This document shows positions 1 through 64,000 of a stretch of DNA of 64,000 bases, in pieces. Within the stretch, counting starts at the first letter, position 1. The number at the start of each line of letters is the position of its first letter. This DNA is from Varibaculum cambriense (GTDB lineage Bacteria > Actinomycetota > Actinomycetes > Actinomycetales > Actinomycetaceae). The stretch is from the NCBI RefSeq assembly GCF_022133705.1, contig NZ_JAKNHJ010000011.1:1-64000 (forward strand). Reading direction: 5' to 3'. The notes beneath the pieces were generated by a model that was given only the letters and a program-made list of their open reading frames with translations, was not told the origin of the DNA and did not search any database. Position numbers and translations under genes: made by a program.

Positions 1-546
1 ACACAGAGCGTCCTCGTTGAGGGCACGCTGCAGGGGTTGCAGCTATGTGACACGGGACACAATCGCAATCAAGGTGTCTCTTCTTATTTAGATTTTCTTC
101 AAAAAGTGGAAAAATTACGAAACGAAAACCATTTACGCTGCTCAACGTATGTTTTTGTGTTTCGTAGTTTTGTTCTTTTCGTTTACGGGATTACGAAATG
201 ACCCGCAAATACCTACCGTGACCTGCGGTGATGTGTTTCGTATTTTTCTGCGTAATTTCACGTCGCCCGAAGCAGACACCCTGCCGTGTGCTTGCTGCAG
301 GGCTGCGGCCGTCCCTCCATGTGGAGCGTCAGTGTCGATGCTGTAACTTAAACGTACATACATTTGTGGCGCTCTCGTTACGTGTCTGTGCATTGCCGAG
401 CTCTTTACTGTTGTGTGTGGGCGCGCAGCCGTAGTGTCCGTGCCACTCCGAGTAGGGCGCGTCGTACCCCAAACCCATGTTCAATTAAATTCCAATCCAG
501 AGAGGTCTTGCACTGTTGCGGTGCGGTTGTCTTCTTTCTCACCGTA
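1..546. other. Non-coding left flank of the erm(X) island
   Basis: I see no convincing gene here; the short open frames have no recognisable family and no good ribosome binding sites. The stretch is AT-rich at 80-260. It contains several copies of TACGAAA or its complement TTTCGTA (about 116, 160, 192 and 236, in both orientations) and an inverted repeat GCTGCA-GGGGT-TGCAGC at 27-43. It could be plasmid or transposon backbone carried with erm(X). No insertion-sequence transposase is visible. Confidence 0.5.
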
Positions 547-583
547 TTGGACCCTGCGAAATTAATTGGATACGATAGGCCCA
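547..583 (+). promoter_or_regulatory. Promoter of the erm(X) leader transcript
   Basis: A -35 box TTGGAC (547-552), an 18-base spacer and a -10 box TACGAT (571-576) are followed by exactly six bases and then the ATG of the leader peptide at 583. The expected transcription start therefore falls on or next to that ATG, giving a leaderless message. This matches the spacing seen before several chromosomal genes in the window. Confidence 0.65.
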
Positions 584-630
584 TGTTGATTTCAGGTTCC
601 GTTTTCATGCGGCCGCTCACCAGCCGCTAA
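583..630 (+). CDS. erm(X) leader peptide (15 aa)
   Basis: A 15-codon open frame (begins MLISGSVF, ends PLTSR) ends 101 bases before the erm(X) start. In Erm systems such peptides are translated constitutively, and macrolide-bound ribosomes stall on them. The stall refolds the downstream RNA and frees the methylase ribosome binding site. Here the frame is followed directly by alternative hairpins (631-724), which supports that role. Nothing resembling a ribosome binding site precedes it; the promoter spacing suggests leaderless translation. The drug-dependent stall itself is inferred. Confidence 0.75.
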   Translation: MLISGSVFMRPLTSR

Positions 631-724
631 GGCGGTTTTCTCCCTCCCGCAGGTTAGAAACCGCTCCGGTCCTTTAGCCGGGCGGCCATTTGCCATGCCC
701 GGCTCCGTTTCAACTCCACGGAGC
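631..724 (+). promoter_or_regulatory. Translational attenuator hairpins of erm(X)
   Basis: Three stems can be read by eye. GCGGTTT (632-638) pairs with AAACCGC (658-664). AGCCGGGC (676-683) pairs with GCCCGGCT (697-704). GCTCCG (702-707) pairs with CGGAGC (719-724), which overlaps the presumed Shine-Dalgarno GGAG before the ATG at 732. The second and third stems share bases 702-704 and are mutually exclusive. A second GCTCCG copy at 663-668 could also pair with 719-724. This is the usual logic of an inducible erm attenuator. Confidence 0.7.
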
Positions 725-731
725 ACACCTG

Positions 732-1586
732 ATGTCTACATACGGATACGGCCGTCACGAACATGGCCAAAATTTTCTCACAGACCACAAGATCATCAAC
801 TCCATCGTCGATCTTGTAAAACAAACCTCCGGCCCCATCATTGAGATCGGGCCAGGAAGCGGTGCCCTCACTCACCCGATATCCCACTTGGGGAGGGCAA
901 TAACGGCAGTTGAGGTAGACGCAAAACTAGCTGCCAAACTCACAAAAAAGACCGCCTCGGCGTCGGTCGAAGTGGTCCATGATGATTTCCTCAACTTCCC
1001 GTTACCCGCCACTCCCTGCGTCATTGTGGGAAACATTCCCTTTCACCTCACCACTGCCATTCTTCGAAAGTTGTTGCATGCGCCGGCATGGACTGCCGCT
1101 GTACTCCTCATGCAGTGGGAAGTCGCTCGCCGCCGGGCCGGGGTAGGTGCAAGCACGATGATGACAGCTCAGTGGTCCCCATGGTTCACGTTTCACCTTG
1201 GTTCCCGAGTACCAAGGTCTGCTTTCCGGCCACAGCCAAACGTTGACGGGGGGATCTTAGTGATCCGCCGGGTGGGTGACCCGAAGATCCCGATAGAGCA
1301 ACGCAAAGCCTTTCAGGCGATGGTGCACACCGTTTTCACCGCCCGGGGACGCGGGATAGGGGAAATTCTCCGAAGGGCAGGGTTGTTTTCATCACGTTCA
1401 GAGACACAATCATGGTTGCGCTCGCGAGGAATCGACCCCGCAACCCTACCTCCCAGATTGCACACCAGCGACTGGATCGATCTCTTCCAGGTGACTGGTT
1501 CCTCTTCACCGCGCCATCGGCCCATTTCACAATCGGGAAGTAGTCAACGCCCTCCTCAACGGAAAAATCGAGGCCGGCGGCGGTAA
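732..1586 (+). CDS. erm(X): 23S rRNA (adenine-N6)-dimethyltransferase Erm(X)
   Basis: Methylates A2058 (E. coli numbering) of 23S rRNA using SAM and so gives MLSB resistance. The 284-aa length and the sequence agree with the corynebacterial Erm(X) as I remember it. SAM motif I EIGPGSG lies at about residues 38-44 and the catalytic NIPF motif at 101-104; the C-terminus is the basic tail ending NRGRRR. The start was chosen at 732 because it has GGAG ten bases upstream and gives the family's N-terminus (MSTYGYGRHEHGQNF). Expression is controlled by the upstream leader and hairpins. Erm(X) is classically carried by Tn5432, but no IS1249 is seen here. Confidence 0.95.
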   Translation: MSTYGYGRHEHGQNFLTDHKIINSIVDLVKQTSGPIIEIGPGSGALTHPISHLGRAITAVEVDAKLAAKLTKKTASASVEVVHDDFLNFPLPATPCVIVGNIPFHLTTAILRKLLHAPAWTAAVLLMQWEVARRRAGVGASTMMTAQWSPWFTFHLGSRVPRSAFRPQPNVDGGILVIRRVGDPKIPIEQRKAFQAMVHTVFTARGRGIGEILRRAGLFSSRSETQSWLRSRGIDPATLPPRLHTSDWIDLFQVTGSSSPRHRPISQSGSSQRPPQRKNRGRRR

Positions 1587-1656
1587 TCCCCCCACCACCA
1601 AAACCGAAATCCACCAGTAGTAGTGAACGACCCATGTTCGTCTACCGTGAGCCGCG

Positions 1657-2130
1657 TTATGGCAGTGACGTGTTCTCGTCGGGCACAGTCATAGTTCCCG
1701 GCGTTGCCAGCGACAGGGTTCTACACCCAGCAGCGGGACCGATCAAAATCACCCGCACGGGGAACGACCCTGCTGGTGGTTTCGATTTTGATGAAAGCGA
1801 GGAGACATAGCCCCTCGCCAACTCCCCGTAGCTGGCGAACAGTAGCTCCTGGCGCTGGCGCTCGTTGGTGAGTTTGCGTGCCACATCGAAAGCCTTATCG
1901 ACTTCCCGGTCCAAGTTGTTGTGAGCCTTGAGCAGAATTGGGTCCATCGATAACGGGTTGTAGTGCTCCGCGAGTGACCGCTGGGGGTGCCGCTCGCGTG
2001 CCCGCAGCACCAACTGTCCAGCGTCGATGATTCGCTGCTGCGCCTTCTCATCTAGTTCACACAGAGCTGGTCCGCAGTTGTAGCTCCCGATGTACTCCGA
2101 AAAACGGAAAAAATAAATAGTGGGGATACA
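1657..2130 (-). pseudogene. C-terminal remnant of an MmeI-like DNA methyltransferase
   Basis: On the minus strand an open frame from about 2130 (just inside a stop at 2131-2133) to 1657 encodes a conserved C-terminal segment: EKAQQRIIDAG, then RHPQRSLAEHYNPLSMDP, then LLKAHNNLDREVDKAF, then ERQRQELLFASYGELA. This is the end of the large fused methyltransferase/specificity proteins of the MmeI/type IIL family, which are normally around 900 aa. The SAM-binding NPPY-type core and the rest of the gene are absent, so it cannot be functional. The last 45 or so codons (after GELARGYVSS) look unrelated. It shows that erm(X) sits beside a broken restriction-modification locus. Confidence 0.72.
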
Positions 2131-2376
2131 TCAACCTTCCACTTTCCATTCTTCCGGCTCAGAGTATTGAGGGGTCTGGGACCGGGTCCGTAAACCCTTT
2201 ATGTTTTTCGCGCACAGCGGTTTTTAGCGACGCACCCTATAGGTTTTCCGCAGAACCTATATGTGTTTCTGTGCACCCCCATATGTTGTCTGTTTCTAGC
2301 GGTATTTCGTTGTACTTTGCGCATCGAATAGTCATTTATCGACGACACTCCGTCGAATTCAAATTTAACGTCTAGC
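2131..2376. other. Intergenic stretch with an 8-bp inverted repeat
   Basis: No gene is visible; in particular I find no frame resembling a HigB/RelE toxin in front of the HigA gene. One clear inverted repeat, TATAGGTT (2238-2245) and AACCTATA (2254-2261), has an 8-base loop. The block 2199-2300 is built of loosely repeated CCTATATG/GTTTTCCGC-like words. Confidence 0.45.
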
Positions 2377-2396
2377 CATAATAACGTAATGCGTTA
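2377..2396 (+). promoter_or_regulatory. Probable higA -10 box and autoregulatory operator
   Basis: A CATAAT -10 box (2377-2382) overlaps the inverted repeat TAACG-TAATG-CGTTA (2382-2396). A half site TTAACG also occurs at 2365-2370. HigA antitoxins bind palindromes of this kind that overlap their own promoter; binding here is inferred. Confidence 0.5.
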
Positions 2397-2414
2397 GCGG
2401 GGAGGTGAAGATCG

Positions 2415-2717
2415 TTGACTACCACTGAAAAGCTAAGCCCTATTCACCCCGGTGAAGTCCTCAGCGAAGACTTTCTTGCCGAAATGGATCTTAGCCAGAA
2501 TAAACTAGCTGTCTCAATTGGGGTGCCGCCCCGGCGCATCAATGAAATTGTGCACGGCAAAAGAGGGATAAGCGCGGACACTGCCTTGCGTCTTTCGCGC
2601 TATTTTGGAACTTCTGCCGAGTTTTGGCTGAATCTCCAAACCCGCTATGAGCTTGATCTTGCCAGTGACCGCTCAAGAGCTGAACTTGAACGGATAAAAC
2701 CCCGGCAAGTGGCGTAG
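2415..2717 (+). CDS. HigA-family XRE antitoxin, apparently without a toxin
   Basis: A 100-aa helix-turn-helix protein. The N-terminus has the HigA signature IHPGEVLSEDFL (residues 9-20), followed by an HTH (LSQNKLAVSIGVPPRRINEI) and the family's GTSAEFWLNLQTRYEL. HigA normally neutralises the mRNA interferase HigB and represses the higBA operon. The TTG start is supported by GGGAGGTG eight bases upstream. In HigBA loci the toxin gene usually precedes higA, but no HigB-like frame is present before or after, so this is an orphan regulator or antitoxin remnant. It lies between the methyltransferase fragment and a DUF4143 ATPase in the accessory island. Confidence 0.82.
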   Translation: MTTTEKLSPIHPGEVLSEDFLAEMDLSQNKLAVSIGVPPRRINEIVHGKRGISADTALRLSRYFGTSAEFWLNLQTRYELDLASDRSRAELERIKPRQVA

Positions 2718-2896
2718 GAGTAATGAGGGAGTGTCCCCTCTGCCTTGGTTGTATCCAGGAATTGCCGGACGATTTTTGTCAGGCGCGTCACTACTGGTTA
2801 GCTTTACTCAAGTCGCGCCAGATTGTTTTCCCGGCTGTAAGACTTTTCGGGTGAGTAAATCACCATGTGAATTAATAGTTCATAAGAACAATTCTT

Positions 2897-2988
2897 TGAA
2901 AAGTGCACAATGAATTGCTTGAAAAGTGCTCAGTAAATTCTCTGAAAAGTGCACAATGAATTGCTTGAAAAGTGCTCAATACCCAGGT
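2897..2988. repeat. Four 23-bp tandem repeats before the AAA ATPase gene
   Basis: Four imperfect 23-bp units start at 2897, 2920, 2943 and 2966. They alternate between TGAAAAGTGCACAATGAATT-type and TGAAAAGTGCTCAGTAAATT-type sequences, so the array also reads as a 46-bp repeat with the first 36 bases identical between copies. The last unit carries the -35 box of the downstream gene. The layout suggests an operator array; no protein is known to bind it. Confidence 0.8.
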
Positions 2989-2993
2989 AGAGT
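2965..2993 (+). promoter_or_regulatory. Promoter of the DUF4143 ATPase gene
   Basis: TTGAAA (2965-2970), a 17-base spacer and TAGAGT (2988-2993) precede the gene at 3011. The -35 box lies at the start of the fourth 23-bp repeat, so anything binding the repeats would cover the promoter. Confidence 0.55.
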
Positions 2994-3010
2994 TCTTTTA
3001 GAGGTGGGTA

Positions 3011-4294
3011 ATGAGCTTAATAAAACCAGGATATCGATCAAGACTTATTGACGAAAAGATTGCAAGATATTTAGGCATCTTCGGAGCTGTCTGTATTGAG
3101 GGGCCGAAGTGGTGCGGCAAGACCTGGACAAGCTTGGTACACGCAAATAGCGTCAGTTATCTAACTGATCGAAGTCAGCGTGACCTGGCAATGATTGATC
3201 CCAAATATATTTTTACTCATCAAAGTCCGCAATTGCTTGATGAATGGCAGATTGTTCCCGAGATTTGGGATGCAGTACGGCATGAGTGTGACACGGATCG
3301 GGAAAAAGGGAAATTTCTCCTGACTGGTTCAACCGCTTTGAAAGTCAATGAAGGTGAGCACGAAGTATTCCACTCCGGGGTAGGACGAATAGTAACCCTG
3401 CGCATGCATCCGATGAGCCTGTATGAATCAGGTGATTCCACCGGAGAAGTATCTCTATCTAGCCTACTTAAAGGAACTGTTGAAACGGGATACGTGGGCG
3501 AAGTGGATCTGGAAAAACTTGCCCGCCTCATCGTTAGAGGGGGATGGCCAGAAAATATCGATACGGCGGAGGAAGATTGCGGAGTTATTCCCGAAAGTTA
3601 TATTGATTCTTTGGTAACTAAAGATATGCATGAAGGGGCAGGAAAGAAACGTAACCCGCACAAGATGCGTATGCTTTTACGTTCGCTTTCCAGGAATGAA
3701 TCAACTCTAGTAGGAAACAAAACCCTGGTTAAAGATATCGAAGAATATGAAAACCAAGATGAACTAATCGAAAGCCGCGCAACCATCGCAGATTACCTCG
3801 GGGTCCTCGACAGTTTATATCTGACCGCGAATCAAGAAGCCTTTAGTCTCAATTACCGCTCCTCGGCAAGAATTGGGAAAGCCGCGAAAAAACATCTGGT
3901 GGATCCTTCCCTTTGCTGCGCAACCCTAGGATTGAGTGCTGAAAAACTGCTGTATGACCATGAAACTTTTGGACTACTGTTTGAGGCACTTGTAGAGCGG
4001 GATTTACGAATTTATGCCGATTATCATGGCGGGCATCTTTTCCATTTCCGTGATAACACTTCTGGAGATGAAGTAGATGCCATCCTCGAATTTAAGAATG
4101 GTGACTATGCGGCCTTTGAAATTAAATTAAGCGATGGCAGCATCAATGACGCGATAACCAGTCTTACCCGCTTCTACCGTTACGCGAAAAAGAAACCAAA
4201 AGTAATGGGAGTTATCGTTGGACACCTGCAAGCAGTAATGCAGGATAAAGAAACCGGAATCTACATAATTCCGGCCACCTCCCTCAAACCTTAA
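3011..4294 (+). CDS. AAA+ ATPase with C-terminal DUF4143 domain
   Basis: A 427-aa protein of the AAA_14/DUF4143 family, common in accessory regions of gut and mucosal bacteria and of unknown biological role. Walker A is GPKWCGKT (about residues 33-40), a Walker B-like LLDEWQ is near 77-82, and a sensor-like GKFLLTGST follows. The C-terminal part contains DEVDAILEF...AAFEIKLS, resembling the D-x(n)-E-x-K core of PD-(D/E)XK nucleases, although nuclease activity is not established for the family. The ATG has a strong GAGGTGGG ribosome binding site. It is monocistronic, downstream of the 23-bp repeat array, and its base composition is more AT-rich than the genes after 4400, consistent with transfer. 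Confidence 0.85.
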   Translation: MSLIKPGYRSRLIDEKIARYLGIFGAVCIEGPKWCGKTWTSLVHANSVSYLTDRSQRDLAMIDPKYIFTHQSPQLLDEWQIVPEIWDAVRHECDTDREKGKFLLTGSTALKVNEGEHEVFHSGVGRIVTLRMHPMSLYESGDSTGEVSLSSLLKGTVETGYVGEVDLEKLARLIVRGGWPENIDTAEEDCGVIPESYIDSLVTKDMHEGAGKKRNPHKMRMLLRSLSRNESTLVGNKTLVKDIEEYENQDELIESRATIADYLGVLDSLYLTANQEAFSLNYRSSARIGKAAKKHLVDPSLCCATLGLSAEKLLYDHETFGLLFEALVERDLRIYADYHGGHLFHFRDNTSGDEVDAILEFKNGDYAAFEIKLSDGSINDAITSLTRFYRYAKKKPKVMGVIVGHLQAVMQDKETGIYIIPATSLKP

Positions 4295-4436
4295 CGGTTC
4301 TGCATCCGAGCAACAGTTAATGCACAGAGGTGGCAGGGGCTAAAATCCTTCAGCTCGCGCGGGGGACAGCAGTTAGATGGCGTATGCTAGTGCTCTGTGC
4401 CGCAGTTAAATCCAGGCTCCGCTAACAGGGCTCTGG

Positions 4437-4724
4437 CTAGGCGATTTGCCCGATAATCACGTTCCACTGGTGTACTTTGCGATCGGTGATGAAACCCGCC
4501 AAGAAGAAAGGATCTTCAGCTAAAGCGGCCAGGGCGTCCTCGCCAGATTCGGCTTCTACCGCGATTAGCGCGCCCGGATGCGGGTCATTAACCCAAGAAC
4601 CCACCAGTTTTACTATGCCTTGAGAATGCAGGCCGCGCAGATGTGCACGGTGGTTAGGGCGCACCTCATCCATTTTGGAGGCAGCTGCCGGGTCATAAAA
4701 ATATTCAATCGCGAATAACGCCAT
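4437..4724 (-). CDS. YciI-family protein
   Basis: A 95-aa protein with the ferredoxin-like YciI fold. It has the conserved RPNHRAHLRGL block with the family histidine, an SWVNDPHPGALIAV strand, and the DPFFLAGF motif near the C-terminus. YciI proteins are small putative enzymes or enzyme-associated domains; the reaction is unknown in most cases. ATG 4724 is preceded by AGGAG nine bases upstream. It is transcribed divergently from xerD. A second, different YciI-like gene occurs at 51147-51473. Confidence 0.85.
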   Translation of the reverse strand: MALFAIEYFYDPAAASKMDEVRPNHRAHLRGLHSQGIVKLVGSWVNDPHPGALIAVEAESGEDALAALAEDPFFLAGFITDRKVHQWNVIIGQIA

Positions 4725-4836
4725 AAAAGATCACTCCTAAAATCAACTCTGCTTCTATTATTACCCCGGCAGCGAACTGACGCCGGAAAACAACTTTTGT
4801 CCCAGGTGGCGCTCAAGTAAAAATGGCTGCGCCCTC

Positions 4837-4849
4837 TAAAATAAGAATA
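4837..4849 (+). promoter_or_regulatory. -10 box giving a leaderless xerD start
   Basis: TAAAAT (4837-4842) is followed by six bases and the xerD ATG at 4849. No Shine-Dalgarno sequence is present. The expected transcription start coincides with the start codon. Confidence 0.5.
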
Positions 4850-5802
4850 TGGACGAAATCGAGCAGGCGAGCGGGGCATATTTAGATCACCTGGCGATTG
4901 AACGCGGATTATCAAACAACACTGTCGGCTCCTATCGGCGTGACCTGGCGCGTTACCACGACTATTTAGCAGGTGCCGGTATTCATATCTTAGGCGAAAT
5001 CACCCCGGAAACTTTGCGGACGTTTTTGCAGGCAGCCGCAGCTGGAGAAGATGGGAAAAAATCGTTGGCGGCCTCTTCTATCGCCCGGCTAATGGCCTGC
5101 CTGCGCGGATTCCATGGTTTTACGTTAAGTGAGCGCCTCAGCAGCGTTGATCCTACCGAAAACCTAGAAAATCCCCGCTTAGCGCGGCCGCTCCCCAAAG
5201 CACTAACTATCACGCAAACCCGCGCTTTACTTGAAGCCTTTAGCGGAGAAGATCCGGCTTCTTTGCGCTCGCGGGCGCTGCTAGAAACCCTATATGCTTC
5301 GGGAGCTAGAGTGAGTGAAGTGTGCTCCCTCGATGTGGATGATTTAGGGATTCTAGCTGGTAGTGAGGCGGAAAAGACAGGGGAGAACCCGATTACCCTG
5401 GTGACCGTAACCGGTAAAGGCAATAAGCAGCGCCTGGTGCCGCTAGGAGAATACGCGGTTAATGCCCTAGAAGCGTATCTGGTGAGGGCGCGTCCACAGC
5501 TAGCCCAAAAAGGCCGGGGTAGTTCGGCACTGTTCTTGAATCTGCGGGGAGGGCGACTATCGCGACAAAGTGCCTGGAATATTATTCGCGAGGCCGCAGA
5601 AAAAGCGGGCATTAAAACGGCGGTTTCCCCCCACAGCCTGCGGCATTCTTTTGCCACCCATATGTTAGAGGGCGGGGCGGACGTTCGGGTAGTGCAAGAG
5701 CTGCTCGGTCACGTGAACGTAACTACCACCCAGATCTATACCAAGGTCACCGCCACTTTGTTGCGTGAGGTGTATCAAGAAACCCATCCGCGTGCTCGGT
5801 AG
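4849..5802 (+). CDS. xerD: Site-specific tyrosine recombinase XerD
   Basis: A 317-aa recombinase that, with XerC and FtsK, resolves chromosome dimers at dif. The N-terminal SAM-like core-binding domain spans about 5-100 and the catalytic domain 115-310. All catalytic residues are visible: Arg154 (SGARVSE), Lys190 (VTGKGN), His262 and Arg265 (HSLRHSFATH), His288 (LLGHVNV) and Tyr297 (TQIYTKV). I call XerD rather than XerC from the neighbourhood, since actinobacterial xerD precedes parA, scpA and scpB. The ATG start has no ribosome binding site and a -10 box six bases upstream, so the message is probably leaderless. Confidence 0.93.
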   Translation: MDEIEQASGAYLDHLAIERGLSNNTVGSYRRDLARYHDYLAGAGIHILGEITPETLRTFLQAAAAGEDGKKSLAASSIARLMACLRGFHGFTLSERLSSVDPTENLENPRLARPLPKALTITQTRALLEAFSGEDPASLRSRALLETLYASGARVSEVCSLDVDDLGILAGSEAEKTGENPITLVTVTGKGNKQRLVPLGEYAVNALEAYLVRARPQLAQKGRGSSALFLNLRGGRLSRQSAWNIIREAAEKAGIKTAVSPHSLRHSFATHMLEGGADVRVVQELLGHVNVTTTQIYTKVTATLLREVYQETHPRAR

Positions 5803-5852
5803 CAGACACGGGTATGCGAGTTGTGCGTGGTGGTAATTGGTGGTGCTGGGTA

Positions 5853-5959
5853 GTGCGGGGAAAATATTTTTCCTCCTGCCCAAAGTCTGGAAAATACAGA
5901 CGTATTTTCTCAGACTTTATGCCCACCGCGCCTACTCGGATAAAATATTTTCCCCGCAC
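5853..5959. repeat. Structured palindromic element, copy A
   Basis: An 18-bp perfect outer inverted repeat (5853-5870 with 5942-5959) encloses an inner hairpin (5882-5897 with 5902-5918, one bulged base, loop AGAC). The joining strands TCCTCCTGCCC and the 23-base block ending CTACTCGGAT are nearly identical to those of the copy at 21459-21566, whose outer stem has a different but equally complementary sequence. It starts 50 bases after xerD. Function unknown: a dispersed repeat, a structured RNA, or a terminator-like element. Confidence 0.85.
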
Positions 5960-6030
5960 AGGGGGTCACCGCACCTACTCGGATATAATCTGAGCCCCAT
6001 TTTTTCTGGTTCGTGCCTACTCGAAAAAAT
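5931..6030. repeat. Three right-end units of the palindromic element
   Basis: The word CCTACTCGGATAAAAT, the right joint of copy A, recurs in tandem as CCTACTCGGATATAAT (5974-5989) and CCTACTCGAAAAAAT (6016-6030), 42-43 bases apart. The third unit forms its own hairpin: ATTTTTTC (5999-6006) pairs with GAAAAAAT (6023-6030). They look like truncated or duplicated ends of the element. Confidence 0.65.
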
Positions 6031-6310
6031 CTAGTCTCCGTACTAAAGCATCGCAGCTGGCCTGAAAAATATAATCTCCTCATCGTGTGTTACTGCTCGA
6101 ATGAGGGCTTTATTCCCCATTTCCGCAAGTTAGTTTAGGTACCTGGGGATTCATGACTACTTTCAAATCTCTATCTAGGTGGTTACTGTCGCCTGTGTTT
6201 TTTATATGCCAGTAGCGGGATACCGATTTCACGGTACCGAGCGGGGGATAAAAAGCACGTTGCGCGCCGCTTGGTAACATTTTTTCTCTGGTTGTCATAT
6301 CGTTAGAAGA

Positions 6311-7171
6311 GTGAGTGAGATTCAACCCGGTTTGATGCCCCCGCCAACCCCGAAGGATGCGGAGTTTCCCGCCCCGGCGCCCCTACAGTCCCATGGGCCC
6401 GCGCGAATTATTGCTATGTGCAACCAAAAAGGCGGGGTCGGCAAAACTACCACCACCATTAACTTGGCTGCTTCTTTGGCAGAGTATGGGCGCAAGGTGC
6501 TGATTGTAGATTTTGATCCCCAAGGCGCCGCCACTGCCGGTTTGGGAGTAAACGGCAACGACTTGGACGCGACTATCTACAATGTGCTCCTTGATCGCAA
6601 CGTTAACGCGGAGCAGGTTATTCATCCCACCGCGATTGCAGGCATGGATCTGGTGCCCGCGAATATCGATCTTTCGGCTGCCGAGATTCAAATGGTTAAC
6701 GAGGTCGCCCGAGAAATGGCGCTCTCCCGCGCCCTCCATCCGGTGAGCGACAAATATGACGTGATCTTGATTGACTGTCAACCCTCCCTGGGATTGCTCA
6801 CCGTTAACGCCCTGACTGCGGCTCACGGGGTAATGATCCCGATGGAAACCGAGTTTTTTGCTCTACGCGGGGTAGCCCTGCTGGTAGAAACCATTGAAAA
6901 AGTCCGTGATCGCCTGAACCCGAAACTCAAAATTGACGGGATCTTAGCGACTATGGTCGATACCCGCACTTTGCATTCGCGAGAAGTAATGGAGCGTCTA
7001 CAAGAAGCTTTCGGGGATCGGGTCTACCAGACCGTGATTCGCCGGACTGTAAAGTTCCCAGACGCTTCGGTGGCGACCGAACCGATCACTACTTTTGCGC
7101 CCTCTCATCCGGGAGCCGAGGCCTACCGGCAATTGGCGCGCGAGGTTATTGCTCGTGGTGACACCGCCTAA
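6311..7171 (+). CDS. parA: Chromosome-partitioning ATPase ParA/Soj family
   Basis: A 286-aa ParA ATPase with deviant Walker A KGGVGKTT at about residues 40-47, the LIVDFDPQGAAT switch I region and the VILIDCQPSLG motif. It has a short proline-rich N-terminal tail. Because it lies next to scpA and scpB rather than next to parB near the origin, it may be a second, SMC-associated ParA-like protein; the exact partner is unknown. The GTG start lacks a strong ribosome binding site. Its 3' end overlaps the proposed scpA start by about 17 bases, so translation is probably coupled. Confidence 0.88.
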   Translation: MSEIQPGLMPPPTPKDAEFPAPAPLQSHGPARIIAMCNQKGGVGKTTTTINLAASLAEYGRKVLIVDFDPQGAATAGLGVNGNDLDATIYNVLLDRNVNAEQVIHPTAIAGMDLVPANIDLSAAEIQMVNEVAREMALSRALHPVSDKYDVILIDCQPSLGLLTVNALTAAHGVMIPMETEFFALRGVALLVETIEKVRDRLNPKLKIDGILATMVDTRTLHSREVMERLQEAFGDRVYQTVIRRTVKFPDASVATEPITTFAPSHPGAEAYRQLAREVIARGDTA

Positions 7172-8039
7172 CTCTCCGGCAGCTCCCAGTAACCACCAAG
7201 AGGTAAACAGGGAGGAGGAAGCGCTTTTCCCCTCCCAGCTAGCGGAAAAGACGGATCCCGAAAAAGCGCCTCCTTTTGAACTGGAACTAGAGGTATTCTC
7301 CGGGCCGCTAGATCTGCTCCTCACCCTGATAATCAAAAACAAGCTGGATATTACCGAAGTGGCATTAGCTGAGGTAACCGATGATTTTATCGCCTATATG
7401 CAGGCGTTTCCGGATCTATCGCAAGCCTCCCAGTTCCTAGAAATTGCGGCAACTTTGTTGAATATCAAGGCCAGTCAATTGCTACCCGGAGAAGAAATTG
7501 AGGAACTGGATCCCGAATATTTAGAGGCGCGTGACCTGCTGTTTTCTCGGCTCTTGCAATACCGTGCCTATAAGGAAGTTGCAGAATATTTACGAGGGCG
7601 CATTGGGGAAGGGCAGGCCTACTATCCGCGGGAAGTTCCCCTGCCCGCCAAGTTCGCTCGCCTTTTGCCGCCGTTGCGAGTGGATTTCACCCCCGAAGAT
7701 TTAGCCCGCGCCGCCGCCGATGCCTTTACCCGCCGCCCTCCTCAAGTATCCCTGTCCCATCTGCACCTGCCGCAAGCCTCCCTGGCAGAGCAAGCCCAAA
7801 TCGTGGTGGCCGAGTTAAAAAGAAATGGCAAAGCTAGCTTTAGTGAGCTAAGTCGTTCCGCCAAAAACGCCACTGAAAGAGTCACCCGCTTCCTAGCTTT
7901 ACTGGAGCTTTACCGGCACCGCTGCGTGGAATTTACCCAAGAAAGCGCGCTGGAAGAACTATATGTGACCTTAGATACCAAGGAAATTCCCGACTTCAAT
8001 AACTTTATTTTCGATGAATATGGAGCCACCGATGACTAA
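7155..8039 (+). CDS. scpA: Segregation and condensation protein A (kleisin)
   Basis: The kleisin subunit of the SMC-ScpAB condensin, which compacts and helps segregate the chromosome. The N-terminal signature FSGPLDLLLTLIIKNKLDI is clear, followed by a helical middle part and a C-terminal winged-helix region. A frame extending to 7095 exists, but GTG 7155 (or 7158) is preferred: it has GAGG eight bases upstream and lies inside the end of parA, which would couple translation. This gives about 294 aa. It overlaps scpB by eight bases (ATGACTAA). Confidence 0.9.
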   Translation: MVTPPNSPAAPSNHQEVNREEEALFPSQLAEKTDPEKAPPFELELEVFSGPLDLLLTLIIKNKLDITEVALAEVTDDFIAYMQAFPDLSQASQFLEIAATLLNIKASQLLPGEEIEELDPEYLEARDLLFSRLLQYRAYKEVAEYLRGRIGEGQAYYPREVPLPAKFARLLPPLRVDFTPEDLARAAADAFTRRPPQVSLSHLHLPQASLAEQAQIVVAELKRNGKASFSELSRSAKNATERVTRFLALLELYRHRCVEFTQESALEELYVTLDTKEIPDFNNFIFDEYGATDD

Positions 8040-8604
8040 CTCCGCCGATAAACAGCTACTGGCCGCCTTGGAGGCAATATTGATTGTAGCCAGCGAGCCA
8101 CTCAGCCCCGAGGAACTTGCGCCGCGTCTACAAAGCAGCCCCCAGCAGGTCAAGGCGGCTTTAGAGCAACTACGGGCCGAATATGCGGGCGAAACCACTC
8201 GACCTCACGGATTCGTGTTACGCAACGTGGCCGGGGGGTGGCGGATCTATTCTGCCCCCGAACAAGAAGAAATCGTTGCCAACTTCCTCACCCAAGGGGG
8301 AACCTCCCATTTATCAAATCCGGCTTTAGAAACCTTGGCCGTGATCGCTTATCGACAACCGGTTTCCCGCTCGGTAATCGCCGGTATTAGGGGAGTGAGC
8401 GTAGATGGGGTAGTGCGCACCCTGTTGGCGCATGATCTGATTGAAGAAGTTGAGCGAACCGAGTCTGGAGCGATTCTGTACGGCACCACCACCAGTTTCT
8501 TAGAACGGATGGGACTGGCCAGCCTGGAGGAGCTCCCGCCGCTGGCGCCGCATTTGCCGGCCAATGAAGAGCTAGACGAGCTAGAAGCCCGGCTCAAACA
8601 ATAA
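8032..8604 (+). CDS. scpB: Segregation and condensation protein B
   Basis: The dimeric winged-helix partner (190 aa) that binds ScpA at the SMC head. Conserved parts include LLAALEAILIVASEPLS at the start, ALETLAVIAYRQPVSR in the middle and IAGIRGVSVDGVVRTLL. ATG 8032 was chosen over the ATG at 8014 because GGAG lies seven bases upstream and the start overlaps the scpA stop, as expected for a coupled pair. Confidence 0.92.
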   Translation: MTNSADKQLLAALEAILIVASEPLSPEELAPRLQSSPQQVKAALEQLRAEYAGETTRPHGFVLRNVAGGWRIYSAPEQEEIVANFLTQGGTSHLSNPALETLAVIAYRQPVSRSVIAGIRGVSVDGVVRTLLAHDLIEEVERTESGAILYGTTTSFLERMGLASLEELPPLAPHLPANEELDELEARLKQ

Positions 8605-8663
8605 TTTGCCTCCGCGATAGGATGAAGGCAGTTAAGAAATAGAATCCAATAGGAGAAGCCAAG

Positions 8664-9527
8664 TTGACTGATCTTAGTTCCTATCAGGAAAGCGATGAGG
8701 GTACCGACCGGCAGGGGCGACCAGCAGATAAGATTCCCTTAGCGCCGATGCCGCCGCGGCGTAAAAACCCGCAGGTGGTGGCAAAACCGCAAGCAGCTAC
8801 CGAAAGCGGCAAAGAAGAGCGACTACAAAAGGTCTTGGCGGCCGCCGGGGTAGCATCCCGGCGTGCCTGTGAAAAACTGATCGTTTCTGGGCGGGTGAAA
8901 GTCAACGGGAAAGTAGTGCGCGAGTTAGGCACTAAAGTTGATCCCAATCAGGTGATGCTGCATGTAGATGGGCAGCTAGTGATAATGGATGATTCCCGGG
9001 TCACTATCGCGCTGAATAAGCCCACCGGGGTGGAATCGTCTCTGCGCGGAGACCCCCACGACCTTACCCAGTTTTTGACCGACTACCGGGAAAGACTGTT
9101 CCATGTGGGCAGGCTAGACGTGGATACTTCCGGGCTGTTACTGCTTACTAATGATGGGGAACTCGCGAACCGGCTTACCCACCCCTCCTGGGAGGTACCA
9201 AAAACCTATCTAGCCACCGTTAAAGGCAAATTTACCGGTAAAACTGCCCAAGAACTGCGCTCCGGAATTATGTTGGAGGACGGGTTTGCGCAAGCTGACC
9301 GGGTATCAATAAAAGGTACTCATGGCGGGCTTACCTTAGTGGAAATAGAGTTACATCTGGGTAGAAACCGGATTGTGCGCCGAATGTTAGAAGAGGTAGG
9401 TGCCCCGGTGATGGAATTATCCCGGATCGCGCACGGCACCGTGAAACTGGGGACGTTGCCCCTGGGAGCCACCCGCCGCCTCTCAAAGCCTGAGCTGAGT
9501 GTACTAATGCAGAGCGTCGGTCTTTAG
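8664..9527 (+). CDS. rluB: 23S rRNA pseudouridine synthase RluB-type
   Basis: A 287-aa RsuA/RluB-family pseudouridine synthase. A disordered N-terminus (1-50) precedes an S4 RNA-binding domain (about 52-110, LQKVLAAAGVASRRACEKLI). The catalytic domain follows with GRLDVDTSGLLLLTNDG, containing the nucleophilic aspartate, and later LGRNRIVRRMLE. The TTG start is preceded by TAGGAGAAG at good spacing. It sits between scpB and tyrA, as in other actinobacteria. Confidence 0.92.
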   Translation: MTDLSSYQESDEGTDRQGRPADKIPLAPMPPRRKNPQVVAKPQAATESGKEERLQKVLAAAGVASRRACEKLIVSGRVKVNGKVVRELGTKVDPNQVMLHVDGQLVIMDDSRVTIALNKPTGVESSLRGDPHDLTQFLTDYRERLFHVGRLDVDTSGLLLLTNDGELANRLTHPSWEVPKTYLATVKGKFTGKTAQELRSGIMLEDGFAQADRVSIKGTHGGLTLVEIELHLGRNRIVRRMLEEVGAPVMELSRIAHGTVKLGTLPLGATRRLSKPELSVLMQSVGL

Positions 9528-9536
9528 GGTGGAACT

Positions 9537-10667
9537 ATGGCAAACACGCACTCGCCACTTTCTGGAAACCAAGTGGGTACCACTGGCCCAGTATTGATTA
9601 TTGGAGCCGGCCTACTAGGTGCGTCCCTGGGGATGCGACTGAGCAAACTGGGACTCCCGGTTTTTTTACGGGATATTTATCCGGTAGTTAGCGCCCTGGC
9701 CTGCGATATGGGTGCCGGTAATACCTGGGAGGAAAACTCCCCTGAACCTGCGCTAGTAGTGGTAGCCACCCCGCCAGATGTCGCTGCTGATCAGGTGATC
9801 GCCGCGTTAAAAGAGTTCCCGGATGCCCTCGTTACTGATGTGGCCTCGGTTAAAAGCGTGATTTTAGAGGAAGTTTCGCAGGCGGGGGCAGATCTAACCC
9901 GCTATGTAGGCTCGCACCCGATGGCGGGCAGGGAACGTTCCGGCACGGCGTTTGCCCGCGAAGACCTGTTTGAATCTCGCCCGTGGGTAATAGTTCCCAA
10001 TGAGAAAACCTCCCCGGGAGCAGTTTTAGCAATGCGTAGTCTCGCTTTAGATGTAGGTTCCCTGCCGCTGCAATTAGATGCGGAGACTCACGACCAATCT
10101 GTGGCTCTGGTTTCACATGTTCCCCAATTGGTATCTTCGCTGTTGGCCGCGCAACTGGCGAAAGCGATGCCACAATCTTTAGGACTAGCAGGGCAAGGAC
10201 TGCGCGACACTACCCGGATTGCTTCTTCCGATCCGGCTCTGTGGGCAGCAATCATTGCGGGTAACGCCGAACATGTAGCGAAAGTGCTACGGGGATTTAG
10301 TGATGATATGCAGCAAGTTTTGCACGCCCTCGAACATCCCGGAGCTGTGATTCCTTCCCCCAGCTTGGTGGGAGCAGTAACTTTAGCTATGCGGCAAGGT
10401 AACTTGGGGGTGGCACGCATCCCCGGCAAACACGGAGGCGCACCCCGGCGTTACCAGGAAGTAATGGTAAAGGTTCCCGATGAACCCGGAACTTTAGGAC
10501 AGCTTTTCCAAGCGGTAGGCGATACCGGTATCAATATTGAGGATTTAGAGCTAGAACATTCCCCAGGGGCTGCCTTCGGGATAGCCCGTTTGGCCATTGA
10601 GCCTAACTCCGCGGCCTTGCTAGCCGAAAAACTGGAGATAAAAGGCTGGGAAATCGTAGCCTCTTAA
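9537..10667 (+). CDS. tyrA: Prephenate dehydrogenase with ACT domain
   Basis: Converts prephenate to 4-hydroxyphenylpyruvate with NAD+, the committed step to tyrosine. A Rossmann motif VLIIGAGLLGASLG lies near residues 19-32 and the substrate-site motif GSHPMAGRERSG near 124-135. A C-terminal ACT domain (about 302-370, VMVKVPDEPGTLGQLF) probably gives tyrosine feedback control. 376 aa is the expected length. It starts ten bases after rluB and precedes cmk. Confidence 0.93.
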   Translation: MANTHSPLSGNQVGTTGPVLIIGAGLLGASLGMRLSKLGLPVFLRDIYPVVSALACDMGAGNTWEENSPEPALVVVATPPDVAADQVIAALKEFPDALVTDVASVKSVILEEVSQAGADLTRYVGSHPMAGRERSGTAFAREDLFESRPWVIVPNEKTSPGAVLAMRSLALDVGSLPLQLDAETHDQSVALVSHVPQLVSSLLAAQLAKAMPQSLGLAGQGLRDTTRIASSDPALWAAIIAGNAEHVAKVLRGFSDDMQQVLHALEHPGAVIPSPSLVGAVTLAMRQGNLGVARIPGKHGGAPRRYQEVMVKVPDEPGTLGQLFQAVGDTGINIEDLELEHSPGAAFGIARLAIEPNSAALLAEKLEIKGWEIVAS

Positions 10668-10788
10668 TTTATTCCCCGCAGTTCTTCGCTAGGAAGCTAT
10701 CCTAAATGGCGATAAATAGCATAGTATCTAAGGGGAGGGACGCATTCGCGCGTTCCAGTATTGATGCTTTCGGAAGGGTTATAACGCT

Positions 10789-11499
10789 ATGTCAGGTGAC
10801 GGTTCGCAATACGTTAGCCAGCAGATTCTTGGAGCCGGCTTGGTAATCGCTATTGATGGCCCCAGCGGGGCAGGAAAATCGACCATCGCGCGCCTATCGG
10901 CAGCGGAGCTGGGCACTAACTTTTTAAACACTGGCGCCATGTATCGCGCCCTGACCTGGTACGCCCTGCAGCAAGGAACAGATTTAAATGATCCCTCGGC
11001 GCTGGCTATGCTGGCCTCTTCAATTCCGATGCAGGTAGAAGCGGTTGCCCATGCCCCGCGGGTATTAATCGAGGGTCGCGATGTGACTCGTTTCCTGCAC
11101 TCTCAGGAAGTAAACAGCGCGGTCAGCCAAGTTAGCGCGGTGCCCGGGGTGCGTGAACAAATGATTGCCCGCCAGCGGCAAATTATTCAGGCTGCCCAAG
11201 CATCTGGGCGCGGGATCGTAGCCGAAGGGCGCGATATTACTACCGTGGTTGCCCCAAATGCGGACGTTAAAATTTTGCTCACCGCCTCCCCCGAGGTGCG
11301 CGAGCAACGCCGCGCCAGGCAGTCAGGCGCAGGCAGCGATGCGGTAGCCGCTCGTGACCTAGCCGACTCCCAGGTAAATAACTTCACTACTCCCGCTCCC
11401 GGAGTTGAGCTGCTGGATTCCTCTGACCTGGATGAGCAAGAAACTATGGAAGCAGTAGTGGAAATCGTTGGGCGGACTTTCCGGGCTCGTCAAGGCTGA
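10789..11499 (+). CDS. cmk: Cytidylate kinase
   Basis: Phosphorylates CMP and dCMP to the diphosphates. P-loop GPSGAGKST is near residues 24-32, then [12 protein letters not shown] and [15 protein letters not shown], the nucleotide-binding regions of the family. 236 aa. The ATG has GGAAGGG at proper spacing. A 120-base gap with TAGTATCT-like promoter words separates it from tyrA; der follows after 41 bases. Confidence 0.94.
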
Positions 11500-11540
11500 G
11501 GTTTCGCCAAAGCCCCCTGCACTCGCCTAAACTGAAAGGC

Positions 11541-12980
11541 GTGAGTGAAGACCTAAAACCTGCGGATTCTGCTAATCTGCTCAATGAAATTGAGCTACAG
11601 GAAGACGACCTGGAGCTACTTGAGGGCGAAGCTGCCGCCCCGCGAACGCCGGATACTCGCGCACTACCGGTACTAGCGGTTATCGGGCGCCCAAATGTCG
11701 GTAAATCCACCCTGGTTAACCGAATTTTGGGGCGACGCGCAGCGGTAGTACAAGACCAACCGGGAGTAACCCGTGACCGGGTACGTTACCAGGCGCAGTG
11801 GGCCGGCAAAGATTTCCAATTGTTAGATACTGGCGGTTGGGAATTGGGCGTCAAAGGTTTGGATCAGATGGTGGCGACGCAAGCCGAAGCCTCTATCCAA
11901 CTTGCCGATGCGGTGCTATTTGTGACCGATGCTGGGGTGGGTGCGACTGAAACCGATATGCAGATTGCTCGGATTTTGCAGCGCTGCAATAAACCGGTGA
12001 TTTTAGTAGCCAATAAGGTTGATTCCGAGCGGATAGAGGCCGATGCGGCGGCGCTGTGGTCCCTGGGTTTAGGCGAACCCTTCCCACTGTCTGCCCTGCA
12101 TGGGCGGGGCAGTGGTGACTTGTTGGATAAAGCTATTGCGATGCTGCCGGAAGAATCCCAGTATTCGCGGGCGCTTCCGGAGGGCAGTCCGGGACGAGTT
12201 GCTTTGATTGGGCGCCCGAATGTGGGCAAATCTTCGCTACTGAACGCCCTCGCCGGGCAGCAGCGAGTGGTGGTCAACGAACTGGCCGGTACTACCCGTG
12301 ATCCGGTCGATGAAGTAATCGAGATCGCTGGGGTTCCTTGGACTTTCGTAGACACCGCGGGGATTCGCCGCCGGATGCTCAAGAGCCGGGGTGCTGACTT
12401 TTATGCTTCTTTGCGTACCCAAAGCGCGATTGAGGAGGCCGATGTGGCCATGGTGTTGCTCGATGCCTCCCAGTCTTTGGCCAGCGCCGATATCAGGATA
12501 ATTGAGGAAGTCATCTCTGCAGGTCGGGCTCTGGTTTTGGTAAATAATAAGTGGGACTTGCTGGACGAGGAACGCCGTCACGACTTGGAACGTGAATGGG
12601 AATTGCAACTGTCTCACGTGGATTGGGCTCCGCGGATTAACCTTTCTGCGAAAACCGCCTGGCATACTAACCGGATCCAGGGCGCTTTGGCACAGGCCCT
12701 TGCCGGTTGGAACACCCGGATTACTACCAGTGAACTAAATACTTTCCTGGGACGTTTAGTTGCCGAACATCCCCACCCGGTTAGAGGAGGAAAACAACCA
12801 CGGATCATGTTCGCTACTCAGGTTTCTGCGGCTCCGCCCCGATTCGTGTTCTTTACTACCGGGTTCTTAGAGCCGGCATATTGGCGTTTTATCGAGAATC
12901 GTCTGCGCGAAGAGTACGGTTTTGTCGGCAGCCCTATCCAGATCTCGGTCCGGGTGCGCGAACGCCGCAAGCGTAACTAA
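11541..12980 (+). CDS. der: Ribosome-assembly GTPase Der (EngA)
   Basis: A 479-aa double GTPase needed for 50S subunit maturation. Two G domains are visible: first P-loop [16 protein letters not shown] near residue 50, second [16 protein letters not shown] near 225, each followed by a DTGGW/DTAGI switch and an N-K-x-D motif ([16 protein letters not shown]). The C-terminal KH-like domain (about 375-479) ends RVRERRKRN. The GTG start has GAAAGG upstream; TAAACT lies seven bases before it, so leaderless initiation is also possible. Confidence 0.95.
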
Positions 12981-13215
12981 CCCCGTGCGTTCGGTCGGCG
13001 CCAGGCAGCAGGGGCAAGTGTGCTTCCGCGCCGATGTCTGCCTAGAAAAATAGTTATTATCCGGGTTGATTGTGTCTTAGTGAGCATTTTCATAACGGGT
13101 ATTTTTAGGGCGGATCCGCCGCAGAATGCTAAACAACCCCGGCCTAATCGGGAATGCAACAGCGTAAATAACGCCCGGTCAAAACGCTGATACCTTGGGT
13201 TTAAGGCCTGATCAG

Positions 13216-13301
13216 TACCTCGAGTGGGACTCGAACCCACATGTCCGGTGAAGGACGGCGGATTTTGAATCCGCTGCGTCTACCAATTCCGCCATCGAGG
13301 C
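13216..13301 (-). tRNA. tRNA-Leu (anticodon CAA)
   Basis: Reading the minus strand gives a complete class II tRNA of 86 bases. The acceptor GCCTCGA pairs with TCGAGGT, the D arm is GGCGGAATTGG-type, and the anticodon stem GCGGA/TCCGC holds the loop TTCAAAA with anticodon CAA. The long variable arm is GTCC-TTCACC-GGAC and the T arm is GTGGG-TTCGAGT-CCCAC. The discriminator is A. CCA is not encoded. The first acceptor pair would be G-U rather than the usual G-C. Confidence 0.95.
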
Positions 13302-13338
13302 TTTTTCGTAACGCTGTTAAGCGCGACGGGTTTCAGTC

Positions 13339-13351
13339 TAATATAGACTCG
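13339..13351 (+). promoter_or_regulatory. -10 box giving a leaderless start of the ANTAR regulator
   Basis: TAATAT (13339-13344) is followed by six bases and the GTG at 13351, with no ribosome binding site. Confidence 0.5.
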
Positions 13352-13959
13352 TGGCAACTTCGAAATCTAATACTAAGAATAATCAGACTGTCTCCCCTAA
13401 AGTGCTGGTAGCGGAGGATGAAACCCTGATCCGCCTGGATATTGTGGAAACTCTCACTGATGCCGGCTACGAAGTAGTGGCCGAAGCCGGAGATGGAGAG
13501 GCCGCCTATCAGGCAGCTTTGGAAAATCATCCTGACCTGTGCGTAATGGATGTGAAGATGCCTAAAATGGACGGAATCACAGCTGCGGAAAAAATCATGA
13601 AGGAAATCTCTTGCGCAGTAGTGATGCTCACCGCATTTTCGCAAAAAGAGTTGGTGGAACGGGCGCGAGATGCTGGTGCCATGGCCTATGTCGTTAAACC
13701 TTTCACTCCCGCCGAACTTTTGCCTGCGATAGAAATCGCGCTTTCGCGGCATGCAGAGATTCAATCTTTGGAAGGTGAAGTAGCTGACTTGCAGGATCGT
13801 TTCGAGACTCGCAAAGTGGTAGATCGGGCTAAAGGTCTACTGATGGAAAACATGGAAATGAGTGAACCGGATGCTTTCCGGTGGATCCAGACTACTTCCA
13901 TGAATCGGCGCCTGACTATGCGAGAAGTTGCGGAGGCAGTTGTAGAACAGATCGGGTAG
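13351..13959 (+). CDS. pdtaR: ANTAR-domain response regulator (PdtaR-like)
   Basis: A 202-aa two-domain regulator. The receiver (about 17-135) has the acidic pair EDE (22-24), phosphoacceptor Asp67 (CVMDVKMPKMDG), Thr in MLTAFSQ and Lys in VVKPFTP. The C-terminal ANTAR RNA-binding domain (about 140-200) has RAKGLLMENMEMSEPDAFRW, used to antiterminate target RNAs. It is close to M. tuberculosis PdtaR (Rv1626); its histidine kinase PdtaS is not in this window. In mycobacteria this gene also lies near polA, as here. The GTG start appears leaderless. Confidence 0.88.
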   Translation: MATSKSNTKNNQTVSPKVLVAEDETLIRLDIVETLTDAGYEVVAEAGDGEAAYQAALENHPDLCVMDVKMPKMDGITAAEKIMKEISCAVVMLTAFSQKELVERARDAGAMAYVVKPFTPAELLPAIEIALSRHAEIQSLEGEVADLQDRFETRKVVDRAKGLLMENMEMSEPDAFRWIQTTSMNRRLTMREVAEAVVEQIG

Positions 13960-14037
13960 AACCGGCTTGAACAGTAGCGATAGTCGGCTGCTGTGAGGAT
14001 AAGGCCTTTCCTCTAGGATAGCTAATAGGAGGAAAAC

Positions 14038-16701
14038 ATGGCTGACAAGAAAACCCTGCTAGTAGTTGACGGGCATTCCGCAGCTTTTCGCGCGTTCTAC
14101 GCCCTCGATCCCGCAAATTTCCGTACCCAAGAGGGGCAATACACTAATGCAGTGTTCGGGTTCTTGCGGATGCTAGTAAAAATGCTGCAGGACGAGCAAC
14201 CCGACTATTTGGCAGTAGCGTTCGATGTTTCTCGCCATTCTTTCCGCACCGATCAATACCCGGAATACAAAGCCGGACGGAAACCCACCCCGCCCGAGTT
14301 TGCTGGACAAGTTGACCTGATTAAAGAGGCGCTCGCTCACCTGGGGGTCACCACTTTAGAACAAGAAAATATCGAGGCCGACGATATTTTAGCTACCCTA
14401 GCTAGCCGCGGCAGCGCCGCCGGGATTCGAGTACTGGTCGCTAGCGGGGATCGCGACACCTTCCAGTTATCAAACGAGCAGGTTACAGTGCTCTATCCTT
14501 CTCGCTCGATAACCGACCTCAAACGGATGACCCCTCAGGCGATTGCAGAAAAATATGGAGTGCCACCACACCGCTATCCCGAGATTGCCGCCTTGGTGGG
14601 AGAAAAAGCCGATAACCTTCCAGGGGTTCCGGGAGTGGGGGAGAAGACCGCTGCCTCCTGGATTAATAAATATGACGGTTTAGCGGGAGTAATCGCCCAC
14701 GCCGCCGATATTGGGGGAAAACGCGGGGAAGACCTGCGCGCTCACCTAGAGGATGTTAAACGCAACCGGAAACTGAATGCGCTGCTGACTGATCTGGATT
14801 TAGGGGTTGAGGTTTCAGAACTCACCTTTGGGAAAGCTGATGCGGCAAAGCTAGAAAAACTGCTCGATAAATTGGAGATTGGGGAGGGTACTCGTCAGGC
14901 TTTAGCTAGTATTCCCGCATTCGCCCTCGGAGAAAAGCTTGCGGAAAAACGCCCCGAAGTTGAACTTATTGCCCCGGACAAAGTGGCCGGCTGGATAACG
15001 GAGCTGACCGGTTCGGTAGGGGTGGTAGTTGAGGGAGTGACCACTCCCGGCAGCGGGGAGGCCACCCAGGTTACTTTGGCCAGCAAAAATGAAGCTGCCA
15101 GTATTAGCTTGATCGAGGGACACGTAGAAACCGTAGCGGCGCTGCGCCAGTGGCTGCAAAATCCGCAAGGCAGTGTTTTCCATAACTGGAAGAGCGCCTG
15201 GCACGCCCTCAAAGGAGCTGGAATCGCGCTCGGTTTACCTAGCTGGGACACTGAAATTGCCGGTTACCTGCTGGATCCTTCTGCCCGCTCTTATGATATT
15301 GAGGTTTTAAGCGGCAAGCTCTTGGGACGGGCTTTGGTGGTGGAAGAAAAGGAAGCCAGCGGACAGACCGCACTGGATTTTTCGGGTGTTTCTAACACGA
15401 AGACGGCGCAGATTGCGGCGGCGTTGCCCGAGATTTCCAGCGCCGAGCAAGGGCGCTTAGCTACTGGAGGCGCCGAACATTTGTGGCTAGAGATGGAACG
15501 GCCGGTCGCTAAGATTCTTGCCCAGATGGAAGATACCGGGATCGCAGTCTCAGATCAGGTTTTAGGGGATCTCGAGGCCGATTTAAGACGGCAAACCGAG
15601 GACGCTAAGCAGGCGGCTAGAAGCGAAGTAGATCGGCCGGAGCTGAATCTATCTAGCCCCAAACAGTTACAAGAAGTTTTATTTGACCAGCTGGGGATGC
15701 CGAAAACGAAAAAAACTCGCACCGGATATACCACGAATGCGGACGCCCTGGAGTGGCTGTTTAGTAAAACCCAGCATCCGTTCTTGCAGTATTTGCTGGC
15801 GCACCGGGACTCGATAAAACTTTTGCAGACCGTGGAAGGACTGCAAAAGGCAGTGCATGATGATGGGCGGATCCACACCACCTTTAAGCAAACTGTGACT
15901 GCTACCGGCCGGCTTTCCTCTGCCGATCCGAACTTGCAAAACATCCCGGTGCGTTCGGAAACTGGGCAACGTATCCGGGAAGCCTTCGTTTGCGGATCCG
16001 GATTTGAAAACTTGATGAGCGTGGATTATTCCCAGATTGAGATGCGGGTAATGGCGCATATGTCGGGGGATCAAGATCTGATCGCCGCCATTAATACCGG
16101 TGAAGATTTACACCGCACTATGGCCGCTATGATTTTTGGGATTCCGTCCGAGCAAGTCGATGACCAGATGCGTTCGAAGGTAAAAGCCACTTCCTATGGT
16201 TTGGCTTACGGCTTGTCGGCTTATGGTCTGGCCAATCAGCTGCGAATTGGCCAGAAGGAAGCAGAGAAACTGATGGAGCGTTACTTCGCCCGTTTTGGAA
16301 AAGTACGCAGCTATTTGCGGCAGATCGTGGAGGAGGCACGCAAACGCGGCTATACCGAAACTATGCAGGGACGGCGCCGGCAACTGCCCGATCTTAGAAG
16401 CTCCAATCACACTTTGCGACGCATGGCGGAGCGGGCTGCCCTCAACGCTCCTATCCAGGGAACGGCTGCAGATTTGATGAAGCAGGCCATGATCCGGGTA
16501 GATCAGGAACTGAAAGCCCAAAAACTCTCCTCGCGGGTGTTACTGCAGATTCACGACGAATTAATCCTGGAAGTTGCGCCAGGGGAGGAGACGGAGCTGC
16601 GCGCCCTCGTGGAAGAAGCGATGGGGCATGCTGCGGAGCTGTCCGTACCTCTGGTAGTCGGCATCGGGGTAGGCAAAAACTGGCGGAGCGCCGCCCATTA
16701 A
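14038..16701 (+). CDS. polA: DNA polymerase I
   Basis: An 887-aa repair and Okazaki-fragment polymerase. The 5' nuclease domain (about 1-300) contains VDGHSAAFRAFYAL and the H3TH loop GEKADNLPGVPGVGEKTA. A vestigial 3'-5' exonuclease domain follows (about 305-480). The family A polymerase domain has motif A DYSQIEMR near 662, motif B RSKVKATSYGLAYG near 715 and motif C IHDE near 840. The exonuclease DxE pair is not recognisable (VVVEGV instead), as in other actinobacterial Pol I, so proofreading is probably absent. The ATG follows AGGAGGAAAAC. Confidence 0.96.
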   Translation: MADKKTLLVVDGHSAAFRAFYALDPANFRTQEGQYTNAVFGFLRMLVKMLQDEQPDYLAVAFDVSRHSFRTDQYPEYKAGRKPTPPEFAGQVDLIKEALAHLGVTTLEQENIEADDILATLASRGSAAGIRVLVASGDRDTFQLSNEQVTVLYPSRSITDLKRMTPQAIAEKYGVPPHRYPEIAALVGEKADNLPGVPGVGEKTAASWINKYDGLAGVIAHAADIGGKRGEDLRAHLEDVKRNRKLNALLTDLDLGVEVSELTFGKADAAKLEKLLDKLEIGEGTRQALASIPAFALGEKLAEKRPEVELIAPDKVAGWITELTGSVGVVVEGVTTPGSGEATQVTLASKNEAASISLIEGHVETVAALRQWLQNPQGSVFHNWKSAWHALKGAGIALGLPSWDTEIAGYLLDPSARSYDIEVLSGKLLGRALVVEEKEASGQTALDFSGVSNTKTAQIAAALPEISSAEQGRLATGGAEHLWLEMERPVAKILAQMEDTGIAVSDQVLGDLEADLRRQTEDAKQAARSEVDRPELNLSSPKQLQEVLFDQLGMPKTKKTRTGYTTNADALEWLFSKTQHPFLQYLLAHRDSIKLLQTVEGLQKAVHDDGRIHTTFKQTVTATGRLSSADPNLQNIPVRSETGQRIREAFVCGSGFENLMSVDYSQIEMRVMAHMSGDQDLIAAINTGEDLHRTMAAMIFGIPSEQVDDQMRSKVKATSYGLAYGLSAYGLANQLRIGQKEAEKLMERYFARFGKVRSYLRQIVEEARKRGYTETMQGRRRQLPDLRSSNHTLRRMAERAALNAPIQGTAADLMKQAMIRVDQELKAQKLSSRVLLQIHDELILEVAPGEETELRALVEEAMGHAAELSVPLVVGIGVGKNWRSAAH

Positions 16702-16925
16702 CTAGATCTTTTCAGCGGCAGCGGTGAACAAAACCCGCAAGCTTTCACCTTGCTCGCGGCCTGGTGACACTGTGTTATCGCCTACATTTTGCCAAAATAG
16801 CCTTCGTAAGCGGTCTTTCGGCTGGAGCTGGACGGGTTTTTGCTGATAGGCTCGACAAGGTTTCTCTTACGGGGAACCAAATTGTCCATATTGTCTATTA
16901 AGTCCGTTTTGGAGAAATTATCTCT

Positions 16926-18383
16926 ATGACCACCTCTACTGAGCAGCTGGATCAAGTTGCCGTAAACGATATCGGTTCACAAGAAGAACTACTTGCTGCA
17001 ATCGATAAAACTATTAAGTACTTTGGCGATGGCGACATCGTTACCGGTACTGTCGTGCGGGTCGACCGCGATGAAGTCCTCCTCGATATTGGTTATAAAA
17101 CCGAGGGCGTTATCCTCTCCCGCGAGCTATCCATCAAACATGATGTGAGTCCCGAAGACGTTGTCCAGGTGGGCGACGAAATCGAAGCCCTGGTATTGCA
17201 AAAGGAAGACAAGGAGGGGCGCTTACTACTTTCGAAGAAGCGTGCCCAATACGAGCGTGCCTGGGGCGACGTCCAGAAGGTCAAGGAAGCCGATGGCGTA
17301 GTCACCGGTACCGTGATCGAGGTGGTCAAGGGCGGTCTGATTTTGGATATCGGTCTGCGTGGTTTCTTGCCTGCTTCTCTGGTAGAGATGCGCCGGGTAC
17401 GTGACCTCGCTCCCTATATCGGTCGGGAGCTCGAAGCCAAGATTATTGAACTGGATGAGAACCGCAATAACGTGGTGCTTTCCCGTCGTGCCTGGTTGGA
17501 GCAAACCCAGGCGGAGGTACGCACCCAGTTCCTGGATACCTTACAAAAGGGACAAATCCGTTCCGGCGTGGTTTCCTCCATCGTCAACTTTGGTGCCTTC
17601 GTGGACCTGGGCGGAGTGGACGGCCTGGTGCACGTATCCGAACTGTCCTGGAAGCATATCGATCACCCCTCCGAGGTTGTCGAAGTTGGCCAGGAAGTTT
17701 CGGTCGAGGTACTGGATGTGGATATGGATCGCGAACGGGTTTCGCTGTCCTTGAAGGCCACCCAGGAAGATCCTTGGCAGACCTTCGCTCGTACCCACGC
17801 TATCGGCCAAGTGGTGCCGGGCAAGGTAACCAAACTGGTTCCCTTCGGCGCGTTCGTTCGGGTCGAGGACGGAATCGAAGGCTTGGTGCATATCTCTGAA
17901 CTGGCGCAGCGTCACGTAGAGGTGCCGGAGCAGGTAGTTAAAGTTGGCGAAGAAGTATTCGTTAAAGTTATCGATATTGATTTGGATCGTCGCCGGATTT
18001 CGCTTTCGCTTAAGCAGGCGAACGAGGGCGTTGACCCCAACACTACCGAGTTTGATCCTTCGCTGTATGGCATGACCGCCGAATACGACGAAGAGGGCAA
18101 CTACAAGTACCCCGAAGGCTTCGATCCGGAAACCAATGAATGGATGGAAGGCTACGAGGCACAGCGGGAAGCTTGGGAAGAAGAATATGCTCAGGCAGAA
18201 GCCCGTTGGAAGGCGCACAAGGAACAGGTGGCTAAGGCTCTGGAAGCCGACACCGAGGCCGCCGCTACCCGTCCGGATCCCGCAGAGAACGCTAGCTACT
18301 CCACCGAGAGTGAAGACTCGGCCGGTACTTTGGCTTCCGATGAAGCCCTAGCAGCTCTCCGCGAGAAGCTAACTGGCGAATAA
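16926..18383 (+). CDS. rpsA: 30S ribosomal protein S1
   Basis: A 485-aa mRNA-binding ribosomal protein with four S1 domains (about 35-105, 120-190, 205-275, 290-360). The last two show the classic VVSSIVNFGAFVDLGGVDGLVHVSEL-type and VTKLVPFGAFVRVEDGIEGLVHISEL-type cores (given here as family patterns). An acidic C-terminal tail follows. ATG 16926 has TTGGAG at good spacing and a long leader back to 16702, in which the promoter probably lies. Codon use is strongly biased, as expected for a highly expressed gene. A very strong terminator follows at 18428. Confidence 0.96.
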   Translation: MTTSTEQLDQVAVNDIGSQEELLAAIDKTIKYFGDGDIVTGTVVRVDRDEVLLDIGYKTEGVILSRELSIKHDVSPEDVVQVGDEIEALVLQKEDKEGRLLLSKKRAQYERAWGDVQKVKEADGVVTGTVIEVVKGGLILDIGLRGFLPASLVEMRRVRDLAPYIGRELEAKIIELDENRNNVVLSRRAWLEQTQAEVRTQFLDTLQKGQIRSGVVSSIVNFGAFVDLGGVDGLVHVSELSWKHIDHPSEVVEVGQEVSVEVLDVDMDRERVSLSLKATQEDPWQTFARTHAIGQVVPGKVTKLVPFGAFVRVEDGIEGLVHISELAQRHVEVPEQVVKVGEEVFVKVIDIDLDRRRISLSLKQANEGVDPNTTEFDPSLYGMTAEYDEEGNYKYPEGFDPETNEWMEGYEAQREAWEEEYAQAEARWKAHKEQVAKALEADTEAAATRPDPAENASYSTESEDSAGTLASDEALAALREKLTGE

Positions 18384-18427
18384 ACAGTTAATCGCAGTTC
18401 TCCTGAAGAACTGTGACGCTTAACTTT

Positions 18428-18475
18428 CAGGGTGGGCAGAAGCAGAAATGCTTCTGCCCACCCTGTTTTATTTTT
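18428..18475 (+). terminator. Rho-independent terminator of rpsA
   Basis: A perfect 17-bp stem (18428-18444 with 18449-18465) is capped by a GAAA tetraloop and followed by TTTTATTTTT. It is the clearest terminator in the window. Confidence 0.95.
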
Positions 18476-18548
18476 AAAGGCAGAGCCTTGAAACGTGGAT
18501 AAGTCCTTTGATTATTCTATCTGGCGTTTTCCGGGGGCTAATGCCTGG

Positions 18549-18561
18549 TAGCGTGAAGCTA
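18549..18561 (+). promoter_or_regulatory. -10 box of the membrane-protein pair
   Basis: TAGCGT (18549-18554) lies six bases before the ATG at 18561, the same spacing as at other leaderless starts in the window. No ribosome binding site is seen. Confidence 0.4.
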
Positions 18562-19052
18562 TGAAGCAAATGCCGGGCAGTGATAATACAGACAATGCAA
18601 CTAGCTCCTTTCAGTCAGGTGCCCAGCAACCCACCCCTTATGGCTCTCCCGGCACGATACTTCCTGCCGGGCAGCCGCCAGCGTCTGCTCCCTATCCTTA
18701 TTCCCAGCCCTACCCGGGCGGGGGTGCGTCCTATCCGCAGTCGGCAGCCCCTCCTGCGCCAGTACCGGCAGCATTTCCTGTGGGGTATCAGCCCCAGGTA
18801 GCGGGATATGTCCCTAATCCGGCGGTCTCTGTTGACGCCCACTTGCCGGCAGGCAGTGATTCGGCCGCGAAGAGATTACCGGTTGCGCTGTTAATCATCG
18901 GGATTGTTATCGCGAGTGCCTACTTGGGGTTCTTGCTGTTGGTACTGTTAAAACCGGAGATTTTGGCGTCGCCTGCGGTGGCTTCACTGCCGGTTTTCCC
19001 CATCACGGACGCGGGTCAACTGCTTGACGCCAGCCTCATAGGGCTGTGGTGA
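18561..19052 (+). CDS. Proline/tyrosine-rich single-pass membrane protein
   Basis: Function unknown. Of 163 aa, the first 105 are rich in Pro, Tyr, Gly, Ser and Ala (repeated PYPYSQPYPGG-like words). One membrane helix follows (about 107-130, LPVALLIIGIVIASAYLGFL) and then a short C-terminal tail of about 33 aa. Such tails are typical of actinobacterial envelope proteins and are presumably disordered in the cytoplasm. The gene is followed after 28 bases by a larger membrane-anchored protein, and the two probably form an operon. The start looks leaderless. Confidence 0.75.
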   Translation: MKQMPGSDNTDNATSSFQSGAQQPTPYGSPGTILPAGQPPASAPYPYSQPYPGGGASYPQSAAPPAPVPAAFPVGYQPQVAGYVPNPAVSVDAHLPAGSDSAAKRLPVALLIIGIVIASAYLGFLLLVLLKPEILASPAVASLPVFPITDAGQLLDASLIGLW

Positions 19053-19080
19053 GTATCGAGTTCAAGGTAGGTAGATAACG

Positions 19081-20637
19081 ATGTTAGCTTCCCCAGCTTC
19101 CACTAGCGCTCGTAATAAAGGTAGCTTAGTGCTGCGTCTCCTGGCGGTGCTAGTTACCTTGGTACTGGTAGATTTGGCGTTGACTGTCTACGTGTTTGTT
19201 CTTTCCAATAGCAGCGGTAAGCTAGGTGCGGGAGCAGCCAAAGAAAAAGCACCCACTGTTTCCACGGTGATTGAAGTACATAAGCAGATCAAAAGTGACT
19301 CTTTCCCGCCCTATGTAGCTACTGAATCCAGTCCGGCTGTGATGGTTAAAGACAGCCTGGATATCTGGCTAATTTTTATTACTAGCGAAGGGGCTAGTGC
19401 ACAGCCGCTATCTCGAGATGGGAAAGCGAGAGGGGAACCATTTAGTTTGCCCGCCTGCGATAACGGTCTCGCACAACCATATGAGGCATTCGGGGGACAG
19501 ATAGTTTGCAAAGGTGCCCTGGGAGAGAAGGAGAACCCGGCCTCGGCTGCTGGAGCGAAAACTGGTGAGTGCGCGGGGGAAGTAATCTACCAAGACACGC
19601 AGGTTATGGTCTGCGCTGAGCCGACCGCTAAAGGCGCCAAAACGGTTAGTTATCTGCAAAAAGGGAAGACTATCTGGAAAACTGCGCTCAAAGATGGGAC
19701 GGCGCTAGCCGCCAATAGTCAATCCATTTGGGCAACCCGAATAGCCGATAAGCAGGGCAAGATCAGTTACCAAAGATTTGACGTACCCGGCGCGCCAGAT
19801 CCGGGCAGGGAAAAAGCTACCGGCTGGGATGCGATTAAGAAAGTTGATTTCAATAACATTGATATAACTAACGCTACTGGTGAGCCACGCAAACTCACGG
19901 ATGGAAGGTTCAAGGAGTCGCCAGACCCAGGTCGGGATATAGGCCTCGCCGTAGGCATCAGACAGAACGACAAGGTATACGCCGATATCAATGGTGATGG
20001 CTACCTAGATTTCGCCCAGGTTCTCTATCTACAAACTGTTGGAGGAGAGATACCAGAACGAGATGAGGGAGAACGTACTTTCCAAGGACGAGTCGAACGG
20101 ATATTGGTGTGGATTTGGGATCCTGAAAGCCAGAAGCCTAAGTTCATGGATTCTCCACTAATTTCTCCGACTATTGGACCCTATTGCGGTGCCGGATACG
20201 ATTCAGAAATCCCATTCGCAGTGGATCTATCTGCGGCGGAAGGTCTGGGAATAAGAGTTAAGTATCTATACAGTGACACCGGCTGGTTTGATGCTGTTGG
20301 CGGAGGCAAAAGCATGGAACAGTTAACCCAAGCTTCTCGCACTGAAGAAACAGAATATCGGGTGGTTAAAGACAATTTGGTGCGAGTGGTAGAGGGCACC
20401 GCTACCGCAGTGGTACCGTCTGAAGCCTGCATTGAGATCATGGAGGAAGACGAAGAGGTGAACAACGTCCCGGATATATTGCCCTTCCGCGGAGCTGATG
20501 CCTCCCTGGCGGTTTCTCCGAAAAAGTTTAAGAACGTCATTTACTGGTTCCCAGTATGGAAAGATCCTCAAGGAAATATCTTGTGGTATGCGCTTGATGA
20601 ATCCAAAGAAAACTACGTACTCGGCTGGTCAAAATAA
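19081..20637 (+). CDS. Membrane-anchored exported protein with calcium-loop motif
   Basis: I do not recognise the family. Of 518 aa, the N-terminus has a basic stretch and one hydrophobic helix (about 20-43, LRLLAVLVTLVLVDLALTVY), acting as an uncleaved anchor or signal. The remaining 470 residues would be outside. Near residue 302 the loop DINGDGYLD matches the DxNxDG calcium-binding pattern of FG-GAP/VCBS or dockerin-like proteins. Several cysteines are present, possibly forming disulfides. ATG 19081 follows AAGGTAGGTAG. It is transcribed with the upstream single-pass protein, which suggests a shared envelope role. Confidence 0.75.
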   Translation: MLASPASTSARNKGSLVLRLLAVLVTLVLVDLALTVYVFVLSNSSGKLGAGAAKEKAPTVSTVIEVHKQIKSDSFPPYVATESSPAVMVKDSLDIWLIFITSEGASAQPLSRDGKARGEPFSLPACDNGLAQPYEAFGGQIVCKGALGEKENPASAAGAKTGECAGEVIYQDTQVMVCAEPTAKGAKTVSYLQKGKTIWKTALKDGTALAANSQSIWATRIADKQGKISYQRFDVPGAPDPGREKATGWDAIKKVDFNNIDITNATGEPRKLTDGRFKESPDPGRDIGLAVGIRQNDKVYADINGDGYLDFAQVLYLQTVGGEIPERDEGERTFQGRVERILVWIWDPESQKPKFMDSPLISPTIGPYCGAGYDSEIPFAVDLSAAEGLGIRVKYLYSDTGWFDAVGGGKSMEQLTQASRTEETEYRVVKDNLVRVVEGTATAVVPSEACIEIMEEDEEVNNVPDILPFRGADASLAVSPKKFKNVIYWFPVWKDPQGNILWYALDESKENYVLGWSK

Positions 20638-20712
20638 CACAGCTTACCGCCTCGAACTAGGCGCTAATGTCTTTCAATAGGCATTGCCCGCTTGCGGACA
20701 GATGGTTTCCAC

Positions 20713-20749
20713 TTGGGAGGAAGCCGGCCTGCTCGGTAGGCTGGCAGGG
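20713..20749 (+). promoter_or_regulatory. Promoter giving a leaderless coaE start
   Basis: TTGGGA (20713-20718), an 18-base spacer and TAGGCT (20737-20742) are followed by six bases and the GTG at 20749. Confidence 0.55.
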
Positions 20750-21414
20750 TGAGTGAACTATTGATTTACCGTAACCCGGATCGGGGAGCACGTTGGACGG
20801 CCGCTTCGCCTACAAACGCTCTTTCGGTAGCGGTAACCGGCGGGATCGGATCCGGTAAATCCACGGCGGTACACACCTTAAAGGCTCTAGGGGCTAAAAC
20901 TTGCAGCGCCGATGAACTGGCAGGGGAGGCTCTAGTAGATTTAGCGCCTGATATTGCCCGCGCTTTTGATCATCCCGAGTGGGAAACTGGCGTTGACCGC
21001 AGCGCCCTCGCCGCGATCGTGTTTAATAATCCCGATGCCCGCCGCCTCCTGGAATCAATAACTCACCCCTATATTGCGTTTCTTTCCGATCGTTTCTTCG
21101 CATCCCTAACTCCGGGAGATATCGGCATTTATGACATTCCTTTGCTAGCCGAGAATCCTAATGCGCGCGCTTTTGACGTGATCGTGGCAGTGACTGCGCC
21201 CCTTAAGCAGCGTTATCAGCGACTGCAAGACCGCTCCGGTATGGAGCCGGCACAGGTAGACGCCCGGATAGCCGCCCAAGCTAGTGAGGAACAACGCCGC
21301 GCCATTGCCAACTTTGAGCTGGTAAATGACACTACCCGCGAAGATTTGCGACGCACTATCGCCTCCGAGCTCTGGCCCGAGCTGCGGCGCCTGGCCAATG
21401 GCGACAGCGCGTAG
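20749..21414 (+). CDS. coaE: Dephospho-CoA kinase
   Basis: Performs the last step of CoA synthesis, phosphorylating the 3' hydroxyl of dephospho-CoA. P-loop VTGGIGSGKST is near residues 28-38, then SADELAGEAL and YDIPLLAEN, all typical of CoaE. 221 aa, with about 25 extra residues before the P-loop region compared with many homologues. The GTG start fits the leaderless promoter pattern. Copy B of the palindromic element begins 45 bases after the stop. Confidence 0.93.
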   Translation: MSELLIYRNPDRGARWTAASPTNALSVAVTGGIGSGKSTAVHTLKALGAKTCSADELAGEALVDLAPDIARAFDHPEWETGVDRSALAAIVFNNPDARRLLESITHPYIAFLSDRFFASLTPGDIGIYDIPLLAENPNARAFDVIVAVTAPLKQRYQRLQDRSGMEPAQVDARIAAQASEEQRRAIANFELVNDTTREDLRRTIASELWPELRRLANGDSA

Positions 21415-21458
21415 AATCCCTCTATAAAAGCCGGAAGATTTCTGAGGCATCTGGTGTT

Positions 21459-21566
21459 GGCGCGGGCAGAGGTTTTTCCTCTTGCCCAAAAACTCGGAAA
21501 AAGCCACGGCATTTTTTCGAGTTTTACGCCTGCCTAGCCGACTCGGATAAAACCTCTGCCCGCGCC
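21459..21566. repeat. Structured palindromic element, copy B
   Basis: An 18-bp perfect outer inverted repeat (21459-21476 with 21549-21566) encloses an inner imperfect hairpin (about 21489-21505 with 21509-21525). The 11-base left joint TCCTCTTGCCC and the 23-base right joint ending ACTCGGAT match copy A at 5853-5959, yet the outer stems differ at eight positions, each with its partner changed to keep pairing. Element length is 108 versus 107. Confidence 0.85.
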
Positions 21567-21620
21567 TCTTGGTATCTGCGCAAGGTGGCAAATAGTCTTT
21601 GGTTCCCTTGGTACTAGGTA

Positions 21621-21646
21621 TGGGCAGGCGGAAAAACCGTTGCCCA
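21621..21646. repeat. Truncated, inverted relative of the palindromic element
   Basis: On the minus strand this reads GGCAACGGTTTTTCCGCCTG, which follows the left end of copy B (GGCAGAGGTTTTTCCTCTTG). It also forms a small hairpin: TGGGCA and CGG pair with CCG and TGCCCA around AAAAA. Confidence 0.55.
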
Positions 21647-21740
21647 CGCCGGAATAAGTAACCGCGCCGCCGAAAAAGTAACAGATAATACTCTCCGGCT
21701 AACTGGACGAGTACCCCGGGGAGGCTGCTAGATTAGGCGG

Positions 21741-22481
21741 GTGACAACTTTAGAAAAATCTGAAAAATCTGTTCCTTCAAAGTCCCCAGCCCTCGACCAA
21801 GAAACCTCTTCGCTAGTCCGCGGCGCCGCAACTTTTGCCCGCAGCCCGCGCGGCCTTTTCGATATTTGTGTTATTTTCTTTGTGGCGTTCCTGCTAATCG
21901 CCAATATTTGTGCCACTAAAGCGATTCAACTAGGGCCGATTGTTTTTGACGGGGGAGCCATTACTTTCCCCCTCACCTACGTCCTCGGGGACGTAATCAG
22001 CGAAGTCTGGGGACTGCGTGCCGCAAAACGCGCTATCCTGATGGGCTTCGTGATTTCCGTAATGGCGTCTCTGACCTTTTGGGTAGTGGGGATGCTTCCA
22101 CCCGAAGCCTCCTACCAAAATAACGAGGCCTTCCAGAGCGTGCTCGGGTTCGTACCCCGCATCGTAATCGCCTCCATGGCGGGATACGTGCTGGGCAATT
22201 GGCTTAATGCTTATGTGCTGGTGAAAATCAAAGAGCGGTGGGGCGAGAACAATATGTGGGTGCGGCTAGTGACCTCCACCTTGGCAGGCGAACTGGTCGA
22301 TTCCATAGTTTTTTGCACCATCGCGTTTGGGGGAATCATGAGTTTCTCCCAGTTGCTGATCTATATTTTCCTCGGCGGCTACCTCTATAAATGCGCGGTA
22401 GAAATCCTGTGCCTACCTTTCACTTACCTGGTTATTTCCCGGGTAAAGAAGCATGAGGGATACGGCCTTGACCTTCACTAA
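21741..22481 (+). CDS. Queuosine precursor transporter (YhhQ/VUT family)
   Basis: A 246-aa integral membrane protein with about six helices; family hallmarks are ANICATKAIQLG and LTYVLGDVISEVWG near residues 50-95. YhhQ proteins import queuine or preQ1/preQ0. The next gene, overlapping by 29 bases, is tgt, the enzyme that uses the imported base, so a salvage role is well supported. The N-terminal 40 residues are soluble and Ser/Lys-rich. TAGATT lies six bases before the GTG start, so translation is probably leaderless. Confidence 0.9.
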   Translation: MTTLEKSEKSVPSKSPALDQETSSLVRGAATFARSPRGLFDICVIFFVAFLLIANICATKAIQLGPIVFDGGAITFPLTYVLGDVISEVWGLRAAKRAILMGFVISVMASLTFWVVGMLPPEASYQNNEAFQSVLGFVPRIVIASMAGYVLGNWLNAYVLVKIKERWGENNMWVRLVTSTLAGELVDSIVFCTIAFGGIMSFSQLLIYIFLGGYLYKCAVEILCLPFTYLVISRVKKHEGYGLDLH

Positions 22482-23706
22482 AGTAGCAGAGCTACCTGGC
22501 AGGCGGGGACGAGCCGGCATTATTCACACCCCGCACGGTGATATTCCCACCCCTGCCTTTATCCCGGTGGGCACCAAAGCCACGGTAAAAACCGTGCTGC
22601 CCGAAACCATGAAAGAGCTAGGGGCTGCCGCGATATTGGCGAACGCCTATCACCTCTATTTGCAACCCGGGCCGGAAGTTATTGACCAGGCGGGCGGGCT
22701 TGCCCGCTTTATGAACTGGGGAGGGCCTACTTTTACCGACTCGGGCGGATTCCAGGTACTCTCGCTAGGGTCGGGATATAAGAAAGTGCTCTCTGGAGAG
22801 TTCACCGGTTCAGGGAGGGCTGACCACACGGTGGCAGAAAAGAAAGAGCGCCACGCGCATGTAGATGAGGAAGGGGTAACCTTCCGGTCGCATCTAGATG
22901 GTTCTCGGCATCGGTTTACACCCGAAGTCTCTATGCAGATCCAGCACCATCTGGGCGCCGATATTATGATGGCCTTCGATGAGCTGACCACTTTGCTGAA
23001 TTCTCGCGAATACCAGGTGGAATCCCTGGAGCGCACCCGGCGCTGGGCCGAGCGCTGCCTAGCCGAACATGAGCGGCTCACTCAGGAGCGTGCCGATAAG
23101 CCTTACCAGATGCTTTACGGGGTTATCCAAGGGGCGCAATATGAAGATTTGCGCCGCAAAGCTGCCCGTGACTTGTCGGCAATGGAAGTGGCAGGACGCA
23201 GCTTCGATGGTTTTGGAATCGGCGGAGCCTTAGAGAAAGAAAATCTGGCCACCATAGTGGATTGGGTTTGCGAAGAACTGCCGGAAGAAAAACCCCGTCA
23301 CCTGCTAGGACTGAGTGAACCGGACGATATTTTTGCCGGGGTAGAGGCCGGGGCAGACACCTTTGATTGTGTAAATCCCTCCCGGATAGGACGTAACGGT
23401 GGTCTTTACGGACGCTATGGACGCTTTAATCTGACCCGCTCCGAATTTAAACGTGATTTTCAGGCTCCAGTGGCGGGTTGTAACTGTTACACCTGCCAGA
23501 ATTATTCCATTGCGTACCTACATCACCTGTTTAAAGCCAAAGAAATGTTGGGCTTTACCCTGGCGACGATTCACAACGAATACTTCACCGTGCAGCTGGT
23601 GCGGGGGATTAGGCAATCCATTATTGAGGGCGAGTATCCCGCGTATAAACAGCGCGTCCTCGGTGACTTTTATGGAGGTCAGCCGCTGCGGTCCCATTGG
23701 GGATAG
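22453..23706 (+). CDS. tgt: tRNA-guanine transglycosylase
   Basis: Exchanges G34 of GUN-anticodon tRNAs for a queuosine precursor. Visible are FTDSGGFQVLSLG with an active-site Asp, DCVNPSRIGRNG, and the zinc site CNCYTC followed by LHHLF near the C-terminus. 417 aa from ATG 22453; TTG 22468 with GAGGGA upstream is an equally plausible start and would reduce the overlap with the transporter. No queCDEF-type synthesis genes are nearby, so the cell probably depends on salvage. Confidence 0.94.
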   Translation: MRDTALTFTKVAELPGRRGRAGIIHTPHGDIPTPAFIPVGTKATVKTVLPETMKELGAAAILANAYHLYLQPGPEVIDQAGGLARFMNWGGPTFTDSGGFQVLSLGSGYKKVLSGEFTGSGRADHTVAEKKERHAHVDEEGVTFRSHLDGSRHRFTPEVSMQIQHHLGADIMMAFDELTTLLNSREYQVESLERTRRWAERCLAEHERLTQERADKPYQMLYGVIQGAQYEDLRRKAARDLSAMEVAGRSFDGFGIGGALEKENLATIVDWVCEELPEEKPRHLLGLSEPDDIFAGVEAGADTFDCVNPSRIGRNGGLYGRYGRFNLTRSEFKRDFQAPVAGCNCYTCQNYSIAYLHHLFKAKEMLGFTLATIHNEYFTVQLVRGIRQSIIEGEYPAYKQRVLGDFYGGQPLRSHWG

Positions 23707-23741
23707 TAGGCAGGGTAATAACTGTCTGTTATTTTGCGTAG

Positions 23742-24695
23742 CTAAGGTTGTGCACTCAGCGGGACAGGCGGGGTAAAACGCCAATCCTCGTGACTCATTT
23801 TGCCCAAGTCGAATTGGGCAAGAAATTCCTCGGCAGTTTTTGCCGGCGGGAGACCCAGGGAAGTCGCGAACATCGAGATCACCTGTGCGCTTTCTATCCC
23901 GCACTCACGCAGCTGTTCCAAAGTGACGGCTCCATCGCGTTTAGCCAAGCGTTGCCCCGTTTGATTCAGTACTAAGGGGACGTGCACCCAAGTGGGCGGA
24001 GTGGATCCTAATAGCTGGTGTAGGTAGTTTTGCCGGGCAACTGAGGAGAGTAGGTCCCTGCCGCGGCACACCTGGGTTACCTCTTGAAAGGCGTCATCAA
24101 CCACGCAAACAAAGTTATAAGAAAACACTCCATCCGAGCGGCGCAGCACAAAATCATCTACTAGCCCGGTTTGCTGCCCATAAACTGTGTCCGTAAAGGT
24201 TAAAGATTGCTTACTAGTACGCAGGCGAAAAGCTGGGCCGCGTCCTTTTCCCGCCAGTTCTTCTCGTTTTTTCGCCCGCTCGGTGGGGGTGAGGTCGCGA
24301 CAATACCCTGGGTACGCTCCGGGAGGAGTATGCGGAGCAGAAGCAATTTGCGATAACTCCCGGCGCGAACAATAACACTCATAAACCAGCCCTGCTGCTT
24401 CTAACCGCGCAAACGCCTCCTCGTAACGGCTGCGGCAGTTAGACTGCACTAAAGGATCCCCGTCCCAATTAATCCCGAGAGCCGCTAAATCTGCCATTTG
24501 CAGGTCGCGGAAAGGCTCCCGGGAGCGGGCATCTAAATCCTCAAAACGTAGCACGAAACGTCCGCCGCTTTGCCGAGCGAGCGCCCACCCGATCAGGGCG
24601 GTACGTAGATTCCCCAAATGCAAAGCGCCAGTCGGGCTAGGCGCATAACGTCCAACGAGCGTGAAACTGCCCTCCGCTAGTAGGGTAAGTAGCAA
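23742..24695 (-). CDS. gluQ: Glutamyl-Q tRNA(Asp) synthetase
   Basis: A 317-aa shortened GluRS-like enzyme that attaches glutamate to queuosine in tRNA-Asp rather than to the 3' end. HIGH-type motif HLGN is in APSPTGALHLGNLRTA. The zinc-site pattern CYCSRRE and, later, YPGYCR is typical of GluQ-RS. The anticodon-binding domain of GluRS is missing. LAKRDGA replaces KMSKS. The start is TTG 24695, the first possible in frame, with TAAAAT seven bases upstream. It is convergent with tgt, so three queuosine-related genes lie together. Confidence 0.9.
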   Translation of the reverse strand: MLLTLLAEGSFTLVGRYAPSPTGALHLGNLRTALIGWALARQSGGRFVLRFEDLDARSREPFRDLQMADLAALGINWDGDPLVQSNCRSRYEEAFARLEAAGLVYECYCSRRELSQIASAPHTPPGAYPGYCRDLTPTERAKKREELAGKGRGPAFRLRTSKQSLTFTDTVYGQQTGLVDDFVLRRSDGVFSYNFVCVVDDAFQEVTQVCRGRDLLSSVARQNYLHQLLGSTPPTWVHVPLVLNQTGQRLAKRDGAVTLEQLRECGIESAQVISMFATSLGLPPAKTAEEFLAQFDLGKMSHEDWRFTPPVPLSAQP

Positions 24696-24772
24696 CCACT
24701 ACATTTTAATCGCAATGGGCTCATAGGTAGAATAGCCAGGTAATTACTTATCCGTAACTAGGAGGATCGAAC

Positions 24773-26782
24773 GTGGCAGCACAGGCAGCAGGACTAATCA
24801 ACGTCCAGATTGCAGGAGAAAACCAAGAGGTAGCTGCCACTTGCACCGGCCTAGATCTGTGGGGCAAAGACCGCACTATCGTGGCCATGAACGTAAATGG
24901 GCAGCCCTGGGATCTGGCGCGTACTCTCCCCGAGGACGCCCAGGTAGAACCGATTACCGCTGATAGTGAAGCGGGACTGGAAATTATTCGCCACTCGGCC
25001 ACCCACGTCCTCGCCCAAGCAGTGCAACAGATTTACCCCGATGCCAACCTGGGAGTAGGCCCCTACATCACTGACGGTTTTTACTACGATTTCGGCAATA
25101 TCGATCCGGTAACCCCCGAGCTGCTAAAAGACCTGGAAAAACGGATGAAGAAAATCGTTAAAAGCGGGCAGCGTTTTGTGCGGCGGGAAGTAAGCGACGA
25201 TGAGGCTCGCCAGGAACTCGCAGATCAACCCTACAAATTGGAACTGATCGAATCCAAAGGTCACGGGCCTGACCAAGCGGAAGGTGCCAGTGTAGAGGTA
25301 GGAGCTGGAACCCTAACCATTTATGACAATGTTGACCGCTCCGGCCAGTGCGCCTGGAAAGATCTGTGCCGCGGCCCGCATGTGCCCAATACCCGCTATA
25401 TCGGTAACGGCTTCGCGCTGATGAAATCCTCCGCTGCCTATTGGAAAGGCGATCAAGCCAATGATCACCTGCAGCGCATTTACGGTACCGCCTGGGCTAG
25501 CAAAGAGGATCTCGTCGCCTATAAAACTCGTCTAGAGGAAGCCGAGCGGCGCGACCACCGCAAACTGGGACGTGAACTTGACCTATTCTCCTTCCCGGAC
25601 GAGATTGGTTCCGGCCTGCCGGTATTCCACCCCAAAGGCGCGATTATCCGCAATGAAATGGAAGAATACTCCCGCAAGCGGCATATCGAATCCGGATATT
25701 CCTTTGTATACAGTCCCCACATCACCAAGGCTGACCTGTTCAAAACCTCTGGTCACCTAGATTGGTACGCCGATGGTATGTATCCGCCGATGCACCTGGA
25801 CGAAGAACGCGACCAGGCAGGGAACATCACCAAACAGGGGCAAGACTACTACCTCAAACCCATGAACTGTCCCATGCATAACCTGATCTTTGCTTCTAAG
25901 GGGCGTTCTTACCGCGAACTGCCGCTGCGTCTTTTCGAGTTCGGTACCGTGTACCGCTACGAAAAATCTGGGGTAGTGCATGGATTAACCCGCGCGCGCG
26001 GATTCACGCAAGATGATTCCCACATTTACTGCACTCGCGAGCAGATGCGTGACGAGCTGGCCAGTCTGCTGACTTTCGTTCTTGATTTGCTGAAAGATTT
26101 CGGACTAGAGGATTTCTATCTAGAACTGTCCACCAAGAATCCCGCTAAGTTTGTAGGCGACGATGATACTTGGGAAGAAGCTACCCGCACCTTGGAAGAG
26201 GTAGCGACCGCTTCGGGACTGAAACTGGTGCCCGATCCGGGTGGGGCTGCCTTCTACGGGCCAAAAATCTCGGTACAGGCCAAAGACGCGATCGGGCGTA
26301 CCTGGCAAATGTCAACTATCCAATTGGACTTTAACCTGCCGGAACGTTTCGACCTTACTTACACGGCTGCCGATGGTTCTCGCCAGCGTCCCGTTATGAT
26401 TCACCGCGCCCTGTTTGGCTCCATCGAACGTTTCTTCGGGGTGCTGCTAGAACACTATGCAGGCGCTTTCCCGGCTTGGCTCTCTCCGGTACAGGTACGC
26501 TGCGTACCGGTAGCCGAAGCCTTTAATGAGTACCTATTTGAGGTTGCTGACCAGCTGCGCAAACAGGGAGTTCGGGTAGAGGTTGATACCTCCGATGACC
26601 GTTTTGGTAAGAAAATCCGTAACGCCTCTAAAGATAAAATCCCCTTTACTTTGATTGCGGGGGGCGAGGACGCCGAGGCCGGGGCGGTTTCTTTCCGTTA
26701 CCGGGATGGCAGTCAGGAAAATGCGGTGCCGATCCAGCAGGCTATTGCCAAGATTGTTTCTGCGATCGCAGAACGGAAATAG
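24773..26782 (+). CDS. thrS: Threonyl-tRNA synthetase
   Basis: A 669-aa class II synthetase. The N-terminal TGS domain (about 1-65) precedes the editing domain, the catalytic core with [10 protein letters not shown] and DDSHIYC zinc ligands, and the C-terminal anticodon-binding domain (about 560-669). The GTG start follows AGGAGGATCGAAC. The leader is short, with no T-box. It heads the conserved order thrS-HIT-pgsA-patA-pimA known from M. tuberculosis (Rv2614c to Rv2610c). Confidence 0.96.
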
Positions 26783-26785
26783 CAG

Positions 26786-27349
26786 ATGACGTCACCGGAT
26801 TCGACTTCGCTGCCATCTGAAGATTCGCGCGCTTTCGGGGGTGTTCCCGATGCTTTCCAACGCCTGTGGACTCCCCACCGTCAGGTATATATTTCGGGTG
26901 AAGAGCGCCCGCAGACTAAGAAGAGCGAAGACTGCCCGTTTTGCGCCGCCCCTGCACGCAGTGACGAGGACGCCCTCATCGTGTACCGAGGCGAAAAGGT
27001 TTTTGCCCTCATGAACCTGTTCCCCTATAACTCGGGACATATGTTGATCTGTCCCTACCGGCATATCTCGGAATATATCGAGCTTGATCAGGATGAGCGC
27101 GCCGAATTTGGGGAAGTAACTGCGAGGGCGATTAGAACCTTGAACAAGGTGGCGAACCCGGCGGGATTTAACCTGGGGATGAATCAAGGCGAAGTTGCCG
27201 GAGCCGGAATCGCCGGACACCTGCATCAACATATTGTTCCTCGCTGGGCAGGGGACGCTAATTTCTTCCCTCTGATTGCTCGTACTAAAGCAGTGCCCCA
27301 GCTGTTGGGACAGGCACGCGAGCAATTAGCCAAGGGCTGGCAGGAGTAG
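26786..27349 (+). CDS. HIT-domain nucleotide phosphorylase/hydrolase
   Basis: A 187-aa HIT protein with the histidine triad HLHQHIVPRW near residue 147 and the strand MLICPYRHISEY. Four cysteine/histidine positions including CPFCAAP may bind zinc. The mycobacterial orthologue in the same position (Rv2613c) is an Ap4A phosphorylase; the same activity is inferred here. It starts three bases after thrS. Confidence 0.9.
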   Translation: MTSPDSTSLPSEDSRAFGGVPDAFQRLWTPHRQVYISGEERPQTKKSEDCPFCAAPARSDEDALIVYRGEKVFALMNLFPYNSGHMLICPYRHISEYIELDQDERAEFGEVTARAIRTLNKVANPAGFNLGMNQGEVAGAGIAGHLHQHIVPRWAGDANFFPLIARTKAVPQLLGQAREQLAKGWQE

Positions 27350-27362
27350 ACAAGGGGTTTTA

Positions 27363-27977
27363 ATGCTTGGAAACCATGGAAGAGGTCTCGCCCGCGCTAT
27401 TTTTACTTCCCCCGCGAAGCTCTTAGCCAAAGTGGGGGTAACCCCCAATATGGTGACTGTGGTCGGTACCGTAATCAATATGGGCTTAGCAATAGGGCTG
27501 CTGGCACGTGGTTATTTAGCCCTAGGGGGAATCTTGATTGGGATAACCGCTTTTGCGGATTCCCTTGATGGGGTGCTCGCGCGCCTCACCAAGCAAACCA
27601 GTGAGTTTGGGGCGTTCCTTGATTCCTCTTTAGATCGCCTAGCTGACGGTGCTATTTTTGGTTCCCTGCTTTATTGGGCGATTAGCGGAATGGCTCCGGG
27701 AGGAATCCGCACCGGCACTATAATCGCCGGGATTTGCGCCCTGGTGGGTGCAGGAACGGTGCCCTATGTGCGGGCTCGCGGCGAATCTGTCGGGGTGGTC
27801 GCCAAAGTGGGGATCGGGGAGCGCACGGATCGCCTGGTGGTCGCCCTTGTAGGGGCAGGTATCACTGATCTGGGGGCTCCCTTGGTCTGTTTTCCGGTTG
27901 CTCTTTCCTGGGTAGCTATAGCTAGTTTCATAACCGTGGGGCAAAGAATCTTTTACGTCAGAAAGCACCTTAAGTAA
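27363..27977 (+). CDS. pgsA: Phosphatidylinositol phosphate synthase (CDP-alcohol family)
   Basis: A 204-aa membrane enzyme with several helices, predicted to join CDP-diacylglycerol and inositol-1-phosphate. The CDP-alcohol motif D-x2-DG-x2-AR-x8-G-x3-D-x3-D is complete (DSLDGVLARLTKQ...GAFLDSSLD near residues 65-90). The neighbours patA and pimA, which use the product, support PI synthesis rather than phosphatidylglycerol synthesis. Confidence 0.9.
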   Translation: MLGNHGRGLARAIFTSPAKLLAKVGVTPNMVTVVGTVINMGLAIGLLARGYLALGGILIGITAFADSLDGVLARLTKQTSEFGAFLDSSLDRLADGAIFGSLLYWAISGMAPGGIRTGTIIAGICALVGAGTVPYVRARGESVGVVAKVGIGERTDRLVVALVGAGITDLGAPLVCFPVALSWVAIASFITVGQRIFYVRKHLK

Positions 27978-28928
27978 GTGAAAACTGGTATTTTTTCTAG
28001 TGAGCTACTTGCGCGTTCAGGCTTAAAACTGCTGTCGCAGGTGCCGCTGCCTCTCGCCCAGGGGATTGGGAATTTTGTCGGGGAAGTGCTCTACCGGATA
28101 AATACTTCGGGCGCTCAGCAATATCGGAAAAATTTGGTGCATTTGGGGATCGCCGACAAGAAAATCGAAGAAACTGTGCGCCAGGGGCTAAAAGGCTATA
28201 TGCGGCTATTTTCTGAAACCGCTTTATTGGGGGGTTTTTCTAACTCCCAGGTGCTGGCGCGCGTGCGGATCGGCGGGGACCGGGAAGCATTACTGGAAGA
28301 CTGCGCCCGCGGCAGTGTTTGCTTAGCGCTTACCCATTCGGGAAACTGGGATTTAGCAGGTTACTTTGCAAGTAAAGAAGTAATCCCGGTACTGACGGTG
28401 GCAGAGAAAGTAAAACCGGAAGCACTATTTCAGGCCTTTACCCGAGTACGCCAGCAGGCTAATATGCGGATAATTGCGGTGGAAAAGGGCGAGAAGCCGT
28501 TCCCGAGGCTAGTGGCGGCTGCCGGCGAAAAAAACTACCTGATTCCGCTGCTCGCTGACCGCGATATTACCGGTCGCGGCATCGAAGTTACTATCGGGAA
28601 AACCAAAGCTCTGGTCGCAGCGGGTCCAGCAGCTCTCGCCACCAAGATTAACGCCCCGCTTTACTGTGGACATATCGCTTTGGAAAAGTTAGGGCGCGCC
28701 CGCAGAGGTGCAGCCGGTTCCCGCTGGGGAATAGTGATAAACATTTCCGGGCCAATAAAGCCAGATAGAGTAGAAAATATGACTAAGGTTTGGGCTAGCC
28801 GGGTTGGGGAAATGATTAGGGAATCCCCCGAGTCTTGGTTCATGCTACAAAAATTGTTTGTACCTGATCTCGATCCGGAGCGTTTAGCGCGAGCTCGCGA
28901 ACGCGCAAAGCAGGAGACGCAGCTATGA
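27978..28928 (+). CDS. patA: Phosphatidylinositol mannoside acyltransferase
   Basis: A 316-aa member of the LpxL/HtrB acyltransferase family; the HX4D catalytic motif is HSGNWD near residue 116. In mycobacteria PatA (Rv2611c) acylates the mannose of PIM1/PIM2 at the inner membrane face, and the synteny with pgsA and pimA is the same here. The GTG start follows the pgsA stop directly, and the stop overlaps pimA by four bases (ATGA). Confidence 0.9.
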   Translation: MKTGIFSSELLARSGLKLLSQVPLPLAQGIGNFVGEVLYRINTSGAQQYRKNLVHLGIADKKIEETVRQGLKGYMRLFSETALLGGFSNSQVLARVRIGGDREALLEDCARGSVCLALTHSGNWDLAGYFASKEVIPVLTVAEKVKPEALFQAFTRVRQQANMRIIAVEKGEKPFPRLVAAAGEKNYLIPLLADRDITGRGIEVTIGKTKALVAAGPAALATKINAPLYCGHIALEKLGRARRGAAGSRWGIVINISGPIKPDRVENMTKVWASRVGEMIRESPESWFMLQKLFVPDLDPERLARARERAKQETQL

Positions 28929-30055
28929 AAATAGGAATCGTTTGTCCCTATGCTTATGACGTGCCGGGGGGAGTACAGTTTCATGTGCGCGACCAGGCGC
29001 AGGAGTTGCGCAAACGCGGACATGAAGTTTCGGTATTTGCCCCGGTAGAAACCGATTATAGCGAGGACGGGTTCGTAAACGCCGGAAAAACTTTCGCGAT
29101 TCCCTATAACGGTTCTATTGCCCGCCTGGCGTTTGGGCCACGGGTGGCGGCTCGCACGCGTCAATGGGTGACCAGCAACTATTTTGATATTTTGCATGTG
29201 CACGAACCAGCCACGCCCTCGGTATCTCTAATTGCGCTGCAACATGCGCGCTGCCCGATAGTGGGTACCTTCCATGCTGCCCTGGAAAGATCACTGCTCT
29301 ATACCCTGGGTAAACCGGTGGTGCAATCGGTAAAAGAGAAGCTCAGTGCGCAAATCGCGGTGTCGGAGGAAGCAAGGCGTACTTTGCAACGCTATCAAGA
29401 TGGGGATGCCACGGTGATTCCCAATGGGGTAGATTTCCAGGCGTTCGCTGGGGCAAGTCCCAGCCCCAAGTGGCAACAAAGCGAAGAATCACCAGTATTT
29501 TGTTTCTTAGGGCGCCTGGATGAACCCCGAAAAGGGCTGTCGATCCTGGTAGATGCAATTCCGAAGGTGCTAGAGAAATACCCTGCTGCCCGCTTTTTAA
29601 TTGCCGGTCCCGGCACGGCTAGTCGGGCACGTGCTGCCCTCGAGCCTTTTGGGAACAGCGTGGAATTTTTGGGTGCGCTTAGTGAGGAAGAAAAAAAGTC
29701 CCTGTTTAAATCTGCTACCGCCTATATTGCTCCGCAAACCGGGGGAGAATCCTTCGGGATTGTACTGGTAGAAGCGATGGCAGCTAATTGTCTGGTTGTT
29801 GCTTCCTCGATTCCCGCTTTTTCTGCGGTACTACAGCAGGGCAGACTTGGTGAGATTTTTACTTCCGAGGACCCAAATTCGCTGGCTGAAAAGTTGCTAG
29901 CAGTGTGTGAAAATCGGCAAGCAGCCGCCCGGCTAGCAAGTTGTGGACATCAAGGGGCGCGCCGTTATGACTGGTCAATCGTAACTGACCAAGTTTTAGC
30001 GGTCTATGAACGCTGCCGGGAGGATAAGCATGAAGACCGCGAGCGCGCCCGCTAG
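28925..30055 (+). CDS. pimA: Phosphatidylinositol alpha-mannosyltransferase PimA
   Basis: A 376-aa GT4 glycosyltransferase that transfers mannose from GDP-mannose to PI, the first step of PIM synthesis. The N-terminal GGVQFHVRDQA glycine loop, a PNGVD motif, GPGT and the C-terminal E-x7-E motif (GGESFGIVLVEAMAAN) are present. Translation is coupled to patA by a four-base overlap. Confidence 0.93.
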   Translation: MKIGIVCPYAYDVPGGVQFHVRDQAQELRKRGHEVSVFAPVETDYSEDGFVNAGKTFAIPYNGSIARLAFGPRVAARTRQWVTSNYFDILHVHEPATPSVSLIALQHARCPIVGTFHAALERSLLYTLGKPVVQSVKEKLSAQIAVSEEARRTLQRYQDGDATVIPNGVDFQAFAGASPSPKWQQSEESPVFCFLGRLDEPRKGLSILVDAIPKVLEKYPAARFLIAGPGTASRARAALEPFGNSVEFLGALSEEEKKSLFKSATAYIAPQTGGESFGIVLVEAMAANCLVVASSIPAFSAVLQQGRLGEIFTSEDPNSLAEKLLAVCENRQAAARLASCGHQGARRYDWSIVTDQVLAVYERCREDKHEDRERAR

Positions 30056-30132
30056 TAAATTTTGTCAGTACTAAGAAGAGAAAAACTAATCTGCCAGGTT
30101 AGACTAGGGTTAGCCCCAGAAAGGAGGAACAG

Positions 30133-31473
30133 GTGAGCCAATCGAATCCCGAATATCTGCCGGATTCCCCCGTTATAGCGGAAATGGGCACCAACTATCC
30201 TCCGGTAACCGAACAGCTCGTTGCCAGTTACAGTTTTGATGCTCTCAGTTTGCCTGCGGATCCGCTGATTCCTCATCCTGCTGTTTCTCAGCGGGTATCT
30301 GCTCAGCCCCTACTGGTTGATCCCGGAGCGGAAAAAGCCAACAGACGTTCGCGCCTGCGCTCTTTTCCCTGGCTAGAATTGCTGTGTTTGCTGGCTGCCG
30401 GGGGCGGACTTACCTATCTGGCACTTTTTATTTCTTCGGAAGAATCCATAACCACCACTATTGGGGCGGTATTTGCCGCCTTGTTGCCGATGGCGATCGT
30501 GGTAATTGTGATGGTGTGGCTAGATCGCTGGGCGCCAAAACCGTGGTGGTTACTAGTAATCGCATTCCTTTGGGGGGCAGGGATCGCCTCCGTATGTGCG
30601 TTGGGGCTTAACACTTTGTCTGGGAAAGCCCTGCAATCAGTAGATGTTGGTCCTACTCCTTTTCAATCTTTTGGACTGCTGGCCACGATTGTGGCTCCCA
30701 TAGTTGAAGAGTCACTAAAAGGTCTCGGGGTAATAATCATTATGTTGGCCAGGCGGCGCTCAGTGAAAAGTCCTCTCGATGGGGTGGTGATTGCCGGGAT
30801 TCTGGCCGCTGGCTTTGCTTTCACCGAAAATGTGCTTTACTTTGCGCGGTTTTACGAACAACTCCCGGTAGTTTTCTTTATGCGGGCAATGCTGGGACCT
30901 TTTGGTCACACCGTTTACACTTCGATTTTTGGTCTGGCTGTGGGAATGGCGCTTACCCGAATTGCCTCGCCAAAAATGCGTTTCATTCTGCCTGCTTCTG
31001 GTCTGGTTTCTGCTATCTGCCTGCACGCTGCCTGGAACGGATTAGCTACCTATTCGGCGCTGCTGTTTGTGGTTTCCTATGTGTTTTTCTGGGGGCCGAT
31101 GTTCATCACTTGGCTAATAATTAACTTGGTGGTGTCGGTGCGCCAACGTAATGCCATCGAAAATGGTCTCCAGGCATATATTGCTGCTGGTTGGATCGAT
31201 GTTCGTGAAACCCAAATGCTCTGTTCACTTTCTGGCAGGCGCCGGGCTCGCAGGTCAGCGCGTACTATCTCGCCTGCTGCTCGCCGCGCATTGTCCGAAT
31301 TCCAACAGGCGGCTACCGTCTTGGCCTTGAACTATGTAGCCGCCTCTCACCGCGGCCTGTCTGAGGGAATCAAAAAAGAGAATGAGGAAACCGTGAAGAA
31401 GTTACTGGCGTCTCGCCGGCATTTTGCTGCTGCCTGTACCGCGGTCGGAGCCTACCGGATGGGGCGAGCCTAG
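30133..31473 (+). CDS. PrsW-family intramembrane metalloprotease
   Basis: A 446-aa polytopic membrane protein. Family motifs are all visible: EESLKG (about 196-201), GFAFTEN (about 231-237), a histidine in GPFGHTVYTS and another in CLHAAWN. PrsW cleaves anti-sigma factors in Bacillus; the substrate here is unknown. A soluble N-terminal segment of about 75 aa and a basic C-terminal tail of about 100 aa flank the membrane part. The GTG start has GGAGG seven bases upstream. It lies between pimA and the NUDIX gene, which are adjacent in M. tuberculosis. Confidence 0.9.
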   Translation: MSQSNPEYLPDSPVIAEMGTNYPPVTEQLVASYSFDALSLPADPLIPHPAVSQRVSAQPLLVDPGAEKANRRSRLRSFPWLELLCLLAAGGGLTYLALFISSEESITTTIGAVFAALLPMAIVVIVMVWLDRWAPKPWWLLVIAFLWGAGIASVCALGLNTLSGKALQSVDVGPTPFQSFGLLATIVAPIVEESLKGLGVIIIMLARRRSVKSPLDGVVIAGILAAGFAFTENVLYFARFYEQLPVVFFMRAMLGPFGHTVYTSIFGLAVGMALTRIASPKMRFILPASGLVSAICLHAAWNGLATYSALLFVVSYVFFWGPMFITWLIINLVVSVRQRNAIENGLQAYIAAGWIDVRETQMLCSLSGRRRARRSARTISPAARRALSEFQQAATVLALNYVAASHRGLSEGIKKENEETVKKLLASRRHFAAACTAVGAYRMGRA

Positions 31474-31474
31474 A

Positions 31475-32062
31475 GTGAACTCCGGTTTTCATCTGCCGCG
31501 TCCCCTCCCGAATCCTTTCCCGCTTAACGGAGAAAATCCACTCGGCTCAGACTGGCTGGTCGATGCCGATGGTTACCCAGGTCGCCACGCTGCCCGGGTA
31601 GTGGTTATTGACTCGTTAGAGCGCCTCCTCTTAATCAGTGGCCACGATTTTTCTGATCCCACCCATCGCTGGTGGTTCACCCCCGGAGGTGGCATTGAGG
31701 ACGGAGAAACCCGCGCACAGGCTGCCCTGCGAGAACTCAAAGAGGAAACCGGGTTAGAGCTGGTGCCTGAGCAACTGCAAGGGCCGGTTCTCTATCGCGA
31801 ATCCCTATTAAAATTTCGCAAACTATGGGCTATCCAGGCAGAACATTTTTACTTAGTGCGTTTGAACGAGGAAGGTCCCCAGATCGTTACCGCGGATTGG
31901 ACGTCCTCGGAAAAACAGCTTTTAGAGGCGGTTCGCTGGATTCGGCTGGATGAACTGACGCACTTGGCGCAGCGAGAAACTATCTACCCCAATTGTCTGC
32001 CTGACTTGGCGCAGCGCTGGCTAAGCGGGTGGGATGGCCACCTAGAGACCGTCTATGATTAA
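31475..32062 (+). CDS. NUDIX hydrolase
   Basis: A 195-aa hydrolase with a complete Nudix box GX5EX7REUXEEXGU near residue 72: GGGIEDGETRAQAALRELKE followed by ETGLEL. A GTG at 31475, one base after the prsW stop, is preferred over an ATG 51 bases upstream inside prsW. The substrate is unknown. The counterpart in M. tuberculosis (Rv2609c) also sits at the end of the PIM cluster. Confidence 0.88.
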   Translation: MNSGFHLPRPLPNPFPLNGENPLGSDWLVDADGYPGRHAARVVVIDSLERLLLISGHDFSDPTHRWWFTPGGGIEDGETRAQAALRELKEETGLELVPEQLQGPVLYRESLLKFRKLWAIQAEHFYLVRLNEEGPQIVTADWTSSEKQLLEAVRWIRLDELTHLAQRETIYPNCLPDLAQRWLSGWDGHLETVYD

Positions 32063-32151
32063 GCCTATTTAGACGGTTAGGGTGCAAAAGCGCTAAAATC
32101 AGGCTTGGTATTTCGAAATTCAATTGCGCGAGAGGAACTTAAGGAGAGCGA

Positions 32152-32913
32152 ATGTCGGGTCACTCAAAGTGGGCTACCACCAAGCATAAGAAAGCGGCAA
32201 TCGACGCTAAACGGGGCAAACTATTTGCCCGGTTGATTAAGAATATCGAGGTAGCAGCCCGTACTGGCGGCGGAGATCCGGCGGGAAACCCCACCTTATT
32301 TGATGCGATCCAAAAGGCGAAAAAGAACTCGGTACCGGCCGATAACATCAAACGGGCAGTTAACCGCGGCTCTGGGGCAGAAGCAGGCGGAGCGGACTGG
32401 CAAACCATCTCCTATGAAGGTTATGGACCTGGCGGGGTAGCAATGCTGGTAGAGTGCCTTACCGACAATAAGAACCGCGCTGCCGCCGATGTGCGTACTG
32501 CCTTCAGTAAGAACGGCGGTAGCTTGGCTGATCCGGGCTCAGTTTCCTACCTATTTAACCGGATTGGTGCTATTGAAGTCGCCAAAGCCGAGGGCGTGGA
32601 TGAGGACACCATTTTGATGGCGGTTCTAGATGCCGGCGCCGAAGAGGTCGAGGAAGGCGCGGAAGCTTTCACGATCGTTTGTGATCCCACAAATCTGGTT
32701 GAGGTGCGTAAGGGTCTGCAAGAGGCGGGTATTGACTACGACTCGGCAGAAACCCAGTGGAAAGCCACTACGCAAGCAGAGCTGGATCTGGCGAAATATC
32801 GCCAAGTAATGCGGCTTATCGATGCCCTAGAAGACAGCGATGACGTACAGGACGTATTCACTAATCTCTCGGTAAGCCCCGAGGTACAAGCCCAATACGA
32901 GGAAGAAGAATAG
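32152..32913 (+). CDS. YebC/PmpR-family protein
   Basis: A 253-aa member of the YebC/TACO1 family ([21 protein letters not shown] at the N-terminus is diagnostic in pattern). The family was long annotated as a transcriptional regulator and is now known to help ribosomes through proline stretches. AAGGAG precedes the ATG; a TAAAAT -10 box lies at 32094-32099. It precedes ruvC, as in most actinobacteria. Confidence 0.94.
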
Positions 32914-32922
32914 GCAGCATCT

Positions 32923-33561
32923 TTGCGGATTATCGGGATTGACCCCGGTCTTACTCGCTGCGGGATCGGGATCATTGATATGGATTCGCAGCGACGCGCC
33001 CAACTGGTGCATGTCGAGGTCGCCCGGTCTCCGCAAAACATGGCTTCCCATTTCCGCCTAGATAAGATTCGCCGCCGGATTGCGGCAGCTATTGAGCAGC
33101 ACCATCCGGAAGTCATGTCGATTGAGCGGGTATTTGCGCAGGACAACGTGCAATCAGTTACCTCCACCATGTGGGTGATGGGGATAGCTATGAGCGAAGC
33201 CGCCGCCCACAAACTGCCGCTAGCGATCCACACCCCCTCGGAAGTCAAAGCCGCAGTTACCGGCTCGGGGGTAGCTGATAAAGCGCAAGTGCAACATATG
33301 GTGCAACGGATTTTGCGGATGGAAAAAGTGGTACGGCCTGCCGATGCTGCCGATGCTTTAGCGATCGCGATTTGTCATGGTTGGCGCCGAGACGGCCTAC
33401 AGGGAGCGAGTCGGGATGGCACGGTTAACGTTTCCTTATCGGGCAAGATTTCTGCCCGCGGAGCTCTTACCCCCGCCCAAAAACTGTGGGCACAGGCGCA
33501 AGCGGCAAGCCGTCGTACCGGGGCGGTTGATCCGCGGCTTAGACGAAATAAGAGCAAGTAG
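32923..33561 (+). CDS. ruvC: Holliday junction resolvase RuvC
   Basis: A 212-aa endonuclease that cuts Holliday junctions. Catalytic acids are visible: Asp in GIDPGLTRCG (residue 6), Glu in MSIERVFAQ and the pair in PADAADALAIAICH. The C-terminus is about 30 aa longer than E. coli RuvC and basic. Start TTG 32923, ten bases after yebC, with a weak ribosome binding site. Confidence 0.94.
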   Translation: MRIIGIDPGLTRCGIGIIDMDSQRRAQLVHVEVARSPQNMASHFRLDKIRRRIAAAIEQHHPEVMSIERVFAQDNVQSVTSTMWVMGIAMSEAAAHKLPLAIHTPSEVKAAVTGSGVADKAQVQHMVQRILRMEKVVRPADAADALAIAICHGWRRDGLQGASRDGTVNVSLSGKISARGALTPAQKLWAQAQAASRRTGAVDPRLRRNKSK

Positions 33562-33600
33562 GATAGCGTTTATTACGTAGCCAGCTAGCGGAGATTCTAT

Positions 33601-34200
33601 ATGATTACGCATTTATCAGGAACCATTGAGGAAGTAAGGCTAGATAAAGCCGTTATTGACGTGTCCGGTGTGGGCTATAGTTTCTTTGCCACCCCCGCCA
33701 CTTTGTCTACCTTGACTGCAGGCCAAGAGGCTAAAATTTTAACCCACTTGGTGGTGAGGGAAGATGCCTGGTTACTTTTCGGTTTCGCGGGAAGCGATGA
33801 GCGCGATATTTTCTCTACGCTAATCACGGTTTCGGGGATCGGCCCGAAGTTGGCATTGGCGGCTCTGGCGGTCTTTAGTCCCGATGAATTGCGGGCAGCG
33901 GTTTCTAGCGGTGACTTGGCGGCGCTCACCCAGATTCCGGGGGTAGGTAAGAAATCGGCGCAAAGAATCCTGGTAGAAATTGGGGATAAACTGGGCGAAC
34001 CTGCCGCGGGAGAGACCGGATCTACCGCCGGTATTGGCAGCGCCGAACGCGAAGAAGTCTGCCACGCCCTCGAACAGCTCGGCTGGCGAACCCCGCTGGC
34101 ACAAAAAGCAGTTAAAGAAGCGGCCGAAGCTAATCCGCAAGCGCCAGTGCCAGAGCTTTTACGTGCCGCCTTACAATTGCTGGGTAAGCATCACGCATAG
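33601..34200 (+). CDS. ruvA: Holliday junction helicase subunit RuvA
   Basis: A 199-aa junction-binding tetramer subunit. It has an OB-fold N-terminus (MITHLSGTIEEV), helix-hairpin-helix motifs VSGIGPKLALA and IPGVGKKSAQRIL, and a C-terminal RuvB-binding domain. It lies between ruvC and ruvB. Confidence 0.95.
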   Translation: MITHLSGTIEEVRLDKAVIDVSGVGYSFFATPATLSTLTAGQEAKILTHLVVREDAWLLFGFAGSDERDIFSTLITVSGIGPKLALAALAVFSPDELRAAVSSGDLAALTQIPGVGKKSAQRILVEIGDKLGEPAAGETGSTAGIGSAEREEVCHALEQLGWRTPLAQKAVKEAAEANPQAPVPELLRAALQLLGKHHA

Positions 34201-34209
34201 GGGAGCAAG

Positions 34210-35334
34210 GTGGAAGAAACAAACGAATGGGCGATTAGCTCTCCGGTAGGGCCGGGAGCGGATGAGGTCGAACGAGCCGCCGAGGCAGCGCTGCGTCCGA
34301 AAGATCTGGACTCTTTCGTAGGGCAAGAAAAAATCCGCCGGCAGTTAAATTTGGTACTCAAAGCGGCCATCGGGCGGGGAGCTACCCCTGACCATGTGCT
34401 TTTAGCGGGGCCGCCTGGTTTAGGAAAAACTACCTTGGCGATGATTATTGCCCACGAAACCGGGACTTCCCTGCGGCTGACCTCCGGGCCGGCGATTCAA
34501 CACGCGGGAGATTTAGCTGCGATTCTTTCTGCCCTGCAAGAGGGCGACGTGCTGTTTATTGACGAGATTCACCGTTTAGCGCGCACCGCCGAAGAAATGC
34601 TCTACCTGGCGATGGAAGATTTTCGCGTCGATGTGGTGGTAGGTAAAGGGCCAGGTGCGACCTCGATTCCCCTGACGCTGCCGCCGTTTACAGTCGTGGG
34701 CGCTACTACTCGATCTGGGCTGCTACCTGCACCTTTGCGGGATCGTTTTGGTTTTACTGCCCATTTGGACTATTACAGCACCGCCGAATTAGAACAAGTA
34801 TTGACCAGGTCGGCCAGGCTTATGGAAGCGGAACTGGATCCGCAGGCAGCCTCAGAAATGGCGGCTCGGTCGCGCGGAACCCCCCGAATTGCTAACCGTT
34901 TGCTGCGACGAGTAATCGACTATGCCCAGGTGCATGGAGACGGTACCCTCTCTTTGGAAGCCGCTAAAGCCGCCCTCGACCTGTTCGAGGTAGACCCGGC
35001 CGGTTTAGATCGTCTGGATCGCTCGGTCTTAGAGGCTTTATGTAAACGCTTTGCCGGCGGACCGGTGGGACTGACCACTTTGGCCGTCTCCGTCGGGGAG
35101 GAACCGGAAACCGTAGAAACTGTTTCGGAGCCTTACCTGGTTCGGGAGGGCTTCATTGCGCGGACTCCTCGCGGCAGAGTAGCTACCGATAGCGCGTTTC
35201 TTCACCTGGGGATCACTGCCCCAAATCGAGGGGCGGACGCCTCACTTTTTGACTTGCCGGGAAGTGAATCAGGGGGCAACTGGTCACAAAACCGCCCAAA
35301 ACCGGCTACGAAAGATGAAACAGACGTCCTTTAA
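34210..35334 (+). CDS. ruvB: Holliday junction helicase subunit RuvB
   Basis: A 374-aa AAA+ motor. Walker [10 protein letters not shown] is near residue 66, Walker [10 protein letters not shown] near 119, with the presensor region and arginine finger typical of RuvB. A winged-helix C-terminus ends with a variable tail after LGITAP. GTG start ten bases after ruvA; GGGGAGCAAG serves as ribosome binding site. Confidence 0.95.
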
Positions 35335-35381
35335 CGCTTAGAATCATTAAGGTTAAAGATTTTTAGACTGGAAGGTTGACA

Positions 35382-35813
35382 ATGGGAAGCGGAGTACTTC
35401 TAGCCGTCATCGGCGCGTTCTTATTGATGATGATTTTTTCTTCACGCAATGCCAAGAAGAAGCAGGCAGAGCAGCGCGACAAACTGGCTAACGATATGGT
35501 GCCCGGCGCCTGGGTGATGACCACCTCAGGTTTTTATGGCCGTTACGTAGAAACCGATGGGGACGTAATCGTGCTCGAAACCTCGGATGGAACCGAAACC
35601 CTGTGGACATCCCGGGCGATTGTCAGCGTAGGAAACCCGCCGTTCGCCCCCGATGCTGCGGATACTAACACCGAGGACGCCAGCGCAGATAAAGCAGATA
35701 ACGATGAAGAGGCTAAGGAACTGCAGGAAGATTCTCCGACAGAAGAGAATCCAGTTGACGAGGAAAAAGACGAGGCTGCTCCCTCTGATAGCGACTCAAA
35801 CGAAAATATCTAA
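35382..35813 (+). CDS. yajC: Preprotein translocase subunit YajC
   Basis: A small single-pass protein (143 aa from ATG 35382) associated with SecDF. One N-terminal helix (VLLAVIGAFLLMMIFSS) is followed by KKKQAEQRDKLANDMVPGAWVMTTSGFYG, a typical YajC body in two parts, and an acidic tail of about 60 residues. A TTG six bases upstream is a possible alternative start, but GGAAGG is best spaced for ATG 35382. Confidence 0.92.
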   Translation: MGSGVLLAVIGAFLLMMIFSSRNAKKKQAEQRDKLANDMVPGAWVMTTSGFYGRYVETDGDVIVLETSDGTETLWTSRAIVSVGNPPFAPDAADTNTEDASADKADNDEEAKELQEDSPTEENPVDEEKDEAAPSDSDSNENI

Positions 35814-35854
35814 ATAGCGAAGAATAATCACCGTAGATAACGGAAAGAACAACA

Positions 35855-37738
35855 TTGGCGAAGAAAAAATATCACGCCGGACGCACACTGGCGTTTTTCC
35901 TGGTACTTGTGCTGGCTTTGACGGGAACTTTGCTGGTGGGGGTACTCACTAACAAGGCTAAACCGACTCCCTCCCTAGCTCTAGATTTAGAGGGGGGTAC
36001 GCAGCTGATCCTCACCCCGAAAGCTAACGCTGCTTCCGGGGCCAAACGCGCGGTTACGGCTGAGGATATTACGCAAGCGATTGAGGTTATCCGGCAGCGT
36101 GTCGATGCTTCCGGAGTTTCGGAAGCGGAGATTACCTCGCAGGGTAACTCCAATATTTTGGTCTCCCTGCCCGGTAACCCTTCGAAAGAAACCTTGGATT
36201 TGGTGCGCCAATCTGCCGAGTTGTATTTCCGGGCGGTACTTCGTTCGGCTCCGGGGGTTCCCCAATCGGTGATCGCTCAGCAGGCACAGCAGCAACAAGC
36301 CGGCAAGAAGCAGGCGAAGCCGGCCAACATCGATCCGGAAGCTTTCGCTAAACAATTGGCAGATCTAAACCATGACGGCAAGATCAGCGATAAGTCTACC
36401 AGCCAGCCGAAAGACAATTCTGATGATGCCTGGATTACCGAAAAAGTTTTGGAAGAATTCTATGCCAAAGATTGTCAGCAAAAGAGCTCTTTAGAGGGCG
36501 GCTCTTCCGGAGATATTAAGAAACCGCTGGTAGCCTGCTCTAGCGAAGGACAAGAAAAATATATTCTGTCGCCGGCAGAGGTTTCAGGGGCTCGGATTTC
36601 CTCTGCAGAATCGGGTATGGGAACCGGTGCTTCAGGACAGTCCACCGGACAGTGGATAGTTAGCCTATCTTTCGATAAACAGGGCGCCTCCCAGTTTGCG
36701 GATATTACCACCCGGATGATGAAGTACCGTCAGCAACCGGTTCCGGGAGAAAACGGTTTACCGGCAGGGCAAACCAATGACAAGAACCGGTTTGCAATCG
36801 TGCTGGATGGACTGGTGGTTTCAGCTCCCGGAGTAAACAACGCGATTACTAACGGTAAAGCTGAAATTTCGGGATCTTTCACCCGCTCGTCTTCGACCGC
36901 CTTGGCTAACCAGCTAAAATTCGGTTCGTTGCCACTTAACTTCGATGTGCAATCCGAACAGCAAGTATCAGCTACTTTAGGTTCTGACCAGCTGCGTTAT
37001 GGGGTTATCGCGGGGATTATTGGTTTGATTCTGGTGGTGTTCTACCTGATCTGGCAATACCGCGGCCTCGCAGTAGTCGCGGTGGGCTCTCTGGTGAGCG
37101 CCGGCGTGCTCCTCTACTTGACCTTGACTTTATTGTCCTGGGGGATGGGGTACCGCCTCTCCCTAGCCGGTATTGCCGGCGTGATCGTCTCGATCGGGAC
37201 TACCGCGGACTCCTTCATCATTTACTTCGAGAGGATCCGCGACGAGGTTCGCGATGGCAAAGCACTATCCAGCGCGGTCAGTGTTGGTTGGGATCGAGCG
37301 AAACGCACGATCGTTACCTCCGACTTGGTGAACGTGCTAGCGGCTTGCGTACTCTACTTCCTGGCGGTGGGCGGCGTGCAAGGCTTCGCTTTCACCTTGG
37401 GCGTCACCACCTTGATCGACTTGGCGTTAATCTTTATCTTCACTCACCCGATGATGGTGTGGTTGCTGCGCTTTAAGTTCTTCGGTGAGGGTCATAAACT
37501 CTCTGGTCTTGATCCGGAACACTTAGGGGCGCAGCGCGGAACCTACCGGTATGTAGGCGCGGGGCAAGTACGGAAGATTCGCTCTGTCTACAAATCTAAG
37601 CCGGAAGAGGACGCCGAAAAGTCAGATAATGACAAAGCTGAGGAGCCAGTCGCGGAAAAAGCGGATTCGAACGAGGATGATGCTGCCACAGATGAGTTAG
37701 CGAAAGTATCCGCGACGGACCAGGAGGAAGAGAAGTGA
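35855..37738 (+). CDS. secD: Protein translocase subunit SecD
   Basis: A 627-aa RND-type membrane protein that uses the proton gradient to pull secreted proteins outward. It has an N-terminal helix (about 10-30), the DLEGGTQLIL motif, a large periplasm-side domain containing a low-complexity QAQQQQAGKKQAKP stretch, then five C-terminal helices (about 385-555), and an acidic cytoplasmic tail. TTG start; the stop overlaps the secF start by four bases (GTGA). Confidence 0.94.
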   Translation: MAKKKYHAGRTLAFFLVLVLALTGTLLVGVLTNKAKPTPSLALDLEGGTQLILTPKANAASGAKRAVTAEDITQAIEVIRQRVDASGVSEAEITSQGNSNILVSLPGNPSKETLDLVRQSAELYFRAVLRSAPGVPQSVIAQQAQQQQAGKKQAKPANIDPEAFAKQLADLNHDGKISDKSTSQPKDNSDDAWITEKVLEEFYAKDCQQKSSLEGGSSGDIKKPLVACSSEGQEKYILSPAEVSGARISSAESGMGTGASGQSTGQWIVSLSFDKQGASQFADITTRMMKYRQQPVPGENGLPAGQTNDKNRFAIVLDGLVVSAPGVNNAITNGKAEISGSFTRSSSTALANQLKFGSLPLNFDVQSEQQVSATLGSDQLRYGVIAGIIGLILVVFYLIWQYRGLAVVAVGSLVSAGVLLYLTLTLLSWGMGYRLSLAGIAGVIVSIGTTADSFIIYFERIRDEVRDGKALSSAVSVGWDRAKRTIVTSDLVNVLAACVLYFLAVGGVQGFAFTLGVTTLIDLALIFIFTHPMMVWLLRFKFFGEGHKLSGLDPEHLGAQRGTYRYVGAGQVRKIRSVYKSKPEEDAEKSDNDKAEEPVAEKADSNEDDAATDELAKVSATDQEEEK

Positions 37739-38823
37739 GTTTCGCAAGTTGGGGTAACGCCCTCTATTCTGGTCGCAAATCTTACCGGTTTATTGATAAC
37801 CGTAAATACCTGCTGATTGCGGGGGCGGCGCTAATGCTGATTTCGGTACTGACCATGTCGGTACTGGGGTTGGAACGTTCCATTGATTTTAAGGGCGGAA
37901 CCGAGTTTACGGTTTCTTCAGTAGCCGGTCGAGATCAGGCTCCGGCGCAAAAAGTAGTAAATACGAATCCTAAATTGAAGGGGTCTTCGGTTAACTCGGT
38001 GGGTGCCTCTTCGATTCGGGTGCAATCTGTTTCGCTAGATGTCACTGATAAACGCCAGGTGGTTTCGGATCTAGCTAAAGCCTATAACGTGCCAGAGGCT
38101 AAGGTAGCAGCGACTACGATTGGGCCGTCTTGGGGCGCGGACGTGACCTATAAAGCGCTGCAATCTTTGGTGATTTTCTTTGTTCTGGTAGCCCTGATGC
38201 TGTGGGCATACTTTAGAACCTGGACGATGGCATTCTCGGCGTTGTTCGCGCTGTGTCATGACGTGTTAATCACCGGTCTGGTTTTGGCACTGACTCGGGT
38301 AGAGATTTCTCCGGCCACTATCATCGGGGTGCTCACTATTTTGGGTTACTCCCTCTATGACACCGTGGTGGTCTTTGATAAAGTTCGTGAACTTTCGGTT
38401 GATTTCGAGCAGCAAACTCGCTCTACCTATGGTGAGCTTGTCAACCTGGCTATTAACCAGACGCTGGTGCGTTCGATTAACACCTCGGTAGTAGCGCTGC
38501 TGCCGGTCACCTCGATCCTGTTGATTTCCTGGATAACTCTGGGCGGCGGCACCCTACGTGATATTTCGCTAGCGCTGTTCGTGGGGATGATCGCCGGTAC
38601 CTTGTCTTCGATTCTGATCGCGCCCTCTATGCTGATGGTGCTGCGTTCGCGCACCGAAAAGATTTCCACCCACACCCAAAAGGTGCTGGAGAAACGGGCT
38701 GGCGGCAGCGACCAAGTTGAGGGCAAGGAGACAGAGCTTTCCCGGGTGGCGCAGCCGCTGAAAGCTGGACATCACCAGGGACAACAGGCGCAACCCAAAC
38801 GTACTCCCAGGAGCAAACGATGA
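37735..38823 (+). CDS. secF: Protein translocase subunit SecF
   Basis: A 362-aa partner of SecD with the family motif LERSIDFKGGTEF near residue 43, six membrane helices and the GYSLYDTVVVFDKVRE block. A basic, Gln-rich tail of about 50 residues ends KRTPRSKR. Coupled on both sides: GTGA overlap with secD and ATGA overlap with apt. Confidence 0.94.
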   Translation: MSFASWGNALYSGRKSYRFIDNRKYLLIAGAALMLISVLTMSVLGLERSIDFKGGTEFTVSSVAGRDQAPAQKVVNTNPKLKGSSVNSVGASSIRVQSVSLDVTDKRQVVSDLAKAYNVPEAKVAATTIGPSWGADVTYKALQSLVIFFVLVALMLWAYFRTWTMAFSALFALCHDVLITGLVLALTRVEISPATIIGVLTILGYSLYDTVVVFDKVRELSVDFEQQTRSTYGELVNLAINQTLVRSINTSVVALLPVTSILLISWITLGGGTLRDISLALFVGMIAGTLSSILIAPSMLMVLRSRTEKISTHTQKVLEKRAGGSDQVEGKETELSRVAQPLKAGHHQGQQAQPKRTPRSKR

Positions 38824-39359
38824 TAAACCCCAAACTCGCTCCCTTAGGAAAAATTATTCGCGATAACCTGCGCGATGTACCGGACTTTCCGCAAACCGGG
38901 GTACTCTTTCGGGATATTTCCCCGCTGCTGGCTAACGGGGAAGCGTTTTCCCAGCTGGTGAAAGGGCTAGCCGACTTTTATCGAGGTCGGGTCGATTTAG
39001 TTGCCGGCCTGGAGTCTCGCGGATTCTTGATTGCGGCTCCAGTCGCGGTCGAACTAGGGCTAGGTACCTTAATGATTCGCAAAGCCGGGAAACTTCCCGG
39101 CCCGGTAATCGGGATCGACTACGGCCTCGAATATGGCAAATCCCGGATGGAACTGCAGCCGGATTCTATTAAAGAGGGCGCGCGGGTTTTGGTGCTCGAT
39201 GACGTTTTGGCTACTGGTGGCACCGTAAATGCTTCGGCGGCATTGATCAAACGTGCGGGTGGAATCGTAGAATCGGTGTGCGTTTTGATGGAGCTGGAAG
39301 AACTAGATGGTCGCGCGCATATCGGCGACCTAGAATGCGAAGCCCTCACTCTGATCTAG
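38820..39359 (+). CDS. apt: Adenine phosphoribosyltransferase
   Basis: A 179-aa purine-salvage enzyme making AMP from adenine and PRPP. PRPP-binding motif VLVLDDVLATGGTVNA is near residues 122-137, and the N-terminal FPQTGVLFRDISPLL is typical of APRT. Its place between secF and relA is conserved in actinobacteria. Confidence 0.94.
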   Translation: MINPKLAPLGKIIRDNLRDVPDFPQTGVLFRDISPLLANGEAFSQLVKGLADFYRGRVDLVAGLESRGFLIAAPVAVELGLGTLMIRKAGKLPGPVIGIDYGLEYGKSRMELQPDSIKEGARVLVLDDVLATGGTVNASAALIKRAGGIVESVCVLMELEELDGRAHIGDLECEALTLI

Positions 39360-39406
39360 CGTATTTACCTCTCTTTCCCTTTTCATTGGCATATCTAACT
39401 GGCAAA

Positions 39407-39443
39407 TTGGGGAAATGACTGGTGGGTCACTAAACTAGGTACA
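39407..39443 (+). promoter_or_regulatory. Promoter giving a leaderless relA start
   Basis: TTGGGG (39407-39412), an 18-base spacer and TAAACT (39431-39436) are followed by six bases and the relA ATG at 39443. No ribosome binding site is present. Confidence 0.55.
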
Positions 39444-41770
39444 TGAGTTCTATCACTCCCGATGAGGGCGCCAGCGCGGTTCCGTCCTCACGGGTGCGTG
39501 CTTCTTTGGCCTGGTTAACTGGGCGTTCAAAGAACATTGATCCCCATATTCAAGCCTTGGTGCGGGCGCTACGCGCCAATCATCCCAAAGCCGATATTTC
39601 CCTGATTGAACGCGCCTACCAGACGGCCTCGCGCTGCCATGAAGGACAGTTCCGTAAATCGGGGGAGCCATACATCACCCATCCGGTAGCGGTGGCTACT
39701 ATCCTGGCAGAAATCGGGATGACCAGCACCACCTTGGCGGCGGCACTCCTGCATGACACGGTAGAGGACACCGACTATACCCTGGAGCAGCTGACTGCCG
39801 ATTTTGGGGAAGAAATCGCCCTCCTGGTTGATGGGGTAACCAAACTCGACAAAGTTACCTACGGGCAGGCGGCGCAGTCCGAAACCGTACGCAAAATGAT
39901 TATCTCCATGTCCCGTGATATTCGGGTACTGGTGATAAAACTGGGTGACCGCCTGCACAATGCCCGCACCTGGAAATATGTTTCCCCTAAATCGGCGCAA
40001 AACAAGGCGCGGGAAACCCTAGAGATTTTTGCCCCCCTCGCGCATCGCCTGGGGATGAACACCATCAAATGGGAGTTGGAAGATCTAGCCTTCAAAACCC
40101 TCTACCCCGATCTGTATGAAGAAATCGATAACCTGGTGCATGAACGCGCCCCGGAACGCGAAAAGTACCTGAGCGAAGTAATCGACAAGATCAAAGAAGA
40201 CTTACGGGTAAATAAGATTGCAGGACAAGTAACTGGCCGCCCCAAACATCACTATTCCATCTATCAAAAGATGATTGTGCGCGGACGCGACTTTGACGAT
40301 ATTTATGACCTAGTCGGGGTGCGAGTACTGGTAGATACGGTGCGGGATTGCTATGCGGTTCTTGGGGAAATGCACGCCCGGTGGAACCCGATCCCAGGGC
40401 GTTTCAAAGACTATATTGCGATGCCCAAATTCAATCTTTATCAGTCGCTGCACACTACGGTGGTAGGCCCGGGCGGCAAACCGGTAGAAATCCAGATTCG
40501 TACCTGGGAGATGCATCGGCGCGCAGAATACGGAATCGCGGCTCATTGGCGCTATAAAGAAAATCCTAACGCTAAATCTGCCGGTGATTCCAAAGGGGTA
40601 TTGGCTGATAGCGGGGAAATGGGGTGGCTGCGCCAATTGGTGGATTGGCAAAAGGAAACCCAAGACCCGGGTGAATTTTTAGATTCGCTGCGCTATGAAA
40701 TGTCCGGTTCCCGGGTGTATGTGTTCACCCCGGCCGGGGAAGTTAAAGAGCTACCCGCTGGGGCGACACCGGTAGATTTTGCATACGCGGTACATACCGA
40801 GGTCGGCAATCGCACCGTGGGGGCGAAAGTTGGCGGCAAACTAGTGCCACTAGATACCAAATTGGAAAATGGGGATAGCGTCGAGGTACTAACTTCCCGC
40901 TCTCCTAACTCCGGGCCGTCCCGGGATTGGTTAAAGTTTGTGGCCAGTCCGCGCGCGCGCAACAAAATTAAGGCTTGGTTCTCGAAAGAACGTCGCGAAG
41001 AGGCTATCGAAGCCGGTCAAGGTCTTATTTCCTCCTATATGCGCAAGCAAAACCTGCCCTTGCAGCGCCTGATGAGTCACGATACTATGACCGCCCTTGC
41101 CTCCGGGATGGGTTATTCCGATATTTCTGCCCTCTATGCGGCTGTGGGTAGCCACCATGTTTCGCCAGCGCATGTAGTTGAAAAACTGATGGAAAGTGCC
41201 GGGGGAGAAGACGGCGCGGAAGAGACCCTGTCCGAGGCCGTGCTTCCCGAACTAGTCGAGGCGCGCCCCAGCGGCGGTAACGAAGGCACCGGGATCCAAG
41301 TAGAAGGGATGAAACAGGGAGAAATCTGGACGAAGATTGCCCGCTGCTGTAACCCCCTGCCAGGCGATAAAATCGTAGGGTTTGTGACTCGGGGACACGG
41401 GGTTTCCATCCATCGGGAGGAATGCTCCAACGCTCAAAACTTGATGGCGCATCCCGAGCGGGTGGTGCCAGTTTCTTGGGCGGAGCACCCAACCGCCAAG
41501 TTCCAGGTAGAGATTGAGATCCAGGCGCTTGATCGCGAGGGGCTAATTAATGATGTTACCCAGGTATTGGCGGATTATCGCGCTAATATTTTGGCGGCTG
41601 CAATGAATACTTCTTCGGATCGGGTAGCTACTTCCCGGTACACCTTTGAAGTGGCAGATTCTCGTTATTTGCACGCGATTTTGAATGATATCCAAAAGAT
41701 CCCGGGGGTGTTTTTAGCAAAACGAACCACCGGTACTTTGCGGAAACAACCTGTTAGCCAAAGCCAATAG
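39443..41770 (+). CDS. relA: Bifunctional (p)ppGpp synthetase/hydrolase
   Basis: A 775-aa Rel protein that makes and degrades the stringent-response alarmone. The HD hydrolase domain has HEGQFRKSGEPY and HDTVEDTDYT (near 105). The synthetase domain has GRDFDDIYDLVGVRV and KFNLYQSLHT. A TGS domain (about 425-485), a conserved-cysteine region (RCCNPLPGD) and a C-terminal ACT domain follow. Both catalytic halves look intact. The message appears leaderless. Confidence 0.95.
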   Translation: MSSITPDEGASAVPSSRVRASLAWLTGRSKNIDPHIQALVRALRANHPKADISLIERAYQTASRCHEGQFRKSGEPYITHPVAVATILAEIGMTSTTLAAALLHDTVEDTDYTLEQLTADFGEEIALLVDGVTKLDKVTYGQAAQSETVRKMIISMSRDIRVLVIKLGDRLHNARTWKYVSPKSAQNKARETLEIFAPLAHRLGMNTIKWELEDLAFKTLYPDLYEEIDNLVHERAPEREKYLSEVIDKIKEDLRVNKIAGQVTGRPKHHYSIYQKMIVRGRDFDDIYDLVGVRVLVDTVRDCYAVLGEMHARWNPIPGRFKDYIAMPKFNLYQSLHTTVVGPGGKPVEIQIRTWEMHRRAEYGIAAHWRYKENPNAKSAGDSKGVLADSGEMGWLRQLVDWQKETQDPGEFLDSLRYEMSGSRVYVFTPAGEVKELPAGATPVDFAYAVHTEVGNRTVGAKVGGKLVPLDTKLENGDSVEVLTSRSPNSGPSRDWLKFVASPRARNKIKAWFSKERREEAIEAGQGLISSYMRKQNLPLQRLMSHDTMTALASGMGYSDISALYAAVGSHHVSPAHVVEKLMESAGGEDGAEETLSEAVLPELVEARPSGGNEGTGIQVEGMKQGEIWTKIARCCNPLPGDKIVGFVTRGHGVSIHREECSNAQNLMAHPERVVPVSWAEHPTAKFQVEIEIQALDREGLINDVTQVLADYRANILAAAMNTSSDRVATSRYTFEVADSRYLHAILNDIQKIPGVFLAKRTTGTLRKQPVSQSQ

Positions 41771-42346
41771 GAGGGCGCGGTTCCAACTATCCTTACCGGC
41801 CAGGTGGGGGTGTTGGTCACAGTAGCGCAGCGCAGCTGGCGGGCTAAGCAGATTAACTTTCCCTAGGCGCACAAAATCATTAGGGGAGTCCCGGCTCGCC
41901 CTAGCTGCTTGGCTCTTTACGCCGCCGCCTTCTCTGTTGCACCCGATTGCGTAGATTCCCTGTTGCTGCAGGCGCTGGTGCGAGGACGCATCTAGTTGGA
42001 TCCAGTAGCGACAATCAGCTGCGCGCCGAGGACGGCGAAAACTCGCGATATAAATCGTCTGTGGCGGATGGGAGTTTCCTGCCCAGACCCAGGCGGCGGA
42101 GTGGGCCGACAGGAAACAGCCGCGAGGAAGTAGGGGAGCCAAAAATAGGGCACGCCCATAGATGGAAGCTAAAGTAACCGGCTCAGCCAGTAAATCAACT
42201 GCTCCGCAAGAGGTGCGAGTAAACCGACTGCCGCGCAGCAGCGAGGATCGCGCAGCCCCTTGCAGCGACTGGTTTCCCAAGGCATCAACCAGGATTGCTT
42301 CCATGGACTCAGCCTGAAGGACATCAGCAACCTGAAACAAAGCCAC
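41714..42346 (-). CDS. Uncharacterised protein, possibly AbiEi-like
   Basis: A possible 210-aa protein of unknown function downstream of, and on the same strand as, the MBL hydrolase gene. The central segment (CFLSAHSAAWVWAG, then TIYIASFRRPRR) resembles the AbiEi-like/DUF559-neighbour proteins of actinobacteria that have a conserved HxTAAWL-type helix, but this is a weak impression. Its 3' end overlaps the end of relA by 57 bases on the opposite strand, and the GTG start lacks a ribosome binding site, so the annotation is uncertain; ATG 42304 is an alternative start. Confidence 0.5.
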   Translation of the reverse strand: MALFQVADVLQAESMEAILVDALGNQSLQGAARSSLLRGSRFTRTSCGAVDLLAEPVTLASIYGRALFLAPLLPRGCFLSAHSAAWVWAGNSHPPQTIYIASFRRPRRAADCRYWIQLDASSHQRLQQQGIYAIGCNREGGGVKSQAARASRDSPNDFVRLGKVNLLSPPAALRYCDQHPHLAGKDSWNRALLLALANRLFPQSTGGSFC

Positions 42347-42394
42347 CAGTGTCTGGTAAGGAAAACGAAAACCTATGACGGCTGTGGAAAACTG

Positions 42395-43150
42395 TTATCC
42401 CTGGTATCTAGCTTGTGCCAAGAAGGGGTTGTGGGCTTTTTCCAACCCAAATACCGTTGCCGATCCGTGTCCGGGAAGTAGCAGGGTATCCGGATGAATC
42501 ACATTTTGTAGGGTGCGCAAAGTATGGAGCATCTGCTGGGAATCACCGCCGGGCAGATCGGTGCGACCTACCGAGCCAGCAAAGATTACGTCTCCTGATA
42601 AAGCCAGCTGGCGAGGAGCCTGGTTTTCCTGTCCCGATTCGCTCAGCCACTGATCGTAAATAGCTTGCATTTCCTGCTTTGCATTGCCGGATAAGGTGTC
42701 GGCTTCGAAAAGAAATAGCGTAGATCCTTCCGTATGCCCGGGCGCTGGAACTGCCCGCATAAAAATTCCCGGCGCTAGTTCTGCCCCTTCGCTGGTGGCG
42801 ATCCCTGGCAATACCTGCAAGTTTTCGGGTTCTTTCCAAGGGGGGAGCGATAGTTCGTGTTCGGTACGTTCGCGAGGATCCAGTTCTTCTGGGTGGAAAC
42901 GGTACTCATCGGGAGCTGGAATATAGACCGGAGCCTTGCCCGCAATAGCGTGGGCATCCCAAATATGGTCAGCGTGTCCATGAGTACACAGTACCGCCGC
43001 CACGGTTACCTCTAGGCGCTGCAGCGAGGCTTGCAGCTGGTCCAAGGCGCCTGATCCAGGGTCTATAACCAAGGCTTCGCGACTGCCGGGAGCTAAGAGT
43101 AAATAGGGGTTTTCGCCATAGAAGGGTGCATAAAACTTTTCGATCCGCAT
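42395..43150 (-). CDS. Metallo-beta-lactamase-fold hydrolase (glyoxalase II-like)
   Basis: A 251-aa MBL-fold hydrolase with the zinc motif THGHADH (HxHxDH) near residue 59, a second histidine in APGHTEGS, Asp in SGDVIFAGSVGRTDL and a final His in LLPGHGSA. These match the hydroxyacylglutathione hydrolase-like group found beside relA in many actinobacteria. The true thioester substrate is unknown, since actinobacteria use mycothiol rather than glutathione. Confidence 0.9.
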   Translation of the reverse strand: MRIEKFYAPFYGENPYLLLAPGSREALVIDPGSGALDQLQASLQRLEVTVAAVLCTHGHADHIWDAHAIAGKAPVYIPAPDEYRFHPEELDPRERTEHELSLPPWKEPENLQVLPGIATSEGAELAPGIFMRAVPAPGHTEGSTLFLFEADTLSGNAKQEMQAIYDQWLSESGQENQAPRQLALSGDVIFAGSVGRTDLPGGDSQQMLHTLRTLQNVIHPDTLLLPGHGSATVFGLEKAHNPFLAQARYQG

Positions 43151-43176
43151 AGGTTTATCTTAAAGGATGTGCGTCC

Positions 43177-43228
43177 TTGGTGGTTTAGTTGCTCTAGGGC
43201 ATAATATGGTTAAGGAGCAATAAGCTCC
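43177..43228 (+). promoter_or_regulatory. Promoter and leader hairpin of the DUF349 gene
   Basis: TTGGTG (43177-43182), a 17-base spacer and CATAAT (43200-43205) make a good housekeeping promoter. A small hairpin GGAGC-AATAA-GCTCC (43214-43228) lies in the leader, and the coding start is at 43282. Confidence 0.6.
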
Positions 43229-43281
43229 GCGCGCAGGCGGCTAATCCTAGCCGTTAAAATAACTGATTTAAGGAAAAATTA

Positions 43282-44622
43282 GTGACTGAACAGCCCGATA
43301 CCGCTCCGAAGCCCAAACCCGTACCCACCCCGGGGAAGATTCGCTTAGCGAAGGAGAACCTGCCGGTAAAGCCGGTAAAAACCCCTGATTTTTCTGCTGC
43401 CTTGCCTTTTGGGCGCGTTGATGACGAAGGACGTGTCTGGGTTAAAGACGGTGAAGCAGAACGCCAGATAGGCCAGTTCCCGGCAGAGGTTCCCGATAAT
43501 CCTCTTAATATCTATGTGCGCCGTTACCTGGATATAGCCGCTCAAGTATCGCTGTTTGCCGAACGGCTTCCCCGACTAGCTGAACGCGAGATCGACCAGA
43601 CCATGAAGTCACTGCGCGAACAGGTCAGCGAACCGGCTGCCGTGGGTGATCTGCCGGCACTGCGAGAAAAAGTTGCGCAGCTGCAAGAACAAGCCGATAA
43701 ACGTAAGGAAGAGGCCGCCGCGCAGCGGGCTGAGGCGAAAGAAGAATCCCGTAAAAACCGCGAAAAAGTAGTAACGCGAGCCGAGGAAATCGCCGCGCAA
43801 GATTCTGCTCGCACTCAGTGGAAAAATTCCGGTAAAGAGCTCCGTGATCTGCTGGACGAGTGGAAACGCTTGCAGCATGCTGGCCCGCGGATTGATCGGG
43901 GCATAGAAGATGAACTCTGGAAACGCTTTGCTAGCGCCCGATCCACCTTTGATAAAAAGCGGCGCGCCTTCTTCACCGAGTTAGATGCCACCCAGGCGCA
44001 GGCCAAGGCCGCGAAAGAAAAACTAATCGCAGAGGCCGAAGCGCTCTCGGATTCTACTAACTGGGGGGAGACAGCTCGCGCCTACCGGGATTTGATGCAG
44101 CGTTGGAAGAGCGCGGGACGAGCTTCCCGCCGCGATGATGATGCCCTTTGGCAACGGTTCCACCGGGCGCAGCAAAAGTTCTTTGACGCTCGTAACGCCC
44201 AAAGCGAAGCTGTCAATGCTCTAGAAGGGGAGAACCTGGCGAAGAAAGAAGCTCTATTGGTAAAGGCGGAGGCCCTCAAAGAGCTCACCGACGTAGAAGA
44301 GATCAAATCTCGCCTGCGTCCCTTACAAGAGCAGTGGGACGAGATCGGCCATGTGCCGCGCGCCGATATCGATCGCGTGGAACGGCGAATGCGAGCCGTA
44401 GAGGATCACCTGCGCGACTTGGAAGAGGAAATCTGGCGTAAATCCAACCCAGAAACCAAGGCGCGCGCCGCAGGCATGGCGGGACAGCTTAAAGATCTTA
44501 TCGACCAGATTAAGACAGAGATTGCCCAGGCAGAAGCTGACGGGGATACTAAAAAAGCGGCAGAGCTACAAGAATCCCTGAAAGCTCGGGAGGCTTGGCT
44601 AAAGCAAGTGGAGTCCTTTTAA
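43282..44622 (+). CDS. DUF349-domain protein
   Basis: A 446-aa, highly charged, mainly coiled-coil protein with repeated DUF349 units (SARTQWKNSGKELRDLLDEW; WGETARAYRDLMQRWKSAG; SRLRPLQEQWDEIGHVPR). The function is unknown; it is widespread in actinobacteria next to relA. The N-terminus is proline/lysine-rich. GTG start with AAGGA upstream. Confidence 0.88.
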   Translation: MTEQPDTAPKPKPVPTPGKIRLAKENLPVKPVKTPDFSAALPFGRVDDEGRVWVKDGEAERQIGQFPAEVPDNPLNIYVRRYLDIAAQVSLFAERLPRLAEREIDQTMKSLREQVSEPAAVGDLPALREKVAQLQEQADKRKEEAAAQRAEAKEESRKNREKVVTRAEEIAAQDSARTQWKNSGKELRDLLDEWKRLQHAGPRIDRGIEDELWKRFASARSTFDKKRRAFFTELDATQAQAKAAKEKLIAEAEALSDSTNWGETARAYRDLMQRWKSAGRASRRDDDALWQRFHRAQQKFFDARNAQSEAVNALEGENLAKKEALLVKAEALKELTDVEEIKSRLRPLQEQWDEIGHVPRADIDRVERRMRAVEDHLRDLEEEIWRKSNPETKARAAGMAGQLKDLIDQIKTEIAQAEADGDTKKAAELQESLKAREAWLKQVESF

Positions 44623-44650
44623 AGGTAAAACGAAAATAAAGAGGTTTTAG

Positions 44651-46030
44651 ATGAGCAAGGCAGGATTATCTCAGGCGAAACAAAAAATGGAGAAAGCCGG
44701 GGTTAGTCCGGCCGCAATCTCGGTTTTTTCTCACTACTACCAGGTGTTAGAGGGTGAACATACCGGTTTTATTCCCGAGGAAACGATTTCTCCGCTGACC
44801 AGCGTTGATCGTCTGGAAGATAATCAGGTCACCCCGCAGCAAGCACAGGAAGCTTTAGCTAAAACCGTGATGATCAAACTCAATGGGGGATTGGGTACCT
44901 CCATGGGAATGGATAAAGCTAAGTCTTTGTTACCGGTGCGCGAGGGGCTCACTTTTCTAGATATCATCTGCCAACAGGTAATGTCTGCACGGAAGGAATA
45001 CGGGGTAAGCCTGCCGCTGATTTTCATGAATTCTTTCCGCACTCAAGCGGATACTTTGGCAGCTTTGCAACGCTACCCGGACATTGAAGTTGCTGGTTTA
45101 CCGCTGGACTTTTTGCAAAATCAAGAACCGAAACTGCGAGCCGATGATTTGACCCCGGTTTCTTGGGAAAAAGATCCGTCCTTAGAGTGGTGTCCGCCTG
45201 GTCACGGAGATATCTACACTGCCCTGTATGGCTCCGGATTGCTAGATAAACTCATTGATGCGGGTTACCGCTATGCGATGACTTCTAACTCCGACAATTT
45301 GGGGGCTACCCCGAATGCGGAAATCGCGGGCTGGTTCGCGGCCAGTGGCGCCCCCTATGCAGCAGAGCTTTGCGTGCGTACTATTAATGATCGCAAAGGT
45401 GGACATTTAGCGATCCGTAAGGTAGATGGACAATTGATTTTGCGGGATACCGCCCAGACTCCGCCCGAGCAAATGGATTACTTTACCGATGAGCATCGCC
45501 ATCCGTTCTTCCATACCAATAATCTGTGGTTTGACCTAGTGAAACTACGCGATGCCCTGGTAGAAAGAAACGCGGTATTGGGGCTGCCCCTGATCGCCAA
45601 CCACAAGACGGTTGATCCTTCCGATCCGGACAGTCCAGCGGTCATTCAAATGGAAACCGCGATGGGGGCGGCGATCGCTTCCTTTAAGGGCGCAACCGCC
45701 ATTTTGGTACCGCGCAGCCGCTTCCTCCCAGTTAAAACCACTAATGAACTAACTTTGTTGCGTTCTGATATTTACGATCTTGGCGAAGACTATCACCTGC
45801 GCAAAGTTAATGAACAAGAAGTAGCAGTGGATTTGGATTCCCACTACTTTAAGAAGATCTCTGATTTCGAGGCGCGCTTCCCGGAGGGGGTGCCCTCCCT
45901 GCGGCAGGCTACCGGTTTTAAGGTAACCGGCCCCTTTACTTTTGGTAAAGACGTAAAAGTCAAGGGACAGGTTAACCTGGAAACCCAGGAAGAAGAACAG
46001 GTGGCTGCGGGCAGCTGCCTGGCTGGATAA
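44651..46030 (+). CDS. UTP-glucose-1-phosphate uridylyltransferase, eukaryotic type
   Basis: A 459-aa UDPGP-family (PF01704-type) enzyme making UDP-glucose. The nucleotide-binding motif LNGGLGTSMGMDKAKSLLPV is near residue 77, with NSFRTQADT and SNSDNLGA later. This is the eukaryotic-like family, unrelated in sequence to bacterial GalU, and is found in bifidobacteria and Actinomycetaceae. Start ATG 44651 after GAGGTTTTAG. Confidence 0.92.
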   Translation: MSKAGLSQAKQKMEKAGVSPAAISVFSHYYQVLEGEHTGFIPEETISPLTSVDRLEDNQVTPQQAQEALAKTVMIKLNGGLGTSMGMDKAKSLLPVREGLTFLDIICQQVMSARKEYGVSLPLIFMNSFRTQADTLAALQRYPDIEVAGLPLDFLQNQEPKLRADDLTPVSWEKDPSLEWCPPGHGDIYTALYGSGLLDKLIDAGYRYAMTSNSDNLGATPNAEIAGWFAASGAPYAAELCVRTINDRKGGHLAIRKVDGQLILRDTAQTPPEQMDYFTDEHRHPFFHTNNLWFDLVKLRDALVERNAVLGLPLIANHKTVDPSDPDSPAVIQMETAMGAAIASFKGATAILVPRSRFLPVKTTNELTLLRSDIYDLGEDYHLRKVNEQEVAVDLDSHYFKKISDFEARFPEGVPSLRQATGFKVTGPFTFGKDVKVKGQVNLETQEEEQVAAGSCLAG

Positions 46031-46153
46031 GCCTAAAGTCTCCAGGTATAGTCCAGTCTTTTAGGATCGGCGAGCCGAAACCTGCTGCGTCCTCGAGAGT
46101 ACCGAGCCGGTAGCGCGGCTTAACCAGGACTATGCTTTTAAAACCGGCAGGGT

Positions 46154-48031
46154 CTAACCGCGACGCTTCCGCTTAAAGTCGCGTTTTTTCCCGTGCTTTT
46201 TACCGTTATGTTTACCCGGGCCTTCGTCCTCACGCATCCGGAGGGTGCGCCCCGAGACTCGGGCTTTGGCAATCTTACGGATAGTTTCGGGGGAGAGGGG
46301 ACGCGCCATCTCTACTAGCGAGAAACTCTGCAAAATATCGATATGCCCCACGTCACCGCCTTTTAGGCCACCTTCTCCGGTGATTGCCCCCACAATAGCT
46401 CCGGGTTTTACCCGATCTCGGCGCCCTACCTCCACTCGATAGCGCCGAGAAGAACTAGAGGAGAAGTGGCGGCGGGCAGCTCCCTTTCCGCGGGCGCTAT
46501 TGCCTGCTTCTTTTTCGCGGCCTTCTTCGAAACTGGCGGAGATGAAGCGCCCTAATTCGTCTACCTTTTCTTCCCGGCGAACCCGGAATTCTAGTTTGCG
46601 TTTCTTTGGTCCAAAATCTCCGCTCGCTAAGGCCAGGAGGGCGGCCGCGGCATCCCCAATATCCATACCTTTTGCCACTACTAGATCTTGGATAGCGTCG
46701 TAGTAGACTTCCATTTCCCCTTTTTGAAGGCGCCGGCTAATCTGTTCAGTCATCCGATTCGCTCGGGCCTGCGCTACTTGGTCGGGAGAAGGAATAAATA
46801 CTTCGGTCATTTTTTCGCCGGTCAGTTTTTCAATTACGCGTTTGCGTGGGCGCTCCCGCGGGGTAAAGAAGGTGAGGGAGGTACCTTCCCGTCCAGCTCT
46901 TCCGGTGCGGCCAATGCGATGCACATAGGCTTCGGCTTCGCGCGGTACGTCATAGTTGACTACTAATCCGATGCGTTCCACATCCAGGCCGCGCGCAGCT
47001 ACATCGGTGGCCACCAATACATCTAAGGTGCCTTCGCGCAGGCGCGATACAATCCGTTCGCGTTCTGCTTGGGCTACATCTCCGCTGATAGCGGCCGCTA
47101 AGAATCCGGCGTTTTGCAGTTCTGTCCCCACCTGTTCGGCGTCGATCCTGGTACGCACAAACACGATGGAAGCCTCGGCCTCACTGAGGGCTAAAACGCG
47201 GCATAAAGCCTCGGATTTGAATTTGAAAGGCACTACCGCATAGGTCTGATTTACCGTTTCTACGGTGGACGATTGCGGCGCGATCGAAATTTCTACCGGA
47301 TCGGATAGGTGACGCTCCGCGATCCGTTTGATGGCGGGAGGCATAGTGGCAGAAAAGAGGGCGCGAATGGCATCCCGGTTAGCGCCGCTAGCGATTTGGT
47401 CCACGTCCTCGGAAAATCCCATGCGCAGCATCTCGTCTGCTTCATCTAGGACGAAGAATTTGAGCGCCGATAAGTCTAGTTCCCCGCGCTCCATTAAATC
47501 TATAATCCGCCCCGGAGTGCCGACTACGATTTGTGCCCCGTCACGCAAAGCCGAAATCTGTGGGCCGTAGGAGGCGCCCCCATAAACCGGCACTATTTTC
47601 AGTTTTAACCCGCGCGCAAAGTCAGTGAGAGCGTTAGCGGACTGGGCTGCCAGCTCCCTGGTAGGAGCCAGAATTAAGGCCTGTACCTGCGGGGTTTTAT
47701 CGCAGGCCGTCAAAATCGGCAGGCCGAACGCGGCAGTTTTCCCGGTTCCAGTTTGCGCAATCCCGACTACGTCTCGCCCGGCCATCAAGGGGGGAATGCC
47801 TTGCCGCTGTATCGGGGTGGGCTCGGTAAATCCCATATCTGCTAAGGTGCCTAAAATAATTTCCGGCAACCCTAAGTCGGAAAAGAAGGAGGCGTCTTTG
47901 GAAGACGCCTGTTCATCGGCGGGATCTGTCTGCATACTTTCGTTGCTACCTTCTAGGTCTAGTTCCCCAGTTTCCAGATCGGTTTGGGATTCAAAAGAGG
48001 ACGCACTTACCCCTGCGGCTATTTCGCTCAT
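46154..48031 (-). CDS. deaD: DEAD-box ATP-dependent RNA helicase (DeaD/CsdA type)
   Basis: About 625 aa from ATG 48031, chosen because an upstream extension to 48211 overlaps aspS and does not resemble the family. Motifs: Q motif GFTEPTPIQRQGIP, motif I AQTGTGKT (92-99), PTRELAAQ, TPGRI, DEADEML, SAT and HRIGRTGRAG. The C-terminus carries a DbpA-like RNA-binding fold (VGAITGEGGLKGGDVGHIDI) and a basic Lys/Arg/His-rich tail. Probably works in ribosome assembly or cold adaptation. Transcribed divergently from aspS. Confidence 0.92.
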   Translation of the reverse strand: MSEIAAGVSASSFESQTDLETGELDLEGSNESMQTDPADEQASSKDASFFSDLGLPEIILGTLADMGFTEPTPIQRQGIPPLMAGRDVVGIAQTGTGKTAAFGLPILTACDKTPQVQALILAPTRELAAQSANALTDFARGLKLKIVPVYGGASYGPQISALRDGAQIVVGTPGRIIDLMERGELDLSALKFFVLDEADEMLRMGFSEDVDQIASGANRDAIRALFSATMPPAIKRIAERHLSDPVEISIAPQSSTVETVNQTYAVVPFKFKSEALCRVLALSEAEASIVFVRTRIDAEQVGTELQNAGFLAAAISGDVAQAERERIVSRLREGTLDVLVATDVAARGLDVERIGLVVNYDVPREAEAYVHRIGRTGRAGREGTSLTFFTPRERPRKRVIEKLTGEKMTEVFIPSPDQVAQARANRMTEQISRRLQKGEMEVYYDAIQDLVVAKGMDIGDAAAALLALASGDFGPKKRKLEFRVRREEKVDELGRFISASFEEGREKEAGNSARGKGAARRHFSSSSSRRYRVEVGRRDRVKPGAIVGAITGEGGLKGGDVGHIDILQSFSLVEMARPLSPETIRKIAKARVSGRTLRMREDEGPGKHNGKKHGKKRDFKRKRRG

Positions 48032-48196
48032 TTTTATGCCTGTCTGCTTAAATGTTATTCGCTTCAACGTTACCGGAGGTAGCAGGCAAGTGAACAAATC
48101 CCAGCCAGTGAAACGCGACACCAACCCCGGCGGGAAATCCCTCCCACTGGCTCGGGAGGCTAAACTATTAACAGTTAGATGAGGAAAGGAATAGCA

Positions 48197-49981
48197 TTGC
48201 TCAGAACGCATGACGCGGGAAGTCTAAACCGCGACCTGGTGGGACAAACAGTAGAACTTGCGGGTTGGCTGGATCGCCGCCGTGATCATGGGGGAGTCTG
48301 CTTCATTGATTTACGGGACGCTTCCGGGGTGGCGCAGGTAGTTATTCATGACGAGAAAATCGCTCATGAGCTGCGCAGCGAATATGTTCTGCGGATTAAA
48401 GGCGAGGTACATCCCCGCCCGGAGGGTAACGAGAATCCGGAGCTGCCCACTGGCGAAATCGAGGTTTACGCCGATGAAGTTGAGGTATTGAACCCGGCGG
48501 CGGCGCTACCTTTCCAGGTTTCAGTACATGCGGAGGATTCTGGGAAAGTTGGTGAGGACGCCCGCCTGAAATACCGCTACCTGGATTTGCGTCGCCCCGA
48601 GATGCAAAAGCGTTTGCGTCTGCGCTCGCAGGTTTCTAAAGTCACTCGCGATACTTTAGATTCTCTAGGTTTCGTAGAAATTGAAACCCCGACTTTGACT
48701 CGCTCTACTCCCGAGGGCGCGCGGGACTTTTTGGTTCCAGCTCGCCTCGCCCCGGGCTCATGGTATGCCTTGCCGCAGTCTCCCCAGCTGTTTAAGCAGC
48801 TTTTGATGGTGGCGGGAATGGAACGCTACTATCAGATTGCCCGCTGCTACCGCGACGAAGACTTCCGCGCTGATCGCCAGCCAGAGTTTACCCAGCTGGA
48901 CGTGGAAATGAGCTTTGTTAAGCAAGAGGACGTTATCGAAGTCGCTGAACAGGTACTGACCAACATCTTCAAACTGATTGATGTCAATATCGAAACCCCG
49001 ATTCCCCATATGACCTACGCTGATGCGATGGCGCGGTTCGGTACTGATAAACCGGATTTGCGTTTTGGTCTGGAACTTACTGACTTGACCGAATACTTCA
49101 AAGACACCCCCTTTAGGGTGTTTGCCAATGCCGAATATGTGGGCGCAGTGGTGATGCCGGGTGGTGCCTCCCAACCGCGGCGGACTTTCGATAAATGGCA
49201 AGATTGGGCGCGTTCGCGCGGCGGTAAAGGACTGGCCTACGTAAAGGTAGAAGAAGATGGCACCCTTTCGGGACCGGTAGCCAAGAACCTGACTGACACG
49301 GAACGGGAAGGACTAGCTGAGGCAACCGGGGCTAAACCGGGGGACTGTATTTTCTTTGGTGCCGGCAAGATTGATGAAGCCCGCGCCCTGCTGGGGGCAG
49401 CGCGCCTAGAAATCGGTGCCCGCTGCAACCTCTTAGACCCGAATGAATGGAAGTTCGTTTGGGTGGTTGACGCTCCACTGTTCAAGCCTTCCGCGGCCGC
49501 AAAAGCGGAAGGAGACGTGGCACTGGGCGCTTCTGCCTGGACAGCAGTGCACCACGCTTTTACTTCTCCTAAACCGGAATGGCTTGACCACTTCGAGGAA
49601 GACCCAGGGAACGCCCTGGCCTACGCGTACGATATTGTGCTTAACGGTAACGAAATCGGGGGCGGTTCTATCCGTATCCATCGCCGCGACGTACAGGAAC
49701 GTATTTTCAAGGTGATGGGGTTGTCGCCGGAGGCCGCCCAAGAAAAGTTTGGGTTCTTGCTGAACGCCTTCAAATATGGCGCTCCTCCCCACGGCGGAAT
49801 CGCTTTCGGTTGGGATCGGATCGTCGCTTTGATGACCCACGCGGATTCGATTCGCGACGTGATTGCCTTCCCCAAGTCCGGGGGTGGCTACGATCCGCTA
49901 ACCGATGCTCCGGCACCAATTACGCCCGAACAGCGTAAAGAGAGTGGGGTTGACTTCGTTCCGGAGGACGAAGAGGACTAA
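48197..49981 (+). CDS. aspS: Aspartyl-tRNA synthetase
   Basis: A class II synthetase, 594 aa from TTG 48197. That start gives the family N-terminus [24 protein letters not shown]-like (22 residues of pattern) and has AGGAAAGGA six bases upstream; an ATG 18 bases earlier would overlap that site. OB-fold anticodon domain (1-105), catalytic core with [13 protein letters not shown] and [16 protein letters not shown] insertion domain, and motif 3 [13 protein letters not shown]. Discrimination between tRNA-Asp and tRNA-Asn cannot be judged here. Confidence 0.95.
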
Positions 49982-50001
49982 ACGCGATTAAAATTGTATT
50001 G

Positions 50002-50040
50002 CCGTCCCTACCTGGTTTCGACCTGGTAGGGACGGTTTAG
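50002..50040. terminator. Terminator between convergent aspS and BASS genes
   Basis: CCGTCCCTACC (50002-50012) pairs with GGTAGGGACGG (50025-50035). Inside, GGT-TTCG-ACC closes a TTCG tetraloop after one mismatch. A short T-rich tail follows on the plus strand, and an AATTTTAAT stretch on the minus side, so it probably serves both genes. Confidence 0.8.
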
Positions 50041-50069
50041 TTTATATCTTCCCGGACTTGCAGCTTAGA

Positions 50070-51038
50070 TTAGGCGGGTTTAGCAGCTAGGCGACGCGCC
50101 AAAACTGCGCACACCAGTAACTGGAATTGGTGAAATACAATCACCGGGATAGTCACTGCCGCTACGGTAGCGGGCGGGAAAATGATGGCGGCCATGGGCA
50201 GGCCGGTAGCCAGGGATTTCTTGGATCCGCACATTAGTAGCACGATCTGGTCGCGACGCTCTAAGGACAGCCAGCGTCCCAGGTTCCAGGTGAGGGTGAG
50301 CATAATCGTCAGCACCACCAGGCATTGCGCTAGCAATAATCCCACTTGGAGAGCCGAGATTTTTTGCCAAAGGCCGGCGGCAGTGGCTCCGCAAACAGAG
50401 GAGGCTACGATCGCCAAAATGGTGCCGTTATCCGTGGCTTTGGTAAGCGCGCGATGCTGATTTAGCCACTTACCGATATAGCGGTGCACTAGCTGCCCTA
50501 AAACAAAAGGCAGTAATAGTTGCAACAGCACATTTACTACCCGGGCGGCCTCGATTCCACTGGATCTACCCATCACCATGAACACTAGGGCGGGGGTGAG
50601 AATAATGCCGGCGATATTAGAAATGGTGGCAGAACAAATAGCGCCTGCGATATTTCCGCCGGCAATAGAGGTAAAGGTTACCGAGGACTGCACCGTGGAG
50701 GGGAGCAGAGTTAAGTAGAGGGTTCCTAGGGCGAAAACTGGTCCCAAGAGTTTTAGATCCAGCGGGTGCATTACCATCCCCAGCAAGGGAAAAAGCATGA
50801 AGGTGGAAATCGCAACTGCGCCTTGCAGGCGCCAGTTCTTTAATCCTTCCCAGATTTCTTTAGTAGAAAGGCGCGCTCCGTAGAGAAAAAACAGCAAAAC
50901 GATTAAGACGTTTCCCAAATATCCCAGGCCGCTAACCACCACCGCAGGTACGGGAATCAGAATCCCGAGCACCAAAATAACCAGGATGGAAAGGATAAAG
51001 GGATCTAGGAACCTGCTGAACCGTTGCCTTGCGCTCAC
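50070..51038 (-). CDS. BASS-family (bile acid:sodium symporter) transporter
   Basis: A 322-aa membrane protein with about ten helices of the bile acid:sodium symporter/ArsB-like superfamily, of the PSE-type subgroup. It starts with SRFLDPFILSILVILVLG; the conserved polar ALGTLYLTLLPSTVQSSVTF region and the C-terminal MCGSKKSLATGLPMA motif are present. The substrate is unknown. GTG start. Confidence 0.88.
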   Translation of the reverse strand: MSARQRFSRFLDPFILSILVILVLGILIPVPAVVVSGLGYLGNVLIVLLFFLYGARLSTKEIWEGLKNWRLQGAVAISTFMLFPLLGMVMHPLDLKLLGPVFALGTLYLTLLPSTVQSSVTFTSIAGGNIAGAICSATISNIAGIILTPALVFMVMGRSSGIEAARVVNVLLQLLLPFVLGQLVHRYIGKWLNQHRALTKATDNGTILAIVASSVCGATAAGLWQKISALQVGLLLAQCLVVLTIMLTLTWNLGRWLSLERRDQIVLLMCGSKKSLATGLPMAAIIFPPATVAAVTIPVIVFHQFQLLVCAVLARRLAAKPA

Positions 51039-51146
51039 AAAACCAAGATACCGGGGAGAGCGCTGGTGGTCTAACCTACCTCAAAGGTTGAGGGTTTCGC
51101 CTGATAGTCAGACAATAATGTCAAGAGCAGTCGGTCTTGAATGGGG

Positions 51147-51473
51147 CTAGCAATCGGCGAAAGTGCCGACTGCTGGGAACCAGTCCCGCACCGTGATGTT
51201 TCGTACCATCCCTGCCTGCACATAAGGGTCGTCTTCTAAAATCTGTTTAGCTTCTTCTGCGTCGCGAGCTAGCATAATGGTCAGCGATCCCTGATCCTGT
51301 GAGCTGGTGGTTCTGCCGGTAGAAAGTACCATACCCAGGCTATTTAGTCGGTGCATAAAGGCGCGATGATCGGCGCGAACCTCGTTTTTAAGTCCCACAA
51401 GCTTGGGGTCATAGTCGTAGAGGACTATGTAAAGACTCATTCCCTGATTATCTTCATGTCCTGGAGTGGTCAT
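51147..51473 (-). CDS. YciI-like protein
   Basis: A 108-aa YciI-fold protein. It carries VRADHRAFMHRL with the conserved histidine, a GSLTIMLARDAEEAKQILE segment and the DPYVQAGM motif. ATG 51473 is supported by GGGAGGT a few bases upstream; an internal ATG at 51440 has only a weak site. Function unknown. It shares the family with the gene at 4437 but is only distantly similar. Confidence 0.82.
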   Translation of the reverse strand: MTTPGHEDNQGMSLYIVLYDYDPKLVGLKNEVRADHRAFMHRLNSLGMVLSTGRTTSSQDQGSLTIMLARDAEEAKQILEDDPYVQAGMVRNITVRDWFPAVGTFADC

Positions 51474-51567
51474 CGTTACCTCCCTATTGCGCCATGGTAT
51501 CTGAAAGTAGCCTTTAAATACCCACTGCTTCTATTTTACCCCAGGTTATACCTGAAAGTGCGGATTG

Positions 51568-52383
51568 TTAGGACGCCGATAGTTCTTGATCCCGGGCTAC
51601 CGCCGCATTTACCGCGGTTCGGGCAGCTGCCGAAAAACCGGCATCTTCCATGGCTAATAGGCCAGCTACGGTGGTGCCCGCCGGGGAGCACACCTGATCC
51701 ACTAACGCCTGGGGGTTTAAACCTTGGGGCAGATTTTCGAGGACGTTTTGTGCTGAACCAGCTACTGCTTGTGCCACTATCCGGGTGGCTTCCTCTTTCT
51801 TAAAACCGTGGGCGACCCCAGCCTGTGCGAGGGCATCAATGAAACGGTAGATCCAGGCAGGCGAACACCCGGCAAGGGCGGCAAAGGCAGCAAAATGATC
51901 TTCCGGTACCAACGCAGTTTTACCAATAGCATCAAACATGGCGCGGACTTCCGCTAGGGCTTCGTCGCTAACGTACTGGTTGGCAGCAATCCCAGACATG
52001 GACTGGTTGATTTGGGCATTCACATTTGGCATTATCCGCACAAGCGGGGTTTGTGCCGGTAGATGCGCTTCGATGGCAGCTAGCGGTTTCCCGGCAGCCA
52101 CCGAGATCACTACCGGTTTTGCCGCGAGGGCGTCGCCTAAGTCATCAAGCAGAGGGGCGATCATATAGGGCTTTACCCCCAACAGTAGGTATTTTGCCTG
52201 CCTAGCTACGGTAGCGGCATCCGGGGCTATGGGGAGGGAAAATTCTTCCTCGAGGGAGCGCAGGCGTTCTCGGGTACGGTTGAAAGCTAAAATCTCTGCT
52301 GCCTGCATCTTCCCGGAGGAGAGCAGTCCGCGCACGATCGCGCCTCCCATAGCGCCAACCCCGATAACCCCTAACTTCGCCAT
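51568..52383 (-). CDS. proC: Pyrroline-5-carboxylate reductase
   Basis: A 271-aa NAD(P)H-dependent enzyme completing proline synthesis. N-terminal GVIGVGAMGGAIVRGLL, then the conserved RIMPNVNAQINQSMSG and C-terminal QVCSPAGTTVAGLLAME are all hallmarks of ProC. Divergent from the ileS leader. Confidence 0.94.
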   Translation of the reverse strand: MAKLGVIGVGAMGGAIVRGLLSSGKMQAAEILAFNRTRERLRSLEEEFSLPIAPDAATVARQAKYLLLGVKPYMIAPLLDDLGDALAAKPVVISVAAGKPLAAIEAHLPAQTPLVRIMPNVNAQINQSMSGIAANQYVSDEALAEVRAMFDAIGKTALVPEDHFAAFAALAGCSPAWIYRFIDALAQAGVAHGFKKEEATRIVAQAVAGSAQNVLENLPQGLNPQALVDQVCSPAGTTVAGLLAMEDAGFSAAARTAVNAAVARDQELSAS

Positions 52384-52475
52384 GCGTCCTCCAAAAAGTG
52401 ATTTTTAATAACTGTTCTTATCCTAGCGCGGACAAAATTTAAAGAAATACCTAAACGGGTTATGCTGTGGGAAGT

Positions 52476-52658
52476 GGCGTTGATCCGGCTATCACCGAGG
52501 AGCCTCTGGAAGAACCCTGGGTGCAGGCAGTAGAACCAGACGGGTAAGCCCGTAATAGCAGTTAATGAGGCCCAGACTTTTGGGTGAAGCGGGGTGGTAC
52601 CGCGGGGCTGGAAAGCCTTCGTCCCGGCACTGGCAGTAACGGCTCGAAATAGGTGAGG
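52476..52658 (+). promoter_or_regulatory. ileS T-box riboswitch (actinobacterial type)
   Basis: The leader has a short stem I with GATCCGGC-TATCA-CCGAGG-type sequence, whose ATC at 52491-52493 is an isoleucine specifier codon. An AGTAGAACC element near 52529 and the T-box core GGGTGGTACCGCG (52592-52604) with bulge TGGT at 52595-52598 follow; TGGT fits the ACCA end of a tRNA with discriminator A. No U-run terminator precedes the start, and the ribosome binding site AGGTGAGG (52651-52658) closes the leader, so control is probably at translation, as known for actinobacterial ileS T-boxes. Confidence 0.9.
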
Positions 52659-52664
52659 TTTATC

Positions 52665-55600
52665 GTGGGCTACTATCCGCGGCATAAAGATGGCGATGTT
52701 TCCGCCAATCCGTCTTTCCCCCAGCTAGAGGAACAGACTCTGAAATATTGGAAGCAGAACGACATTTTCCGCAAGTCAATTGCCCAAAGAGAGGCCGGAG
52801 ACGCGGGAGCTAACGAGTTCGTGTTCTATGACGGCCCGCCTTTTGCTAATGGCTTGCCCCACTATGGGCATTTGCTGACTGGATACGTAAAAGACGTGGT
52901 GGGACGCTACCAGACTATGCAAGGGCACCGGGTGGAGCGGCGTTTTGGTTGGGACACTCATGGGTTGCCGGCCGAGTTAGAAGCAGAACGCATCTTGGAG
53001 ATTGAAGACAAATCTGAGATCGAAGGCCCTGCCGGTATCGGGATTGAAAAGTTTAACCAGACTTGCCGCGAATCGGTGCTGCGTTACACCAAAGAGTGGG
53101 AAGAATACGTTACCCGCCAGGCACGCTGGGTAGATTTCGATAACGACTACAAGACTCTTGATGTTAACTATATGGAGTCGGTGATCTGGGCGTTCAAGCA
53201 GCTCTACGATAAGGGCTTGGCTTACGAGGGTTTCCGGGTATTGCCCTACTGCTGGAACGACCAGACTCCACTGTCGAACCACGAACTCAAAATGGATGAC
53301 GATATTTATCAGGATCGTCAAGACAATACCGTGACTGTGGGGTTGCGCGTAGAAACCGGAGAGCTGGCGCTGGTTTGGACCACTACCCCTTGGACGCTGC
53401 CCTCTAACTTGGCAATCGCAGTCGGTCCCGAGATTACCTATGTAACCGTGCAAGTAGACCCAGATTTAGAGTCGCCGGTTGCCGGAGAACAAGTTATTAT
53501 CGCGCGTGACCTGCTTCCTGCCTACGTCAAAGAACTGGGCGAAGATCCCCAAATCGTGGCTGAATACCCCGGATCTGAGCTGGTGGGACGCTCCTATGAA
53601 CCGATTTTTGATTACTTTAAAGACCAGCTGGGCGAGGGGGAAACCCCCGGAGCTAAGGCCTATCACGTGCTGGCGGCAGACTTTGTAACCACTACTGACG
53701 GCACCGGTCTGGTGCACCAGGCTCCCTACGGCGAGGACGATATGATCCTGCTAACCGCTAATGGGATTAACGCCGTGACCCCGGTAGATGACGCCGGGCT
53801 GTTCACTGCGGAGGTTCGCGACTATCAGGGCATGCAGATTTTTGACGCCAATAAACAGATTATCCGCGACTTCCGGCTCGGTAACGAGGATGACCAAGGC
53901 CCCTTGGCGCGTACCCCGAAAGAAAAACGGGCAGTGCTGGTGCGCCAACAGTCCTTTGTCCACTCTTATCCGCACTGTTGGCGTTGCCGCAAACCCCTAA
54001 TCTATAAGCCGGTTTCCTCGTGGTTCGTAAAAGTTACTGACTTTCGTGACCGGATGGTGGAACTAAACCAGCAGATCGACTGGGTACCTGAACATATCAA
54101 GGATGGGCAGTTCGGTAAATGGCTCGAGGGCGCCCGCGACTGGTCGATTTCGCGTAACCGTTTCTGGGGTAGCCCCATTCCGGTATGGAAATCTGATGAC
54201 CCTACCTATCCGCGCGTAGATGTTTATGGTTCGCTCGCGGAACTAGAAGCAGATTTCGGGGTAGAAGTTAAAGATCTGCACCGGCCATTCATTGATACTT
54301 TGGTGCGTCCTAACCCGGATGATCCCACCGGTAAATCTATGATGCGGCGGATCCCGGACGTGTTGGACTGTTGGTTTGATTCCGGATCTATGCCCTATGC
54401 GCAGGTGCATTACCCCTTCGAGAATCAGCAATGGTTCGAGGATCACTATCCCGGTGATTTCATCGTGGAATATATCGGGCAGACCCGCGGCTGGTTCTAT
54501 CTGCTGCACGTGCTGGCCACGGCGCTGTTTGATCGTCCGGCTTTCACTTCCTGTGTTTCTCACGGGATTGTGCTGGGCGATGATGGCCGTAAAATGTCGA
54601 AGTCGCTGCGTAACTACCCGGACGTGAACGAAGTGTTCGACACTTACGGTTCGGATGCGATGCGTTGGTTCCTAATGTCCTCCCCGGTGGTGCGGGGCGG
54701 AAACCTGGTGGTAAAGAGCGAGGGGATTCGCGACACCGTTCGCCACGTGATTTTGCCGCTCTGGAATATCTATTATTTCTTCGCCCTCTATGCTGGTTCT
54801 TGTAATAAAGGTGCCGGTTACCAGGCGAAAGCGCTGGATCTAACGGATGAAAAGACCCTAGAGCAGCTAGGAGTAATGGATCGCTACCTCTTGGCACGTA
54901 CCCGTAACCTGGCGCAAAATGTTAAAGAGCTGCTGGACAGCTACGATATTCCGGGGGCTTGCGAGGCAGTTAGTGAGCATCTGGATTTGATGACTAACTG
55001 GTATGTGCGTACCTCTCGTGATCGTTTCTGGAATGAGGAGGCCGCCGCTTACGATACGCTTTACACCTGCCTAGAAGTCTTGATGCGAGTGATGGCACCG
55101 CTGGCTCCGCTAGTGAGTGAAGAAATCTGGCGGGGACTGACCGGGGGAGAATCGGTACATCTGTGCGACTATCCGGTAATCCCGGATACAGTGGATGATG
55201 CGGCTTTGGTATCGGCTATGGATATGGTACGCGAAGTGGTTTCGGCGGCGCATTCGCTACGTAAAACCCATGGTTTGCGGGTACGTCAACCGTTGCAGTC
55301 CCTAACGGTTGTGGATGATGGTAGCCAACAACTGGCGGACTTTTCCGATTTGATCGCCGGGGAAGTCAACGTGAAGCAGGTGGTGTTGCAGGTTTCTAGT
55401 GAATCGGGTTTGCAATTGCAACGGCAGTTGAAACTGAATCCGAAAGCCTTCGCCCCCGAGATTCGCAAAGCCACTTCCCAACTATTTAAGGCGCAAAAAA
55501 CTGGCCAGTGGCGCGAAGAGGGAGAAACAGTAGTTTTCCCCGAGGTGCTAGTTGATGGTGAGTCGGTTGTCTTAAGCGGAGACCAGTTTTCGCTGTCTAC

Positions 55601-55931
55601 CACGGTAGAGGTAGAAGATGGCCAGGTGGCTACGGTGCTAGGTGATGGGGCAGTGGTGGTACTCGATACCGAGATTACCCCCGAGTTGGAAGCCGAAGGC
55701 TATGCTCGCGACTTGGTTCGCTCGATTCAAGATGAGCGTAAATCTCAGGATTTACATGTTTCTGACCGTATCGAGTTAGTACTGGAAGTTCCCGCAGACC
55801 AAGTCCAAAGCGCCCAGGCTCATGTGCAGATGATCGCCCATGAAGTCTTGGCCACGGAGCTTAAGGTTCAGGCCGGCGCGGATGATGCGGTGAAGATTAA
55901 CATCACCGCGGTGCATCCGGTAACGGAATAA
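52665..55931 (+). CDS. ileS: Isoleucyl-tRNA synthetase
   Basis: About 1088 aa from GTG 52665, preferred over GTG 52653 because AGGTGAGG is correctly spaced. Class I motifs: GLPHYGHLL (HIGH) near residue 60 and [11 protein letters not shown] (KMSKS) near 643. CP1 editing domain about 200-400. HYGH, the overall length and the C-terminal part resemble the eukaryote-like type 2 IleRS, which is usually insensitive to mupirocin; that property is inferred. Regulated by the T-box upstream. Confidence 0.95.
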
Positions 55932-55972
55932 ATGGATATGAACCTTAAATAAAGAGTTTGTTTATTAGATCG

Positions 55973-56011
55973 GTTTCCGCCGGCAACTACCAGTTGCCGG
56001 CGGAAACTTTT
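55973..56011. terminator. Terminator between convergent ileS and deoR-type genes
   Basis: A perfect 16-bp stem (55973-55988 with 55992-56007) with a three-base loop is followed by TTTT. It separates ileS from the minus-strand operon end. Confidence 0.85.
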
Positions 56012-56027
56012 CGATAGGCAATGCGGA

Positions 56028-56807
56028 TTATTCTGCGACTAACACCTCTAGTCCGCTATCTTTAAGTTCGGTGTGCGCCCAATCCGGGGTATCTCTGTCG
56101 ACAATCGCAGCATCGAAGTCACTGAGGGGACCTACTTTAAATAGGGCAGACCGGCGGAACTTTGAAGCATCTGCCACCAGAATTTTCCGCCGCGAAGCGG
56201 CCAGGAGGGTGCGTTTAAATTTGGTTACCTGTTGATCGGGGTGGAAACAATAGCCATGATTAATCGCGGTGGCTGACATGATGCACAGATCAATGTTTAA
56301 CTGGCTGACGGCGAGCTCAGTTAAATCCCCGAAATAAGAATCCGCCCACGCCTCATAGGTGCCTCCCAGCAAGATTAGGCGTACCCCCTTTTGCTGTCGC
56401 ACCCGTTGCGCCAGGAACTCGGCATTAGTAATCACAGTCAGCGGAGCTAGGGACTCCAGATTCTCTACTAGCGGAAGATTGGTTGAGGAATCATCTAGCG
56501 CCACCGACATCCCGCTGCGCAAAAACTGTCTAGATAAGCGGGAAATCTCGTTCTTGGTAGCCGCGTTGGTTGCGATTCTTAGACGTGCCGAGGCCTCGAT
56601 AAGCGAAGATTCGGCGGCAGTTATTTCTTTACGGTTTAGCTGCACTAAATCGCTTTTTTCTAGCTCTGCAATATCGCGGTAGACCGTCATTTCCGACACG
56701 CCCAGCTTGGCGGCCAGCTCTTCTACCCGCACCGAACCACCTCGCGCCACCTGCTGTAAAATCAGCTGCTGACGCGAGGCGGGAGTGGCTTTAGTACTCT
56801 CAGACAC
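56028..56807 (-). CDS. DeoR-family transcriptional regulator
   Basis: A 259-aa regulator. The N-terminal DeoR winged helix (about 14-68, QQVARGGSVRVEELAAKLGV then SEMTVYRDIAELE) is followed by the sugar-phosphate-sensing DeoR C-terminal domain (VALDDSSTNLPLVENL, ILLGGTYEAWADSYFG). It ends the operon with the GpsA-like and FGGY genes and probably represses it in response to a phosphorylated polyol. The likely operator is the palindrome at 59521-59543. Confidence 0.88.
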   Translation of the reverse strand: MSESTKATPASRQQLILQQVARGGSVRVEELAAKLGVSEMTVYRDIAELEKSDLVQLNRKEITAAESSLIEASARLRIATNAATKNEISRLSRQFLRSGMSVALDDSSTNLPLVENLESLAPLTVITNAEFLAQRVRQQKGVRLILLGGTYEAWADSYFGDLTELAVSQLNIDLCIMSATAINHGYCFHPDQQVTKFKRTLLAASRRKILVADASKFRRSALFKVGPLSDFDAAIVDRDTPDWAHTELKDSGLEVLVAE

Positions 56808-57846
56808 GAGGTAGCACCGCTTTAGCTACTACGTCCTTAACCGCCAGATCTTCCGATTCCAAAATCTGGTTAACCGCTGCCAGTAGCGGCAGTTGATCTT
56901 TGATTTCTCTAGCGTGTTGCTCCACGAACTTGGCGGCCAAAGCGGCAGCCGGTACCCCTTCGACGGTTTGCTCCAGGCGATCCATTTCCGCGAGTGCCTC
57001 TTTCGGGTTTTCGCCTCGTCCTAGTCGCACACCGTAGACTTTGTTACGCCCCGACAGGCCGGTAACTTCCAGGTCGCCGACTCCGGGCAAACCGAAAGCG
57101 GTTTCCATCTTGGCGCCTTGCGATTGTCCCAGCAGCGACATTTCTTTGACGGCCTGGGTGAAAGTGGCGGCTTTCAGGTTGTGGTGGGGGATACCGGTAG
57201 CTTCTTCTAGACCGTCGGCTATCCCCAGGGCGATCGCATACACGTTCTTCATCGGCGCGCAAATCTCGACTCCGACTTCATCATCACTGTATTCGATAGC
57301 GTAGTTTTCGGTGCAGGCTTCGGTGGCATATTTCTTGGCTACCGCCAGATCCTTACAACCAAAGATAGTGGCAGTGGGCTTGCGTCCGGCACATTCATTG
57401 GCTTTAACCGGCCCGGCAATCGCTACGATCGGGGGCAAGTTTTCGTAGCCATTTTCTTTCCCTATCCGGCGAATAGCAGTCGGTAGCTGTTCGATAATCC
57501 CATTTTCATCGGGGCAGAACCCTTTAGAAGTCAACCAGATGGCATCGGCCTTGGACATTCCCTCCAGTGCCATTTCGGTAATCTTGGGGACTCCGACGGA
57601 GGCCACTGACATGACTACCACGTTCGCGCCTTCCAGGGCTTCTGCGAGCTGGTCGCTACGATAGGTTTTGACTCCTTTAGCCAGGGGTTCCTTGGTGCGC
57701 GGATGGGGTTTTCCGGCCTCGACTGCATCCAGTAGATGATCGTCTAGCCAAGTTCCCCACAGGCGCACCTCCCAGCCCGCATCGGCAACTGGTGTACACA
57801 GGGCAGAGCCCATAGCGCCCGCGCCTAGAACAGTAATAACCCTCAT
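56800..57846 (-). CDS. GpsA-like NAD(P)-dependent polyol-phosphate dehydrogenase
   Basis: A 348-aa member of the glycerol-3-phosphate dehydrogenase (NAD(P)+) family. Rossmann motif GAGAMGSALCTPVADAG, substrate motifs LTSKGF, VAIAGPVKANE and the C-terminal FGLPGVGDLEVTGLSGRNK are visible. It differs from housekeeping GpsA, which usually has GAGSWGTA. Lying between an FGGY kinase and a DeoR regulator, it may oxidise a polyol phosphate rather than make glycerol-3-phosphate for lipids; the substrate is unknown. It overlaps the regulator gene by eight bases. Confidence 0.85.
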   Translation of the reverse strand: MRVITVLGAGAMGSALCTPVADAGWEVRLWGTWLDDHLLDAVEAGKPHPRTKEPLAKGVKTYRSDQLAEALEGANVVVMSVASVGVPKITEMALEGMSKADAIWLTSKGFCPDENGIIEQLPTAIRRIGKENGYENLPPIVAIAGPVKANECAGRKPTATIFGCKDLAVAKKYATEACTENYAIEYSDDEVGVEICAPMKNVYAIALGIADGLEEATGIPHHNLKAATFTQAVKEMSLLGQSQGAKMETAFGLPGVGDLEVTGLSGRNKVYGVRLGRGENPKEALAEMDRLEQTVEGVPAAALAAKFVEQHAREIKDQLPLLAAVNQILESEDLAVKDVVAKAVLPRV

Positions 57847-57861
57847 TTTTTCTCTTTTCTC

Positions 57862-59436
57862 TTATAGCTCGGCCGCTGGGGACTCGGGCCTAGTGGATGG
57901 ATACTTGCGTGACAAGTTGTGCAAATCTTCAAAAATGTCTTGTAGGCGGGGATAGAGTTTGCGCTGCACGCTGGCTACTTCCTGGTAACGCTGGTGTAGC
58001 TGCATATTCGGTTCAATGGTTTCGCCATAGTGCGCCATGTTCTTCGCGGCGGTGGCGACATCATTCGTGCCGTAAACCCCGGTGGAGGCCATCGCCAGTA
58101 CCGCAGCCCCCAGGGCTGAAATTTCATCTTCGAGGCAAACGGTGATCGGCAATCCGGTGCAATCCGACATTATCTGGCGCCATAGTTTCGAACGGGTACC
58201 CCCGCCCATGGCGCGCAGGCCTTCGAGTTTGACTCCGGTACCTTTTTCAATCGAATCCAGGTTCAAACGCATTTCAAAGCCGATCGACTCTAAAATCGAA
58301 CGATACATATGGGCGCGCGAGTGGGTGCCGCGCCAGCCAACTACTGCTCCGCGGGCTACCGAATCCCAGTAGGGGCTTTGGACTGCATTCCAGTAGGGCA
58401 AGGTGATCAAGCCTTCACAGCCCGGCGGAATCTGGGAGGCAGCATCATCGAGGGCGGGATCTGGCTCGCCCAGTAGTTTGGGGTCGCCTAGAGCCTCCCG
58501 GAACCAACCTGCCAGGTAGGATCCGGAGGACTGTAATACTTCAAACACATAGTTCCCGGGAATTCCGGAAACGTGGGTGCGGAATACCGGATCGTAGCGA
58601 TATTCGGGGGATTCCACGCCCGCGTTCACCGCGGTGCCCAGATTGAGGAATGCTACTTCCGGGCTGGTAGCTGCCGCCCCGATCCCGGCGGCTTGTCCAT
58701 CGCCCAGTCCAGCAATAATCGGGACTTCTTTAATGCCCCATTCGGCTGCTAGATCCGGCAACAGGGTTCCCATAGGTTTGGAGGGCTCAACCAGATCGGC
58801 CATCTGTTCCCGGGTGACTCCGGCTATCTCTAAAAGTTCGGGGGCATAGTCGCGTTTTTGGACATCGAATAGCCCCAGAGAGTCGGTGGCGGCTTGCGAG
58901 GATACCCATTTTCCGATTAGGCGGAAGGCAATATAGCCGTGGACTTCCACCACTTTATGGGCTTTTTTGAAAACTTCGGGTTCATTTTCTTTAACCCAGG
59001 CCATTTTGTAGATGCCAGGGGTAACCCCGGCAGGTTTACCGGATAGTTGATGAATGTGTTCGCTGCCGTATTTACGGATCTGATCGGTGGCACGCCCATC
59101 TAGCCACAAAATTCCGTTTCTTAAGGGGCGGCCATCTTTATCGAAGGGGGCGAAAGATTCGCGCTGATGGGTGATGCCGATGGCGGCTACGCGTTCGCGA
59201 TCCTTGGCACTTATCTTGGAGAGCACTTCGCCGATTACGGCGTAAACGCTTTCCCACCAGCGCAAAGGATTGTGTTCATAGTGATCCATAGCGGGGGTGT
59301 GTAGCTGGATATTGCGTTTGGCGGTATGCCATACGGTTCCAGAAGCATCTACCAAAATAGCTTTTGAGGAGGTAGTGGAAGAGTCAATCGCTACTACCAA
59401 AGGGCCTTCGGAGAGGCGGCGGTGTTCTTTCGTCAT
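57862..59436 (-). CDS. FGGY-family carbohydrate (polyol) kinase
   Basis: About 524 aa from ATG 59436, which has GAAGGAGAA ten bases upstream; an extension to 59505 is unlikely. The first ATPase lobe starts VVAIDSSTTSSKAILVDASG, with GITHQRESFAPF and GILWLDGRA, and the second has NLGTAVNAG and the FGGY signature LEGLRAMGGGTRSKLW. It is similar to glycerol, xylulose and erythritol kinases; the exact sugar is not decided by sequence. First gene of the operon with the GpsA-like dehydrogenase and the DeoR regulator. Confidence 0.88.
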   Translation of the reverse strand: MTKEHRRLSEGPLVVAIDSSTTSSKAILVDASGTVWHTAKRNIQLHTPAMDHYEHNPLRWWESVYAVIGEVLSKISAKDRERVAAIGITHQRESFAPFDKDGRPLRNGILWLDGRATDQIRKYGSEHIHQLSGKPAGVTPGIYKMAWVKENEPEVFKKAHKVVEVHGYIAFRLIGKWVSSQAATDSLGLFDVQKRDYAPELLEIAGVTREQMADLVEPSKPMGTLLPDLAAEWGIKEVPIIAGLGDGQAAGIGAAATSPEVAFLNLGTAVNAGVESPEYRYDPVFRTHVSGIPGNYVFEVLQSSGSYLAGWFREALGDPKLLGEPDPALDDAASQIPPGCEGLITLPYWNAVQSPYWDSVARGAVVGWRGTHSRAHMYRSILESIGFEMRLNLDSIEKGTGVKLEGLRAMGGGTRSKLWRQIMSDCTGLPITVCLEDEISALGAAVLAMASTGVYGTNDVATAAKNMAHYGETIEPNMQLHQRYQEVASVQRKLYPRLQDIFEDLHNLSRKYPSTRPESPAAEL

Positions 59437-59493
59437 GTTTTTGCATTCTCCTTCGAATGTGGAAGCCGACAGTTCCAGGGTAGCTAACAAATG

Positions 59494-59543
59494 TCGATAA
59501 TACAACAGTTTTATTGTTTTATTTAACAGTTATCCTGTTAAAT
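59494..59543 (-). promoter_or_regulatory. Promoter and palindromic operator of the FGGY operon
   Basis: Read on the minus strand, TTAAAT, an 18-base spacer and TATTAT (about 59497-59502) form a promoter. Its -35 lies inside the perfect 9-bp palindrome ATTTAACAG-TTATC-CTGTTAAAT (59521-59543). A further AACAGTT copy lies near 59504. The likely ligand is the DeoR-family regulator at the end of the operon. Confidence 0.65.
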
Positions 59544-59668
59544 CCTTGGCGCTAGGAGATTTTGCCTGCTTACGGGAGGCAGAAAACGGATGGTTTTAGG
59601 CAAGAAGGGATAAAAGTTGGGAGGGCGGTCGATCCCTCAGTAGGATATGAGCTGAAAAGGGGGAGCAA

Positions 59669-61363
59669 GTGCAAAGTCAAGACGGTCAAGAACGCCAGGT
59701 CAACCCGTACGAAGAGATTGCGAAAAACGCTCACGGCGAGAGCGGAGGGATAGATCCCGAGCTATTGCCCTATCTTGTGGAAGCCGACCGGCAAGAACGT
59801 ATCGATTTACCAATCAGCGATAACTTAGCAGATCAGCAAGACAGTGAGCGCCTGCGGGCGGCACTGCAAGCGGGCGGGATAGTTTTGCCCGAGGAGCTCG
59901 CAGACCCGGAAGCCGCAAAAGACGAAGAAAACACAGACAATGGCCGCGACAGTTCCGCACCTGAAACCGCACCGGATTCACCGACTTCGGATGAATCCTT
60001 GCGAGCGGATTTTGAGGTGGCTCAGGTGTATGCCCAGATACTCAACCGACGCCCTGAACATAATATTTCGCCAACTAAGGCACGGATCGAGCGCGCCCTC
60101 GACTATCTTTCTGACCCGCAACTGTCCTATCCCAGTTTGCATATTGCCGGTACCAACGGGAAAACCTCTACTGCACGGATCGCTGACAGTCTCTTGAGTG
60201 CCCAAGGACTCCGGGTTGGGCGTTTTACCTCTCCGCACCTGCTTAGCGTGCGGGAAAGAATATCAATTGACGGGGAACCGATCAGCCCCCAGGCATTCTT
60301 ACAAGCCAACCAAGACGTGGAACCGATTATCGCCCTCGCTGATAAAGAGGGCGAAAGCATCGGGCAAGGCCGTCTTTCTTTCTTCGAATATCTAACCGCT
60401 CTAGCGTTCCAAGCTTTTGCTTCCGCCCCTATCGATGTGGGAGTAATCGAAGTGGGGATGGGAGGACGTTGGGATTCCACCAATGTCCTCGACAGCCCGG
60501 TGCAGGTGATCTGTCCCATTTCTTTTGATCATGAAAAATGGTTAGGGGATACGCTTGCCCAGATTGCCCAGGAAAAAGCGGGGATTATTCGACCGGGTGC
60601 CACCGTTATTTGCGCCCCGCAAGCAGATGAAGCGCTCCAGGTGATTAGGCAGGCGTGCCAAGAAAAAGGTGCCACCTTGCGCTTATATGGTGAGGACCTC
60701 CTCGTTAGTGAGCAGAAAATGGCGGTAGGGGGACAGGTATTTACTCTTACCACCCCGGCAGCCACCTATCAAGACGTCTATTTACCGCTCTTTGGTAGTC
60801 ACCAAGCGGTAAACGCTGCCCTGGCAATATCAGCCGTAGAGGCGCTGGGAGCAGGCAAAGCGCTTTCCGAGGAAGTGCTGGCAGCCGGGCTGGACGCCGC
60901 GCGCTCTCCCGGGCGCCTAGAGGTATTGGGAGGCTCTCCCACGGTTATCGTAGATGCGGCGCATAATCCGGCGGGGGCAGCGGCGCTGAGAGCCGGGATT
61001 GAGGATGCATTTGGATTCCAAAAAGTAGTGGGCGTTTTTTCGGCAATGGGCGACAAAAATGTGGAAGGTATCCTCGCGGAAATGGAGCCGCTGTTAGATG
61101 CAGTGGTGACTTTGCCGATGGAGGGAGAGCGCGCCATGGAACCGGTGGAACTGGCGAAAATCGCGGGAGAAGTCTTTGGTGTCGAACAAACTTTTGCGGC
61201 ACCTAACCTTTTGGATGCGGTAGACCAGGCGGTTTCATTAACCGAAGAAGGAAATCTTCCGGCTGACGCGGTCGGGATCGTGATTTTTGGGTCGGTAGTT
61301 TTGGCGGGGCAGGCTCGCCAGTTACTCTCCTCCCGGATAAAATCGGAAAATGCTTCCCATTGA
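59669..61363 (+). CDS. folC: Folylpolyglutamate/dihydrofolate synthase
   Basis: A 564-aa Mur-ligase-like enzyme adding glutamates to folates. The P-loop GTNGKTS is at 161-167, followed by FTSPHLLSVRERI, GVIEVGMGGRWDSTN and DAAHNPAGA. The N-terminus is unusual: about 115 acidic, low-complexity residues precede the normal FolC start. GTG 59669 has a good AAAGGGGGAG site, and no convincing later start is seen, so the extension is probably real. Confidence 0.9.
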   Translation: MQSQDGQERQVNPYEEIAKNAHGESGGIDPELLPYLVEADRQERIDLPISDNLADQQDSERLRAALQAGGIVLPEELADPEAAKDEENTDNGRDSSAPETAPDSPTSDESLRADFEVAQVYAQILNRRPEHNISPTKARIERALDYLSDPQLSYPSLHIAGTNGKTSTARIADSLLSAQGLRVGRFTSPHLLSVRERISIDGEPISPQAFLQANQDVEPIIALADKEGESIGQGRLSFFEYLTALAFQAFASAPIDVGVIEVGMGGRWDSTNVLDSPVQVICPISFDHEKWLGDTLAQIAQEKAGIIRPGATVICAPQADEALQVIRQACQEKGATLRLYGEDLLVSEQKMAVGGQVFTLTTPAATYQDVYLPLFGSHQAVNAALAISAVEALGAGKALSEEVLAAGLDAARSPGRLEVLGGSPTVIVDAAHNPAGAAALRAGIEDAFGFQKVVGVFSAMGDKNVEGILAEMEPLLDAVVTLPMEGERAMEPVELAKIAGEVFGVEQTFAAPNLLDAVDQAVSLTEEGNLPADAVGIVIFGSVVLAGQARQLLSSRIKSENASH

Positions 61364-61419
61364 GGCGGGATCTATGCAAGTAGTAAGCAATCTCTGAATA
61401 AATGTGAAAAGATATCTAA

Positions 61420-62442
61420 GTGACTTTAACCGTAGCAGTCGACGCCTATATGCTTGCAGAAGCTAACCTGGTGGGTTGGGCATGGGCGATTGACCAAGAG
61501 AATTGGGCGTGCGGATACGTGGAGGATTCCGCATCGATAACGCAAGCCCAATTTCAAGCGGTATTTTCTTTTGTGCGTCGTTGTCACCAGATAAACGAAC
61601 CACTGGTTATTTTCACTTCTTCCGAGTACGTGGCGGCAGTGCTGCAAACCTGGCGGCATAAATGGCGCAGTAATAACTGGCAAAAACTTGATGGGATGCC
61701 GGTTACTGATCTTTCTATTATTCGCAATATTGATCATTTTCTGGAAGGTAAATCTTTGCAAGTTGCCTGTGCCGGCTCTAAAGAGCAAGCACTACTGACG
61801 CAGGCACATATTTACGCGCGGGAAGTGGTCTATGCCCACCGTGACGGCAAAGAAATAAACCTAGGTCCAGGGATTAGCCCCGAACTGCTCAGCGGCAATT
61901 ACCGGCAGAACCTAGAGGGTTTAGTGGTTAGCGAATGCCCAATGCCGAAGGTCGAGGAAAATATTCCCGATAACGTCACCAAGCTTCCCCGCAATACTCA
62001 GAGCCCGCAGACGGGAACTACCTGGCGGGAAGGCTCCAATTCGGGACCGGTTGGTGTTGGGGGAATAGGGTCTCTGGCGCGAGGAGCCGCCGCCAATTTA
62101 CGCGCTATCACCCAGGTAGTAAGAGACGAGGATCTGCGTTTTCAAAAGTATTGCGCCCGTGCTGACCGGGTAAAAATTAGGGAACTAATGCATCCGGATT
62201 TCATGTCGATCGGAGAACTGGGGGTTCCTATTTCCCGGACCGAGGCTGCGGCTCTCTTGGCGGAGGCTCCGCCTTCCCCCTCCGAGGTGGAAGTACGCGA
62301 GCTAGGCCCGCACACTGCACAGGTAATCTATTTTGATTCCGATTCGGTGCAGTCCTGGATTTGGATTCGTTACCAAAACAATCAGGCACGCATGATTTTT
62401 CAGCAGATCACCAAGCGTCCCCCCGATATTTTTGGGATGTAA
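61420..62442 (+). CDS. RNase H-fold protein fused to an NTF2-like domain, catalytically degenerate
   Basis: A 340-aa protein of unknown function. Residues 1-140 follow the RNase HI fold in order: TVAVDAY (Asp8), a TQAQFQAV helix, VIFTSSEYVAAVLQTW, then WRSNNWQKLDGMPVTDLSI and EQALLTQAHIYAREV. Canonical Asp in TDS is Ser67 here, the helix Glu is Gln44, and the last Asp is not evident, so only Asp8 of the catalytic acids remains. A linker (145-230) leads to a C-terminal NTF2/DUF4440-like domain (about 233-335, MHPDFMSIGELGVPISRTEA). It may bind RNA-DNA hybrids or nucleic acid without cutting. GTG start, 56 bases after folC. Confidence 0.72.
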   Translation: MTLTVAVDAYMLAEANLVGWAWAIDQENWACGYVEDSASITQAQFQAVFSFVRRCHQINEPLVIFTSSEYVAAVLQTWRHKWRSNNWQKLDGMPVTDLSIIRNIDHFLEGKSLQVACAGSKEQALLTQAHIYAREVVYAHRDGKEINLGPGISPELLSGNYRQNLEGLVVSECPMPKVEENIPDNVTKLPRNTQSPQTGTTWREGSNSGPVGVGGIGSLARGAAANLRAITQVVRDEDLRFQKYCARADRVKIRELMHPDFMSIGELGVPISRTEAAALLAEAPPSPSEVEVRELGPHTAQVIYFDSDSVQSWIWIRYQNNQARMIFQQITKRPPDIFGM

Positions 62443-62568
62443 CTGCGGTTGCGGTTCTTGGAGGGGGATTCTCCCGTTTTTATGGGGGTTAAATAACCTC
62501 GTCAATAATTGGGGTGGTTCATGTGTTTACGGGTAAATGCCCATTTTTACTGAAAATGAAGGTATAAA

Positions 62569-62609
62569 ATTGTTCTTTGGCTCCGGGTTTCCCGGAGCCA
62601 AAGAACAAT
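62569..62609. terminator. Hairpin terminator after the E2 gene
   Basis: A perfect 19-bp inverted repeat (62569-62587 with 62591-62609) with a TTT loop lies between the convergent RNase H-like gene and the dihydrolipoyl acyltransferase gene. The T-tail is weak on both strands. Confidence 0.7.
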
Positions 62610-62643
62610 ATCAGGAATATTAACTTTTAGCTAGTTAGAGATC

Positions 62644-64000
62644 CTACAGTCCAACCTCGGCAGAGAAGTCGCCTTCTTCTAGGCGCTTCTTTACCGTAGT
62701 CAGGTAACGAGCTGCATCCGCGCCGTCGATTAGACGGTGGTCATAAGATAGCGCCAGGTACACCAGGGAACGCACCGCAATAGTGTCGTTTCCTTCAGAA
62801 TCTTTCACTACCATCGGCCGGCGCACAATCGTGCCCAGTCCCAAAATCGCTTCCTCCGGGTAGTTAACTACCGGCGTATCGAAGAGGGCGCCACGCGAAC
62901 CAGTATTGGTAATCGAGAAAGTACCGCCAGACATTTCATCAATACTGATAGAACCGTCGCGAACTTTCGTGGCCAGCTCGTTGATCTTGCGGGCAATAGC
63001 CGCGATCGTCAGATCGCCACAGTTCTTGATAACCGGAACCATCAGACCCTTCTCCGAGTCAACCGCGATACCTACGTTTTCGTGATCAAAGTAGGTGACC
63101 TCGTTGGTTTCGTCATTTACCCGCGAGTTGATCTTCGGATGTGCCTTCAGGGCTTCCACGGCCGCTTTCACAAAGAAGGGCAAGAAGGACAACTTGGTGC
63201 CTTCTCGCTGCGCAAAAGAGTCTTTGGCGCGCGCTCGCAGATTTGCGATCCGGGTAACGTCCACCTCTACCACCGTAGTTAGCTGCGCGGTAGAGGCCAG
63301 CGAATTCATCATGTGCTTGGCGATAGTTTGGCGCATCCGGGATAGTTTCTCGGTCTTTCCCCGTTCCTGCGCCGGCTCGATCGGAGGTAGCGGAGCTGCG
63401 GGCACTTCCGGAGCTGCTGCCGGTGCCGTTTGCGGTTTCTGCGCAGCTGCCAACACGTCCTCGCGCCGGATCCGTCCTCCTACGCCACTGCCTTTAAGGG
63501 TGGAAATATCTACTCCCTTTTCGCGCGCTAGCTTGCGTACGATCGGAGTTACGTAACCGCCGCTTACCTGCTTGGCTGCCTGCGGTTTTTCCTCTGGCTG
63601 TGCGGAGGTGGCTGGAGGTGTCGGAGCCGCCGGCGCCTTAGGTGCAGCGGGAGCCGGAGGTGCTGCCGGTGGCTGCGGCGCGGCTGGAGCTGCCTCAGCT
63701 TTGGGAGCGGCCGGAGCGGCCGGAGCTGCGGGAAGATTATCGGAGGGGGGTACCACCTGTCCCTGGGCAGTCATCGTACCCGGATAACCGGTGTGTACCT
63801 GCGGGTAAGCCCATTGGACTACGTGATGGTCACCCTCGCGTTTGATAGAAGACGGAATGCCCGCACCCGGTAGTTCTTCCAGATTGTCCGGCAGGGAGGG
63901 AGCCGGGGGAACCGCAGGAGCTGCCGGAGCAGCAGGTGCCGCCGGGGTGGGGGACGCAGCCGGTGCGGCGGGTGCGCTGCTTTGAGCCGGAGCCGCCGCG
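62644..64000 (-). CDS. sucB: Dihydrolipoyl acyltransferase (E2) of a 2-oxo acid dehydrogenase, partial
   Basis: The frame is open to the window edge, so the N-terminus with the lipoyl domain(s) lies outside. From the edge there is a long Ala/Pro linker, a non-repetitive stretch (DNLEELPGAGIPSSIKREG, then HHVVQWAYPQVHTGY), another Ala/Pro linker, the E1/E3-binding domain (VTPIVRKLAREKGVDISTL) and the trimer-forming catalytic domain ending LSYDHRLIDGADAARYL with the active-site His and Asp. Probably the E2 of 2-oxoglutarate or pyruvate dehydrogenase; the symbol is a best guess. An apparent ATG start at 63774 is internal. Confidence 0.85.
   Translation of the reverse strand, partial: AAAPAQSSAPAAPAASPTPAAPAAPAAPAVPPAPSLPDNLEELPGAGIPSSIKREGDHHVVQWAYPQVHTGYPGTMTAQGQVVPPSDNLPAAPAAPAAPKAEAAPAAPQPPAAPPAPAAPKAPAAPTPPATSAQPEEKPQAAKQVSGGYVTPIVRKLAREKGVDISTLKGSGVGGRIRREDVLAAAQKPQTAPAAAPEVPAAPLPPIEPAQERGKTEKLSRMRQTIAKHMMNSLASTAQLTTVVEVDVTRIANLRARAKDSFAQREGTKLSFLPFFVKAAVEALKAHPKINSRVNDETNEVTYFDHENVGIAVDSEKGLMVPVIKNCGDLTIAAIARKINELATKVRDGSISIDEMSGGTFSITNTGSRGALFDTPVVNYPEEAILGLGTIVRRPMVVKDSEGNDTIAVRSLVYLALSYDHRLIDGADAARYLTTVKKRLEEGDFSAEVGL

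Follow-up and report, generated by a model that had tools for sequence, protein, structure and literature searches.

The palindromic elements seen at two places in a stretch of Varibaculum cambriense DNA are members of a non-coding dispersed repeat of about 108 bp, which is present in some 40-66 copies per genome and in which outer arms specific to each locus surround an exchangeable core made up of an asymmetric joint and an inner hairpin. The arms stay with their locus across species, and the cores, which are much alike between loci, are inverted or replaced at several of them.

Within the window (the whole stretch of 64,000 nucleotides that was analysed), the sequence-only reading had described copy A (5853-5959, 107 nt) and copy B (21459-21566, 108 nt) as built from outer arms, joints and an inner hairpin with eight differences in the arms, and the sequence bears this layout out. 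The outer arms are 18 nt long, perfectly complementary to each other in both copies, and differ between the copies at 8 of 18 positions; inside them lie a left joint of 11 nt, TCCTC[C/T]TGCCC, an inner hairpin of 37 nt in A and 38 nt in B, and a right joint of 23 nt (Table 1). That both start about 45-50 bases past a stop codon also proved correct, the distances being 50 nt for A, behind a gene for a XerD-like recombinase, and 44 nt for B, behind one for a CoaE-like kinase (names from a reading of the proteins). Compared by the XerD-like protein, the closest named genomes are Varibaculum cambriense (92%), a record under the name Tissierella sp. Marseille-P2918 (91%) and V. vaginae (90%). Folded as RNA, the plus strand gives -47.3 kcal/mol for A (z -10.3) and -55.9 for B (z -7.8), and the minus strand -51.1 kcal/mol for A (z -8.4) and -56.2 for B (z -6.0), with none of 200 shuffles equal in any case. 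Both copies have the remnant of a second element beside them. In V. vaginae the intergenic region of A holds a complete second element with the arms GGGGCTCAGATTTT/AAAATCTGAGCCCC, which the remnant arm at the A locus matches, and G003 has the complete form of the opposite-facing element behind B, of which the own genome retains a remnant. The element at locus B itself is intact in the own genome, G001, G004 and G005 and is present as a left half in G002 and G003.

Table 1. Parts of copies A and B, neighbouring remnants and further loci of the comparison (positions given without a locus handle are those of the window)
Feature	Position or locus	Strand	Basis
Copy A, left outer arm	5853-5870	+	Sequence; pairs with 5942-5959
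Copy A, left joint TCCTCCTGCCC, C-rich on +, G-rich on -	5871-5881	+	Joint conserved across the family
Copy A, inner hairpin	5882-5918	+	Family comparison, fold
Copy A, right joint, terminal letters CTACTCGGAT	5919-5941	+	Family comparison
Copy A, right outer arm	5942-5959	+	Perfect complement of 5853-5870
Right-end remnant of a second element near A	5967-6000	+	L063 versus window
Copy B, left outer arm	21459-21476	+	Sequence
Copy B, left joint TCCTCTTGCCC	21477-21487	+	Sequence, family comparison
Copy B, inner hairpin	21488-21525	+	Family comparison, fold
Copy B, right joint, type II core, terminal letters CGACTCGGAT	21526-21548	+	Family comparison
Copy B, right outer arm	21549-21566	+	Perfect complement of 21459-21476
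Remnant of a second, opposite-facing element behind B	21620-21650	-	L240 versus own and L251
Long variants	L195:10712-10877, L158:1691-1856, L221:1498-1669, L184:1715-1881		
Second palindromic family, examples	L142, L151, L155, L190, L214, L220		
pgi-like locus, comparison	L161, L246, L247, L252 versus L245, L243		

At E <= 10, a blastn search with A gave 57 matches in the own genome, a number that counts partial matches and one self match on the opposite strand. A covariance model built from 23 copies, a search of the kind that the sequence-only reading had proposed, reached 66 distinct places there down to E = 1.6e-6, counted as the ranks above the first opposite-strand match to an already listed place. 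Further covarying members thus exist, A and B are not the only copies, and a chance origin of their structure is excluded because the family is large. Five congeners have 43-61 matches each (E <= 0.01, stricter filters), a few of which may be both-strand matches to one place; the other 53 of the 59 relatives' genomes gave no match, the six that did all being Varibaculum. In the bacterial family, matches occur in 8 of 213 genomes, namely 6 Varibaculum and 2 of other genera with one copy each. These two extra-genus copies (L265:8001-8105 and L266:8001-8110) adjoin DNA alignable to Varibaculum loci, at 79.6% over 1653 bp in one case and 90.5% over 1217 bp in the other, which fits an import together with the flanks; independent transposition into the other genera was rejected, since both single copies align with Varibaculum DNA next to the element. 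One of them lies behind a YhgE/Pip-like gene and has arms identical to those of an own copy, and the other lies near a cupin-like gene and an apparent transposase start (gene names from reading). Plasmid and phage collections gave no match to one consensus-like copy, and viral contigs none to one 22-letter pattern; on these negatives, obtained with that one copy and one pattern, spread by plasmids or phages was rejected.

From the stretches studied we compiled 126 distinct places, 68 in the own genome and 58 in relatives, a few of them partial. Their cores fall into type I (ATGCCCACCGCACCCACTCGGAT with an AAGAATT-type hairpin), type II (ACGCCCGCCTAGCC...) and type III (GCCTCGCGCCCCG...). The arms consist of about 14 variable bp and TTTT/AAAA, and TTTT/AAAA and a G-rich foot are largely common to the copies. 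Four long variants of 166-172 nt have an extra conserved stretch around GATTTATAACCA..TATCCG, perhaps an additional folded domain, and no mobility gene was recognised by eye among the ORFs next to two of them. Half elements and a core-less hairpin remnant also occur, as do nested elements (L145/L189, L239). A second palindromic family of 16 copies has a near-constant core, CTCGGGGGACCCCGGTGAGCC...CAAGCCCCCTCTCGCATC, and arms that vary widely and are still mostly complementary. At a pgi-like locus one element of each family lies in a block of about 300 bp, which in G003 and G005 appears to be turned round as a unit compared with the other species.

The separation of arms and cores is evident both within and between genomes. 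Among own type I copies, compared in equal-length cores and by the left arm only (181 pairs), the cores are 90% identical and arm positions 5-12 only 55%, and even in the 12 pairs of this type whose cores reach 97% identity or more the arms are just 52% identical. Between species, 20 of the 25 relatives' loci, these being the highest-scoring ones, share flanks with an own element locus. Over 34 orthologous comparisons the mean identity is 0.94 for the arms, 0.92 for the core, 0.66 for the adjacent 80 bp and 0.84 for the surrounding DNA; the arms exceed the flanks in 34 of 34 comparisons and the surroundings in 29 of 32, figures that overstate the constraint because the comparison is limited to loci at which neither species has lost an arm (at locus B two of six species have just a left half). 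Within such kept arms the core has been inverted in L194 relative to L150 and L183 (G001 versus own and G005), L203 and L227 (G002, G003) being as in the own genome, and at a transporter locus the core is inverted in the own genome and G004 relative to G002 and G001, with the arms largely kept. At three loci the core type has been replaced inside kept arms (L159/L175, L164/L258, L161/L246), and in L169/L179 the inner hairpin has been replaced; in L151/L181 core type and inner arm have changed together.

The sequence-only reading had treated the arm differences between A and B as compensatory change and hence as a sign of selection on a folded structure. One part of this claim stands: in the alignment of the family 89% of the structure cells are paired and 28 of the 34 pairs have changed on both sides, mostly between paralogues, a level reached by none of 500 shuffles, and the arms are conserved far above the flanks where both survive. 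The score, 0.425 for the pairing as modelled, falls to at most 0.181 when the partner is slid by one column, with 7-19 pairs in the slid controls. The other part is unsupported in the form given, for A and B are paralogues that occupy different loci and whose arm differences are no record of compensatory substitution at one locus, and the plus strand has no preference for G-U. At 21 orthologous loci, comprising 378 pair positions, 48 positions vary, 42 of them on one side and 6 on both. This count omits L163, where a one-base shift inflates left-side changes, L026, with flipped cores and the own copy unparsed, and the unparsed L144 and L163c, and like the arm-conservation comparison it leaves out the flipped G001 copy at C13:2595. 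Four of the six both-sided changes are Watson-Crick throughout, two of these at a locus with a replaced core type; where the core type has stayed the same, two clean double changes remain, at locus B (GGCAC.../...GTGCC in G005) and at C13:2595. With 6 of 48 double-sided, there is therefore no direct sign of strong compensation or of frequent correction of one arm by the other.

The kinds of mispair add a strand bias. Read on the sense strand of the upstream gene, the outer pairs 5-16 of 103 copies (1236 cells) comprise 1063 Watson-Crick, 64 A-C, 28 G-T and 81 other cells, the 23 of 126 copies in which our pattern missed one or both joints having been dropped here and from the core and arm comparison. 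The inner hairpins of 72 of the 103 copies comprise 966 Watson-Crick, 13 A-C, 7 G-T and 22 other cells, at a pairing rate that is inflated because hairpins with fewer than 9 Watson-Crick pairs among the first 12 were excluded. Counted over distinct arm pairs, A-C exceeds G-T by 60 to 28, and the one-sided departures from Watson-Crick at the orthologous loci are A-C in 21 cases, G-T in 6 and other in 10 (A-C versus G-T p = 0.006). Thus G-U is not favoured on the gene-sense strand, and the reverse holds for the opposite strand; the A-C excess would fit a tolerance of G-U on the minus strand and is suggestive only, because the copies are related.

The explanation that we consider best, and to which we would commit ourselves about half way, is that the Varibaculum repeat is a MITE/REP-like palindromic repeat that is selected for its hairpin and reshaped by hairpin-driven recombination; its function and its mode of spread are here what we infer. 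Selection on the hairpin would act in the intergenic 3' regions, with the hairpin either folded as the tail of an mRNA or extruded from the DNA, and is suggested by the arms outlasting their flanks. The match between the arms would be kept partly by this selection and partly by occasional template switching from arm to arm, which would also flip the core and which makes matching arms possible without selection on RNA. Template switching fits two of the three processes, and the exchange of cores needs ectopic gene conversion, through which the cores would be homogenised between loci. Such conversion may have been started by nuclease cleavage of the extruded hairpin, and the cleavage of hairpins by SbcCD-type nucleases, as treated in PMC4245961 and PMC3315005, is a plausible start. 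Much of the spreading would be older than the split of the six species. Against this explanation, a strand-neutral DNA process does not predict the bias of A-C over G-T (21 to 6 and 60 to 28), the conservation of the arms is overstated and double-sided changes are few (6/48), and in L151/L181 core type and inner arm have changed together. Its main rivals are a classical transposon and a function at the level of RNA.

The first of these, that the element is an ordinary MITE, non-autonomous and moved whole with its arms by a transposase acting in trans, is in our judgement unlikely, even though the copies are many, dispersed, palindromic, nested and truncated, L162 and L186 differ by a different element beside a degraded old arm, and 5 of the 25 high-scoring relatives' loci are without clear shared flanks to an own element locus. 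MITEs carry a terminal repeat common to their copies. In the Varibaculum repeat, by contrast, the outer arms are locus-specific and the inside is shared: no common terminal inverted repeats were found, and unlike transposon ends the arms are no more alike when the cores are near-identical than otherwise (52% versus 55%). Direct matches of 2-4 letters at the ends do exceed those in shuffles (50 own copies), but they are the CG, CGC, CGCG and GCGC of the arm foot, where the boundary is unsharp, and no target-site duplication stands out beyond this CGCG foot. Nor did the PF01797 profile, the one used for this purpose, detect a Y1 transposase, and the 20 of 25 loci with shared flanks and the single extra-genus copies beside Varibaculum-like DNA speak the same way. 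No clean empty site was present in the loci examined, including two large stretches of the own genome and G002; element-free sites in relatives are rearranged or deletion-like, in relatives just 73-92% identical nearby. Recent movement, the alternative that the sequence-only reading had raised beside selection, is accordingly unsupported.

Rather improbable, too, is the second, under which the element would be under selection as a structured RNA, either a 3'-UTR or a small RNA, for the pairing of its stems. It could claim the covariation far beyond the shuffled and slid controls, the sense orientation behind stop codons, joint letters near-invariant in 69 type I copies, the extra conserved stretch of the long variants and the one-sided changes in favour of minus-strand G-U, 21 to 6. 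However, on the gene-sense strand A-C outnumbers G-U by 64 to 28 in the outer stem and by 13 to 7 in the inner hairpins, changes between orthologues are mostly one-sided, inversion reverses the core relative to the gene with the arms unmoved, and there is no Rfam match at threshold. At nine loci searched against Rfam at E <= 1, only mir-8521 fragments lay over an element, at 24-25 bits with a cut-off of 80. IMES-4 (RF02037), at L158:1687-1760 on the minus strand, was rejected, with 29.1 bits against a cut-off of 48 and over part of one long variant only. Elsewhere, L154:2107-2187 is a near miss of the Actino-pnp RNA (RF01688; 41.5 bits, cut-off 47.7, E 6.7e-06), perhaps a real leader, and the sole match of the window at gathering score is a tRNA gene at 13216-13301 on the minus strand. 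Matching arms alone are no proof of RNA function, because the middle flips and is exchanged while each locus keeps its own arms, and for the Varibaculum repeat the step from covariation to RNA function is unsafe.

We give little credence to a third reading, in which the cores would be structure-targeted cassettes that an enzyme inserts or exchanges, in either orientation, at the centre of a palindrome regardless of the sequence of that palindrome. It is kept in play because two unrelated core families, that of the 108-bp element and the CTCGGGGGACCCCGG family, sit in arms that differ and yet are complementary; the two also nest inside one another. A weaker idea concerns the joints, whose most constant letters are runs of G on the minus strand; between the two helices these runs could fold into a G-quadruplex of two layers. 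In type I there are three runs in the right joint of 69 of 69 copies and three in the left joint of 68 of 69, the joints of type II have such G-runs in 25 and 26 of 29 copies, and the left joint of type III has only 1-2 runs (5/5).

Divergent gaps seldom contain an element, and the copies tend to sit behind stop codons in the sense orientation. Of 111 copies, 53 lie in convergent gaps, 48 in tandem and 10 in divergent ones (30, 24 and 3 in the own genome alone), compared with 19, 53 and 23 in a background of 95 gaps of at least 150 bp; convergent versus divergent differs between copies and background with a Fisher p of 4e-5, a value that, like the other p-values of placement, is too small because orthologous copies are included. 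The 5' side of the element is the nearer one to the stop codon in 41 of the 53 convergent gaps (p = 8e-5), and 31 of the 48 tandem copies are sense to the gene (p = 0.06). Neighbouring elements at most 400 bp apart stand tail-to-tail in 26 of 36 pairs (for example L178, L180, L226, L148, L160, L167). These counts leave out 15 of the 126 copies with no flanking ORF on one side and take ORFs from coding-score calls, not from an annotation.

Such a location, behind stop codons and between convergent genes, is what would be expected of a transcription terminator of the preceding gene, a role that we nevertheless regard as very improbable. In its favour, a U-run hairpin lies between stop and element in just 11 of the 66 sense copies with at least 30 nt of room, at least 2 of these 11 being inner hairpins of a neighbouring element, and a consensus scan of the A gap gave four terminator-like sites (shuffles 0.7), one in the inner hairpin of A and one in the remnant at 5978-5994. 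The same scan of the B gap finds none, however, L146, L190 and L187 carry a U-run hairpin upstream of the element, and the transporter locus has a separate strong hairpin in the own genome, G001, G002, G004 and G005. Of 84 sense copies, 1 has a U-run after its right arm, and canonical terminators are similarly scarce at gene ends without elements (10/62) and with element motifs (6/20; p = 0.2); on these two results a canonical terminator was rejected. The weakest reading, a REP driven by a REP-associated tyrosine transposase (RAYT), is hardly credible: the elements are palindromic, intergenic and high in copy, with tail-to-tail pairs like BIMEs, but PF01797 was found in 0 of 6 Varibaculum genomes (E <= 0.01) by a search positive in 6 of 14 control genomes, which within the limits of that profile rules out the RAYT part, and an element of 108 bp with two stems is in size and consensus no palindrome of 20-40 bp with a GTAG or CGTC end tag.

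Covariation of stems is commonly taken to prove that an RNA is functional; the stems of the Varibaculum repeat covary strongly between copies, yet change mostly on one side at a locus followed across species. The repeat offers about 60 natural test sites per genome for setting RNA selection against mutagenesis by DNA hairpins, and for studying how a palindromic repeat can spread when no RAYT is present. The cassette reading, if true, would amount to a new kind of structure-directed exchange.

Among known systems, REPs are defined in PMC3733652 as palindromes of 20-40 bp that are tagged at one end by GTAG or CGTC. As that account describes them, REPs and BIMEs resemble the Varibaculum repeat in being high-copy intergenic palindromes, often paired, with a CGTC class that likewise occurs without a dedicated transposase; the Varibaculum repeat differs in its 108 bp and two stems, its asymmetric joint, its locus-variable arms, its inverted and exchanged core and the lack of a RAYT. 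The word Actinobacteria is absent from the main text of that paper on REP/BIME. The repeats RU-1, RU-2 and RU-3, as presented in PMC2229807 and PMC2759123, are similar in being of about 100-170 bp, dispersed and non-coding, and have been likened to MITEs. Polymerase template switching between inverted repeats, which according to PMC8604942 homogenises arms and inverts spacers, predicts two signs of the Varibaculum repeat, its matching arms and the inversion of its middle; in that account, however, it is known from inverted repeats in yeast genes and from no dispersed family, and it leaves the exchange of cores between loci unexplained. The stem-loop sequence families of PMC2267715 are alike in that repeats are grouped by a shared foldable stem-loop; the high-GC Gram-positives covered in the part of that work drawn on here are one Corynebacterium and two mycobacteria, and no such layout appears there. 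Intrastrand triplex repeats, in the description of PMC4666352, are many conserved, intergenic, G/C-rich motifs tied to genome instability; they differ in their motif, which has 37 nt and three stems, one C-rich and two G-rich, and the text drawn on does not name Varibaculum. The sequence-only reading knew of no described family with this layout, and neither Rfam at threshold nor the open-licence literature searched yielded a description of one. As far as these searches reach, then, the family is undescribed; it belongs to the known class of palindromic repeats of bacteria, as a variant whose unusual feature is the separation of arm and core.
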